Assembly (NCBI GenBank): GCA_030272155.1
Contig: CP126192.1
Coordinates: 8,280,501-8,344,500 of the forward strand
Source: Tetradesmus obliquus
Lineage: Eukaryota; Chlorophyta; Chlorophyceae; Sphaeropleales; Scenedesmaceae
Direction: 5' to 3'
DNA length: 64,000 bases
Made by a program: the position numbers and the translations under genes. The notes beneath the pieces were generated by a model. The model did no database searches, was not told the origin of the DNA, and was given only the letters and a program-made list of their open reading frames with translations. Positions 1 through 64,000 of the stretch are shown here, one piece after another (the first letter of the stretch is position 1; every line of letters begins with the position of its first letter).

Positions 1-1133
1 CAATGGCGGCATGAACAGCGCTGGCTCGATTGGCAGCAGCGCCTGCTTCCAGAAGATCATCTTGCGCTGCTGGTGCAGCTGCCGTGTCTGCCAGAGTGGG
101 TCCACTGAAGCGGACACCCTCAGGAACACAGCTGACTCGGTAGGGTACTGTGCAAGTGACATGCTGAAGTTGGCAGTGGCATAGACATAGCTGGGTACAT
201 ACTGCCCTGCACTGCAGACTCCGGTTGAGTTGCCTGTATCTGTGCGGTGAATAGCACTGCGCAGCCATTCTGTGATGTTGCTTTGGTACGAGGCATTCTG
301 GCACATGCCTGCTGAATAGCCAACAGCCACCAAGTGCTTGGCCAAAGACTCTCCATCTGCATCACTGAAGCAAGCTGGGTACCCCACCAGGAAGTCGTAC
401 AGTGTGGTCCAACTAGAATCGCTGCTGCCATTGACAACCGCAGAAAGAAGGAGGTGTGTTTCGTTACTCCATGTGATGTTGTATTGGCTGATAGCTCCAC
501 ACAGGCTGAAGAAGCACTCCTGCAGACCTGAAGCAAATCCTGTCATGTTGCTGATCATAGTCCCATTCAAGCTAGAAGTAGAGCTTGTGTCATTACCATT
601 CAGGTCCACATCAGGCGCGCCGAGCTGTGCCCAGGATGAAGTAGAGTTGCTCACATCCAGCTTGATCTGTGGGTAGTCGCTGGCAAGCAGCCCGTAGTCA
701 CCACTCTGGCAAACAAAGCTGCCAGGCAGGCGCGTGCAGCTGATTGGCTGCCACCAGCCACTGGCTAGTACTGCAACGCAATCCTTACCCTCAGGTGGAG
801 CAGGCGGGCCCTTGCTGCCAAAAGGAGACCAGTCCCCGCGTGATCCGTCCTGCCATGCATAGGCCTGGGTGCTTGCGTTGTACCTCAGCCCCAGCAGCAG
901 CGTGCCGTTGACTGCAAAGCCGCCACTCCACCTGGGGTGCTTTGCAGCCAGTGCAGCCAGCGCTGCGTTGTCTGCTGCTGAATGCACAGACACCAGCTGC
1001 AGCCCCTGGCTGCTGCAGATGGCTGCAGCTGCCCCATACTCGGCCAAAGCGGTGTACAGTGTCCACGTGCGGTTGCCTTGCAAAATAGCGTGCTCACTAG
1101 AGGGTACCTCTGCAACAGTGTAGTTGACTGTAT

Positions 1134-1164
<31 letters not shown>

Positions 1165-3794
1165 AGCCCACAGCCATACAACTGTCAGCACATGGTGCCG
1201 GGCATTGCCACCCAGGCTTCACTACGCAGCCGGCAACATGTTGCTGCTGGCAGTTCTTTTGGTTCTTATAAACGTGTGCATCGTGTGCTATGGGGCTGAC
1301 TCGTTTCTTTCTCGTCTCAGGACATGTGTTCACCTTGTTGGGGCTCAAACCATTGTCTACGATGGTGCCAGGACCCACATGAATCTATCCTCTCTGTTTC
1401 AAGCATCGCCGCTGCCCTGATGGTTGCTTGCAGCCGTCAGAGCAAGGTGTGCTTGCAAGCGATGCAATTGCACGTGCTACGCTACCCACCTGCGCAGGCT
1501 GCAAGGACTGGCGTACCATCCCAGGGGGCGACAAAACCCAGCTGGCCTGTGGTGGAGGTGTCCAGACCGCCCTTGTATCTGCCTTGCCCGTAATGACCAG
1601 CATTGGGGTAATCCAGGGCAGTGTAGTCACTCCACAGGCTCAGATCATATTGTGAGGGTAACGCTGTTGTTGGCATGCCAAGCAGAACCCATGGGTTTAT
1701 GGTCAGCGCACACCAGGGCCACAGTGCCCGGTACACGCCAGACAAGTAGTCAGCTTGTGCCGGGGTGTGGATGGACGGCAGGTGCCCGCCCAGCATCACG
1801 CAGTAGTTGTCACCCTCGGCCATAGTCCCGTAATATCCTGGGGATATCCCCCTGACATGAGCCGCAGGCCACTCTCTGTTGATGTACGGCCAGAGGTAGG
1901 CAACGCCATTGTCGGCGTAGGACTTGAGGAACTGCTGCGGCGAGCCTTGCACGGTGAAGTTCAGCAGGTGCAGCTGCGCAGCTGATGGGCCTGGAAAGGC
2001 AGCAGCAAGGGGCAGCAGTGTCGGCGGCAGTAGCGGCACACCAGCAGCATGCATGCAGCGCAGAAAAGACAACATACAGACAACCTGGTGGCAAGCTGCT
2101 TGGGAGACAGCCAATGCGCAAGCGTGCTCACCGCACAATGCAGCCGTGTTTGACCCAATGGCCATTGTGCTCAGGCCAGCCGGGCAGGGCTGGCAACTGT
2201 CTGCGGTGTTTTCAGCGTCACTGAAGGTGTCCAGGGGGCACGGCGCAGCTTGCGCAGGCGCGGTCGCATTGCCAGCAACGGCGAGGTAATACCCAGGCTG
2301 AGCGACTGCAGCATTGCACAACATTGTTGTCAGTCGCACGGTGCACCACCATCTTTACCAGAGATATTCAGCACAGTTGGCATGCACAACAAGCTTATGG
2401 TTTCAGCAGTCATCATGATGGTTAGAACAGGCTTCCAGTCAATGTTATGCATGCCTCAGCGCTACTCACTGCTGCAGTTGACGATGCTTTGAGACGCTGC
2501 TCCACCTGTTGTCAGTCCTGTGCCACAGGCTGTGCAGACTGCAGCATACCCAGCACTGTCTTGATATGTGCCTTTTGCACATGGCAGAGCTTGGCCACTT
2601 GAGTAGAAGAAATCAGGACGCGCAACTGAACACCAGTACACATTTGCCAGAACATTCACAGGGTCAGCGGGCATTACAACGTACATATGCTGCCTGCATG
2701 CTGCAAATGTCTCAGGTCACACTGTCCTGCAAGCTGCAGCATACCCTCTGACCAGATAATAGTGATTCTGCCGCACAGCACGCAGCGTGACTTTGCATGT
2801 GTTTCAGCAAAGTGATTGTCAAGCAACACTCCAGAGCAATAGTACTTACCACACTCGCTGACCACTGTTGAGCCAGGCTGCAGTGTCGTCATGCCATCTG
2901 GGCAGCTGGAGCATGGCATCTGGTTGCCTCCTGCACTGTAGTACCCTGGACCGCACGCCTCCGCAGAAACTGATCCATTGGAGTCGCTTGTGGTACCATA
3001 TCCAGGCAGCGTCACTGCATAAGCAGCAAGACAGCATGTTGAGTGATTGCTGCATGCATGTGAGCTAGGGCCTCAGCTAAGCACCGGCTGGGCTACTCTC
3101 CTGCAAGCGCCTGCTGCTGCGACTCCTGCCAAGCGCCTTGGCTGGAGTCCTGCTCACTACTCTTCAGTATGCATGTACTTGCTTGGCTAGCTAGCTCGTT
3201 GTACGTATACACCAAGCCTGCCATCAGCTCACACCCAATGAATGTGGCTGTGTGGCAGGATCTACACGCCTTGATGGTCTGCAGGCACTTGTTGCACACA
3301 ACGGCCATATCAGACCCACCGCACTGCTCTTCATTGCTGGCTGTCACCAGGATGTGCGTGAAGCCCGGGCCACAAGTGATAGCTGTTGAGTTTCCGCCAG
3401 GGCAGTAAGCTCCAGTGCTGCATGGCTCACATGCTGCTGTGCTGTTGTCATATCTGAAACCAGGCAAGCAGTCAGTAGAGCCAGACACTGCGGCAAAGAA
3501 GCACATGACCGTGTGCAGCAGGTGAGACGACGGGGGCAGGATGCTGTTTCATGCTCGCAGCTGCCTGCAAAGAGAGCACACCACCTGTGCAACTTCATTG
3601 AGAGCAGGGTTGCTCTGCAGTCATCTACATTGCTGATGCTCAACACACTGTTTCCTAGGCCCTTGAACCCTTGAACCAGAAGAAAACTACGCCTACAGTG
3701 GTTTGTACTGGCTCAGCTCAGCACCTGTCGAGCAGAGGGCACCCAGAGCAGCGAGGAAGGCGAAAAGTCGCAGCGATGCCCGTGTGCCCTGCAT
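1..3794 (-). CDS. Secreted Cys-rich repeat / double C-type-lectin-domain protein (3' end outside window)
   Basis: Seven exons were rebuilt from splice sites: 3794-3725, 3487-3320, 3014-2850, 2625-2470, 2305-2132, 1990-1490, and 1127 (or 1109) running off position 1. All junctions are phase 1. The ATG at 3794 opens a signal peptide (MQGTRASLRLFAFLAALGAL). Exons 2-5 each encode one Cys-rich repeat with a C..C-P-G/GYY pattern like ephrin-receptor/GCC2-GCC3 modules. Exon 6 (residues ~245-411) holds a first C-type-lectin-like domain (GGHLPSIHTPAQADYL, then a WSDYTALDYPNAG stretch). Exon 7 holds a second, better preserved one (WTLYTALAEYG, QLVSVHSAADN, WQDGSRGDWSPFG, DCVAVLASGWW, FVCQS). Many N-X-S/T sites follow, so the protein is probably secreted or a cell-surface ectodomain. 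At least 787 residues are visible. The ligand is unknown. The join between exons 6 and 7 is the least certain, because another small exon near 1345-1365 is possible. Confidence 0.8.
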
Positions 3795-6131
3795 GAAGAC
3801 CAGCGCCAGCGCACTTGCAGGTGAAAGATTTTGAAAGACAACAGTAACGTGTTGCGTTCGCACACGCGCTTATGATCTGAGCGCTGTCATCAGCAACAGA
3901 TGTTGTCATTAGCCTCGTGCGTGCTTCGTGGTGAGGTAAATTTTGTGAATATGTGCGATGATTGTGTGAACAGACCGACTTCAAGGCTTGCCCGCGAACA
4001 ACAGCCCCCGGCGGTCAAACCTGGGTCAACTCCTGTCGGCCAAACCCGGGTTCTCCGACATGAAACGCTCTGATGGTATCACAGTAAAGGCGCTGCCGTC
4101 CTATCACGGTCTAGTCAGTAATAAGACCTAAACTTGATGGATCAATGCTTACACCTAATGGACACAGTTGTGCAGGCACTCCTATATGGCAGCACACTCC
4201 TGTACACAGAGCACCTCCACCCAGCAGCTGCTCCGCTCAAGCTGAGGTGCTGCTGCTCAGTTACTGAAACACCACTTCACCTGGTCTCCACTGGCAACTG
4301 GCAGCCAATGCAATGCTTGCCCATCACTCAGCGTCCGCATGCAATGCCAGCCTCCCTTAGGGCTCAGCGGACTTCGGCTGCAGACATCGTCAAGCACGGT
4401 GCTTGCCTGCCCTGCAGGGCTCGCACGCTACCAGCAACCATTCCGTGTGCGGAATGGTGGGATCCAGCAGACACACAATGATGCTTCCTGCAGTTCATTT
4501 ATGTGCTGCGCCCACATGAAACAGCCAACAGCAAAGTGCATCCAGCCACCAGCTGCGCCTGCTGCTTCCACCACAGTGCCACAAGATGCGTGGATCCTAG
4601 CAACTAAGCCGCTGCTTGAACACATGAAAGAGCGTAGCACCTGCACGTGAATGCCGGTCCCTGGAACTATAAGCAATCGATTCCACCTGAGCTGCATAAC
4701 CACCTGGCCTGGACTGCCTGAGCCAGAAGACGAAACGAACAATGCCAGCACTGCTGATGCTACCAGCTGCACCATGCCTGCAGGTACAGCTGCCCACCAT
4801 ATGCATGCTGTTGCATGTTATGCGTCTCTGGCAGCAAACAAGCAATGCTGCCCACACACCACCTGTCTACAGCACCTTTCCGCTGCACAGCTGCCTCCAC
4901 ATGTCGGCATGCCTATGTGCCCACGGCAGCACATGCAGGAGCGAACAGCCAGCATTCACACACCGCCTAGGAGGAATCAATGCCTGCCCGGTGGGGCTCA
5001 GGCCAAAATGCAGAGCACAAAGCAGCAGTACCAGCCAACCTGCATCAGGTGCCGAGCTCAGGCTCACTGGCTACCTGCTATTATGATACCTACTGCTTCA
5101 TCAGTGACTTGAGTGTCACAGCAGCACGCTTCTGCCAACAACAAACACAGCCACACTGCACCGCCTACGCGCTATGGGGCACTGCAAGAAAAACCCCAAC
5201 CAGCTGCTGCTGCTCCTGCATCACCACCTCCGCCATCGCCACCACTGCCACGGCAAAACACCTGTCTTAGAGATGCGTACCAGAGCGTCCTTTGCACTCA
5301 TTACGCAAGCGTTGCAGCAGCATAGCCGCCATACCTCTGCTACTACCAGTGAGCAGCCATACGGCCATCAATGATCCAGACCCCAACAGCTTCTCCTAAT
5401 GAACCAGCGTCGAACCCGATGCTGCCAAGCACCATGCCATGTTCCCGCCCACCAACTGATGCAGCACTGATTTGTGCTGACATACACACAACCCGGCTTT
5501 CACTGAGCAACAACCGTCACCAACGCACGATTATACAATCCTGCAAGCAGCAGCTGAGACGGCAGCTGCTGCAGCAGGACCCTACACCCGCCCTCTTGAC
5601 CATTGGCTGGCCGTCAATCATGCACACACACTTCAACCCAATGGCCTGCATGTGCTTTATCAGCACCATGCACGTAGCTTCCCAGTTCCTTCCAGTGCAT
5701 GCATGAAATGTGCACTGCAGCACCATGGACGTGAATGCAACACACTGTTGCGGACTGAAGCTGTTTACGCCTTCCTGCAGCCACCAGGCAAAGTTGCCAC
5801 CACATGCACAGCTGTGCAGCAGGTCACAGGTCACCACCACTGACTGCAGTCAGTAACAGCACAGGATGCAAAACACTTGCTCAAGCGTGGCCACCATCAT
5901 TCGTCCTACGAGTGACTTTCACCAGATAGGTCCGCCCATGTGCCGCTGCACATGCCTCACATGCAATCTCTCCAATCCCCACACACCCACCAGTCACGCA
6001 TGACCAAACACTCCCACCGCCTACACACACCTACACACAGCGAATACACACACAGCACAGCTCAAGACCTGTCTGCTATACACACGCAACCAGCCACAGA
6101 CCGGCCAACCCCGCCGAAACCATCCAGCTAC
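3795..6131. other. Intergenic region, no supported gene
   Basis: This lies between the start of the lectin-domain gene and the stop of the F-box/WD40 gene, both on the minus strand. The plus strand is rich in C and A (CA- and CCA-rich runs near 5930-6110). Open frames up to about 150 codons occur, but they lack domain-like sequence and overlap each other on both strands. The stretch may include a long 3' UTR of the F-box gene and the promoter of the lectin gene. I see no RNA gene or transposon. Confidence 0.5.
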
Positions 6132-9100
6132 CTAGCGCGTAGCGCGCTTCGGGTACCTCGTCTGCTTCTTTCCGTTGACCTTTGCTGCCTTCTTCTTGCC
6201 TTTCCCACCCCTACCACCGCCACCACCCTCATCTGCATTGCCTGCCTCATCAACTCCATACTGCGCATGGCTGCCGGGGCTCATGCCAAAGCAGGCAGCA
6301 CCAGCACTGCCGCAGGTGGCGTACGCGGCGCTGCTGCTGCTGGGGCAGCCGTAGCCCCAGGCTGCTGCTGCGCGTGCTGTGCCGCTGCCGGGGCGTTGGA
6401 AGCTGACCAAGCAGCACTCTGCGCCCTCTTGGCCCACCAGCAAGTTCTGGCCGTGGAACTGCAGGTGTAAGACCACAGAACGCGGGACGCAGAGCAGGTG
6501 GTGAGTCAGATTACGCTGGGTGTGTTTGCTGCAAAACAGGTGTGGCAGAACATGCTGCAAGAACAGCAGCAAAGCGACATTGCCACAGCGTCAGGCAAGC
6601 ATGCTATGAGCAGCCAGTGCAGGAACGCACATCAACAACCTGCTGTAGGAACTCCCTCCCAGCTCTCACCTGGAAGCAGGTCACCCTGTTGGGCACCGCC
6701 AACGACATCAGCGCCTCGCCACCCCACATGCCGCCGCTGCTGCTGCTGCTGCTGCTGCTGGTGCCAGCTCCACCACAGCTGCTGGAACTCGCAGCTGCCC
6801 TGATATCATATAGCTCCAAGGTATGCCCGGCAGGTGCCTCAGCAGCAGCGGCTGCTGCAGCGATGTCAGTGGTGCTGCGCCACCAGCAGCTGCCGCCACT
6901 GCTGCTGCTAGCCCCGCTGGAGCCTGCCCAGCCAGTGACCAGTTTCCAGTCATCCAGCTGCACGCCAATGCAGGGTGCATTGGAGGGCTTGCCGAGCAGT
7001 GAGGGGCTGATGGAGCCGACTGCTTCTTGGGAGCGCAAGTCCCACAGCACGACACTGCCAGCACGGCCTGCAGACGCGCACAGAGCACGAAACCACAGCC
7101 CATCTCAGGTTGCATGCAAGGTTCGGATAGGCAAGATGGGAGCGTACAGTTCGTTGCCGTGCATCTGCAGACTGAAGGTACAATGCTGCTGGTCTCGCAC
7201 AAGCACACCACATAATCTGCTGAGCACAGTGCATAACCACTTGCTGTGTGAGGCAGACACACTGCAGAGCCAACACATCAAGTTCCTAGGTGTGCATGCA
7301 CGGCCGCCTGTTTGAGGGGCTCCAAAACCCACCTGCTGCAACCAAGTTGCCATGGCAGCTGACACACGTCAGCGGCTTGTCACCATCACCACCCCTAGCT
7401 CCATGCCCTGCTGCTGCTGCTGCTGCCACATTCGCTGCTTCTTCCTCTTCCTCATCTAGCAGCCAGCCATCCTGCAGCAGCACACCATCTGCTGCATCTG
7501 CATCTGCTGCATCCATCAGCACATGCGCCGCATCCGCATTGCCTGCAGCTGCTGCAGCCGCAGCGCCGGACGCGCCTGCTGCTGCCGGTGCTGCGCCGCC
7601 AGCTGTTGACAGGCTGCTGCTGCTGCCGCTGCTGCTGCCTAGGCGCGAGAGGCCTGGCGGCGCTGACAGGTTGAACAGCAGCTGCGTGGTGTTCATGTCC
7701 CAGACAGACAGGCTGCTGGTGGCACTAATGAGCTGGCCTGCAGGCATCCCAGAACAAGCAAGAAGGTTGCGTGAGGTGCTTGCTTTTGTGAACACGTGCA
7801 GTGCAAAGCAGATCCAGGCGGCAAAAGCAGCTCAACGAACAAGGCCCCAGATACACCCCACTCACCCTTCTCCTCCTGCAGCTGCAGCGCATGCACCGGC
7901 CCTCCCGCCTCCAGCACCACCAGCGGGCTATTCGGCGCAGCAGCATCCCACACGCACACGCAGCCGTCCTTGCCGGCACTGATAGGCAGCCCATGCAGCA
8001 GCGCGGTGGCGCTGACTGCGTCTGTGTGGTGCCGCAGCGTCTTAGAGAGCTTGAGTTCGTCCATTGACCAGAGTTTGACTGTGCCCTGGCTGCAGCCGGA
8101 TATGATGAGGTCGTCATCGAATGCCACAGCTGTCACGCGGCCTGCAAGACAAGTGATACCACAATGACACAGCAGTGGACGAGCTGCACATATGAGCAGT
8201 TTCAGCATCAATGTTAGCCGACATGCTGCTGCTGCTAGCACCCAACTGATGAGGCATCAACAAGTATGCATGTTGCCGTCTACAACCAGTAAGCAGACAA
8301 TGCTGCTGCCGACGCGCTATCACCAGCTAGCCATGCACACAACTCTCTGGCCGCTATGCATTGCAGAGGCGCAACACACACCTGTGTGTCCGCGCAGTGT
8401 GGCGATGCGGCGGCCGGTGTCGTGGCTCCACAGCCTCACGCAGCAGCCGTCACCCGACAGCACCTTGGCGTCGTCCATCTGGCAGCACCAGGTGCCTGGG
8501 AAGCCCACCGACTTGAGCTCCACGTCAGCCTCCACCCACCTGCGGCACGCAAATGATGTGAGCTGAGGATCTTGTCCATCTGCAGATGCTTTGCACGCTA
8601 CAACAAAGCTGCCGGTCATTAGATATAGCGCCAACCTGCAAGCACAACAATGACACAACAATGACAACTGTACCGTGCATTCGCTGCACTGTGGTGCCTG
8701 ATCGGGGCTGCGGGTGCTGCTACATTACTGTGCTAGTTGTGCCTGCAGCAGCACGCACCTGCTGGCCCGCAGCTCTGACCTCCTGCACAGCCGCTTGACT
8801 GTCTGCGCCGACCAGTCGCCTGGCGGGGCAGTTCCAAACAGACGTGCGTATGCTGTTGACCACAGGAAGGGCCGCGCAGCCAGCCCACGCAGCGTCCTGC
8901 AAGCGACACAGAACAGCAGACAAGGCAAGCAACAAGCGCGACATGCAGTCAGCAAACGAGATCCACAGGTGCAGTATACACGACATGTAGGCAGGCATAC
9001 GTGAGCACTTGCAGGTTGGGTTGCTAATAAACATCAAGTTACGGCATCTCTGCCTTTCCAACAGATCCAGCAGTACGCACTGCCAGCAAAAGTACTTCAA

Positions 9101-11340
9101 TTCAACCGTATCGTCACCGCAACACAGCAGCCTCACCTGCTGACCCTGCTGCAGTAGCACAGCTCCTTCACGCCCAGCCGCTGCAGCACATCCACCCAGC
9201 ACTCCTCAGGCAGCATGCTGAAGTCAGCCAGCGCTGCCTCCTCCCCACCCTCACCACCTGCTGCTGCATCCAAGCCCTGCTGCTGCAGCAGCTCAAGCGC
9301 CACTGCATCACCAGCAAAGCCAACGCTTGCGGCACCAACACCGGCAGTGCCAAAGCTGCCAGAAGACGTCACGCTTGGCAGTGGCAGTGGTATGCCGGCT
9401 GCAGCAGCAGCAGCCAGTGGGCTCGTGCCTGTCCAGCTGCTGCTGCAGGAGCCTGCAGGGCTCATAACATAGCTGCTGCAGCCGCCAGCAGCACGCAGCG
9501 AGGTGCTGAGGATGCCACCACAGGGACCGGTAAAGCTTCCTGCATTGCCTGTCCAGCTGCTGCTGGAGGCGTTCAGCATGCCAGACATGCATTTGGGGCT
9601 AGTGCCGAAGGGAGCGCTGCTCGGAGTAGGTCCTGCAGACAGCGCACAGCAGCAGATAGGACTCGTACCCAGCAGCGGCGACTGTCCTGCAGGAGAGTGG
9701 CCATGATACGAGCCGGCCCCGCTGCCGCCGCCGGCGCCACACAAGCTGCCGCGTGCTGCTGCTGCTGCAGACCAGTGCCCAGGTCCTCCCCAGCTGCTAG
9801 GACTGCCAGTAAAGTCAGTGCCGCTGTGGCGCTGCGGCTTCCAGTGCTGGCTGCTGCTGCCGCTGTGATCAGCATTCAGCGGCAAGCTGCCTGCGCGGGG
9901 TGGCAGTGCAGCTGATGAGCTGGGTGTGGTGCCTGGTGCTGCTGCTGCTGCTCCTGCAGCGAGGCGAGCCATGAAGCTTCCTGCAGGCGGTGAGCAGCCC
10001 GTGAATGAGCTGCCGAGTGCAGGCACTGGCGGCAGCTGCTGAGGGATGCCGCTGCCGCTGTGGTGATGGTGGTGGTGATGGCTGCTGCTGTCACCTGCCA
10101 GCTTCATCTTCAGGTTTTCAGCTTCCCTGCAAGAGACAGAGCAACAGCGAAAAGGTGGCTTATATTTAGGGCAGCAATGGGCGAAGAAGAGCATAGCTGT
10201 GTTCAGGCCACAGGCGCAAGCAACAGCGTTGCATGCCTACAAGCTTGTCATCATCATAGACGTGCTGGTGTAATCTTATACCAAGCAGTGCATGGCATTG
10301 CTTGTGCGCATGTATGCTTGCGACTGTGACGTTGTAAGCTCTCGCGTGCGCGCTGGCTGCACAACAAGCTTACAGCACCTGAGCACTAGGCAACGGACAT
10401 GTAACGCCACGGCTGGCACAAACCGAAGCCAGCCCACCCACCACACAATGGCGCCATTCTGCTTGAACCACACGATGCGGTGGAACGGCACATCCTCGCC
10501 ATAGCGTGCCAGGAAGTCTGTGAATGGCAGCTCCAGTAGGCTGCTGTGCAGCCGCATGCTCCATGCTTCAGCGCCGCTCTTGCGCTCTGCCTGCTCGCGC
10601 GTCTCCAGCAGGCCCACCTGTGAGGATAGGCAAATGGTGCAGCATACAGGGTGTGGGTGTTGGTTCAGGTCGTTTGAGGAGGTGTGGTGTGGTGATGCTG
10701 GCAGCAACTGCTGGGCAGGCTGCTGCGGTACGAGCGATCGGCCAATAACCAATTGAAATGTTGGTTATCAAGTGCGAGTAGAGAAGGAGTTGCAGCATCG
10801 ACTTGCCCATAGTGAATTCTTGGCAGGGCTCAGCACACCACACCCAGCACGCCCAATCACTGCCATCAGCTGGGGGTGCTTGGGGGAACCCTGTGCTGTT
10901 GCTGCTGGAGGTTCTGCCCAGTCATGGCTTTGCTGAAGCTGCAAGACGTGGGCTGGCAGGGTATGAGGTTTCCATGGCCAGCTATGATGTGCTTTGAGAC
11001 GGTTCATGTCCACAGTATCAGCTGGTGTGGACACTGCTGGTCGGTTGTTAGGCAAGAGCACAGTAGCGAGATGGGCCAGCAAGAACACTCAACATGATGC
11101 AATTTTACTAGTTCATGTCCTTTGAATTCATGTCCTTTGAACGCGAGGTAAGCGGGCATAGGGCCCTCGACTCACGCTGAATTGGCACTGGTCCAAGGAC
11201 GCATCATACTGCAGCCTCTTGAAGAATTTGCGTGCTGCTGATGCTGGCGTAGACGAAGGTCTGGGAGACGAGCCGAGCACGCCCCCTGTGCTCTGGGCAG
11301 GGAGCTCCCTGCTTGGCACGGCCACTGGCGTGCTGCTCAT
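6132..11340 (-). CDS. F-box / WD40-repeat protein, 1,010 aa
   Basis: Nine exons close in frame: 11340-11176, 10617-10442, 10126-9137, 8896-8759, 8539-8382, 8141-7866, 7737-7333, 7067-6670, 6458-6132. I chose the ATG at 11340 (MSSTPVAVPSRELP); a longer open frame upstream has no ATG. Exon 3 holds a long Ser/Gly/Ala-rich linker with a run of seven His, then an F-box (SMLPEECWVDVLQRLGVKEL) that continues into exon 4 (LAARPFLWSTAYARLFG). Exons 5-9 carry WD40 blades, for example VLSGDGCCVRLWSHDTG, LIISGCSQGTVKLWSMDEL, ISAGKDGCVCVWD, LISATSSLSVWDM and AGSVVLWDLRSQ. The tail is basic and Gly-rich (GGGGGRGGKGKKKAAK). F-box/WD40 proteins are usually substrate receptors of SCF ubiquitin ligases, with the F-box binding SKP1 and the propeller binding substrate. 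The substrate cannot be told from sequence. Poly-Ala, poly-Ser and poly-Glu inserts in the propeller loops are encoded by triplet tracts. Confidence 0.85.
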
Positions 11341-11892
11341 ACTGCTGCTGTTGCGTCCAGTCAATCGATCCAAGCAACAAGAAACCCGAAAGCAGGCTGG
11401 GAGCCGCTGAGGTGGCCCCCAGCATTAGAATTGCTCGTGCAACTCCATCCCTACATGTTGCCAATTACAGTACATACAAGTTTTCCGACGTCGTCATGAA
11501 GATATTTGTGCAAACAAGTGGTCCAACCTCAGGTGTAAGACGCAAAATGAGGGAACGTGCCAGGTCACCTGAGGGTGGATACCCAGGTTCTACCTGGGTA
11601 GATTCCCTGTCGTGTGTATCGTGCTTGTAGCTAGCCAAACTCGACAGCACTCGCTTTCATGCGCAGACGCAGGAACCCTACCCGGCAGGTCCCTTTACCG
11701 AGTGCTCTCTACCGATCTTGCAGTGAAGGCAAGCAGTGACTTGGTTGAAGTTCATGATGCAAAGAAAAATAGTTTTCGTCAATGCATTCTTCTGCATTAT
11801 AGAGCTAGAGAGGACAAGAGCTGATATCACTTGAACTCATTTGACCAACGCTTGACCACGTCCACGTGACTGCAAAGCCTTAACACCGACGT
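11341..11892. other. Intergenic: 3' flank of the MAD3-like gene and promoter of the F-box gene
   Basis: The stretch is 552 bases and contains no convincing coding region. A TGTAA signal on the minus strand at 11465-11469 lies about 425 bases downstream of the MAD3-like stop. It could be that gene's polyadenylation signal. Confidence 0.4.
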
Positions 11893-14800
11893 TCAAAACT
11901 GGCACAATGCATCGGTCGCCACTGTTCTCTGTCCACTCTCGTGTTGCGGAAATCGTAGCGACCGCAGCGCCCTCCCCCGGCCCAGCCGGCTGGGTGTCCC
12001 ATGGCCAGGTGCTGCAGCCACATCACCTTCTGCATCCTCTGCATCCCATTTGCCAGGTGCTGCATCTGGGTCAACATGCACGCCCAGTAGCTCGGCACGT
12101 GTGTCGGACAGCGGCTGCAGTGCTGCGGCACGCACAGGCGTGTCGCAAAGGCTGCGTTGCACAGTCCGTGCATCGCCACCCTCTGGATTGCGATTCTCTT
12201 GTGCGCCCTGCGAACACCGTGACAGATTGTGGAGCAGCAGTCGGTCAATCATGTTCGCCAAAATGTTATACCAGCACAGCCAAGAGATATGCTTGAATGT
12301 GACAAAAATCAGCCCACAGAGGTGGAGATCTATGCAGGGTCAACCCAGCAACTGCCGGAGGTTGCTGATCAGAACAGTCAGACACTGCTGTATGGTATTT
12401 CTGCCGATGCTCACAATGTATATACACATGCACGGAGTGGAGCTGTTACTCACAAAGCCGGGCGAAGGCATGGATGCAACAGGGCTCATGGCAAGGGAGG
12501 GGCGCTCAGCCAGTGCAGCCCTGACTGCAGGGCTGTCCATCACCTGGCAGCAGCAGCAAGCAGCAGAGGTAAACATCAATAAGTTGCAAGCAGCATTCGT
12601 AGCACACCTGCAGCGATGGTGGGCACGGCAGCTGCCGGCAATGGCAGCAAAGTTTGACGGCTCACTTGCGACTGATAGATATGCCATGTCACACATCAGC
12701 GCACAACCAACTGCTTCGCCGGCGCTGCTGATCAAGACGCCATCAAAGGCGGCTCATCAGCCAGCATAAACAGATAACAGGCATGCATACCCCATGCCCT
12801 ACAGCCGCATTCACTGGCGCTGCCCACACCTCAAAGTCCTCCATGGGCCTTGCCCAGGGTGTGCCTGGAGTGCGGGCGCCTGGGTGCTGCCGCCCTGGCG
12901 TGATGGCTGCTGCGCCTGGCCCAGCTGGCGGCTTGCCGGGAGTCACGGCACCCCAGGCAGGCCCAGGGTGCTGCTGCTGCTGCTGCTGCTGCTGCTGGCT
13001 GTGACCTGCCGCGCGACAGGGACAAGGTTAGGAGTCATACACAGGGACAACAGCCGGGTGCTTTGCTTGCAGACATGTGATGGGGCGCACGGGGCATGGA
13101 AGCATACGCTTGCATGTATGCTGGCACGGCACAGCGGGAAGTTCAAGTCTACAAATGGACAAAGGCAAAGGATATTGACTCAGCAGGGTGACAGGGACAT
13201 AGAAATGGGGAGCGGAGCCAGGCATGGAGGTGGAACGGTCTTGTTACATGGAGGGCACTGAATCTGGTTTGCACCCACAACACGAAGGGCTGCACAGCAG
13301 CTGGCTAACACCACATATACACTAGCTTTGATCACACAGACAAGCCAGGTTTGTAATCCCTGAGTGCTTGCAACTATGAATCATGCACCAGTTTACCGGT
13401 TCAGCTTGACCTAAGGCAGGACATTGATGTCTCAGCTAGCAGCGGCCACACTGAAGCTTGACATAACACATGCAACGTCACCACAGTCCCGCACCTGGCG
13501 AGTTGGGTGCGCTGACGGGTTGCCCCGACCTGCTGCCATGCTCTGCCAGCCCAGCGCCTCCCAATGCTGCCTGTCCCAGCGGCACACGCTGCTGCTGCTG
13601 CTGGCCAGCATGTGAAGCAGCTGGGAGGTTCTCCTTCACTCGCAGCAAGCCAGTAGTGCTGTCACTGGCCTCATCAGGCAGCCGCTGCTGCACCCTGCTG
13701 CCACCCAGCCCTGCGCGCGCAAACCCACCACGAACGCCTGCTGCTGCTGCTGCTGCTGCTGCAGGGGCAGCAGCCACTGGCCGAGTGATAAACTCAGTGT
13801 CTTCACACAGGCCAAGGCCACCGCCAGCTGCAGCGCCTGCTGCTGCCAGCTTGTTGCCTACAAACTCCGTGTCTTCATACAGGCTCAGCCCGCCACCCCC
13901 TGCCGTGCCTGCTGCTGCTCCAACTGGCCGCGTGATGAACTGAGTGTCTTCACACAGCCCTAAGCCCCCACCAGCAGCTGCACCGCCCAACCCGCTTCTT
14001 CTTGATGCTGCTGCCCCACCCATGGGTCGCGTGATGAACTCAGTATCTTCACACAGGCCCAGACCACCGCCGTTGCTGCCTGCAGCGCCACCGCCAAACG
14101 CGCTGCTGCGGGCTGCTGTGTTGCCGCCGACTGGCCGTGTGATGAACTCTGTGTCCTCACACAGGCCAAGGCTGTTGCTGCTGCCACCGCCGCCGCCGCT
14201 GCCACCCAGCCCTCCACGGCCAGCTGCTGCTGCCGCGCCAACAGGGCAGGTGATGAACTCTGTGTCCTCGCACAGCCCCAGCCCGCCTCCAGCAGCTGCT
14301 GCAGCGCCTGCTGCTGCCAGCTTGCTGCCTACAAACTCGGTGTCTTCGTACAGCCCCATGCCCATGCCTGACATACCTCCACCAGCTGCCATGGACAGGC
14401 GGCTGGTGCCTGCGCGCCGATCACCCTGCGACAGTAGTAGGCATTTCCAGACAACAGCGAGTGAGCACAGGGACCACGAGATACGCAGAGCAAGATCTAT
14501 GCTGCAGAGTATTGCCAAGTTGCTGCTTATTCTCCACTGTGAGGTGGCTGAATCACAGATCCTGGCAGCAGCTATGTCACGAATATACCGCTCACCCTGC
14601 CATGCGCCATGCCCATCTGGCGCCCAGTCAGCGTCTGCTGGCCTGTCATGTCGCCAAACATGTCATTCATCGCGTCAAACGCTGCACGCGTGTTGATCGT
14701 CACCGTGGGCTCTGCGCCGCTGCTGCTGCCGCCGCTGCCGAGCACTCCACCTGGCTGCTGCATGCTGCCGCTGAAGCTGCTGCCATATCGCGCCCCGCCG

Positions 14801-17800
14801 CCAGCAGCAGCAGCATGCGGCCTGTTGCCCTGCTGTGAGAAGCCATGCATGGTGGTGGTGTCATCGCCACAGCCAAACATGCCGTTCATTGCATCCAGAG
14901 CTGCACGTGTGTTGATTGTTACTGTCGGCTCTGCAGAGCTGAAGCTGCCGCTGGACCCGCCTAGCCTCCTGCCGCCTGCTCTGCCGCCTGCTGCTGCACC
15001 ATAGCCTGCTGCGCTGCCAGCCCCTGCTGCATTTGCTAGGGCATCCCTGGGCAGCGTCATTGTAGCGCCATCACTGCCAAACATCTGGTTCATCGACTCC
15101 AGCGCTGCACGGGTGTTGACCGTAACTGTGAGCTCTGAACCATAAGCTGCTACTGCTGCTGCTGCTGACGAGCGGCCTCGCATGTTGACGGTGATGGTTG
15201 GCTCAGAGCCAAACACTGCCGCTGCGCTCTGGGCCTGCTGCTGTAGTTGCTGCTGGCGCAGCTGCTGCTGCCGCTGCTGTGCCTGCTGCTGCGCTTGCTG
15301 CACACGCTGCTCTGCCTTCTGCGCTGCAGCCACAGAGTTCTCGTCATCGCTATCATCCGCACGCACTGCCAGCACAGGTTTGGTTGAAGGCTTCAGTGCC
15401 TGCCTGGGCGGTGCTGCTGATCTCTGCTGCTGCTGCTGCTGCTGCTGGTGAGCCCGCTGCTGCTGCTGCTGCTGCTGAGCCAGCTGCTGGCACCGCTGCG
15501 CTTCCTGCTGTTGCTCTTCCTGCAACCGTTGCTGGCTCGCCTGCTGCTCCTGCTGCTGCCTTCGCTGCTCTCTTGCTGCACGCCATGCTGCAGCCCTGAC
15601 TTCTTCAAAGCTCTGCTCAGCACCGTCTGGGCCAACTAGCAATGACTCATAATAGCCATGCGGCCCCACACCAGCAGCTGCTGCTGCTGGCACTGCTGCA
15701 TTCCTGCTGCTGGTGCTTCTGCTGCTGGTCCGTGCTGCAGCTGGTGCAGCAGCTTGTTGGACTGGCTGCTGTGGCTGCTGCACCTGGTGCTGTGGCTGCT
15801 GCGGCTTGCTGGGCTGAGCTGCAGCAGCAGTAGCAGAGCTGTGCAGCCCAAGGGAGCTGAAGGCTGCTGCTGCTGCTGCTGGCACTGCTGCTGCTGCGGG
15901 TGTTGCATCCAGCTGCTGCCTGATGCTTGCCTGCTGCTGCTGCTGCTGCTGCTGCAGTGGCTCATCAGGTTCTGCCAGGTCATCATCTTCACACACCTCC
16001 AGCCTTGCAGCTACAGGCGCCGTGAACATGCCCTGCTGCTGCAGCTTGGTGCCTGCCAGCTGCCCCGTCTTGGCCGTGTTTTCCTTCCTGCTGACAGCAT
16101 ATGCAGGCAGGTGGGTGGCCTGGCTTGGCCCTGCTGCTGCAGGGAATGCTGTGGGGTTGGGCCCAGAGCCAGATGGCCCAAACTCCTCATCTACTAGTAT
16201 GTCAAAGAGCTTGGCACCATTTGCTGGCGCTGCTCCAGCTGCTGCAGGTGGCAGCTGCTGCTGTGGTGCTGCTGCAGGCACCGCAGCTGGTGCAGCTGCA
16301 CTGCCCAAGCCGCCCCACAGGCCTGCTGGCCTGTTGCTGCTGCTGCTGCCGGCGCCGCCTGCACCGCGTGAAGCTGCCCTGACGCCTGCTGCTACTGAGG
16401 ATGGCTGTGGCGGCAGCCTGGCCTGCGGCTGCCTGGCAGCTCTGATAGGCCTGCCATTCTCGTCTAGCTGCAGAGCATCTACTGCAGACAGCACAGGTGC
16501 CAATGTGGCCCTGGCAGGGTGTGCTGCTTCTGCTGCTGCTGTGTCCATGCCCAGTGCAGCCTCTGCTGTCTGGCGCTGAATACGCTTGGCCTGTGAATGC
16601 AAACACAGTGCAGAGGACCGGGGCGATGCGGCAAGTCAAGCGCCAGATTCTAAAAGAGCGGCGCCTCACCAGCACGCTTTTGTGACTTGCGCTGATGTGC
16701 ATAATTACGCTGCGCCTCACCAGAGCATTGTTAACAGGGTGACAGACAGAAACATTGCACAATGAGCCCACTACAAGCAGACATCATACCTTGGTGCTGG
16801 CGCTGCTGCAATGCTCTTGACTTGAGCGATGCATAGGTGCTGGCAAAAAGACCATGTACACTCCTTACCATGCGCTGCTGGAAAGCCGCCAGCTTCTGCT
16901 TCAGCCTCTCCGTAGGCTTGGCAAGCCTGCAGGGTGGGGCAGCACCAGCAGCAGCAACCGCGGCACGCAGCAGTGAAGAACGTTGTTGCAACCATCAGTT
17001 CCACAGCTATGACGCTACCTTGGTATGCACTCTGCGCGAGGCATTAGTCAAACCTCAGCAGCCATGCCAGCAGCAGTCATCTCTATGCACACACACAGCT
17101 CACATACACAGCAAACATGGCTCACAAAGAAACAGATAGCATTGTTTGCTGGCCTTCCTCACTGCGAGCTGCAACCGTGGCAGGCCCTGCACCGTTCCAC
17201 ACAGCTGCCACATCATGCACGTCACTGCGTCTCACCTGTTGATGCCATCCTGGTACACCAGCTCTGCCTGCTGGAAGTTGCCCTTGAGCTCCAGGTATGT
17301 GGCATACGCCTCATACAGCAGTGCATGATCGCGCCCGATGTCACGCTCCGCCAGGTGCAGGAACACATCGCTGGGGTCGGGCAGGCAGTCAGCCTGCAGG
17401 ACAGGGCACACAAATGGATGATTGCTACATAACAAGGATTTGTGCGCACAGCAGCAGCTTTAGCATCACTGGCAGCAGTTGCAGGCACAGCGTTAGGATT
17501 GCTGCCATTGTCCTGCCTGTAGGCAAAGGGCTGCTCCTGCTGCCACTGCTGCTGGCAAGCACTCTACCAGCACACCGCAATTTGGCGCAACATGTGCAGC
17601 ATGCGTAGCAGCTGCTGCTTGATACTCACGTACTGCACCCAGATGCGCAGCAGCCGCACGTCGTTGTTGTAGCGGTTTGTGCCGCTGAGGCTGCGTGTTG
17701 CTGCCTCCAGCACCTGCTGCAGCTCTGCCTTGCTGCCATTGGCTGCAAATTGCTCCTGCACCCACTTGATATACCTGCGCAACATGATAGAATGATAGAA

Positions 17801-18263
17801 GAGAAAATGATTAAAGTTTGTGGTAGCACCTTGAAAGTGCCCGATGCTGCTGCTGTTGCTGTGTCACCAGTGGCCGTTCTGTGCAGGGTGCTAGCAGCGC
17901 TGAGAGTGCTAATGCTCTTGCACCGCTCCATAACCCAGCAGTTACTCACTTCATCCATGCTGGGAGTGGGTCTTGTGAAGCTGCAATTGTCTCCAGGAAA
18001 GACCTGACGTTGCCAAAGCAGTAGCCAAGAAGCAGAAGGTGAGCATGTCAAGCAGAGGCCAACACAATGTTGCAGCGCAGGTTGCTTGCATGCATAGGCA
18101 TCTGAAATAGAGATACTGGCCTAAACTCTTACTTCTTAGCCTTCTCGACCTCATTGCTGCGCTTGGAAACGGACAAAGGCGTCGACAGAGCAGCAGCTGA
18201 GCGGCCTTGCTTCACAGGCACATAGTTCTCCTTGGTGTCCTCCCAGTCCACGGATGGATCCAT
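11893..18263 (-). CDS. MAD3: BUBR1/MAD3-like spindle assembly checkpoint protein without a kinase domain, 1,363 aa
   Basis: Ten exons close in frame: 18263-18133, 18003-17950, 17774-17630, 17393-17236, 16926-16869, 16590-14596, 14425-13495, 13005-12791, 12543-12454, 12207-11893. The N-terminus has the family KEN box (WEDTKENYVPVKQGR, residues ~7-21) and a Mad3/BUB1 region I TPR block (DPLPAWMKYIKWVQEQF; LLYEAYATYLELKGNFQQAE). A second KEN (SRKENT, ~351) follows an ABBA-like FDILVDEE. A GLEBS-like BUB3-binding motif (SFEEVRAAAWRA) sits at ~509. Next come four copies of a TVTINTRAALDAMNDMF-type motif and seven copies of a C/Y-EDTEF motif, with a third KEN (RVKENLP) in exon 7. No kinase motifs follow. 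MAD3/BUBR1 is known to inhibit APC/C-CDC20 as part of the mitotic checkpoint complex with BUB3 and MAD2. The poly-Gln and poly-Ala linkers are CAG-encoded. Family assignment is strong; the two repeat expansions are unusual. Confidence 0.88.
13790..14365 (-). repeat. Seven in-frame copies of a C/Y-EDTEF motif in the MAD3-like gene
   Basis: Within exon 7, a block encoding LGLCEDTEFITRPVG or the variant LYEDTEFVGSK recurs seven times. The blocks are about 70-110 bases apart, separated by Ala/Gly-rich linkers. The core is strongly conserved while the linkers vary, so the motif itself appears to be under constraint. One copy reads EDTQF and one reads FITCPVG. Confidence 0.85.
14640..15225 (-). repeat. 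Four copies of a Mad3/BUB1 region II-like motif
   Basis: Exon 6 encodes EPTITVNMRGRSS (truncated), SELTVTVNTRAALESMNQMF, AEPTVTINTRAALDAMNGMF and AEPTVTINTRAAFDAMNDMF in tandem, separated by Gly/Ser/Ala-rich linkers. From memory, related proteins carry one TxxTxxAxxxxxxMF-like segment after the GLEBS motif. That comparison is recollection, not a search result. Confidence 0.75.
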
Positions 18264-19233
18264 ATCAGCAGGTAGGTTGATACACGGCAGCTGATTCCAC
18301 ACAAGGGGCGTGATTCTCAGTGCCGAGTAAACATGGATGAACGGTCCGGTGATGAGGAGCACTGTGGTGGGCGAACAGTGTAATTTGCTGTGTTCTTAAC
18401 GATCAGCGGTTAAGTAAGAACTTGATCTTGTTCCTTGGCTCGTAAGTCTCAAGCATGACCTGCAGTTCAAATCATGTAACAGTGTTACGGTGGACTGGGG
18501 TGTATTCGACCACCAACGCCAGCAACAAACACCAAAGCTGGTTCAGGAAGATATCATTCCATTCCATCCAGGTTATCGCTCTGGTGTTTGAAGCACATCC
18601 TGCCATCATAGGGTGCTGCAACTGCTGCTGCTGCCGCTGCCACCTTGCAGTAAGGTAAAGCCAGAGACGCATCAGCATGAATATTGACTGATGTAGCATC
18701 CCCAACCATGACAGCTAGACAGCCATCATCTAATAAACATGCTGCCGCAGCAATGTCTGCGGCGGCCGCATACCACAGCAGCGGTACAGCTGTCAACACA
18801 GGCACTACATTGAAGCTCCAGCTGCTTATACAACAACAATGATTTCATTGGATGCGTATACGGTTCCTCCAGTGCGACAACATGTCTGCTTAGTGACGTT
18901 AGCCCTCCAGCAATACAATTGCGTGACGCGTCTGCGGCTGTGGAGGCCCTCCACTGGAGGGGCACCAACTGCTGAGCTGGCTGAGTTGTGACGGAAATAT
19001 ATCACCCCTTTTTACCTGAAGGCATAGTACCGTCAACAACGGTGCAGTGTTAGAGCAGACATAGCTGACATCTCCACATCAACATGACAAGACAGCCTCA
19101 CAAACTAGGGTTGTTCGCGTTGCTGGGGTTTGCTTGTTTGTGAGGAGTTGCAGGATTTTGAAAGATTGACACATTTATATGGTAATTATTGAATTTTTAA
19201 AGCATTTGTGACAGGAAAGCAATAGGCGCTGCG
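18264..19233. promoter_or_regulatory. Divergent intergenic region, probable bidirectional promoter
   Basis: This 970-base stretch separates the 5' ends of the MAD3-like gene (minus) and the WD40 gene (plus). It should contain both promoters and both 5' UTRs. The last 150 bases before the WD40 ATG are AT-rich (19160-19200), unlike the surrounding DNA. I could not assign specific elements. Confidence 0.45.
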
Positions 19234-22200
19234 ATGGCTGCGAGTAGTCATCGTAGTGCACTTGCCATCGAAAGGTTGTACCATGCACCAAGTCAGGACT
19301 TCTCGTGGGAAGACTCTTTCATTTTTAGCTCCGATAATGTTCCAACCTTGACATGCGGTGCTGTAGACAGGGAACATGGCCACCTGTACCTGGGTCAAAG
19401 CAGTGGTGGGGTTGTACTGCTGTCCCTCCAGGATCTTGGCACTCACAAGCCACGCCTGTTAGGGTCCCATGGAGGCAGGGTCACCGGCATGTGTGTCTAC
19501 CCAGCCACACCTGTGCTGTTGGCCAGCTGCTCAGCTGACACAACGCTCAAGCTGTGGACACACGAGCCGAAGTCCCTGCACAGCACCAAGCCGCTGCTGC
19601 AGACGCTGTATGGCCACACAGCAGCAGTGACGTGTGTGGCAGCTGTGCATAGCTTCCTGGTATCTGGCGGAGCAGATGGTGCAGTGCTACTATGGAAGCC
19701 TGCAGACAGCGGGTTGCTGGCCATCCCGCAGTTTCAGCTTGTGGTGGGTGGCAGAATCAGCAAGGGGCCTCCTGCAAGCAAGCAACCAGTTTATTGATCG
19801 CACTTGAGCAGCATGCGACCAGCTCGATATCAGCATATGGCAGACATGACTGCAGCTCATAGTTCAGCAAACTGATGCACGGGCTGTGCATGCATCACGG
19901 TTGCTTTTGGTGCTGCCTTTCCTGCAGGCGAAGCTGTTCAGCTCAGAGCACTGGGTGCTGTCACTCAGCTGCCGCCTGCAGCCCTCTGAAGCTGGTGCAG
20001 CCCAAGGCATCTTTGTGGCAGTGGCCAACCAGCCGCTGCTGCGCCTGCAGCTGGACAAGTGGGCAGTGCAGCAAGCAGGCAGAGCAGGCAGGTGAGCAGG
20101 GGTTCGGCTGTGTGTGTAGCTGAGCATCATATAAATCTGACAGCAATTGCCTCGGCTACCTGTTGACAGGGACAGCTGGCAGGTGTCCATATATCTGTAA
20201 CGCGCCCCATCCTGAGCTTCTGCTGACATGTGCTGCCTTATGCCTTGCTCTGTGGCCCTGCAGCAGTTCGCAGCTAGTACAGAGCTGCTGCCAGGCGCAG
20301 TTCTTCGCGCAGTCCAACACAGGCGACTTCATACCTCGCCCTGCCAAGCGCTGCACAGAGCACAGTGACCAGCCAGCAGCAGCATCTGCAACAGGCGCAA
20401 CAGCCATCCACAGCCTGCTAAAGAGTCAAAGCAGCAAAAGCAGCAGGAGCAACAGGCAGCCAGTCAGCTTTGCCCTGCGCTCCAACTCACCCGGCAGCAG
20501 CATGAAGCCAGCATCCCAGCTGCCGCAGAGCACAGACAGTGCTGCTGCAGCTGCACAAGACCTCAGCGTGTTTGCTGTGCAGTTTGTGGCCATGGAGCTT
20601 GCTGTGCTGACGCTGGCTTACGATGGCTGCTGCCGGCTGCACTCAGCAGTTGACGGCGGCCTGCGCTGCTGCTGGCGCAGCCCCACTGGCAGCAGGTTCA
20701 CAGCCATGGGCTGCACAGAGCATGACACCAGGAGCGAGGTGAATAGAGTGCTGCAATGATGTGTTCTTCCAGCAGCTGGTGTAGGCAGCAATTCGATGCC
20801 GCACTGCTTAGTTCACAATTGATGCTGCGCAGATGACGAGTATACTGTGCCTGGCACAGCAGGCTGCTGCAGCAGCCAGCAGCAGTTTGCACAAAACATG
20901 GCATCCACTGGCAGTCCTAAAGGCATGTTCTTGTTGTTGAATGAGCCTGGGTGTTGCTTCCTGCAGGTGCTGCTCGGTGACGAGCGTGGCATGCTGCATG
21001 TGTACAGCTTGGCCGGCCAGCAGCTGCTCGCCACTAAGCAGCTTGCACACTGCAGGCTGGAGGCTATCATCGTGTGCAGCTCTAGAACTATGGGCAGAAG
21101 CAGGAGCACAAACAGCAGCAGCAGTGGTGTAAGCAGTGGCGCTGGCAGCAGCAGCACTCAGTTCGCGGTGCTGACAGCAGCAGGACTTGCGCTGTGGCAG
21201 CTGCGCAGGGGCTTGAGCCATGGGATATTGCCTGGCGGCCACTCAGCAGCTGTGCTGGCGGTGCAGGTCTGCAGGGCCAATGTGCAGGTGGGCTGCTGCT
21301 TGTGTCGCTGGTGTTGCAGCCAGCATGTGACAGCGCTGCGGGATGACTGGAACTGTTTGGCAGCCTTGCACTGTGCTGAATGGCTGCATGCTGTCTCAAA
21401 GTGTGTGGGAAAGTTAAGCTTTCAAAGTGAGATGTGCCTCCTGTTCATGCTCCTGCCCTGTGTGCAGATAGCGCTGCCACCTCTTGTGGCAGCACCAGAT
21501 GAATCTGCCAACTCTGCTGCAGCAGCAGCAATAAACACCAACAGCACCACTCCTGACCTTGCTGGTGGTGGCGGCAGCAGTGATGTCAGCAGCCCTGCCT
21601 GCATGATGCTTGTCAGCGGTGGCCTGGACAACAGAGTGCTGCAGTGGGACCTTGCTGGCGGCCCCAGTGTGCTGGCCAGCCTTGATGTGGGCCAGGTCGG
21701 CTCAGAGCTCAGCGCAGTGACGTATCTGCAAGGCTGGTCCATACTCGCAACAGGTGCGCTGTGCACTGCCGCGTAGCTGAATCATTGTGCATGTCATGAC
21801 CGGTCAGGGCAGCAGCGGGCAGGTTGTATCCAACAGCGCAGGTGCACATGCACCTGGGAGCGCAGTGCACTTGTTCTGCAGCCAGACAGCTCTGCCTGAT
21901 GCATGCTGTTACACAAGCAAGTCCCATTTAAACAGTTTGAGCTGTGTTTTGCAGGACATGATGGTGGCCAGGTTGTGCTGTGGCGGCTGGACACCTCCTC
22001 GCACCTGCTGCTAGGCCCCAGCCACGCCAACGCAGTGTGCTGCTTAGCGCCTGCACTGACAGCCAAGGGCGATGAGCTGCTGCTGTCAGGCAGCTATGAC
22101 GGCTGCGTAAGTTTGTGGGAGCCGCGGCGCCTGAGGGGCGTGAAGCCACACCTACTGGCGAGGTGGGCAGGCTGTGCTGAGAGTGTGAGGCTACGAGGCT

Positions 22201-24152
22201 GCTGCATGGTGCTGTATGAATTGTTCACTATGTATAGAGGCTGCAACCCCAAGGCACTGCCTACACGCTTCGTAACCTTCTGCTGACGGGTTTTATTGGC
22301 ATACAAGTTGTGGGCAAGTGTGCCCTCATGAGGTGGCTACTGGGACGGGGTTCTGTGCCTGCTGCAGGTTCCAAGCCTGCGGCTTGACCCCAGCTGCATT
22401 GCTGGAAGCCTGCAACCTGGCGCGCCTGTCAAGTGCAGCAGCTGGCGGAGCCTCTGCTGGCCCAGGCAACAGCGCTGCGGATGCCGCCGCTGCTGCCGCT
22501 GCTGCTGCCAGGCGGCGCAAAGCCACCATGTCTGCAGGCAGGGCGATGAGTGCAGCAGGTGCAGCTGCAGCGGCTAGTCGCAGCTGCAGCCCATCAATGC
22601 CTGGCTCGCCTGGACCTGGGCCAGTGAAGCAGCGGATGTTGGGGACGCAGCGCTTGGCAGACATCGGCAGCAGCAGCAGCAGCAGCTACAGCTTGAGCGG
22701 CGTTACTGCTCAAGTGGGGCAGCTTGGATCAGGTTGCAGCAGCTCTGCTGGTGGCAGCAGCTGGTCGCCCAAGGCTGTGCTGTACAGCCAACAGCAGCAG
22801 GCAGAGGTCTATAGTGCTAAAGGTGCTGCTGGCGAAGGCAGGAGGGGCCTGACGACTGTTCTGTCTGGGCGCCGGGCGGGGCAGCTGCAACCGACTGTGC
22901 CACCACTGCAGCTCAGGCCAGCAGTGTTTGATGTCAGCGGGAGCAGCAGCAGCAGCAGACCTGGATCGCCGGCAGCAGCAGCAGCCAACCGTGCAGCAGG
23001 TTCAGGGCTGCTACAGAACAACTGGGGTGGTGGAGCAGCAACAGCAGCGGATGTCTTGGGTGACGCTTGCGATAGTGAAGCTGAGCTGCCGGAGGTGCTG
23101 GCTGTGCTGTTTGACAGCAGTAAGCAGCTGGTGGTGACTGCAGGCAACAGTGGCGTCATCAGGGTGAGTTGTTGTAGATGTCTGGCAGCTGCTATGTGGG
23201 CTGCATGCACACCCACTCACATTGCGGATTTATGCGCGCCAACACTCGATGCATTGAGATGCGCATGCAACACAACTGCGTATGCTGCGATGGCAACGCA
23301 GTATGCAAGTGCTTGTGCAGAAGGCTCAACACCAGTTGCTTGTGTTGCTGGCTGCAAAGCAGCCCGCTAGCTGCCTTCCTTCCTTCTCTGGTGCTCCTCT
23401 CTGCATGCTTGCCGCCTCCTGCTAGCTCTTGCCAAACACGCGCCGCTGCACCGCATGTGCATGTGCAGGTTTGGTCTGGCAGCTGTGCAGGGGAGCTGCT
23501 GGGGCAGCACGTAGGCCACACAGGCCCGATCAACTGCCTCACACTGGATGGCAACTTTTTGTTCAGCGGCAGCTGTGACAAGACCATCCGCATGTGGGAT
23601 GTGCTGCCACCACACTTTGCTGCTGCCAGCAGCGCCAGGGCCAGCAGCAGCAGCGGCACGACGCCGCGGCAGCAGCATTCTGCAGCAGGTGCTGTGGCAT
23701 CAGCTACTCAAGTAAGCTGGGCTGACACTTGCACAGGAAATGGCAGTACTCATGGTGTGAGGCATGCAGGATCAATAGGCAGTGCAGCTGGCGGCGCTCC
23801 ACGCCTGCCTGCACCAGGTGGTGTGCCCAGCAGCAGAGCCTTCCAGGTGTTGCATGGCCACACAGCAGCAGTAACAGGGCTCGAGGTAGTGCAGGGCAAT
23901 GGAGTGCTGGTGTCATGCGGCAGGGATGGCCGGCTGCTGCAGTGGGATTACGCGACTGGGCAGCTGCTGGCAAAGCAGCAGCTGCAGGGGCAGGAGCTGC
24001 TGTGCTTGGCGGTGCGGCAGGACAGCAGGCAGGTGTATGTGGGCAGCAGTACTGCGCAGCTGCTGAGCTTCCAGGTGGTTGACAGGCAGCAGTGTGATGC
24101 AGCTGAGCAGTCAGGTGCTGATGAGGCTGTGCACGCCCCAAGTATGGTGTGA
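19234..24152 (+). CDS. WD40-repeat protein with probably two propellers, 1,140 aa
   Basis: Eight exons close in frame: 19234-19743, 19928-20091, 20264-20738, 20967-21266, 21468-21753, 21955-22162, 22368-23163, 23469-24152. The ATG gives MAASSHRSALAIERLYHA. The end of exon 1 could also be 19740. WD40 blades are visible throughout: LLASCSADTTLKLWTHE, FLVSGGADGAVLLWKP, MLVSGGLDNRVLQWDL, GHDGGQVVLWRLD, LLLSGSYDGCVSLWEP, LVVTAGNSGVIRVWSG, FLFSGSCDKTIRMWDV and VLVSCGRDGRLLQWDY. Exon 7 encodes a long Ser/Ala-rich disordered insert between the two blade clusters. WD40 proteins are scaffolds. No catalytic domain is attached, so I do not assign a pathway. The stop is followed within six bases by a TGTAA, and other polyadenylation signals may lie downstream. 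Confidence 0.85.
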
Positions 24153-24332
24153 CCCTTTGTAAATTCTTACATGTCTGGCGACAGCAATTAGGGGCCTGTA
24201 CGCTGTCCATGGTCTTGCAAGCATGTATTGCCCTGCTTGACATGCTTGTCCAGGGTTTGCACAACAGCAAGCATTGGCCGTGGTGGCAAATGGTAGCAAC
24301 AGTTGCCTGCTAAAGGTTTCCACAGATCAATG

Positions 24333-26818
24333 AGTCAGCAGCGGATGCACGGTTCACGACATGAACCGGGTACCTTGAGCCCCCAGTCAGGACCAGGACG
24401 TGCTGAACTTCACAGCCTGCTGTGACAGGCTGTTACTGACAGCCTTCAAACCGGCGGGCGCCCCGCTCGAACATGTGCTGAAACTGGAATCCGGTCAACC
24501 TTTCACGAATCAAATAGTTTGTGACAATGAGTCAAACGAAGCGAGCCCTAGCAGTCGCCGCGAGAGCAGCACCAGCTCCAGCAGTGCTGAGGAACCTGCA
24601 CCATGTAGGCCTCTAATTCTGTCTCCGGACACATTACGCAACATTGTAGAGCGTCTCGAGCACTCTCAACTGCCTGCTGTCCGTCTAGCATGCCATGACT
24701 TGGCCAGAGCAGTTGACAGCCACACAGTCACAGCACTGTGCATCAAGCGCTGGGGAGCTAGCCCATTCACCGGCAACACCAAACGCCTGTTCAGCGTCAA
24801 CACCATTCAGCTGCTCACCAAGCCAGATTGGGACCACCTGGAGAAGCTGGCAGCAGGCCTGCAGCAGCTGCGCACGCTGCAGATACCCACGCATGTCAAC
24901 AGCAGGATTGGAGCAGCATGCGCAGCTGCGCTGACTGGGCTCACGCGTCTGGACCTAGGCACAAGTGGCAAGCAGGTGCCTGGCATTCCACTGCCCAAGC
25001 ATGGCACTGTGCAGCTGGCATGCCTCAAGGCAGCAAGCTTCAGCAGCAGCCACAGCAGCAAGCTCGCGGCCTCTGCAGGAAATGGCACCTTGCAGGACAT
25101 TGCTGCCTTTGCCCCAAACCTGGAGCAGCTATACTGCCAGTGCCTGGAGATTGATATCAGCAGCAGCAGCGCAGCAAACGGCAGCAATGTACTGCCGTAC
25201 TGCAGCCATTTTGGTGGGCAGGAGGTGCACATTGTGGGTGCTGCCAGCAAGGCTGCAGGAGGAGCAGCATTTGCAAAGGCGTTCCCAAAGCTGCGAGTCA
25301 TCAGCTGCCTGCCGCACACCATCAAGACTGCTGCGGAGCAGAAGCACCATGGCAAGTGGAGCGTGGCTCCTGGGGAGCTGCTGGCCCTGCGCAAATCCAT
25401 TCATGCAGGTAGGGGCTGCATGAAGGTCATGGTGTGCAAGTGTGAGCGTGGGAGTGACAGCAGGTCATGCTAGGCAGCAGGTCGAGCTAAGGATGTGTAA
25501 TGCTGCATGCATGGTTGTTGGGGGACAGGGGCAGCTAGTTTTTGTACTGTGCCCTCCTCCACTTGGTGTTTTAGCGCTGGCACCTACCTGCTGTCAGGCT
25601 GTGTTCAAGTGCGACTTCGTCAGCTTAACAAACCTGCTCTTCACACATTCGCCTTGCAGTTCGTGGCTGCGGCGCGCATGCTGCACGTGCCCTGGACAGC
25701 ACCCCAAGCAGCAGCAACAGCAGCAGCAGCAGCAGCAGCCGCGTGGCGCAGCTGGCAGCAGTGTCAATACACGCAGGCATGTCCAGCAGCAGCACACTGC
25801 TGGGTGTGGTGGGCCAGCTGCGGCAGGTGCAGCGGCTGGAGCTGCTGCTGGGTGCCCCCCTCAGCAGGTGCGGCGCAGCTGTTGTATGTCTGTTGAGGTC
25901 TTTAAGCACTTTCGACAGGAACTTAGGCTCGTGTAGATGTGCGTGGCAGCATGCATGCTATGCTGAGCAGAAAGCAAGCACTCCGGCAACCTTTTGAAAC
26001 AGCAGTGGAATAAGCAGTGCGAGTCCGACCTGTACGCTGCTACAGAAGCGAAGCTCTACTTGTCATCAACGTGACCGATATCATTTTCAAGGCGTGCACC
26101 TGGGTATCTGATGGTTGCACACAGTCTTCTTCATGAACAGACATGGTCTGCTGGTGTTTCCTGCAGGCATGGCCCATCCCCAACCCACAGGGCCTCATTC
26201 CTGCGCGACATGCAGTCCATCCTGCTGCAGCTGCCCCAGCTGCCGCTGCTGCAGCTGCTGGCGCTGCCTGCTGCGCTGCTGTGCAGCAGCTGCTGCAATG
26301 AGGGCCATGGAGCAGCAGCAGAGCATGCTGCGCTGCTGCAGACCCTGGAAGCAGTAGCCGGCTGCAGCAGCAGCCGGCTATTAGCACGGCTGATGAGTCA
26401 GCATCAGCAGCATGGTGCTGGTGGTGGTGGAGGAGGTGGTGGTGCTGCCGGCAGGGGTAGGAGCAGCAGCAGTGCTTTGCCGAGCTTGCAGCAGCTAGTG
26501 TTCGTAGATGCACAGTGGCCAGAGCACAGCGGCTGCTATGCAGAGGAATGCTGGCAGCATCCGCAGCAGCATCAGCAACGCATCGAGGAGAGGTTCCTGG
26601 CCCTGCAGCGGAGGCGGGAGCAGCAGCAGCTGCTGCAGCAACTGGATGGTGCACTAACAGGGAGTAATGTTGGCAGGGACTGCTGTGCTGCGCAGCGGGA
26701 CCAGCATGTGCAGCTGCAGCTGCATGTGGGCCTGGTGTACGGTGCTGGCCCTTGCCTGGACAACAGCAGCGGCTGTGGGGTGTGGGGCGTGTATGGCCTA
26801 GACGAGTTCAGCAAGTGA
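24333..26818 (+). CDS. F-box-like / leucine-rich protein; start uncertain
   Basis: Exons 25660-25867 and 26167-26818 join in phase to a first large exon ending at 25408. That first exon's open frame has no in-frame ATG before the conserved part. One workable start is the ATG at 24333 (MSQQRMHGSRHEP) spliced from about 24370 to the acceptor before 24441 (AFKPAGAPLEHV). Residues around 24605-24770 read as an F-box (LILSPDTLRNIVERLEHSQLP, then ACHDLARAVDS). Leu-spaced segments follow (LAAGLQQLRTLQIP, AALTGLTRLDLG, FAPNLEQLYCQCLEID), suggesting an LRR-type F-box adaptor of an SCF ubiquitin ligase. The C-terminal exon continues the Leu-rich pattern (LQLPQLPLLQLLALPAALL) with Gly- and Gln-rich inserts. 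A TGTAA near 27137 may be its polyadenylation signal. The F-box call is moderate. Confidence 0.65.
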
Positions 26819-28035
26819 GCCTTTTGTTTCTGCATTGCTGCCGCGGCACTGGCAATCCGCTGCAAGCGTGTGTAGTGGCTAGCAGGCTTTCAGTTGTTCA
26901 TCCAGCATGTGTACACATGTGTCTGACAACGAGTGAGGCTGAGTCGAGGGTTGATTCCAGATATTGGAAGTGGGGGCCCCACTTTAAGTTACTCGAAGTT
27001 GAAGTTTGTAGTTGTGCTGCATGACGTCCCCCCCAGGCTGGCCCAGCCCGTCTGTAGCCAGGCTGCCTGCAGCAGTGCTGCGCATCAGATCACTGTCTTG
27101 TAGTTGCGCAACAGCCAACTTGTGGGTCACAAGTTGCTGTAATGCAGAGTTGTCCCCTAGGCCTCGTCATCATGCTGTTACCATTGGAATCATAGCAACA
27201 GCAGCCACCGGCCACTGTAGCCAAATGAAGAGGCAGCACTGCTTCAAAGTGCATGCAAGCGCAGGCACTGCAATGCCTATGCAACCCTCAATGCAACTGT
27301 CTGTGCACATAATTGCCAGTGCGTAACAGAGAATCAGCACAACTGTGAGCCGCGCTGCTAGTCAGGCTGCAGCAGCTGCTGCGCAGCATATGCTGCTGCT
27401 ATATGTGCAACAGCAATACATCTTCAAGTAACAAGCGGCGCACGCAGCCATAACAAAGAGCACGCAGCGGCACAAAGCAAGCGCTACTGTCATGCCAAAT
27501 ACAGGCAGCAGTGATCAGCCGAACATTGTATACGATGCTGGATGTAGCCTACCGTACTGAGTACACCAACTATAGAACTAGCTCCTGATCAGTATCAGGG
27601 AGAACCCAGACCCCATAAAATCAGATGCGCTGCAAAATCACCCCAACTAGTGACTAGGTCTGTGCGCTGCCACAGCACAGCTAAAGCAGCTGGGCCGTGG
27701 CAAAGAGTGACCACAGCAGCAAGACGTACTAGATGCGCACCGCAACTTCCTGGATGCACACCACAGTAAGGCAGACGGAAACCGACCGCAGATACGTAGC
27801 ACAACTTCTGCCAAGTCAACATTCATAAGAAAGCGTCGGTCTGTGCGATTGAGTGGACTGATTTTGATGATGAATTGGTGAACAGACAACGAACACTGGA
27901 AGCTGCAGAGTCAACAGTATGAAGCAGCAGTCATTCGGTCTGGTGCACGCTGCAGTAAAGACACACTTCAGGTTATCATGTGCTGCCACCCGCTCTCTGC
28001 ACTGTCAGCGCAAGCACGCACTACAACAACTACTA
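26819..28035. other. Convergent intergenic region, no supported gene
   Basis: This stretch lies between the stops of the plus-strand F-box-like gene and the minus-strand kinase gene, so it holds two 3' flanks. The open frames near 27595-27890 lack domain features. I see no RNA gene or mobile element. Confidence 0.45.
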
Positions 28036-28093
28036 CTAAGCAGCAGCTACCACTGCTGGCTGCACAGCCGCCACAGCTGGTGCCTCCTGCATG

Positions 28094-28128
<35 letters not shown>

Positions 28129-28775
28129 GGGCACACTACTGCTCTCCGCCTGCTCCTGCTGCTGTGCCTGCTGCTGCTGCTCCTCTCGCTGCTGCTGCTG
28201 CTCCTCTCGCTGCTGCTGCTGCTGCACCTGCTGCTGCTGCTGCCGCATTGAGGGCTGTGCCAGCCGCAGCCGCTGCTCTAGTTTCAGACCCTTCCCAACA
28301 GTCTCTGCTGCTTTTGCCATGGCCTCAAAGGCCTCCAGCCTCCGAGTGACCTCATCTTGAGGCAGCCCGCGGTCCGTGCCCTCACACACGGCCGTCTCCC
28401 GCAGCGCCTGCTGCTCCTGCAGCACGTCCAGCGCGGCCTGGCAGCAGCAGCAACAGCAGTACGAAGCAAACATCAAATGACAGGTCGCATTGGGCGGGTT
28501 TGTGATCAAGATATGCAGCGCCTGCTGCTCCTGCAGCACGTCCAGCGCGGCCTGGCAGCAGCAGCAACAGCAGTACGAAGCAAACATCAAATGACAGGTC
28601 GCATTGGGCGGGTTTGTGATCAAGATATGCAGCGCCTGCTGCTCCTGCAGCACGTCCAGCGCAGCCTGGCAGCAGCAGCAGCAGCACGAAGCAAACATCA
28701 AATGACAGGTCGCATTTGGCAGGCTTGTGATCAAGATATGCAGCGCCTGCTGCTCCTGCAGCACGTCCAGCGCAG

Positions 28776-28811
<36 letters not shown>

Positions 28812-30446
28812 TGCAGCGGCGTCAGCGAGGAATGACTTACAAAGATGGCAAGCATTGCTCGGCAGGCTCCGGTAACTTAACTGACGCGAATGTTGAGTGT
28901 GAACACCCACGCGCAGCTCATTCATTCATTCATTCATTCATTCATTCAAAGCAAACCCAGCCAATCTCACACAAAACAGTCTGTACAGCAAGTACAGAAG
29001 CAAACCCCCACCATGACCTCACCTGCAGCTTGGGTGGCAGCGGCAGGTTGATCCACTGGCTGCTGCACACATCCTCCAAGCTTGCTCGCTTCAGCGTGTC
29101 AGGCTCCAGCATGGTGTCTAGTCAAAGCAGCAAATGCTGAGCTATCAAGGCCACAGAGCAAATCCTTGGCTGCAACGGCAAGCTAGCACGGTTCACGGCA
29201 TCTGCAACACCTCACCCAGCTGACCTCGCACCAAATGAGGTTAAGAATTCAACAAGCAGACAAACGCAGGCGTCCGAGACGCACCTGCAGCTTGGGCGGC
29301 AGCGGCAGGTTGACCCACTGGCTGCTGCACACGTGCTCCAGGCTAGCTCTTTTCAGCGTGTCAGGCTCCAGCATGGTGTCTAATAAAGCAGCCAGCGGCT
29401 CGCTCAGCCGCGCTGCTTTTGAGGTGGCGTCGCGCCAGTGCACACCCTCCACGTTCTCAAGCGTGTACAGCTTGCGCATGGCTTCAAGAGGGGGCAGCCT
29501 GCGGGCAAACATGAAACAGTTTACAAACCCACTTCATTTTACACGCTGTTGTTGAGAATGTTAGCGGAATGTACAGCTTGCGCATCGCCCTCAGCGGGGC
29601 ACACTGCACGCCACAGTTGTACAGCAAGACGGGTTGCAGCACCAAGCCAATGCGTGATGTGCGCCAGCAACACAACCCATCACCTGAAAGGTGCGCACCC
29701 AGCATGCAGCATCACTGCTCACCGCGCCGCGTAGGTGTCGTAGTGCCAGGGCATCGTGTGCAGCAGCATCACCACCAGCATCACACCCGCAGAGTAAACG
29801 TCCGCCTTCACGCCGTCATACGGCCTGCTGACGCTCTTATCTGAAGCAAAGAAGCCTTCCATAATCTCTGGGCACATGTAGCCTGGCGTGCCTGCCAGTG
29901 TCTCGAAGACTGGCTCTTCTTTGCCTGCCCAGGTGTGCGCCTGCAGACATTGCAGACAGTACGCAGGTACTCAGCAGCAGGGTGGTACGGTCGGCACATG
30001 TAGCCAGGTGTGCCTGCAAGCGTTTCAAACACTGGCTCTTCTTTGCCTGCCCAGGTGTGCGCCTGCGTGTGTACAAACAGAGCATGCCCAACTGTTGAAG
30101 CCAAAGACAGCTGCCAGCAGACTCCATGATCTCTGGGCACATGTAGCCGGGCGTGCCTGCAAGTGTTTCAAACATTGGCTCTTATTTGCCCGCCCACGTG
30201 TGCGCCTGCAGGCCATAGCAGCAACGCGCAGCAACATTTTGATGCAAGAAGCCAAATTGATGCCAGCAGCAGTGACACCAGCGGAGGCCTGGGCAGGGAG
30301 AGGTACACTGCAGTGAGTGCTGCGTCGGACCGCATCTGTTTGCTAGCCACCACCAGCAGCGGCTGCTGCGGCTGCGCTGCTGCTCATGCACTGTGCACGC
30401 CCCGCAGCCATCCCTCACACTCACGCTCGCTGCCTGTGCATCGACA

Positions 30447-30478
<32 letters not shown>

Positions 30479-33080
30479 CCCAGCCTCACTCACCAGGCTG
30501 AAGTCGCACAGCTTGAGGAAGGGCGAACAGTTGTAATGACAGCATGACGGCAGCAGCAGCAGCACCAGCATACTGGCAGCAGCAGCAGCAGCAGCATCAA
30601 AAAATTCCGCACTCACCAGGCCGAAGTCGCACAGCTTGAGGAAGGGCGGGCGCGTGGCGGTGATGAGCGCGTTGGCGGGCTTGATGTCGCGGTACACCAC
30701 CTGCTGCTCGTGGCTGCAGAAACATGTGCAGTGGCAGCGGCAGTGGCAGACTCAGGTCTTGGTTGACCGGAAAGCCTTGTCGATGTCTTGGGTCGAGTTT
30801 GCAGAATGTCACACAAAGTTAGCAGTGCAACGCTGCTGTGACAGCAACTCAGAGAGATATCACGTTATGTGACAGCAGCAATAAGGCGACTCCTTATCCT
30901 GGGCACAATCAAACACACACCAGTAGCGGATGGCTGCCAGCAGCTGCTTGAAGAAGTAGCGGGCCACATCCTCATCCATCTTGTTGCGCACCAGGTAGTC
31001 GCTCAGGCTGCCGCCTGCAGGCATGAGGTGGCACACAAAAGTCAGGGCAATAGGGTTTTTGCACTTAAGTTTTGCATGCAACAGTTGCCACGTCGTCGTC
31101 CATCTAGTTGCACGCCAGGTAGTCAGGCAGACTGCCGCCTGCAGGCATGAGGCGGTGAATGCGCGTACAACACAGTCAATGATCTGCGGATAAGCTGGCA
31201 TACAACAGTGGTGGGTGGCGTCCTCGCGTATCTTTTTGGGCATCAGCCAGTCAGAGAGGCTGCCGCGAAACTCATATTCCTGTACCTGACACATGAACGA
31301 AAATGCGCACACCTGGCACGTATTCTGTGATGAAGGCCAGGTGCCTGCTGGTCAGCACAATCTCCAGCGGCCGCACAATGTTGATGTGCCCCGCGCCTAG
31401 CCGAGCAAGCATGCGGCCTTCACGCGCCACCATGGCCAGCCGCCACGCAGGAGGGCCCCTGCAGTGGCAGACAATGAGTGTCTGGCTGAGGTTAAAAAGG
31501 ACATGTCACATCAGCCGAGCATGTGACAGGCAAGCATGCGGCCTTCACGCGCCACCATGGCCAGCCGCCACGCGGGCGGGCCCTGCAGCGGCAGGATAAG
31601 GATGCATGCTTGTGTTTAGTTGCGTTGTTGAGATCTGTCACTGCAGTCAACTCTTGAGCGGTTGCCGCCTCTTGGCACATGTGCGCGCACGTGCACATGC
31701 GGCTACGCTGCAAGGCGACGACTGCCATGAAACCTGCGCTGCTGCTGCTGGCGCTGCTGCTGCTGCTGCTGCTGCTGGATGCTGAGCTGTGAGAGGGAGC
31801 TCTTGCTGCTCTTTTGCAGCAACCATGGTGCTGCCACTTCACCACCCTGCCATCGCATCATGTATGCAACAGCAAGGTGGAGCTGCTGCTGCCCATGCAC
31901 TGCATGCTGCATATCAAAATGTGCTGTTGCCTGACCCTGCTAAGCATGTGTAACTGTCTTGTGCACCGTCATACTGCTTCCAGGAGGAGCCTGCTGCAAG
32001 CATACATGACCAGGATCAAAGCTGCTGCCACAACTGCCAAGCACGGCATCCTCAACACAGCTGCGTCTCCAAGTACAAAGGTATCCCAGCATGCTTGCTG
32101 TGGCTGGTAGAACCCTCTGCCGCTAGTTGCTGTCTCTTGCTAGCCTGCAACATGTGTTGAATGCTGTTTTGAATGCCTGCTGTTATGCTGCTCACACTTG
32201 CAATGAACCTTGGGCAAGGGTCCAGATTGTGCAACGGCTGCTGTGGCATCTGCACACCTGCCACATGTGCTATGACAATGTCCAAAAGAGGCGCCTGCTG
32301 TGTTACTGTCCTGCTTGTCCTCATCCTACTGCAGGTAGCACCAAGTTCCTGCCACTGAACAACTGCTGGCATCTGCGGAGCTTTGCCGCCCACCTTGGAA
32401 CCAGCTTCACTGCCACCATGCAGTTGCGCTGCTCGTCTGTGCACATCCACACATCGCCCTCCGTGCCCTGCAGCAGACACATCACATGCAAGCAGGATTC
32501 ATGCCAGCTGCTAAATGTACATATATTGCAGCTGCTGTCATGCAGGAATTCACCAGGTTGCTACTGTCAGGGTGGCCCCCGCGGCTGCTCCTGGGCTCAA
32601 TAAGGCGCAATGCTCCGTAATTGCAAGGAAGCCAGAGACATGCAGCGCCTAGGGACTGCACAATTGCATGGAGCCCCTCCTGTATGCTGACACGCATCTG
32701 CTGCTGCAAGCAGCTAGCTGGTACCAAGCTGGGCAACGTGTGCTGTTTGTCTGCGCACATGAAGAGTGGGGCTTGGGGCTTCCTTGCCATAGTTGCCCAG
32801 TTACTGCTGCTGCTGCTGCTGCTGCTGACACAGACTAGCAGGTGCAGGATGCTGTACAGTGCTGCCATGTGGGCGTTTGCAAGCGAGACTGACGCAATGA
32901 CTCAGCGTTGTTGAGTCATCTGCGGCGTTTTCAGGCATCTGGCAAAGAATGTGCTGAATTGCAGGCTCACAGCAGACTTGCTGCTCTCACCTTGCCTAGC
33001 CTCTTGACAAACTTATACTGGGGAGGCAGGCCCAGGCTATGTCCGAAGAACTTTGCCAGCACCCCCAGCAAGAAATCCAT
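28036..33080 (-). CDS. Ser/Thr protein kinase (CAMK/SnRK-like), 444 aa, with YRD in place of HRD
   Basis: Eight exons close in frame: 33080-32991, 32467-32394, 31458-31313, 31014-30921, 30713-30617, 29940-29723, 29498-29285, 28437-28036. The protein starts MDFLLGVLAKFF. Kinase motifs are in order: Gly loop GKGTEGDV (30-36), VAVK with the ATP-binding Lys at 51, the C-helix segment AREGRMLARLG, catalytic loop VVYRDIKPAN with Asp144 and Asn149, DFG at 164-166, GTPGYMCPE, and DVYSAGV. The HRD His is replaced by Tyr. The C-terminus is a Gln/Glu/Ala-rich, probably coiled-coil or disordered tail (AEQRLRLAQ-like, then REEQQQQ runs). All residues needed for catalysis are present, so activity is likely. 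Substrate and pathway are unknown. The introns carry several partial copies of adjoining exons, described separately. Confidence 0.85.
28404..28812 (-). repeat. Tandem array of kinase exon 8 starts (4 copies, ~111-114 bp)
   Basis: The 5' edge of exon 8 (acceptor plus QAALDVLQEQQAL) is present at 28404-28440 as the real exon. It recurs three more times upstream in transcript order, near 28518, 28632 and 28743, with CAG tracts and a shared intron segment between copies. Copies two to four run into intron sequence instead of continuing the exon. The two central units are nearly identical, which suggests recent duplication. Confidence 0.9.
29990..30210 (-). repeat. Two upstream partial copies of kinase exon 6
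   Basis: The start of exon 6 (HTWAGKEEPVFETLAGTPGYMC) recurs at about 29990-30060 and 30120-30205. Each copy is preceded by the CTGCAG-type acceptor. The first copy breaks after GTPGYMC. The second keeps CPEIMES, then runs into intron. The true exon is 29940-29723, the last in transcript order. Confidence 0.85.
31085..31270 (-). repeat. Two upstream partial copies of kinase exon 4
   Basis: The segment GGSLSDYLVRNKMDEDVA of exon 4 (31014-30921) recurs as a degenerate GSLSDWLMPKKIREDA near 31212-31265 and as a stop-containing copy near 31087-31145. A copy of the exon 3 start (PPAWRLAMVAREGRML) lies at 31535-31590. The copies are more diverged than those of exons 6 and 8, so they are probably older. 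Confidence 0.8.
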
Positions 33081-34355
33081 GGCTGCAGCTGCGTGCAGGG
33101 CCCGCTAGGCTGCTGGCAAGGGCCACCCGTGGCCGTGCCTGACCTCAGGCAGGTTACAGCCACCAGCACTGCAGCTGCTTTCAGGCAATTGAGGAAGTTC
33201 TCACACTCTATCAGATAACAACAAGGGTTGTTGATTGCCGCAGTTTCGGATGGATCGCGGCCGTGGAAAAAATCACAGACGGGTCTCGGGCACAGGATTC
33301 GATAGCTGGAGGGGAAAAGATTGCAAGAAAGTGTGAATCACCGCAGCTAGGGCTGCGAAGATGCGTTACATTTGGCAAGATGCTCTGCTGGAAGCCCTGC
33401 GGACTTTGTTTCGTTCCCGGTGGTGCAGCCGCAATCAATGGACGTTTTGATTGATTTGGACGCAAAAAGTATGTCAGAACAGTTTGCAAGCGGCCTCGCA
33501 GTTTCTGCTTGCGCTGCGATTCAAACCAACAGACCCTGAGAGCTGCTGTGTGAACTCCGACAGGCAGCATACTTTCAAGCTCGAGTTGCAGGTGCCGGAC
33601 TATGAAGCAGCAGGAGAATTACTTACAATCATGTCACGCGTACGGGCATGGGCAAGGAAAACACACAGCAATCAGTGCGTGCACGTGCAATTCATCTGCA
33701 GAGCTGCTCAACTGCGCAGCTGCGCGCACCTGCAGGTGGTACGTCATGCTGCATGACATACCACCTGCACCATTCCAATAGTAATGTTGAATTAATTGCC
33801 CTGTACTGGACTGGCAGTGCTGCTGCCCCCATATGGACCATGAGGGGTTGCAATGCAAGCCTTGGCCCAAGGCCGGGCCGGCCGCAGATCATCTGCAGCT
33901 GCCCTGGGCGCCCCAGGGCCCTGCCGGCAGCAGCCCAACGACCAACTCATATAGCTAATGCATGTATCAGCAACACTATTTGCAGCTCACACTCAGCTGG
34001 CTGCACTGTTTACTACAATAATGTCAAACAGCACACATTGTTTGCAGCTTGTCACCATCAAGTGCTCAGCAACAAGACCCCGCTGCGCAAAAGCCACCTT
34101 GAGCAATGTCATTGTCATCAAGATGACTCAGCTGAAACCTCTGCACGGCTACTGGTTGTCCCTTGGGCCACCCGACATGGCACTTGTGCTGCCCAGCGCT
34201 ACCCATGGCCATGGCTGCACCGCTCTGCACACCTGCACACCAGCAGCGCCCGCGCCTGCGGTCTCGATGCCAATCTTGACACCACAAGAAGATCTTTACA
34301 CCTCCCCCATCCCCCCCTCTAGTTTAGAAAAGGGCCGCGCCGCATGTATTAGAGT
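33081..34355. other. Intergenic, 5' flank of the kinase gene; no supported gene
   Basis: Open frames near 33438-33756 were considered and not accepted. The stretch includes a perfect-but-one hairpin at 33731-33769. The kinase promoter should lie in the first few hundred bases, but I cannot assign elements. Confidence 0.4.
33731..33769. repeat. Inverted repeat, 18-bp arms with a 3-base loop
   Basis: The arms read TGCAGGTGGTACGTCATG and CATGACATACCACCTGCA, with one mismatch and a 3-base CTG loop. No T-run follows and no gene ends here, so it is not obviously a terminator. Function is unknown. Confidence 0.7.
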
Positions 34356-34359
34356 CAAG

Positions 34360-34910
34360 TGCAGTGGTGCCACGGCGCCAGCATCCATACACCAAGTGCT
34401 GTTCATCCAGAGCGCAGGATCCCACACATCAAAATCTATGTGCTGTACTGCTGGCTCACATGGTGCACAGATGATCTTGATGTGCTGCACTGCCAGGGCA
34501 CAGAGTCCCACGCATCCGATGTGACTGAGTCAACGTCAAGTGTTGTACTACCAGAGCACAGCGGTTCAAATGTCGTTGTCAAGTGTTGTAGTACCAGGGC
34601 ACAGTGGCCCACATAGCAGCATCAATTGCTGTGCTGCCATGGCACAACTGCCCACATAACAGTGTTTACATTATGCACTGCCAGGGCACAATGGCCGACA
34701 TATCAGTGTATGCTTAGGCCTATCATATGAACATGCATGCTGTAATACCAAGGCACAGCGCCCCACATACCTGTGCAAGTGCTGTGCTACCAGGGCACAA
34801 TGGCCCACATGTTTGGTGTCACGTAATGTACCTGCCAAGGCAAAGGGGCCCACACATTAGTGTCTGGGGATGTGCTGCCAGGGCACATCGGCCCATTGAC
34901 CAATCCACAC
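34360..34910. repeat. Degenerate minisatellite, ~55-70 bp period
   Basis: A core of the form CCAGGGCACAATGGCCCACAT, followed by a variable A/T-richer part, recurs about ten times. Clear copies lie near 34490, 34550, 34590, 34640, 34680, 34750, 34790, 34840 and 34880. The copies are diverged, so the array is old. It directly precedes the telomere-like repeats. Confidence 0.75.
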
Positions 34911-34987
34911 CAATTTCAGCTGCTGCGCTTCCATGGCGGCCGTGCCAGCACACCACCACAGGGGACCCAGACGGCCGAGCAGTGGCC

Positions 34988-35123
34988 CAGGGTTAGGGTT
35001 GGGGTTTTAGGTGGCTAGGGTGATGGTTTAGCTCCGCTCGCATTGCCGCACTACGACCTTAAACCCTAAACCCTCACCTGCACGCATCACCTAAACCAAA
35101 CCCTGCACCCTGAACCCTAAATC
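34988..35123. repeat. Head-to-head interstitial telomere-like repeats
   Basis: A G-rich block (34988-35030: GGGTTAGGGTTGGGGTTTTAGG and related, degenerate) is followed by a C-rich block (35058-35123: TTAAACCCTAAACCCT, then CCTAAACC and GAACCCTAAAT). The C-rich block matches the plant/green-algal TTTAGGG telomere repeat read on the other strand. G-strand followed by C-strand is the orientation expected when two chromosome ends join. Confidence 0.7.
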
Positions 35124-36030
35124 AGACCCAGAAGGGGCCACGTCTAATGCTTTTGCTGGGGGCCTGTGCTTGCCCTTCTGCTGCTGGCTGGCTGCAGATT
35201 TGCTGTACAGCATGGACACATGTGTGGCGACAGATAAGACCTGTTGCTTGCTTCACCGCCAGTCTGCAAAACAGCACCGCATCTCCGTTTGTGAATCACT
35301 TTAATGCTACGTATCAGCTCTTTGTCCGATTAGCTCAAGTGTATGCTGATCATGAGCACTGCTGTGCTGAGCTGCAGCTGCAGCTGCTGTTCTTGTAGGG
35401 AGTTTGACCAGTGAACGAGCTAGGCTGGACCAAGGAACGAAACGTTCGGCTTTTGCATTCTCATGCGATGCAATAGTTTGTTTTAATCCATCGATGCTTG
35501 TTTGATGAAAGGCGCGTGCCACGTGCAGTGCACCGAAGGTTCACGTCAAGCTACCCAGCAGGCAGGTGTGGCGATAGCGTGAGCTCAGCCAGAACACGAA
35601 CGTAGGTTTAATAGTGCATTTTAAGTGTTTGACAGTAGTCGCGACGCTAAAGCGCACTTGGCGACTTGGCAGGAGTGGCAGGACGGGGCAGCTAGTGGCA
35701 GGATGGCAGGATGGCAGGAATGGCGGGAACAGCAGAGTGGTCGGCTCGGGGTGCTGGGCGGCAGCCGTCGGCAGTATGGCAGGAGCGTTGTACTACAGCT
35801 TTAGAGGATTCCTGTTGAGCTGTTGGCAGTGCTGGTCCGTCCTGCTGCCCCCTTCCTGCCATGGGCCAGTGTGGTACCACACCACCGGCGCTGGCAGGAT
35901 CCTGCTGAATGGGTAGCAAAATCCTGCCCGCTGTCCTGCCACTAACTGCCGCACCTGGCAGTAATTCCTGTATACTGCCGACTATATGTGGCCCCCGGTT
36001 GAAGCCAGCTCCAGTGCAGATTCGAACTGT
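35124..36030. other. Gene-free stretch with a GGCAGGA-type minisatellite
   Basis: No coding region is supported. Between about 35660 and 35950 the plus strand is built from degenerate GGCAGGAtgGCAGGA units (clearest at 35695-35735). It is probably simple-sequence expansion. Confidence 0.5.
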
Positions 36031-36725
36031 TCAAATTTGAACGAGTTTAAACTCCAGAGCAGTGGCAGCAACACCGGCACCCAAGTTGTCTGCACCGACA
36101 TTGAGACCCTGGCCAGCTGCAAACCGTATGCCTGCATTACGGTAATTGCCGAATGGTATTAGAAGCAGAGCGCATGTGCACAGGAATGCGGTTAGCCCCA
36201 TCTCGAAAGGAGCGGCACGCCTCAAGGCATGGGTAAGGTTGATGGCCGTGTCCAGAAGACGTTGAACGAGACTGTACAACAGCAGCACAGCAACGTCTGC
36301 GACAACGTCTGCGACAAAGGTTGGGATATGAAGCAAATAACCATCATACTATCAGGCGAACCACCCTGAGCTAGATTACTGTCAGTGGTGAGCGCAGCGT
36401 GGCTCGGCTTTCAAACAAGTTTCAAATTTGCATATGTCTGACGTAGCGGGCACGAACAGGCAGGACGCCTCCTGCTGCCTGCCTCAGCGTGCGCTTCACG
36501 AGGCCACTGGGAGAACAACTGCACCGGCGAAGTAAAATGTAATTGGTTGCTTTTTCTGTGTATAATTATCCTGCAGTCTCGTCTGGTAAGTGATGCTCAT
36601 TGCTGTCCTCAGGGGATAACACATGGGAGCTTCACCACGACCTTCACCGGTGACCAGGCCTAGGCCTGTGATCAGCCAAAAAATCTGCAGCACCCTGTAA
36701 GGTAGAACAGGTTTTGGAGTTGGTT
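36031..36725 (-). CDS. Possible small membrane protein (uncertain model)
   Basis: An open frame ending at 36031 encodes hydrophobic segments (VAVLLLYSLVQRLLDTAINL; MGLTAFLCTCALLLIPFG). An upstream segment near 36690-36650 after a TTACAG acceptor reads VLQIFWLITGLGLV. GTCGCAG acceptors at about 36308 and 36320 could join them. No family is recognised, no ATG for the full protein was found, and composition is more AT-rich than the neighbouring genes. It could be chance. Confidence 0.22.
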
Positions 36726-37123
36726 CGAGCAAAAAACAAGTGTTTGCTTAGGAACCCGGCAAAGGTCACCTTGCTATCTCTGAGATACTTTGAGTCAAAG
36801 CGACTTTACCTGCCAGGCGCCATAGAATGGTGACCATACGCCTGTTCACCATACGCCGGGCCATATGGCCCATATGCATATAAGCCTTAGGCCACACACA
36901 GTGTGCACACGTGTCTGCTCATTGGGTGCTCCGAGCACCACGGTCCAGTCCCAGCTGTGCACATGTGGTTGCTCCCCGCACCATCTGCAAGTCGACATTC
37001 AACCACTGCTTGCTGCGCAATGTGGCCAATGTGTTGGGCTGGGGCACAAGGTGAGCATATCGCAATACAGCAATTGCTGACAGGGGCTTCTGACCAGCCT
37101 TGCAGGATGCAGCTTGCAGTTGA

Positions 37124-37140
37124 CTGCTGCTGCTGCTGCT

Positions 37141-37170
<30 letters not shown>
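37124..37170. repeat. CTG tract passing into a GCG/CGG tract
   Basis: About six CTG triplets are followed by about ten GCG triplets. No exon is assigned here. The stretch 36726-37958 otherwise shows no supported gene and contains the promoter of KU70. Confidence 0.9.
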
Positions 37171-37171
<1 letters not shown>

Positions 37172-37958
37172 GCACGTCTGCTAGCAGTGCTCCTGTTGAT
37201 AGATTCAGTCTGACTGAATGCCAGACTGGCAGCTCTGCATGCGCAGCTGCCGATGATGCCAGTGGTATGGTTGGGGGCCCTCCCTTGCTGATGCAGACAT
37301 ATCAAGGTTTTTGCATACAGCGCGTACTAAGCTACAAGCAAGCACGTTCATGGAAGTTGCATTGGTGTACCAGTGCGAACACACCGGTACTTTCTGCCTT
37401 CGAATCTGATGTTGCGTACAAGGCAGCCATGTGGTCGTCAGCAACTTGCTTGAAGCCCTGCTACAGGCTTCCTGTGTATGTTCAAATCGCCTGTCCCCTA
37501 GAATTGCGTGGCAACTACACACGTCGCAACTGCTAATCGTTACTTGTGTTTCGTAATTCCTGTTGGCCTCTGGAAGCTTGAACATCAAGCATTGCAGGGC
37601 GCACGTTTGCTGTTGTACTGCTGTGTGATCAACTGCTTGCACAGTCTACATGCTAGCTACTCAGGCGCCCCTTCATTGAATACCTAAACTGCCTTCAACT
37701 TTCAAGCCAAGTTTTGGGGACTTTCCGGCAGAGCAGCTGGTCTTGTCAGAACATGGGCTGTCATGACGTTCTTGTCACGCTCGGAACCACACGTGAAGCG
37801 TCGAGAGCAGCCAACATTCGAACACAAATGCTTGAAAGTATCCGTCATATAGTGAACAGCGCAGCAAGTGTCCGTTTGACTGCCAGGCGTACCTTCCGTA
37901 GTTCCAAGGCTGTGCATATGCTCGTCAGGAGCAGCGTAGCTGCCGTGAACACATAAAA

Positions 37959-38419
37959 ATGGCTGACGAAGAGTACGATCCGGATGCACTGGATGCCAAG
38001 GAGGAGGAGGACGATGACAGCGTGAGCCAGCAGGGGATCTGCTGCACATGCTGTGCCAAGCAACAGCACGAGTGCAGCATGCTGATATGAGCCACACTGC
38101 TGCTGTTGTTTTGCCAAATGCAGCATGAGTCCAGCAAGGAGCGCATCATCGCACTCATCGATGCAGACCAGTCCATGCTGGCTACGTTTGAGGACGATGT
38201 GAGCGCAGGGGCCCTGTGCAGTGCAGTACATGCAGCGCTGGTAGGACAGGGTGGATCGCGCGCAACAGCAGCAGCGGCAGCGCAGCGCCTTTGTTGCATG
38301 GCAGCTGTGCAGCAGCTGCTGCGGCAGCAAAAGTTGATGCAGAACCGTCCATGCTGGCCACGTTTGAGGATGACTTGAGCGTTGAGGGCATGCACAGTGC
38401 CTTTGTTGCATAGCAGCGG

Positions 38420-38452
<33 letters not shown>

Positions 38453-39511
38453 GCAGGTTGTGGTGTTGGCAACAGCTGCGCTGAGTGCAACAGCTCAGGC
38501 ATTGGGCTGCTGCGTCTGTGCGCATCGTTCCTTGGCAGTTACAAGCAAACTGCGCAGCGCTTGCTGCCTCCCAACATTTGCGCAGACAGCTCCTGTGTTC
38601 GTAAAGTGAACCACAATCCATGTACTGCCCTGCTGCTGCCGCTGCTGCTGCTGCCGCTGCTGCTGCTGCCGCTGCAGGGTACGGAGCGCAGCTACCTGGC
38701 CTGGGCCATGTTCCTGCTGGAGCAGCAGTGCAGCGCGCGCATACGCGCCAGCCCCAATGACGAGATCGGCGTCATCTTCTATAGCACGGTGAGACTGCTG
38801 CCCCATCCATAGCCGTAACTGCACAGGCACTGGAGCAGTGTGCGCATACGCGTCAGGGCCATGTGAGCCAGCCAGTTCTGAGATCTGCGTCATCTTCTGC
38901 AGCATGGTCCGATGCACTGCTGCTGCAGCAGGAGCAGCCGCGCGCCTGCAATATAGCACGCCTGTACTGCTGCTGCGCCGTGCGCAACTGCATCCGCCTC
39001 ATCTTGTTTCCCTGCAGAAGCAACGCATGAGTCTGGTTTACATGCAGACTCTGTCTTGCCACCTCCTGGGGTGAAACCATGCTCCTTGAAACACCCCGCT
39101 ACCCTGCACAAGCAACGCAGTGAGTCTGGTGACCATGCGCCTGTCTCACTGTCTGCCTGTTTTGTTCTGTTGGGAAATAAACCACGCATCTTGCCTCTGG
39201 CACGCTTGAATCCTGCAGAAGCAGCGCAGCGAGTCTGATGAGCTGCGCTCCTTTGAGCACGTCTGGGAGCACGTGGCGCTGGCGCCGCCAGATGCGGGCA
39301 CCATCCGCAAGCTGAGGGACTTCCAGGGTGAGCTATGTTACATATATGTTACACGACTGTTACAAGACTGTTATCCCTTTGACAGTGGTGTTGGATGCCA
39401 GGTGCATGCGAAGTCAGCGCGTGGCATTCTGCATGGCGGGATGCAGCTGTTACCCTTGTCGTGTTGAACCGTGACTGTTCTGCACATACCATGCGGCGAC
39501 TCTGTCGCCGA

Positions 39512-39555
<44 letters not shown>

Positions 39556-40577
39556 TTATGTCTTGTGCAGAGGCCAGCTTTCAGGATCAGCCGGGCTGTG
39601 ATGACGTGGCTGCAGCGCCAGGCAGGGCAGCAGAGGACCTCAAGAATGGGCTGTGGGCCTGCTGGGACCTGCTCACAAAGTGGGTGCACCAGCTGCAACA
39701 CAGCAATGCACTCAAGCGTGTGTGCTGTGCTTGTGTGCTTGCATGCTGTTGTGTGTCCTGTCATGCAGTGACAGGCTAGAGCCCGCTGGCAGATCATTAT
39801 GTTGCCTTGTGGGGGTCCTGCTGTGGAGTGCTGATGCGCTGCTATTCAGTGTGATCTAAACAGCCGTGCTATTCAGTGTGATCTACACAGCCGTGCTATT
39901 CAGTGTGATTTAAACAGCTGTGCGTCTGCTGCATGGCCGAAGTAACCTGCCCGCCTGCTGGCTGTTGTCTGCAGGGGTGGTGCAGCCAGTGCGCGGGTTG
40001 ACAAGAGCCTGCTCATATTCACCAACAACCCCGAACCTTGTTTTCTAGACAGACCTGCCATGCCAGCTTTGTTGATTTTACCTGCTGTCTTGCAGGGGTG
40101 GTGCAGCCAGTGCGCGTGTTGACAAGAGCCTGCTCATATTCACCAACAACCCCGACCCGCTGCATGACGCAGGCAGCGCAGCACCACACCTACGGTGAGC
40201 GGCTGCAGCAGCCATTAGCTGCGCTGCTGTTGTGGCATACATTGCCAGCCAACTAGCTCAGCAGCGCTTGCATGATGCCTTTTCTAGTAACGAAGCGCCA
40301 CACATATACTGTGAGCCCCTGTGGCTGGGAGAACACCCGGCTGCAGCACTATTCACTGATGTTGCAGCAGGCATCTGCGCCCCGTTGTCGCAATTGTGGT
40401 CAAACAGCACCCTGTAGAGAAGCATCAGCTGGTCGCCAGCTTCCTTCACACAGCAAGGATCTATTGCACCTGTGTTGTGCATGTGCTGTTGCAGGGAGCA
40501 GCTGCACAGCCGTGCACGGGAGCTGGGGGGCCTGGCTGTGTCAATAGAGGTGGTGCCGCTGGTGCAGGTGGGCATGG

Positions 40578-40630
<53 letters not shown>

Positions 40631-40976
40631 CCCTGCTGTGTCGATAGAAGTGGTTGCGCTGGTGCCGGTGGACATGCCTGCTGCTGCTGCTTCAGGCACC
40701 TGCTGTCGTTGCTGCGGGCACATGCTAGCAACTGTTTCATGGAAGTGCCGTAGAACCTGTGGCAGGTGGCTGACAGTTGAGCTCTTGCGTGATTTCTGCG
40801 TGTGCCACATTCGTACGCTCCTGCTGACTCTGCTGCTGGCGCTGCTGCTACTACTGCTGCTGCTGCTGCAGCTGTCTGGCCCATCTGCCTTTGACTACGG
40901 CCCCTTCTGGCGGGGGCTGGTGCAGGAGGCCAGCTCAGCAGCTCGACTAACACTCTGACTGTCACTATGTGATGTT

Positions 40977-41042
<66 letters not shown>

Positions 41043-44018
41043 CTGCCGCTGCTGCAGCTGTCTGACCCAGCGGCCTTCGACTATGGCCCCTTCTGGCGGG
41101 GGCTGCTGCAGGAGGCCAGCTCAGCAGCACGGGGCTGTGAGGATGGGCTGGCTGAGGCGGGGCAGGCTGCTGCTTTGCAAATGGATGAGGCGCCGGAGAG
41201 CCTGCTGGTGCGCTGCATGACTTGATGTGGATTCAAGCTGACTGTTGTGTGCCTCACAGCTGCTGCTGTGGGATGAGCAATGCACAGCTGCGCTTCATGC
41301 GGCAGGGTCAACACATTTCTGTGGCTGTTGCGTACATAAGCACTGGCAGCATTGGCAGCGTGGGGCTGTGAGGATGGGCTGGCTGAGGCGGGGCAGGCTG
41401 CTGCTTTGCAAATGGATGAGGCGCCTGGGAGCCTGCTGGTGGGTGAAGTTCTTTATAATAGTTGCAAGCTGACTGTTTTTGTGTGTCTCGCAGCATGCTG
41501 CTGAGGTGCGTTTATGCAGAGTTGTGCTGCATACGGCAAACACGATTGATTTTGTTGGCAGTTGCTGGCATTGGCATCAGGCCAAGGTGGACGGCGTGCT
41601 CGGCATCAATGTGTGCATTGCCTGCACGCAATCACAGCGTGTGGCAGAGGCCTGTTGCCTTACGGCTGTTGTACAAGCATTGCACAACATCATGCTGTTC
41701 AAATGTTAGCACCTCCCGTTGCAAGCCAGGGTCGATCGTGTGCGCAGCATCAACCTGCGCATCGCGCGCAAGCGGCTGACATGCTCGTGCTTGACATGTG
41801 CCATGTGCTGCTGCGCACACTGTTGATGTTTGCGCAGGCCAAGGTGGACCGTGTGCGCGGCATCAACCTGCGCATCGCGCGCAAGCGTCCGCTGGCGGCG
41901 CTCACGTGGAGCCTAGCGCCAGGCCTCAAGATAGGCGTGCAGGTGCGGCCAGCGCGGTGCCTTGTGCTGTGGTGATTGCCGCAGCTGTTGTGTGTTTGGC
42001 CTGAGTGTCGCTCACGTGAAGCCTGGCGTCGAGGCTCAGGATTGGCATGCACGTGCGCGCAGTGCTGTGCCATGTGATTTGTTGATTGCCGTAGCTTACC
42101 ACTGCCCTGACGTCTCACTTATTTGCCACAAGAATGCTAGAGGCATAGGGGCTTGTGGGTTTGGGCTGGCTGCGCTCATGTGGAGCCTGGCGCCAGGCCT
42201 CAAGATAGGCGTGCAGGTGCGGCCAGGGGTTGTGGGGTTGTTGAGGCCAGCAGCTGCTGGTAGTGTAGTGTGATATAGCTTGAGTGGACACAGGTTACTG
42301 GATGCAAATTGGGGATTGTGACAGAGCTCTTGAGCCGGCAGACACTAGCCTGAGATCTTTTTCACCAACGTTGGTTTCTTGGCATGCTCACAATTGGTTG
42401 TATTTGGTGGCATACGCGCTTGCTGGAGGCAAGCGTGCATCGTGCTTCGCCCACACCCGTGCATCTGTCCCCTCTGCGCTGCATTTCACTCTGCTGCGCT
42501 GTGCTGCAGTTGTATGGCATGGTACGGATCGCCAAGCGCCCCGCTCACAAGTACATCACACCTACACCTTGTGTGACACACCCAACCGTGCTCGACATGC
42601 CTATGCCGTCTGCATGTTGCTGCGCTGCAGCTGTACGGCATGGTGCAGATTGCCAAGCGCCCCGCGCACAAGTACATCACGCGGGACAAGGCTGACCTGG
42701 TCACCTCCAGCAATGCCCTGGTGGCAGCAGACACAGGCACCATTCTGCCCAGTGTGCAGCACAAGGCCTTTGTACCCGACAAGAAGCTGGAGGGGCGCTT
42801 TGACAAGGTGGGCATATGTTACATGACATGTTACATGTGTTGCGTTTCTGGTACAAGCGGAGGTGCAGCACAAGGCAGCAGACACCGGCACCATCCTGCC
42901 GAATGTACAGCACAAGGCGTTTGCACCCTACAAGAAGCTGGAGGGGCCATTTGACAAGGTGCACATGTGTTATATAACATGTTGCATGTATGTTACAAGC
43001 GGGGGTGCAGTGTAAGGCAGCAGACACAGGCACCATCCTGCCCAGTGTGCAGCACAAGGCCTTTGTACCCGACAAGAAGCTGGAGGGGCGCTTTGACAAG
43101 GTACAGAAGCGTTACAGTCATGTTACATGAGATTTGGCCTTTGTTCAAAAAGGGTGTGCATCACAAGGCAGCACACACCGGCGCCACCCTGCCTAGTGTG
43201 CAGCACAAGGCATTCGTGCCTGGTAAGAAGCAAAAGGGGCGGTTTGAGAAGCTGCAGGCAACCTTTTTGTTGACGCTGATGTTGAATGATGACATGTAAC
43301 TTGTTACTTCGTGATCTGCGTGTCCGCATGTTTCAACAGGTGATGCTGAGCAGAGCAGAAGAGCGGGAGCTGCGCACCCTGCGGCCCAAGGGCCTGACCC
43401 TGCTGGGCTTCAAGCCTGCATCATGCTTGAAGGACAGCCACCAGCTAGGACCCAGCAGGTGCGAGTGATTCTGCTACTGCTGCTGCTGTAAAAAGGCAGT
43501 GGCATGCTGTGCTCTGTCAGCGTGTACACGCATTTGTTGTGGACTGTATCATGACAAGGCAGCTGGAAGGTGATAAGTCTGCTGCAGCAACTGCTGCGGC
43601 AGGCGACAAGTTGCTGCTGCCTCTGCAGCAGACAACGCAATGCTGCTGCTGCTGCTACCCTTGTGCTTGCAGGTTTGTGTACCCAGATGAGCGTTGGCTA
43701 AAAGGCAGCACGGCGGCCTATGTCGCGCTTTACAGGGCATGCACTGTGGGCAGGGGTGAGCGGCCCATCCCCTAAATATGTGCTGCAGCATGACATGGCC
43801 ATGCCATTGCATGATACATACTGCCATGATGTGCCCCCTGTCCATTTGTTCAAACATATCCAGCAAAAGTGCAGGCGTCGTATCGTATTGCTCAGCCATG
43901 CGTTGCATTGGGGCGCTGCTGTTGTAATACTTGGTGAAACGGTATGTGCAGTTTGTGGATGGCAACGCCAATGCTGCTGCTGCTGCGGATGCCTTTTTTC
44001 TCCAGCATCTAATGCAAA

Positions 44019-44052
<34 letters not shown>

Positions 44053-45468
44053 TTTCTTGGCATCCAGAGGAGCCGCTGATGGCCGTGTGCAGCTACGTGC
44101 CGCGCTCCGGCGGCATGCCCAGCCTGGCGGCAATGCTGCCGCAGCGGCCGGGCTACGAGACAGGCGATGACGGCACGGTAAGGCATTACTCTTACGTAGA
44201 TGAGTGAGCTTCAGTTTCTATCACTGCAGCATGTGGGTCTGCGGTTCAGCTTTCTGAAGCCAGCACAAGGGCAGCTCTTTCATTGAGAAGTTGTGTTGCT
44301 TGTTTCAAAAGCAGTTGTTGAGAAATCAGCAGCTAGTTGCCTAGCCACAGTGACGTGTGTGTGCCGCATTGGCGGCACGCCCAGCCTGGCAGCAAGTTGC
44401 CGCAGTGGCCAGGCTACGAGACATGCAACGACAGCACAGTACGCGGCTGCCAGGCTGTGCTTGTTTTGGGCTATTGTTGCAGCGTGTGTATTAACAGCGT
44501 GTGGTTTTGGGCCTGAGATGAGGCCAAAACTAGAACAGAGGCTGATGTGGTGCGGCAGCAGCATGTGGCAGGGTTGACAAGTATAGCCATCTGTATGTGC
44601 CGCAGTTGTTGTGCCCCTTGCAGGTGCAGCTGGTGGACAGCCCTGGCTTTCACATGCTGCTGCTGCCGCCCCTGCGGGATGACCGTGCACACAGGATGAT
44701 GATGTGCATCACCACCTGCTGCTGTTTGTGTCCTGCAGGTGCAGCTGGTGACAGCCGAGAACAAAAATCAACACCGAACAGCTCGACAGCCACCGACGCG
44801 TGTTATTGTGTGCCTGCCTGTTTTATTTTTGCGCGTCGCACATGCAGCTAGTGGACAGCCCTGGCTTCCACATGCTGCTGCTGCCCTTCATAATATGGCG
44901 CACGCACAATATCTTCTCTGCCCTGCCGCCTGCTGTTATGTGTCAACTGCAGGTGCAGCTGGTGGACAGCCCTGGCTTCCACATGCTGCTGCTGCCGTTC
45001 AGGGACGACGCGCATCCACAATACTCTGTGTTCCTGCCGCCTTCTGTTGTTTGCCCCCTGCAGGTGCAGCTGGTAGACAGCCCTGGATTCCACATGCTGC
45101 TGCTGCCCTTCAGGGACGATGTGCGGGCGCCCGAAGCGGAGCAGGCCATGCTGAAGCGGCTGGACGGCGTGCCACCACGCGCAAGCAACGATCAGGTGGG
45201 CGCAGGCGCTGATGTTCTATGAGTAGGCTACGCTCAAGGGTGCCTAGGGAGTAGCCAAATTGCTACACTAAACAGAAAAGCTACACTCAAAGTAGCCTAC
45301 TACTTTTGCGTATGTAGATGCTGTGAGTGCGTACAGCACTCGTAAGCGGCTGCTGCGTTGTAGTTCGTTTGCAGCAGCAGTATGCGCGTATGTTTGTGCC
45401 GGTGACGTGGTGGTGCTGCATGCTGCTGCCAGCTGTCGTGCGTGCAGAGGTGCCTGCTGCATCTGCAT

Positions 45469-45500
<32 letters not shown>

Positions 45501-46190
45501 CTGCTGTTGTCTGCTGTGGCGGCTCACGCTACTCATGGTTTCCCCAGATAGCCTCACAGCAGGCTGATCTTATGTCTACCGCCACATATAATGAGGCACG
45601 CTGCTGCTGCTGCTGCTGCTGCCGCTGCTGCTGCTGCTGCTGCTACCATCCATGTTGCTGCTGCCGAGGCGCTCATCAGCGCCTTGAGCCTAGACATTCC
45701 CGGGGAGCCGCCTTTCAGCAGCATTCTAACTGAAAAGGGCTGATGCTGCTGCTGTTGTGCCAGGTTGCTGCTGCCGAGGCGCTGATCAGCGCCTTGAGCC
45801 TAGACATTCCCGGGGAGCCGCCTTTCAGCAGCATTCTAACTGAAAAGGGCTGCTGCTGCTGCTGCTGTTGTGCCAGGTTGCTGCTGCCGAGGCGCTCATC
45901 AGCGCCTTGAGCCTAGACATTCCCGGGGAGCCGCCTTTCAGCAGCATTCTAACTGAAAAGGGCTGCTGCTGCTGCTGCTGCTGTTGTGCCAGGTTGCTGC
46001 TGCCGAGGCGCTCATCAGCGCCTTGAGCCTAGACATTCCCGGGGAGCCGCCTTTCAGCAGCATTCTAACTGAAAAGGGCTGCTGCTGCTGCTGCTGCTGT
46101 TGTGCCAGGTTGCTGCTGCCGAGGCGCTGATCAGCGCCTTGAGCCTAGACATTCCCGGGGAGCCGCCTTTCAGCAGCATTCTAACTGAAA

Positions 46191-46227
<37 letters not shown>

Positions 46228-46318
46228 TGCCAGGTTGCTGCTGCCGAGGCGCTGATCAGCGCCTTGAGCCTAGACATTGCCGGGGAGCCGCCTTTCAGCA
46301 GCATTCTAACTGAAAAGG

Positions 46319-46349
<31 letters not shown>

Positions 46350-47249
46350 TGCCAGGTTGCTGCTGCCGAGGCGCTCATCAGCGCCTTGAGCCTAGACATT
46401 CCCGGGGAGCTGCCTTTCAGCAGCATTCTCACTGAAAACTGCTGCTGCTGCTGCTGCTGCTGCTGTTGTGCCAGGTTGCTGCTGCCGAGGCGCTCATCAG
46501 CGCCTTGAGCCTAGACATTCCCGGGGAGCTGCCTTTCAGCAGCATTCTCACTGAAAACTGCTGCTGCTGCTGCTGCTGCTGCTGTTGTGCCAGGTTGCTG
46601 CTGCCGAGGCGCTCATCAGCGCCTTGAGCCTAGACATTCCCGGGGAGCTGCCTTTCAGCAGCATTCTCACTGAAAAGGGCTGCTGCTGCTGCTGTTGTGC
46701 CAGGTTGCTGCTGCCGAGGCGCTGATCAGCGCCTTGAGCCTAGACATTCCCGGGGAGCCGCCTTTCAGCAGCATTCTCACTGAAAACTGCTGCTGCTGCT
46801 GCTGCTGCTGCTGTTGTGCCAGGTTGCTGCTGCCGAGGCGCTCATCAGCGCCTTGAGCCTAGACATTCCCGGGGAGCTGCCTTTCAGCAGCATTCTCACT
46901 GAAAACTGCTGCTGCTGCTGCTGCTGCTGCTGTTGTGCCAGGTTGCTGCTGCCGAGGCGCTCATCAGCGCCTTGAGCCTAGACATTCCCGGGGAGCTGCC
47001 TTTCAGCAGCATTCTCACTGAAAAGGGCTGCTGCTGCTGCTGTTGTGCCAGGTTGCTGCTGCCGAGGCGCTGATCAGCGCCTTGAGCCTAGACATTCCCG
47101 GGGAGCCGCCTTTCAGCAGCATTCTCACTGAAAACTGCTGCTGCTGCTGCTGCTGCTGTTGTGCCAGGTTGCTGCTGCCGAGGCGCTCATCAGCGCCTTG
47201 AGCCTAGACATTCCCGGGGAGCTGCCTTTCAGCAGCATTCTCACTGAAA

Positions 47250-47283
<34 letters not shown>

Positions 47284-47371
47284 TGCCAGGTTGCTGCTGC
47301 CGAGGCGCTCATCAGCGCCTTGAGCCTAGACATTCCCGGGGAGCTGCCTTTCAGCAGCATTCTCACTGAAA

Positions 47372-47405
<34 letters not shown>

Positions 47406-47612
47406 TGCCAGGTTGCTGCTGCCGAGGCGCTCATCAGCGCCTTGAGCCTAGACATTCCCGGGGAGCTGCCTTTCAGCAGCATTCTCACTGAAAACTGCTG
47501 CTGCTGCTGCTGCTGCTGCTGTTGTGCCAGGTTGCTGCTGCCGAGGCGCTCATCAGCGCCTTGAGCCTAGACATTCCCGGGGAGCTGCCTTTCAGCAGCA
47601 TTCTCACTGAAA

Positions 47613-47646
<34 letters not shown>

Positions 47647-47850
47647 TGCCAGGTTGCTGCTGCCGAGGCGCTCATCAGCGCCTTGAGCCTAGACATTCCC
47701 GGGGAGCCGCCTTTCAGCAGCATTCTCACTGAAAACTGCTGCTGCTGCTGCTGCTGCTGTTGTGCCAGGTTGCTGCTGCCGAGGCGCTCATCAGCGCCTT
47801 GAGCCTAGACATTCCCGGGGAGCTGCCTTTCAGCAGCATTCTCACTGAAA

Positions 47851-47884
<34 letters not shown>

Positions 47885-48091
47885 TGCCAGGTTGCTGCTG
47901 CCGAGGCGCTCATCAGCGCCTTGAGCCTAGACATTCCCGGGGAGCTGCCTTTCAGCAGCATTCTCACTGAAAACTGCTGCTGCTGCTGCTGCTGCTGCTG
48001 TTGTGCCAGGTTGCTGCTGCCGAGGCGCTCATCAGCGCCTTGAGCCTAGACATTCCCGGGGAGCTGCCTTTCAGCAGCATTCTCACTGAAA

Positions 48092-48128
<37 letters not shown>

Positions 48129-48332
48129 TGCCAGGTTGCTGCTGCCGAGGCGCTCATCAGCGCCTTGAGCCTAGACATTCCCGGGGAGCCGCCTTTCAGC
48201 AGCATTCTCACTGAAAACTGCTGCTGCTGCTGCTGCTGCTGTTGTGCCAGGTTGCTGCTGCCGAGGCGCTCATCAGCGCCTTGAGCCTAGACATTCCCGG
48301 GGAGCTGCCTTTCAGCAGCATTCTCACTGAAA

Positions 48333-48366
<34 letters not shown>

Positions 48367-48769
48367 TGCCAGGTTGCTGCTGCCGAGGCGCTCATCAGCG
48401 CCTTGAGCCTAGACATTCCCGGGGAGCCGCCCTTCAGCAGCACCCTCATCGACAACCCACACCTGGCCCGGTACTGGCAGGTGCTGGAGGTGAGCCTGCT
48501 GCTGCTGCTGCTGCTCCTGTTGCAGTGCTGCTGCTGCTGTTGCAGTGCTTTTGCTGGGGTTACAGCTGCCTGGCTAGTGCTGTGGCATCGTCTAGAGCCA
48601 CACCATGCAAGGTACTGGTAAGTGCTGGAGGTGAGGCGGCTGCTGCGGCTCCTACTGCCGCTGCTGCTGAGGTGGTTGACAGTGAGATTGCAGTTTACAA
48701 GCAAGCAGTCAAACGAAAGTGATGTATGCAGTTAAGGATCCAACCGGGTGGATCAGCTGCCCTAACAAC

Positions 48770-48846
<77 letters not shown>

Positions 48847-49977
48847 AGGACCTGGCCATGGGTGACGAGCCGCGGCCCCTGGAGGACCTGGAGGACGACA
48901 CAGCGCCCGAGGCTGAGGGCATCGACGCACATGGCGCCACCATTGTGAGGGTGGTGAAGTGGGAAAGACAGCCAGGCTGCCCTGATGTCGCATCATCATC
49001 TTTGTCACCATTCGACCCCATTAATACGCCACGGCCATGTTTGATGGCTAGTGCATGTTGGCGTGCATGGGCCTCTGCCTAGTGGTCTGCTGTGTGATGG
49101 TTGGGCACTACTGCCAAGTTTGACCGCGTCTTTTGACACGTCATATGACACATCATATGACGCATCATATGATTGCGAAGCTGGAAGGGTCTGTCATGCA
49201 GCGCACACTGAGCGACAGTGTGTGGTCAGCACTGCCCCTGCAGGATTTCGTTGCATTTGGCAGCTTAGACGCCAATTGCGGGTCCCAGCATGTCAAGTTA
49301 TGACTACAAACTTTATTATCCCTTACAGCAGTGGTGTGCCGCTGTGCTGCGCCCTGCAGGATGCGTTCAAGCTGGCGGTGTGGGGCAGCACAGACGGCCC
49401 GCCCGCGCAGAAGAAGGCAGCAGCAGCAGGCACCAAGCGCAAGGCTGCAGAGGTCGATGTGAGTGCAGCGCTGGTGGCAGTGCTGCTGCTGGTCCCAGAT
49501 AGTGCAGCAGCTGCGCTTGCTTGAGTTTGGCAGGGCCTGTGACAGCGCATGGCTTGCACGCGATTGTGACAGCGCATGGCTTGCTCGCGATTGTGTGACT
49601 GCCTGTTGCTTCAGGAGAGTCTGCAACCTGCAAGCCTTGTCCCTGCTGCTAGCTGCGCTTCTTTCAGTTTGGACACTACACGCCCTGCTGCTGTCCTCGC
49701 AGGGAAGTACCGGTTTCGTTCTCCTTGCTTTGTAACATGTATTCCAGGCTGATGTTGTCATTTCTGGCTGCTGCTGTACCTGCAGGGCACTGTTGCAGAG
49801 GAGTATGCGAAGCATGACTGGCGGGGCCTGGCAGCAAAGCCAGGCAAGGCTGGCTTGGAAAAGCTGTCAGCAGCGCTGCTGAAGACGTACTTGAAGTTCC
49901 ATGGGCTGGCAGTCAGCGGCAACAAGCCGGAGCTGATCGCAAGGATACAGGAGCACGTGGCGAAGCAGCCGCAGTAG
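37959..49977 (+). CDS. KU70: KU70 homologue (ATP-dependent DNA helicase II 70 kDa subunit / XRCC6), 681 aa
   Basis: Eighteen exons close in frame: 37959-38021, 38124-38198, 38678-38788, 39219-39327, 39571-39717, 40107-40194, 40495-40567, 41058-41207, 41838-41942, 42631-42807, 43340-43458, 43673-43755, 44068-44177, 45064-45195, 48373-48489, 48849-48944, 49360-49458, 49786-49977. An acidic start (MADEEYDPDALDAKEEEDDD) leads into the Ku vWA domain (KERIIALIDADQSML; GVIFYST; DKSLLIFTNNPDP). The Ku core follows (KIGVQLYGMVQIAKRPAHKY; LTLLGFKP; FVYPDERWLKGS; VQLVDSPGFHMLLLPF), then the C-terminal arm and a SAP DNA-binding motif (LLKTYLKFHGLAVSGNKPEL). KU70 with KU80 forms the ring that binds broken DNA ends in non-homologous end joining and also acts at telomeres. 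The length is slightly above the usual ~610-620 aa. The exon 5/6 junction has an alternative pairing. The introns are full of exon-edge copies. Confidence 0.93.
38337..38382 (+). repeat. Downstream copy of the KU70 exon 2 end
   Basis: The 3' edge of exon 2 (DADQSMLATFEDD plus GTGAGCG donor) recurs in intron 2 as DAEPSMLATFEDD followed by TTGAGCG. The GT of the donor has been lost in the copy. Confidence 0.85.
38830..38915 (+). repeat. Downstream copy of the KU70 exon 3 end
   Basis: The end of exon 3 (SARIRASPNDEIGVIFYST) recurs in diverged form around GCATACGCGTCAG and ATCTGCGTCATCTTCTGCAGCA. Two short copies of the exon 4 start (AAGCAACGCA-GTGAGTCTG) lie at about 39015 and 39108, upstream of the true exon 4. 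Confidence 0.75.
40870..41448 (+). repeat. KU70 exon 8 with an upstream 5' copy and a downstream 3' copy
   Basis: The true exon 8 is 41058-41207. Its first ~75 bases (LSDPAAFDYGPFWRGL) recur upstream at about 40870-40945. Its last ~80 bases (GCEDGLAEAGQAAALQMDEAP) recur downstream at 41366-41445, followed by an intact GTGGGT donor. A (CTG)20 tract (40980-41040) separates the upstream copy from the exon. Confidence 0.9.
41575..42230 (+). repeat. KU70 exon 9 flanked by two upstream and two downstream partial copies
   Basis: Upstream copies of KVDRVRGINLRIA lie at about 41580-41632 and 41727-41775. The true exon is 41838-41942. Downstream copies of LTWSLAPGLKIGVQ lie at about 42008-42058 (diverged) and 42172-42228 (near-identical, donor GTGCGG kept). 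Confidence 0.9.
42490..43262 (+). repeat. KU70 exon 10 with one upstream and three downstream partial copies
   Basis: An upstream copy of the exon start (LYGMVRIAKRPAHKYIT) lies at about 42510-42570. The true exon is 42631-42807. Copies of its 3' half (AADTGTILPSVQHKAFVP) lie at about 42870-42957, 43016-43101 and 43165-43253, roughly 140 bases apart. The first two keep a GT donor; the third has lost it. The 43016-43101 copy is almost identical to the exon. Confidence 0.92.
44368..44440 (+). repeat. Downstream copy of the KU70 exon 13 end
   Basis: The exon 13 end (GGMPSLAAMLPQRPGYET, GTAAGG donor) recurs as a diverged GGTPSLAASCRSGQATR-like frame with a CAGTACGC end. Confidence 0.8.
44625..45115 (+). 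repeat. Five copies of the KU70 exon 14 start
   Basis: CTGCAG followed by VQLVDSPGFHMLLLPF occurs at about 44622, 44739 (truncated), 44844, 44952 and 45064. Each has an acceptor. Only the last continues into the full exon ending at 45195. Spacing is about 105-115 bases. Confidence 0.93.
45651..48440 (+). repeat. 24-copy array of the KU70 exon 15 acceptor and 5' edge, interleaved with CTG tracts
   Basis: The unit is about 110-125 bases. It has a TTGTGCCAG acceptor, then GTTGCTGCTGCCGAGGCGCT and the rest of the exon start encoding VAAAEALISALSLDIPGE, ending CAGCAGCATTCTCACTGAAAA, then (CTG)4-11. Copies begin near 45653, 45764, 45876, 45992, 46109, 46231, 46356 and so on to 48373. The first copy lacks the normal acceptor (CATG in place of CCAG). 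Copies 1-7 mostly share CATTCTAACTG; later ones share CATTCTCACTG. Only the last copy has the real continuation (STLIDNPHLARYW) and the donor at 48490. Reading on past any other copy shifts frame into TGA/TAG. Between about 45735 and 48320 no frame on either strand stays open for 60 codons. Confidence 0.97.
48771..48848 (+). repeat. (CTG)25 tract ending in the CAG acceptor of KU70 exon 16
   Basis: An uninterrupted CTG run of about 25 units directly forms the 3' splice site (CTGCAG then GACCTGGCC). A diverged copy of the end of exon 15 lies just upstream at 48593-48635. Confidence 0.95.
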
Positions 49978-50047
49978 CAGCAGGTGTAGCAGCTGCAGCG
50001 GAGGTGTTTTAGCCGCACCTGCTGATGGCAATGTTTCCCTTGTGTTG

Positions 50048-50192
50048 CATGACTGGCGGGGCCTGGCAGCCAAGCCAGGCAAGCGCTGCTGAAGACGTAC
50101 CTCAAGTTCCATGGCCTGGCAGTCAGCTGCAGCGGCAACAAGCCGGAGCTGATCGCTAGGATCCAGGAGCACGTGGCACAGCAGCCGCAGTA
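50048..50192 (+). pseudogene. Partial copy of the KU70 last exon in the 3' flank
   Basis: About 70 bases after the KU70 stop, DWRGLAAKPGK and the SAP-motif part (KTYLKFHGLAVS, NKPELIARIQEHV) recur, ending in the same CCGCAGTAG stop. Relative to the real exon the copy lacks the segment encoding AGLEKLS and has a short insertion. It is not spliced into the gene model and may be transcribed as 3' UTR. Confidence 0.88.
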
Positions 50193-50942
50193 GCAGCAGT
50201 TGCTGCAGTTGCTGCACATTCAAAAGATGTTGGCGTGAGCGATCGAGGTGTGCTGCACCTGATAGATAGAGGGGTTACACTGTGTGTTCATGCGGCATAC
50301 GCCACCACAGACACCTGGTAAAATAGGAAGCTGCAAGCAGCTCAGCTGCACCTGATGGCGGCTTGTACACGGCTGCCATGTGTATCAGCAGTGAGTGCAT
50401 GTGCCACAGAGTGTTGCCCTGGTTGCATGTGAATGAAGACCTTGACTGGACTTGACTGCCACCAGTGCGCAGGCCATGCAAATGAGCAGCAGCGCATGTG
50501 CGTGCAACTGTTCCTGCTGTTGCTTGCTGATGCTTGTGCTTCAGCTGTTGCTAGTAGTGTTGCAGCGACAGCGCTTGTTGTGCAGGGGATGGGTGTGTGC
50601 TGGAAGCAGGCTGCAACATGATGACAGCGGGGCTGCAGGTCATGCCTCTGGGCATCGCCAGCCTGGGTCTCTTTAAGTCTTTCAAGTGGCTGTGCCTGTG
50701 GCTTGACCTTGCAGTTATGTTGTGGCCTGTCAGCAGCCTTGGGCTGTCCGACACCCAGAGGCTGCATGCTGGCACAGGCTGGTGTTGCGTAATAGATCCA
50801 CAAAGTAAGCAGTGTTTGTCAGGCATCTTTGCGGCATCCGGCAATTCCTCAACTAATACAGTAGGTGTGTTTGGTCGGCTGTGCTATTGACAGGAAATAC
50901 ACGCCGCCTAGCTAGGAAAAATCTGCGCATCAGGCAAAAATG
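50193..50942. other. Intergenic, no supported gene
   Basis: The stretch lies between KU70 and the tRNA gene. A hydrophobic open frame at 50597-50890 has no recognisable domain and overlaps frames on the other strand. Confidence 0.4.
50936..50940 (-). terminator. RNA polymerase III T-run terminator of the tRNA
   Basis: Five T residues on the minus strand lie immediately downstream of the tRNA 3' end. This is the standard position and length for Pol III termination. Confidence 0.8.
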
Positions 50943-51013
50943 GGGAACTGCGGGAATTGAACCCGCGACCTCTCGTACCCTAAACGAGAATCATACCACT
51001 AGACCAAGTTCCC
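50943..51013 (-). tRNA. tRNA-Pro (anticodon AGG)
   Basis: On the minus strand the sequence opens GGGAACTTGGTCTAGTGG. The acceptor stem GGGAACT pairs with AGTTCCC. The anticodon stem CTCGT/ACGAG encloses the loop TTAGGGT, giving anticodon AGG for proline codons CCU/CCC. The T-arm GCGGG-TTCAATT-CCCGC is perfect. No intron and no encoded CCA; CCCCA follows the acceptor by chance. Internal A and B boxes are present. Confidence 0.95.
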
Positions 51014-52339
51014 GAGGGAAGGCCTATTCTCTGCATCTCCTGGAAGGGAGCCGATTTCGGTTATGCAAATAGCAGGCATCCTGGCGCTCTTGTACGGTAC
51101 TTTTGCAGAGCAGGGTTCGAACCCGGCCGACAGCATGATTTTTGTACTCATAATTGAAGCTACTGAAAAACAGCGTTTGACAGGCCTAGGTGCAAGCTAC
51201 CGTGTATCTGTATACACACCTGCAACAAACTGCACCAATAAAGCGCAGCAGGCTGGCCTGCATGGGCGCATGACAATGCTGCTGTGGAATGCCCACCTTC
51301 CATGCAGCATGGCAGCAACTGGGTACACAAGCTACACGTGAGTGTCCCCACCTGCCAGAACCACCGCCGTACCATTTGAGGAGCGTAGCAAACTGAACAC
51401 AGCAGGCTGCCGCCCACGAGGTGACGTTGGCCAGCTGCTGCGCCAGGGCACAAGTTGTGCTGCAACACACAGTGCGCATGGCCAGTGCAAGGTGGCGCAT
51501 CATGTATCAGTCACTGCTTCTTATTGTGTGCTTGATGCGCTGAAGTAGTGTCCTAGCACACTTCCACTGCCTGTCTGCAGGACTTGCGACACCAGCAATG
51601 TTTGGCAGCTGAACTGAACACGACGCCTGCCCTACACCAGTAATCCTTTTTTGAGAGAGACGCATCAGATACTATTATACTAGTAAAGAAGCCGTTGAAC
51701 AGGAATCCGACTCGAGCAAAACCACCAGGAGCAGAGAACCAGCAGTAACATGGTGACATGAGTTGAGCTCAGCTGGCAACCCTGTGGTAGCGCAAGACAG
51801 GTGCGCAGCTGCCATAATCACGTTGCGTTTGAACTTCAGCTGTATCGAGAATCTACCTAAGCACGACCTGTCGCAGAGAGTGAAACCGCGTGTTCATGTT
51901 GGAGCGCTCTGCCCCTTCGGCGTGAGCTGATCTGTCTGTTTCGCTTTTGCATGCTCGATTAGCAGTATATTAGCATTCAGATCAGGTGAGATAAGGTTCA
52001 AGTGCTTTACAAACTGGGCCTCAGATCTTTTCGAGCAGTAGGAACAGCTGCAAGCTCAGCAGAGTATCTCGGAAGTCTACCCCACTGCAGCAGGTCCGAG
52101 CTAGACCAGCGTGATCTGTTGCTATAGTTGGCTTATGTGCTTGTGGCAACTAGAAGGACAGCTGCATGCAGATGTACTGCGGTATAGCATGGCTCTGAGG
52201 GGAAGCCATACGGACTTGCTGATTGCACACCTGCCAGTGCCGACACGGTCTGTTCTGGCCAAAGAGCATATCACAATAATCAAAGCATAAACTTAGTCAT
52301 TTGCTGTATGATGCTGCAGGGTGGTCAGCTGCAGCAGGC
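51014..52339. other. Intergenic; orphan B-box-like element near 51115-51127
   Basis: No coding region is supported. At 51115-51127 AGGGTTCGAACCC matches a tRNA T-arm/B box, but no other tRNA arm surrounds it. The stretch 51600-52300 is more AT-rich and probably holds the promoter of the next gene. Confidence 0.4.
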
Positions 52340-53452
52340 ATGGAAGCCCCTCAGCAGCTTGCAGCAGAAGCACCAGCAGCAGCGCGGGATGAGCAGCAGC
52401 TCCAGAAAGTAACAGCTGCTGTGCTGCCAGCCCCTGCTGCTGCAGCAGCAGCAGCACCAGAAGCTGCTGCCCGCGGCACTGATAGCGATGATGCAGCTGC
52501 GGTTGAGCCAGAAGCTATGGATGAGGACTTTGAGTTTGCAGGACCCGCGACAAAGCCAGATGACACAGCAGCAGCAGCAGCAGCTGCTGCACCAGCAGCA
52601 CCACTGGGACTCAACACACCAGGCGCCTGGCCAGCAGCAACAGCAGCAGCAGCGGCAGCGCCAGATGCATCACAGCCACCTGGCTTTTCCGCAGGTGCTG
52701 CACCCCCCAAGGCAGCTAGCAGGCCAGGCGGCGGCAGCAGGACTGTGCAGCGGCGTGCGCGCGGGAGGGGCGCTGGCAGCAGTGCTGCTGCTGCTGCTGG
52801 TGGTGGTGGTACTGCAGGCCACTGCTGGCAGCCAGAGAGCCTAGAGGGCATTGGAGAGAGCAGCGATCCAACCGAAGCACCCCTGAACCCCAAGCAGCAG
52901 CGCACAGCATCACGCGGTGACGTGGCAGCAGCAGAAGCAGCCGCAGCAGCAGCAGATGAGAATGGGGATGAGGCAGATGACCAGGTGGCGCGCATGCCAC
53001 CTCCAGATAGTGTTATCACTAAGGCCACAGCGGCAGGCGCACGCGCGCGGCAGATGCAGCAGCAAGCGGCAGCGGCGGCAGCAGCAGCAGCAGGTGATGG
53101 CGCCCGCGCTGACCAGCCAGCGCCTGCGCGGCAGCTGCCGCCACCGCGGCAGCAGCAGCAGCAGCCCCACTGGCAGCAGCAGCAGTGGCAGCCGCGCGAG
53201 ACTGGCATCAGCGCAGGCAGCAGCACTACATGCAACATCTGTGCTTCTGAGGACTCCTCTGACAACAGCGATGACTCAGTGACTGGGCCATTTGCAGGCG
53301 GCAGCAAGTCAGCAGCAGCAGCAGCAGCAATTGAGGATGAGGTTGAGTCAGCAGGCCTGCACAGGCTGGGGCTTGCAGGAGGGGGCAGCAGGGCAGCAGC
53401 AGCAGCAGATGGTGCGCCTGACTCTCCGGTACGGGGAGGCGGGAAGAAGTGA
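52340..53452 (+). CDS. Low-complexity, probably disordered protein, ~370 aa
   Basis: A single open frame from the ATG at 52340 (MEAPQQLAAEAPAAARDEQQ) runs to the TGA at 53450. The reverse strand is also open, which reflects the repetitive GC-rich composition, so strand was chosen by features. An acidic patch (EPEAMDEDFEFAGPATKPDD), a basic patch (RTVQRRARGRGAG), Ala, Gln and Ser runs, and acidic SDDS-like segments read like a disordered nuclear or regulatory protein. A TGTAA signal follows at 53569. No domain is recognised. An upstream exon is possible because a CTGCAG acceptor precedes the frame at 52318. Confidence 0.6.
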   Translation: MEAPQQLAAEAPAAARDEQQLQKVTAAVLPAPAAAAAAAPEAAARGTDSDDAAAVEPEAMDEDFEFAGPATKPDDTAAAAAAAAPAAPLGLNTPGAWPAATAAAAAAPDASQPPGFSAGAAPPKAASRPGGGSRTVQRRARGRGAGSSAAAAAGGGGTAGHCWQPESLEGIGESSDPTEAPLNPKQQRTASRGDVAAAEAAAAAADENGDEADDQVARMPPPDSVITKATAAGARARQMQQQAAAAAAAAAGDGARADQPAPARQLPPPRQQQQQPHWQQQQWQPRETGISAGSSTTCNICASEDSSDNSDDSVTGPFAGGSKSAAAAAAIEDEVESAGLHRLGLAGGGSRAAAAADGAPDSPVRGGGKK

Positions 53453-54454
53453 GGCGCAAGCTTGCAGGAAAGCGTATGAAGGAAGCGCTTGAGCTGGCGG
53501 CGGCCTTTTATGTTGTTTGCATGTTTGGTGCAGCAGCAAACGGCTGCAACGTCTTCAAATATGACGTGTGTAAAAGGAAGAAACGTGTGTGGTGGCTCGT
53601 TGGTTTCTGTGCTGGTGGCGTCGTCTTTCATGTAGCATGTGAGCCTGTACATGGCAGCGTAGCAGCAACTACAGCATCAGCAGCATTGCCAGCTGCAGCT
53701 GGTCCAGATAGCTGCAGCAGATCAGCTCTGTCATCTGAAGATCGGCAGAGCTGTTGAGTGGCAACACCTGGTGTTCGCTGTGTGTTGTTGGTCGTGATAC
53801 CTGTGAAGTGGCGCATGCCTGCTGCTGCTTCTCTGGGGTGTCTGCTGTTCCATCCTGGTGGCAGTGTAGTGGTGGGCCAAAGGCGACAAACGCCGCCGTA
53901 GATGCTGTGAACATGGAGTTTTCAGAGTTGTTTTAGCATTTGAAGCAGCTGGAAGTAGTGCTGTATAATGCGTTGGCGGAGATTTGGCACAGGTGGTGCA
54001 TGCAAACTGCAGCAGCAGCAGTTTGCGTGGAATGCGGTGCGAAGTTTCTTGCTCTTCAAGATTGAAGCCAGTGTCCCAAACAACAAGGCCTGCTGCATTG
54101 AGCATACATGTGATGGAAGTGCAGCAGACACATGTGTCACTGCATATGCCTGTCTGGCTGTCACCATGCTAGAAGCGTTCGAAGTGCTGTCGTGGTTGTT
54201 GCTATTGTCTTCTTCGAGCAGTTGTTCCACATTCATGACATAGGTTCTTGAACATGAACCGAACCATCACCTCCAGCAGAACCTGATTCTACTTGTGTCT
54301 GCTGGTTTGACCCCAGCTGTGGTGATCCTGTGCTTCTGCGTCAGCAAACTCGCTTAAGGTCATTGCTGTCGCTGTGAAACACTCAACAGCAACCTGATCT
54401 GTCCGAACCTGCGACTGATCGTGTGCTGGGCTAGATTCCGAGACAGCACTAACC
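53453..54454. other. Intergenic; 3' flank of the low-complexity gene and amidohydrolase promoter
   Basis: Contains the TGTAA signal at 53569-53573. ATG-started frames of about 90-105 codons overlap on both strands at 53922-54243, and neither shows domain features. Confidence 0.45.
53569..53573 (+). promoter_or_regulatory. TGTAA polyadenylation signal
   Basis: TGTAA lies 117 bases after the stop of the low-complexity protein gene. TGTAA is the usual green-algal poly(A) signal. Confidence 0.5.
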
Positions 54455-55881
54455 ATGGAGCCCTACTCGGTGGTGCCACCAGGGGACGGTGCTTTAGAGC
54501 AGCAAGAGCCGCTCCTTGCACGTGATAGCTTCCGTGTAAGCCTTTCAAGCAGCAGGCTGCAGCTGCTGTTTGACAGATGGGCAGCTGAATCAAGCAGCAG
54601 CTGCACACATGCTGTCTCCCTGCCCTGTCCTGCAACAGCAAACCTCAATACTTCTGCTGCTATCAATAGCCATCAAGCTCTATCATATATTCCCGTGTCT
54701 CCTCTGCCTGTACGTCAAGCATCAGCTTCAGTTAGCCTAACTGCTTGCTGTGCATGTACTGCTCTGCTGCACACCCACGCTCCTGCAGTACGCGAAGCAG
54801 CGGCGAGCGCAGCGCTGCGAGGAGTCTCCGCTCGTGCTCACAAACTGCCGGCTGCTGGACACACGGACGGGGCAGTGCTCCTCATTCGGCCACAGCGTGG
54901 TCATCAAGCGGGGCCGCATCGAAGCAGTAGATGCACAGCTGCCGCCGCAGGGCGCTGTGGTCATCAACTGCAGCGGGCTGGTGCTGATGCCAGGTGTGTG
55001 TCACAGTCCTGCCTGCAGGACAAGCAGCAAGTCTAGCACTGAGTGGAAAGAACTGCAACACACTCCTGCACTCCTGCTTTGCAAAAAATGGTTACAAGCT
55101 GTGTCACCTCAAGCGCTCAGCGTGTGGAAGCGTGTCACACCTGCACCCTGCTCCTGCACACACAACCAGCTGTACCACTGTGTGCACCTGCAGGCCTGTG
55201 TGATGCGCATGTGCATGTGACGGCCACCACCGCCAACCTGGCTGGGCTGTACAGCTTACCAGAAAGTCTGGTCACTGCACGCGCAGCTGACATTCTGGAA
55301 GGCATGATCAGCAGAGGCTTCACCACAGTACGGGACGCAGGTGGGCGAAGCCAGAAGCAGCATTGCAGCACTGCAGCATTGCAGCATTGCATCAGCTGCC
55401 GCTAGCAGATGCAGCCCCAGCCGACTGGGGCACCTTGACCTGACGGCATGCTGTCTTCTTTGTTGTACCTATTCACATATATACACAGCAAACCTTGCGG
55501 CTCTTGTTGGTGGCCCTGCTGCAGCTTGAGTCTTATACATCACAGAGGTGTTCGACTGTGCTGGTGCCTATCTCACTGCTGCTGCAGGTGGAGCAGATTG
55601 GGGCCTAGCAGAGGCGGTTGAGGAGGGCAGCATACTGGGGCCGCGGCTGCTGTTCACAGGTGTGCAGCTGCTGGTTTGGTCTGCTGGGCTTGCTGGCTAT
55701 CGGCTGAGGCTGTTTGTGTGGCTGAAGCTGAGGTAGCAGCTGGTGTGGTTGTGCTTGCAACCCTGCAGCATGACGGCGCATGGTTTCGTTGCTATGCTCA
55801 CATGCAGTTATGCGCCAGCATGCGCCCATCCTTCACCTATGCATGCACGTTGACATGTTTGTTGCTGCTGCTGCTGCTGCC

Positions 55882-55916
<35 letters not shown>

Positions 55917-58900
55917 AGGCCACGCACTGAGCCAGACCGGGGGCCACGGTGACTTCCGGGGCAAGGGCGAGGACTGCTGCTGCTGCGGGGCCGCGCTGCG
56001 GGGCATCGGGCGCGTCTGCGACGGCGTAGGTAGGTGGTGATTTGCTGCTGCTGCGGGGCGGCGCTGAGGGGTATGGGGGGCGTCTGCGACGGCGTGGGTG
56101 CGCATCTGCTGCTACTGCTGCTGTATGCTTTATTTTGATTCTCGGAGACTGAAGCCGTAGCTTTGTGTGTGTCCTCTTCTAACTTCAACATGTGGTGCCT
56201 GGGTTGTGGGCCGGCCATGTGTGCGGGGACTGTCCTCGTTATGCAGATGCATGCCGCGCTGCCGCGCGTGACGAGCTGCGCAAGGGTGCGCACTGCATCA
56301 AGGTCATGGCCTCAGGCGGGGTGGCCTCACCCACGGACAGGTGCGGATGAACTGTCATCAGATGCAGCAGCAACAGCTGTGCTGGTGGATGCGCACATAT
56401 GCACTGCATCATAAACACACTGCATCAAGGTCATGGCCTCGGGCGGTGTGGCCTCACCCACAGACAGGTGCACATGATGCAGCGACCGGGCAGCTGGAAA
56501 CAGTTGCACGCGCTTTGTATCATGATCCACAGTTTCCTGGACTCTAGAGCAGATCTGCTTCTGCCGTGTGCAAACACGTCTGTGTGTGATTGCCACGCAA
56601 AGCACAGCAGTGACTGATGGCCCTGCAGTGCATGCTTGCACAGACCAGATGAAAGCAGTGCATGGGTGCATGCAGACACCAGTTCTCACTCTAGATGCTG
56701 CAGCAGCACAGCCATTTTGGCATGGCCAAGATGTGGCAGTTTGGAGATCACACAGCTGCCGCTTTTCTTCTCCATGTACGCAGGCTCACCAACACGCAGT
56801 TCAGCCTAGAGGAGCTGACTGCGATCTGTCAAGAGGCAGAGGCTGCAGGCACATACGTGGCGGCACACGCCTACACGCCGCCAGCGATCAAGCGGGCGCT
56901 GTCTGCAGGCGTGCGCAGCATAGAGCACGGCAACTGGTGCGTGTGTGCCTCATGTGCTGATTATACCTGGAGAAGTGCACCGCCTTGATGTGATCAGGAT
57001 GCACCATGCATTGGCGGTCACTGCTAGCCAGGCAAATCATGTCCTCCTGCATGGCTTTGCGGCTGCCTTGTGTGCATGTCATCTCTGCAACCACTGCTCA
57101 TACTGAGGCACGGCATCTGTGCGCGAGCCCCCCGCATTCTACTAGACAGAAGTATGCGTACCTGCATGCCGTTTTCCGGCTAGGCTGGATGGGGAACAGC
57201 CAGCCTGATGGCCAACCTGGGCGCCTTGTCAGCAACAAAGCAATCGCACTGTCTGACAATTGCCGGGTCAATCTGCTGTCTCCTGCAAGGTTAGATGAGG
57301 AGACAGCCAGCATGTTGGCTCATCCCGGCTCATCATGGCTTGCTGGTTTGCTGTTTTCTGTATTCCCTGCCAGGCTTGATGAGGAGACAGCCAGCCTTAT
57401 GGCCAACCTAGGCGCGTACCTGGTGCCCACCACAATAACCTACGCGGCGCTGCAGCGTGAGGGAGTGGCCGCGGGCATGCCGCAGGAGCTGGTGGACAAA
57501 GTGGGTGAGGCAGTGAAGCAGGTGCGGCTGCTACCCCTTTCCGCTGCTGCCGTTTCTGCTGGTGGTGGTGATTGTGGTTGTTTTGGGGGTCCTGAAACAT
57601 CAAGGGAGTGGCCGCAGGCATGCCGCAGGAGCTGGTCGACAAGGTCGGGGAGGCAGTGACGCAGGTGCGTGTGGTGTTGTGGATGCTACCGCTTCTGCTG
57701 GTGATGCTGGTGATGCTTCGCCAGGAGAGTGGCCGCAGGCATGCCGCAGGAGCTGGTGGACAAAGTGGGCGAGGCAGTGAAGCAAGTGTGGATGCTGCTG
57801 CTGCTGCTGGTGGTGGTTTTGTGAGGCCTGCTAGTTTGAGGGCGTGGCTGCAAGCATGCCGCCCGAGCTGGTGAGAATAGTTGGGGAGGCAGTGAAGCAG
57901 GTGCGCAGATGTTGCAGCAAGGGTTTGAGCATCTAGTCAAGCTCTACTTGGAGGGTCGGAGCAGGCGTGCTGTAGCAGCTGCTGGACAGAGTGGACGAGG
58001 CAGTGAAGCAGGTGCAGCTGCTGCCTCTTTCTGCTGCTGCTGCTGGTGATGGTGGCGGTGCTGCTGCTGCTGCAGTCGGGGAGGCAGTGAAGCAAAACTG
58101 TGGTTCTGCAGATTTGGCTGCTGACAGTGTTGCAGCACTGGGTGACAGATGCATTCAAATTCGCTGTTATGCGGTGCCGATTATGCTTCTTTGCTTGGCG
58201 CCCTGTCACATTTGCATGTATTTGTGGCTAAAACCACTGCTGCGGTGCTCAGCTGCAGCTTCTCAAGAGGTGAAAAGAGTAGTCATCGCGTCAAACGGTG
58301 TGTGACAACTTGTCTGCTGCAGGGTCAGCGCTCCATGGCATATGCAAGGACCCCAAACATTTCAACTGGATGTGCTGTTGTGCATGTTACGTGTGCATGC
58401 TTCCTTTGCCAACATGCCTGCTGCAGGGCCAGCGCTCCATGGCTGTGTGTAGCTAGAGTGCAGCGCTGCAGTGCTCAGCTGCAGCTCTACAAGCGGCATC
58501 ATGCACAGTGTGTTTTTATGCCTGCTGCAGGGTTAGCGCTCCCTGGCAGATGCAAGGACCCCAAACAGCTGGACATCTCAACTGGATGTGCTGTTGTGCA
58601 TGTTACGTGTGCAAGCTGAGTATCTGAACATGCCTGCTGCAGGGCCAGCGCTCCATGGCTGTGGCGCGCAGCTGCGGCGTGAAGATGTGCTACGGCAGCG
58701 ACCTGCTGGGAGCCCTGCACAAGTGAGTGAACTGTTCATCAATAAGATGGTTTCAAACAGTAGCTCACTGCATTTGAAATGCAAGGCTGCGCACCTCTTA
58801 TCGTAGCTGCGCCAAAGTTTGCTGTACATGTACTGCGGCACACAGCACTGCTGCCTGCTGCTGTTCCTGCCTGCAGGGCAGCAGCTGTTCTGTTTCTACT

Positions 58901-60070
58901 GTGCTCCAGTAACAATGAGCAGAAATCACATGTTGGCAGTTTTCGGTCTTTGAATGCATGTCCAATACGTATCAACCTTGTATACAGGGTGATTACATGT
59001 GCTTGCCTGCTGTGCATCATTGTGTTTTACAAAACTGCACCCACCCGCATGCCTCTTGTGCTGCCAGGTACCAGTCAGAGGAGTTCCTGCTGCGCACGGA
59101 GGCAAGCTTTCACAAAGCATCATCAACATAGAGTGCTTTGGTGCCTTGCATTCTCCAGTATATCAACATGCACCCTCCTGCATCGTTCTGGTGCTGCCAG
59201 GTACCAGTCTGAGGAGTTTTTTCTGCGCACAGAGGCAGGCATGTCAGCACCTGAGCTGGTTGCTGCAGCAACACTGCACTGCGCGCAATTGTTCAATAAG
59301 GAGGTAAGGCTGTACCCTAGCGTGGTGCACATGCATCAGCTTGCTCGAGTTCTGCTTGCATCACACGAGCAGCCTGAGCTGGTGGCAGCGGCAATGCTGC
59401 ACTGCGCACAGCTTTTCTACAAGAAGGTCAGGTGATGCACATGCACATGCAATGCAGATGCAGATGCTGCAGCGGGGCCCGCTGTTGCCAGGCAGCAGCA
59501 ACATGTTGCTGCTTAGCGCCGCCGCTGCCGTTGACTTATGGGTTGCTCAGTAAATGCCAGCAATCAATGGGGCACAGCACTATGACAGGCACGTGGACCA
59601 GTACGCGCAGCCGCTGCTGTGGTGTGCTGCTGCTGCAGGGTGAGCTTGGCGAGCTGCTGGCCGGTGCTGCTGCCGACCTCATCCTAGTGGATGGGGACCC
59701 TTTGCAGGACATCGCCTGCCTGGCTGGCAGCAGCAGCGACGGCAGCAGCAGCAGCAGCGGGGGTGGCAGCAACATGCCCCTTGTCATCAAGGATGGGCTG
59801 CTGGCAAAGGTGGGTTTGGGAGAAAGACTATAATGTGCTGTGTTGGACAATGAATGCTGCAATGATTTGGTTGAATAGCTGTATGCAAGTGAGGGTGTCC
59901 TTTGCTAGACCAGTGTGCAGCAGCTTTGCAAGGTTTTGGGCAGCCGGTGATTGGAATGCACCACAGCAGGCGCACCAGACTTGAGTGCAGCTGATTCCTG
60001 TGCTGCATGTTTGTTGCTGCAGGTGCCTCATGTTGGGCTGCTGGACGTCAACAGGCAGCTCGTGCGATGA
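54455..60070 (+). CDS. Metal-dependent amidohydrolase (imidazolonepropionase/prolidase-like), 470 aa
   Basis: Twelve exons close in frame: 54455-54535, 54789-54993, 55194-55340, 55588-55659, 55919-56029, 56247-56340, 56784-56936, 57374-57521, 58643-58722, 59201-59303, 59639-59809, 60023-60070. Metal-centre residues of the amidohydrolase superfamily are all present: HxH in LCDAHVHV (101, 103), the probable carboxylated Lys in CIKVMASGG (224), His265 in VAAHAYT, His285 in SIEHGN, and Asp357 in CYGSDLLG. Other family signatures are GFTTVRDAGG, SQTGGHGD and ELLAGAAADLILVDGDPLQD. Homologues hydrolyse cyclic amides or Xaa-Pro/aryl dipeptides; the substrate cannot be deduced. No targeting peptide is obvious, so it is probably cytosolic. 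Introns 5-10 contain many partial exon copies. Confidence 0.9.
56040..56110 (+). repeat. Downstream copy of the amidohydrolase exon 5 end
   Basis: The end of exon 5 (CGAALRGIGRVCDGV) recurs 20 bases past the donor as a diverged copy with GTGGGTG at its end. The exon 6 end (HCIKVMASGGVASPTDR) likewise recurs at 56419-56468 with a GTGCAC donor. Confidence 0.88.
57180..58100 (+). repeat. Copies of both edges of amidohydrolase exon 8
   Basis: The exon 8 start (LDEETASLMANLG) recurs upstream at about 57183-57225 and 57291-57325. The exon 8 end (VAAGMPQELVDKVGEAVKQ) recurs downstream at about 57607-57664, 57730-57786, 57842-57902, 57960-58014 and a short piece at 58076-58094. Most downstream copies keep CAGGTG-type donors. 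The true exon is 57374-57521. Confidence 0.9.
58315..58672 (+). repeat. Four copies of the amidohydrolase exon 9 start
   Basis: CTGCTGCAG followed by GGxCAGCGCTCCATGGC occurs at about 58317, 58421, 58526 (diverged) and 58637. Only the last continues into VARSCGVKMCYGSD. Copies of the exon 10 start (KYQSEEFLLRTEA, 59068-59103) and of its end (PELVAAAMLHCAQLF, 59370-59429) follow the same rule. Confidence 0.9.
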
Positions 60071-60217
60071 CAGCAGCAGCCGCTAGCAGCAGCAGCAGCA
60101 GCAGCTGACCAGAAGGGGCCTCTACCTGCACGTGTTAGCAGTTGCAGCAACTACTAACAGACATGTGCAGCTGCAGCAGCCGCTGCCTTGAAAGGCATGG
60201 GCCCTGCCCCTGATTGG

Positions 60218-60222
60218 TGTAA
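60218..60222 (+). promoter_or_regulatory. TGTAA polyadenylation signal of the amidohydrolase gene
   Basis: TGTAA lies 148 bases after the stop codon at 60070. Confidence 0.55.
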
Positions 60223-60347
60223 CCTAGCCTATTGTGTGGTTTCATGTTGATGTGAGTCACACACGCTTGTGCTCTATCCTCGTCTTCCTCCTTTTAATCT
60301 TGCCGCTCCTATGGGGCGTGGGGCCGATGGCGGTATCAACGCACACA

Positions 60348-60505
60348 TATAAGGAAAGTTGCCGAATTGCATTCATTACAAGGATCATCATCATGCAACA
60401 TAATGCACACTCACATGGCAAGAAGTGGTCCCCCGAAAGGCCACCGTGGCTGCTGAACCTCAGATTAGCATGTGCAGCTCCTGCTTCTGCTCCTACGTCG
60501 TCTAG
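60348..60505. repeat. 158-bp direct repeat, copy 1
   Basis: This block matches 61324-61481 with about four differences. On the minus strand it begins after a CTAG and contains a splice-like unit (open frame DVGAEAGAAHANLRFSSHGG, then CAT followed by GTGAGT). It could be an exon copy of an unrecognised minus-strand gene. A preceding minus-strand frame at about 60690-60535 (VNQVASLTRCHYPGYQGLQ, then LSVPLPPKGIVALRDGADQ) ends at a possible GTGTTG donor. No family is recognised. Confidence 0.85.
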
Positions 60506-61323
60506 TATTACCTGCAACCATAACAACACCTGGTCAGCGCCGTCCCGAAGAGCCACGATGCCCTTCGGGGGCAACGGCACTGACAGTCTTCCATCCTCTT
60601 GTAGTCCTTGGTAGCCTGGGTAGTGACACCTTGTCAGTGACGCCACTTGGTTGACACCGTAGCTCAGATTGAAGGTGAAGTTTTCCTCGCAAGAAGCAGG
60701 AGTGGCAGTAGTGTAAATTGCATGTAATGGGGGAATGTGTATGCCTGCTTTACCGTTTCGTACTACTGTCATTCAAAGTTGACTGTCCTAGCGGCCATGT
60801 ATGGCATGTTGTAAATTTTGTCGTCCTTTATCAGACGACGGGCGCTCAGCGCTCCCCATCGTCACGTGCGAGTGATCGTATGGGATGTGTTATATGCATT
60901 GAGGATACCTCCTTGGTGTATGAGCACCTACTCTTCCCTTGACAGTATAGGCATGTGTTAGTTCCTTATTATATAACAGTAACTCCCAGTTCATGAGTGC
61001 GTCAGTACATGCAAAAAGTCAGGTGTAACGTGTAGGTGTGAAATAAATATCGCGTACATTGTATGGGCAGCCTGTGCTGCTCTGGGCCGCCTGGTATCTG
61101 CACCATCTTGCAGGATTCTTTCACGCACTACAAAAATTGTAGTACCTGCTACACCAACAGGTGTGCCAGGTACACCAGACAGCAAAATCCACGTAACCCC
61201 CCCCCCCCAACCAAAAAAAAAAACCCAAAAACTGCACAGAACCACTCAGTGTTGGTTTTCACCAACACTGCTAGTCTCCAAACCCTTCCTCCCAAACCCG
61301 ATGCTGCGACGACATGTAGGCTG

Positions 61324-61481
61324 TATAAGGAAAGTTGCCGAATTGCATTCATTACAAGCATCAGCATCATGCAACATAATGCGTACTCACATGGCAAGAA
61401 GTGGTCCCCCGAAAGGCCACCGTGGCTGCTGAACCTCAGATTAGCATGTGCAGCTCCTGCTTCTGCTCCTACGTCGTCTAG
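61324..61481. repeat. 158-bp direct repeat, copy 2
   Basis: Second copy of the block at 60348-60505, same orientation, offset 976 bases. It contains the substitutions GCATCAGCATC for GATCATCATC and CGTACTC for CACACTC. The flanks differ completely. No terminal inverted repeats or target-site duplications were seen. Confidence 0.85.
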
Positions 61482-61834
61482 GCTGTGTATGTGTGCACAA
61501 AACATTCATGAAAAAAGCATCGCCCAGCAACGTGTACCTTCGAACGCCCCACTTTCCGGTGTTTGCTCCTCTCAGAGCAGGCCACACCACACGCCCAACC
61601 TGCCCGTCACCCTCCCCCCGAACAGACGCATACCACGATAACACAACATCAAAACATAATCCACCACAAACAACATCGCCGCTGCACACACCCAAGAACA
61701 TGCTGTGTTCCTATGATAGGCTGCAACACTAGCAGTACTGCTGTGTGACATGGTGACATACAAATTACATCACATGAATGTTACACCAGGCATACCCTCC
61801 CATATAACGTAAGCTATGGCTTGACGGGTGACAA

Positions 61835-61927
<93 letters not shown>
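61835..61927. repeat. (GAT)31 microsatellite
   Basis: Uninterrupted GAT triplets, read as poly-Ser (TCA) or ATC on the other strand. It is intergenic. Confidence 0.97.
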
Positions 61928-61929
<2 letters not shown>

Positions 61930-62176
61930 CAATGTTATCTGGCAGTTTATAGTGGGCACCACTCCATGTAAAGTGACAGCACTGCCATGGGTTTGTCGGG
62001 CAGTGCGCCTCCCGGTGTGATCACACTTCTTCATGAAAACCGTTACACTTTTTCATAAAACCGTCACACTTCATCATGAAAACCATTACACTTTTTCACG
62101 ACCTAGGCTCACAGCCGGTGCAAGGAACAGCACGCTGTGCTGCACATGTCCCGCCTTAGACTGGCAAGCAACTGCT

Positions 62177-62338
62177 TCACTGCACTGCCATGGGTTTGTC
62201 AGGCAGCGCCCCGCCAAGTGTGAACACCAGGCCCAGCGCTTGTGCCGCTGCCAGGAACAGCAGCGCCACGGGTGCAGTGCGCCGGATGAACTCGCCCTCG
62301 CCCACGTGGTTCATGTTCATGACAGCCTTGGCGCTCTG

Positions 62339-62376
<38 letters not shown>

Positions 62377-62892
62377 GGGAGCAAATCTGAGAGCAGTTCA
62401 ACTTGAACTCAGAAAGCATGCAGCGTGCAGAGCTTCATGTTGTTACCATCACAAGTACCTTGTTGCTGGTTCAGTCCAGCGCTGGACACGCAAGCGTCAA
62501 GCAGCTGCGCTCGACTGTGTGTCTACTCAGCAAGACGTTGCGTTTGCAGATCATTTGTTGTTTAGGCAGGCCTACATGTTATGAATTGCCTCACCAGGAT
62601 GCTGTTGATGCAGATCAGCCTTGATGTGATGCTGTGCATGCAGACCATGCTGGGTTATTCGCCAGGGTGTCCTTGAAGCACAACATGCCGGCATGTTGCA
62701 GATCATGTTGTGACTGTGCAAAACAACCTGCCATGCTGTTGACAGTGAGTTAACTTAACTTTTCTGAGGAAAAAAGGCGTGCCTCGCTCACCAGGATGTT
62801 GTTGATGCAGATCATGTTGCCAATTGTTGCTCCAGCGACCTGCACCGCCAGCATGCTGGTCACTGGGGCACCAATGGTGCTGGCAGCGATCT

Positions 62893-62949
<57 letters not shown>

Positions 62950-64000
62950 GCAGCACGGGTTGGAAAAATTTGACAGGACAGCATATCAAATGCTGCAGCT
63001 CTTCTGCAGTTTGCACAATAGCCCCGTGCACACCCCCTCGACTGCAAATCATGCTTGCAGCTTGATGCCGGGTATCGCTGTCAAAGCTGCGTTGCCATGG
63101 CCATTGGTGACTGCCAAGACCCAACGTATTGCACAACGCACAGCCTGGCCATGTTACTCACCATCTGAATGTCGCCAAAAGTCAGGTTGCTGACTGTGGT
63201 GCTGCCGCTGAAGAAGCTGCCCAATGCACCCAGCACCGCAGAGATGGCCAGGAAGCCCTGACCCAGCCAGCTGGAGGCGTAAAAGCCGATCAGGTAGCCG
63301 GGTGAGGATGCTCCACCTACGCGGATCAGCTGCACCAGCACCAGTGCGCCCATGGTGGCCACGGTGATGCCTGCAGACGATGCAGACGGCGATTGTGTTA
63401 TGCTACGTTGTTGCGGCAGCTCTTGTAACACGAAATTAGGCCCTGTGGAAGGCCTCTTTGAAGTTGTCCAGGGCACCTTCAAGTCCCTGTTGCCACTCAA
63501 TGCCGCTGCAAGCAACCCGCCCAACTCTGCTTACCTCAGGGTGTTGACACAAACGCTGCGTGTACCTTGCGAAAGCAAGTGCTCCGCATGCCGCCCCTGA
63601 TGTAGAGCCTGACAGCAGATCGGTTGCCAGAAGCATGCATTAAATTTTGCAGAGCAAATGCAGCACGCACCTGCCACCCTGTGAAGGCGTCCTTGATAAA
63701 GTGTGTCCCAGGGCACCTCCAGGTGCCGTCTGTGCACCACTCGCAAACACTAATGCATCACATCTGTTGCGGAGGGCGCCGCCGCATCGACCTCGTCCGG
63801 TACAGTACATACGCGTGCAGAGTGCTGCGAACGCAGTCACTATGCTGCATAGTCTATGCAGCTGCATCACTCACCTGCCACCCTGTTGAAGGCCTCTTTG
63901 AAAGGTGTGGCCCAGGGCACCTCCAGGTCACGCCTGTGCACCAGCACAGTGATGGCGCTGGCAAATGCAAAGGGCAGCAGGAAGGGCACGTACAGCAGCT
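62177..64000 (-). CDS. Lactate/glycolate permease family (LctP) transporter, C-terminal part
   Basis: Four exons are visible: 64000-63875 (continuing outside), 63370-63162, 62890-62792, 62335-62177. Phases match. The protein reads LLYVPFLLPFAFASAITVLV, then GITVATMGALVLVQLIRVGG and GALGSFFSGSTTVSNLTFGD, then GAPVTSMLAVQVAGATIGNM, then RRTAPVALLFLAAAQALGLV. The GSFFSGSTTVSNLTFGDIQ and GATIGNMICINNIL motifs resemble the conserved core of L-lactate permeases (LctP/GlcA family), proton symporters for lactate or glycolate in bacteria. In an alga, glycolate export or uptake linked to photorespiration is plausible but is inference. Copies of exon edges lie in the introns: the exon ending at 63875 at ~63665-63735 and 63440-63480, and the 62792 exon end at ~62590-62615. 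Confidence 0.85.
62893..62944 (-). repeat. (CAG)17 tract forming the acceptor of a permease exon
   Basis: Read on the coding (minus) strand this is a CTG tract of about 17 units ending in CTGCAG directly before the exon at 62890. Confidence 0.9.

Follow-up and report, generated by a model that had tools for sequence, protein, structure and literature searches.

Runaway exon-edge duplication as the probable origin of a 24-copy splice-site array in the KU70 gene of Tetradesmus obliquus

In the KU70 gene of Tetradesmus obliquus, the edge of one coding exon occurs 24 times in tandem, and the donor upstream of the array faces a long series of near-identical acceptors before the one that leads on through the gene. 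This raises the question of how the right acceptor is chosen, and whether the array is a regulatory device or the debris of a duplication process. We have analysed the locus in a window of 64,000 nucleotides (contig CP126192.1, C2:8280501-8344500) of an assembly that consists of 17 contigs of 3.05-11.14 Mb each and totals 104.66 Mb.

Our own exon model places KU70 on the plus strand at 37959..49977, with 18 coding exons, a protein of 672 aa and GT-AG borders at every intron. The model protein is identical across all 672 residues to the annotated T. obliquus protein P0002 (OEZ86_001190), and all four domains of KU70 (XRCC6), namely Ku_N, Ku (beta-barrel), Ku_C and SAP, exceed their Pfam cut-offs. 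Its best solved relative is the human KU70 chain 1jeq_A (E 4.8e-40). In a protein search of the genome, all 49 matches listed fall inside the KU70 gene, and because of these matches the absence of any hit in a genome search with the Ku family profile is read as a limit of searching exon by exon. Exons range from 63 to 192 nt and introns from 102 to 886 nt, with the exception of intron 14, which with the array reaches 3,177 nt. This intron begins at 45196 with the donor of exon 14 (CAG|GTGGGC; exon 14 at 45064..45195, plus strand) and ends at exon 15 (48373..48489, plus strand), which is at the same time copy 24 of the array, encodes 39 aa where the Ku C-terminal arm region begins and has its own donor, GAG|GTGAGC, at 48490. 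The original prediction is right on both the upstream donor and the real exon, and its assignment of the amplified edge to exon 15 of KU70 is likewise correct. In the window, Rfam and tRNA searches returned one tRNA and nothing else.

The window contains 24 exact occurrences of a 20-base anchor placed at the exon 15 start, from 45654 to 48373, at spacings of 110-125 bp. The TRF scores of the array are 4,749 (period 241) and 4,690 (period 119), and in its head-to-tail units, within the span of tens to more than 100 bp, it resembles a minisatellite (VNTR). When a 239-base probe was compared with the genome, all 16 matches listed, which are the best candidates scored, sit at the KU70 locus. Copy 1 (45654..45763, plus strand) contains the 5' part of exon 15 preceded by CCATCCAT, where CAT stands in place of the AG acceptor. 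Copies 2-23 (45764..48372, plus strand) bring 22 decoy 3' splice sites, each unit consisting of the exon's 5' part followed by CTAAC or CTCAC as a motif, a CTG tract and TTGTGCCAG. The predicted 24 copies are thus present, but they carry 23 acceptors (22 decoys and the real one) rather than 24; the expectation that at least 22 acceptors have to be skipped to make the protein agrees with the count of decoys. The CTG tracts vary in length as predicted (3-11 units), but they lie inside the repeat unit, after CTAAC/CTCAC, and do not separate the copies; each unit therefore resembles a whole 3' splice-site module. The motif, presumably the branch point, has the form CTAAC in the first six units and CTCAC in the others, 7-23, and its A is located 35-50 nt upstream of the AG. 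The acceptors of copies 2-24 are alike over the last 18 intron and first 2 exon bases, and score 14.2 bits (PWM, 23 sites).

Exon bases 1-59 contain no fixed difference between the decoys and the real exon, and only three positions (21, 46 and 56) vary among the 24 copies, whereas bases 60, 71, 72, 77, 78 and 81 differ consistently between the real exon and the decoys. Concerted evolution of the first part alongside a separately evolving tail would be expected from unequal exchange within the shared part. Decoy bases 67-84 were at one stage regarded as intronic, a reading dropped as they match the exon at 13 of 18 positions in the CTCAC/AAC-type copies 7-23 (counted by eye); they are probably diverged exon sequence. 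Among the 23 units, 12 are distinct, with two sets of five identical units and seven unique ones, and from this mixture of identity and diversity the array appears to be young and still moving. In 264 kb (the window and 20 sampled 10-kb pieces, free of N), TRF detects 39 arrays of period at least 30 that do not overlap, and the KU70 array is the richest in copies among them (24 by hand; 22.8 by TRF at period 119), followed by an array of 14.2 copies of 279 bp in the piece L026. The array is thus an extreme within a common class.

The proteins on record bear on which acceptor is used. The tail of copy 24 is present in all four of P0001-P0004; P0001 and P0002 are annotated models of one locus, P0004 is a further entry from T. 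obliquus, and the sequence of P0003 is nearly the same. The label lgn of P0003 presumably denotes an assembly of public reads. Its source contigs are at most 2,454 nt long, against the 12-kb gene span seen here, so P0003 represents spliced RNA, and in its own source, which is other than this strain and may lack the array, exon 14 is joined to the real exon 15. The reading frame is intact through copy 24. Copy 20 is the same as copy 24, base for base, from -277 to +55 (332 bases), with copies 18 and 22 matching it as far as +59, so that no mark of copy 24 lies within -277 to +55. A strong donor is found behind copy 24 only, at 48490, 117 nt downstream. The GT contexts of the array score -3.5, -0.1, -0.5 and -1.8 bits as donors, as compared to a leave-one-out minimum of 4.1 bits for the 17 real KU70 donors, and by this score the copies have no usable donor, as had been predicted. 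Judged by the sequence, discriminating signals near the acceptors and donors within the array are both absent. Mutually exclusive or cassette exons were ruled out on the same ground, there being no donor-scoring GT in the array.

The likeliest mark of copy 24 is therefore the donor 117 nt downstream, that is, exon definition, because the signals near the decoys are identical and the array is devoid of donor-like GT. An exonic enhancer or other signal at bases 60-117 of copy 24 could stand in for it. Use of the inner site by the real exon gives the longer intron, whereas pairing over the shortest intron would favour a decoy; this argument is partly circular, as real exons are the inner copies by definition. 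Reading through from any of the 22 decoys leads to a stop 129-156 nt past the acceptor, in keeping with the original prediction, and gives proteins of 548-557 aa instead of 672. In their predicted tail, some 28 residues resembling the exon are followed by several cysteines in a row and by ARLLLPRR, to which SSAP may be added. A protein search for this tail found none among 120 candidates; only P0001-P0004 came up, through the shared part, and the cluster of P0001 (7 members) could hide a truncated isoform.

All 18 KU70 exons were compared by alignment with all introns of the gene and with 700 bp of flanking sequence on each side. The 306 non-adjacent exon/intron pairs reach a top score of 30, which is exceeded by 16 of the 36 adjacent pairs, at 12 of the 18 exons; for each of these, none of 50 shuffles scored as high. 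The copies listed below lie on the plus strand, and those that repeat one end of an exon, in most cases with its splice site, are referred to as half-exon copies. Upstream copies with the acceptor intact belong to exon 6 (39975..40037, 61/63 identical) and exon 8 (40872..40945, 67/74), while that of exon 9 (41725..41774, 46/50) has lost it (AA). Downstream copies with the donor intact follow exon 8 (41355..41438, 80/84) and exon 9 (42165..42216, 49/52), and the one of exon 13 (44361..44437, 66/77) has kept its GT. Exon 14 is preceded by several copies, the best at 44953..45008 with the acceptor intact and others at ~44624, ~44739 and ~44843 (partly by eye). The 3' end of exon 15 is itself repeated with its donor in intron 15 (48598..48630, 27/33), and most of the last exon, including a stop codon, recurs 3' of the stop of the gene (50047..50193, 133/141). 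At exon 10, the copies enter an annotated isoform: P0001 contains a 12-nt microexon encoding LYGM (42510..42521) from the upstream copy and an extra exon of 30 aa (CKAADTG...FDK; 43011..43100), which is a downstream copy. The idea of a dedicated decoy cassette at exon 15 was rejected, the same debris being found at other exons.

Similar copies are present in GSH1 (glutamate-cysteine ligase), located in L015, one of the 20 sampled pieces, and modelled with 7 exons, the first incomplete at its start. This gene was chosen since its copies stood out and is a non-random pick, and the firm counts are those of KU70 and GSH1 only. In GSH1, 6 of 14 adjacent pairs lie above the non-adjacent maximum of 31 (42 pairs), at 5 of the 7 modelled exons. 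In the two genes together, the upstream copies begin at exon base 1-2 in 8 of 8 cases and the downstream copies finish within 10 nt of the exon end in 14 of 14. Whole-exon copies number 0 of 22; every upstream copy represents the 5' part of its exon and every downstream copy the 3' part (22/22). A tandem duplication across an exon-intron edge must leave copies of exactly this kind. Identities range from 81 to 99%, and offsets to the best-matching copy from 100 to 293 bp, the array excepted, which points to duplication as an ongoing process. The splice dinucleotide is intact in 16 of the 20 copies that include the splice-site side, where 16.4 would be expected from their own identities; the decoy sites thus show no sign of having been purged or preserved, in line with neutral debris. 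In GSH1, the annotated protein P0011 (OEZ86_012514) reads through intron 4 up to the donor of a half-exon copy, and translation of L015 gives exactly the insert of P0011, while P0013, from another T. obliquus assembly, is without it. Given the half-exon copies in the annotated models P0001 and P0011, the skipping of decoys may be leaky.

For other genes, an ab initio model seeded with the KU70 exons and untrained further was used. Self-trained models were dropped, one having collapsed onto CAG/CTG repeats and a constrained one having degraded the KU70 model. Outside KU70, the ab initio set holds 58 predicted exons with a length of 50 nt or more, those of GSH1 included, from which repeat-rich ones were then skipped. 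Leaving out L015, 16 matches score at least 50, and nine of these have clean half-exon geometry (one on the minus strand of the window, two in L020, one in L021 and five in L023). Four are whole or near-whole matches of predicted exons that may be duplicates in their own right (exon 3 of L021 twice, exon 8 of L023 and exon 4 of L025), and three are off-geometry (L023 exon 10, internal, and L025 exon 5 twice), so that the support from these loci is mixed; the predicted genes of L012, L019, L026 and L030 gave no match of at least 50. Among five predicted proteins searched against Pfam, L020 has a UBA domain, L021 a mannosyltransferase, L026 DUF659 and L030 ELMO, while L023 has no match. At KU70 exon 15, a structure shared by many exons of the genes studied has been carried to an extreme.

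These observations are best explained by neutral, runaway duplication of the exon 15 boundary, tolerated through exon definition, and we regard this reading as probable. The T. obliquus genome would keep gaining short tandem duplications of roughly 100-300 bp. Where such a duplication straddles an exon edge, the exon would remain whole and the intron would acquire a half-exon copy with a second splice site; duplications placed otherwise in a gene would tend to break the protein or to leave no exon mark. In intron 14, the 3' splice-site module and the first part of exon 15 would have been duplicated, and the array would then have expanded by unequal exchange to 23 extra copies. Functional mRNA would arise by joining exon 14 to copy 24, chosen because splice sites are paired over the exon and a good donor within ~120 nt downstream exists there only. 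Choice of a decoy would yield the 548-557 aa protein, without SAP and without most of the C-terminal arm, from an mRNA that is probably cleared by nonsense-mediated decay. Skipping of the decoys would have to be frequent, and the array would be close to neutral.

A second reading, compatible with neutral runaway duplication, is that exon edges are favoured in duplication itself and not in retention alone, for instance by way of nicks or breaks associated with transcription, with splicing or with CTG/CAG hairpins near splice sites, with joining by NHEJ, the pathway of KU70 itself. We consider it possible but doubtful. Of the 22 duplication families in KU70, GSH1 and their flanks, 20 include exon sequence, where about 10.6 would be expected under random placement, and exon-free families number 2 of 22 against 11.4 expected, one of the two being a pair of exon 4 decoys. 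This bias counts to some extent against the main reading. These counts come from firm exon models of two genes only, one of them picked for its conspicuous copies, and pairs within introns alone change in both members and are lost earlier, which explains part of the excess, perhaps not all. Acceptor-like sites occur in 18 of 23 other arrays against 8.6 from shuffles, but the acceptor matrix favours CTG-rich sequence, which is not preserved by dinucleotide shuffles, and donor-like sites (13/23 against 13.0 expected) are not enriched. In mouse cells, small tandem duplications at staggered breaks largely depend on Ku80, making up 60.9% of mutagenic outcomes when it is present but 11.7% in its absence, according to the portion of PMC8355091 available to us. 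By analogy, Ku-dependent joining is a plausible source of the duplications in T. obliquus.

According to a third reading, the array is a regulated rheostat, in which the 22 decoys compete and the lengths of the array and of its CTG tracts set the share of full-length KU70. This is close to the original prediction, which suggested that the array may act as a splicing-efficiency switch. The decoy acceptors score as high as the real one, annotated proteins use half-exon copies at KU70 exon 10 and GSH1 exon 4, and in human F7 splice-site repeats also lie at an exon edge, where a donor mutation activates downstream cryptic sites (available part of PMC6627357). However, the same edge duplications at 12 of 18 KU70 and 5 of 7 GSH1 exons and the neutral state of the dinucleotides speak against a dedicated switch; no protein with a decoy tail was seen among the 120 candidates, and there is no sign of regulation or of a copy-number effect. 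A copy-number switch and a feedback of KU70 on its own array are possible mechanisms; the feedback has a published footing in the Ku80 dependence of small tandem duplications in mouse cells, but edge duplications are not confined to KU70. Overall we hold regulation of this kind to be unlikely.

Recursive splicing, in which intron 14 would be removed decoy by decoy with the final mRNA unchanged, seems very improbable: copies 2-24 begin CAG|GT and the array holds 22 CAG|GTTGCT, so AG|GT is present, but GTTGCT scores -0.5 bits as a donor, far from the minimum of the real ones. The remaining alternative, that misassembly has inflated or invented the array, is the least credible, since the surrounding gene is intact, 12 of 23 units are distinct with seven unique, and the continuity of the 17 contigs suggests long reads, even though tandem arrays are error-prone and the copy number comes from one assembly.

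The array is a natural test of splice-site choice, in which the choice must rest beyond 332 identical bases, most likely downstream. Intron length and retention have been used to argue for intron definition in Volvox and Chlamydomonas, as far as the available part of PMC4378016 shows. This view of related algae speaks against the exon definition proposed here, and given this view a clear case of exon definition would matter. Should half-exon copies prove as common genome-wide as in KU70 and GSH1, T. obliquus would offer many natural experiments on exon versus intron definition in green algae and a graded series of boundary duplications, and annotation may take in decoy exons, as seems to have happened in the NCBI entries for KU70 and GSH1. 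Half-exon copies of T. obliquus were not found described in the surveyed titles and abstract beginnings, in PMC5552973, in the available portion of PMC8780407, in the main text of PMC7590803 as far as available (where 'intron', 'exon' and 'tandem' do not occur) or in the accessible part of PMC7955037 (where 'intron' does not occur). A broader conjecture would be that introns of T. obliquus grow largely by exon-edge duplication, leaving many exons flanked by decoy halves of themselves, that the spliceosome pairs sites across exons, contrary to the intron definition proposed for Volvox and Chlamydomonas, and the lineage thus survives, that Ku-dependent end-joining makes the duplications, and that KU70 records the errors of its own pathway, with array length able to feed back on KU70 dose; taken as a whole, it is rather unlikely.

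The array can be compared with several known systems. In the intron 7 repeats of human coagulation factor VII (F7), each 37-bp repeat copies the donor region. A variable number of these repeats lies at the exon 7 donor, and by oriented scanning the most upstream 5' splice site is the only one used, as described in the available part of PMC6627357. As far as that part goes, both systems are tandem splice-site repeats running from an exon edge into the intron; the exon-proximal site is the one taken in F7 and may be so in KU70, where copy 24 is the one in the annotated models. A splice site in each unit is likewise seen in KU70, where 23 of the 24 copies have the same acceptor. F7 differs in that its units of 37 bp lie on the donor side and the most upstream donor is used, whereas the units of KU70, of ~119 bp, lie on the acceptor side as a mirror image and the frame-keeping acceptor is the most downstream. 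In a potato RdRp gene, a tandem duplication spans the boundary of intron 1 and exon 2 (PMC4974935, as far as available), and like that of KU70 it holds a branch site, a pyrimidine tract, an acceptor and the 5' part of an exon. One duplication gave a new intron in potato, whereas in KU70 an existing intron has been lengthened and the unit has reached 24 copies; intron 14 is still one intron, only longer, while P0001 adds exons, and hence introns, around exon 10. The model of intron gain by AGGT tandem genomic duplication also involves duplicated AG|GT segments, but in KU70 the segment is part intron and part exon and its GT scores too low for a donor (compared with the available part of PMC3443670). 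Human internal tandem repeats share with KU70 minisatellite-like units in exons or introns, some of 62-228 bp, but are described in genes of segmental duplications, and the section of PMC2812944 examined describes no array of an exon edge with its acceptor. On the parts of these sources available, the KU70 array is best placed as an acceptor-side relative of the known splice-site repeats, with the 37-bp repeats of F7 and the potato RdRp duplication as its nearest precedents.

Units of the KU70 array, in which the acceptor and the start of exon 15 are repeated in tandem within intron 14, carry the element AGGCGCT....AGCGCCT (window 45777-45794 and the equivalent positions in other copies); in those variants of the unit that have CTGATC, its 18 nt form a perfect palindrome. 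A CTG tract adjoins this element, placing two hairpin-prone elements side by side, and the palindrome and the tract might both promote duplication. Comparison of P0002, the annotated KU70 protein of this locus, with P0003, a near-identical protein derived from mRNA, revealed that the Ala of P0002 is replaced by Thr in P0003 in the AAAEALIS segment of exon 15. The difference falls in a stretch of the exon without fixed differences among the 24 window copies; the array of the P0003 source, if such an array exists there, may carry its own variant.

Most of the last exon of KU70, including the stop codon, is also duplicated 3' of the gene (window 50047-50193, 133/141 identical), and a tRNA-Pro (AGG) lies shortly 3' of KU70 on the minus strand (50942-51013). 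Other tandem repeats of the window include a 114-bp unit in 3.5 copies, 96% alike (28401-28798), and a perfect GAT tract of 31.7 units (61835-61929). Among the sampled genome pieces, L026 contains two long arrays (L026:16-6039), one with a 279-bp unit in 14.2 copies and the other with a 345-bp unit in 5.5 copies; they adjoin a predicted gene that matches DUF659.

In the sampled piece L015, copies of the 3' part of GSH1 exon 5 form an array after that exon (L015:3690-4618, TRF period 303 bp), where reading by eye found GTGAGG retained in some copies and ATTGAGG in others. Nearly all trinucleotide runs listed by TRF inside KU70 (window 37959-49977) are CTG/GCT/TGC on the gene's strand, the sole exception being GCA at 38421. 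These CTG/GCT/TGC runs often lie immediately 5' of acceptors and may serve as pyrimidine-like tracts. CAG runs occur too on the sense strand of GSH1, and therefore the strand rule of KU70 is not general.
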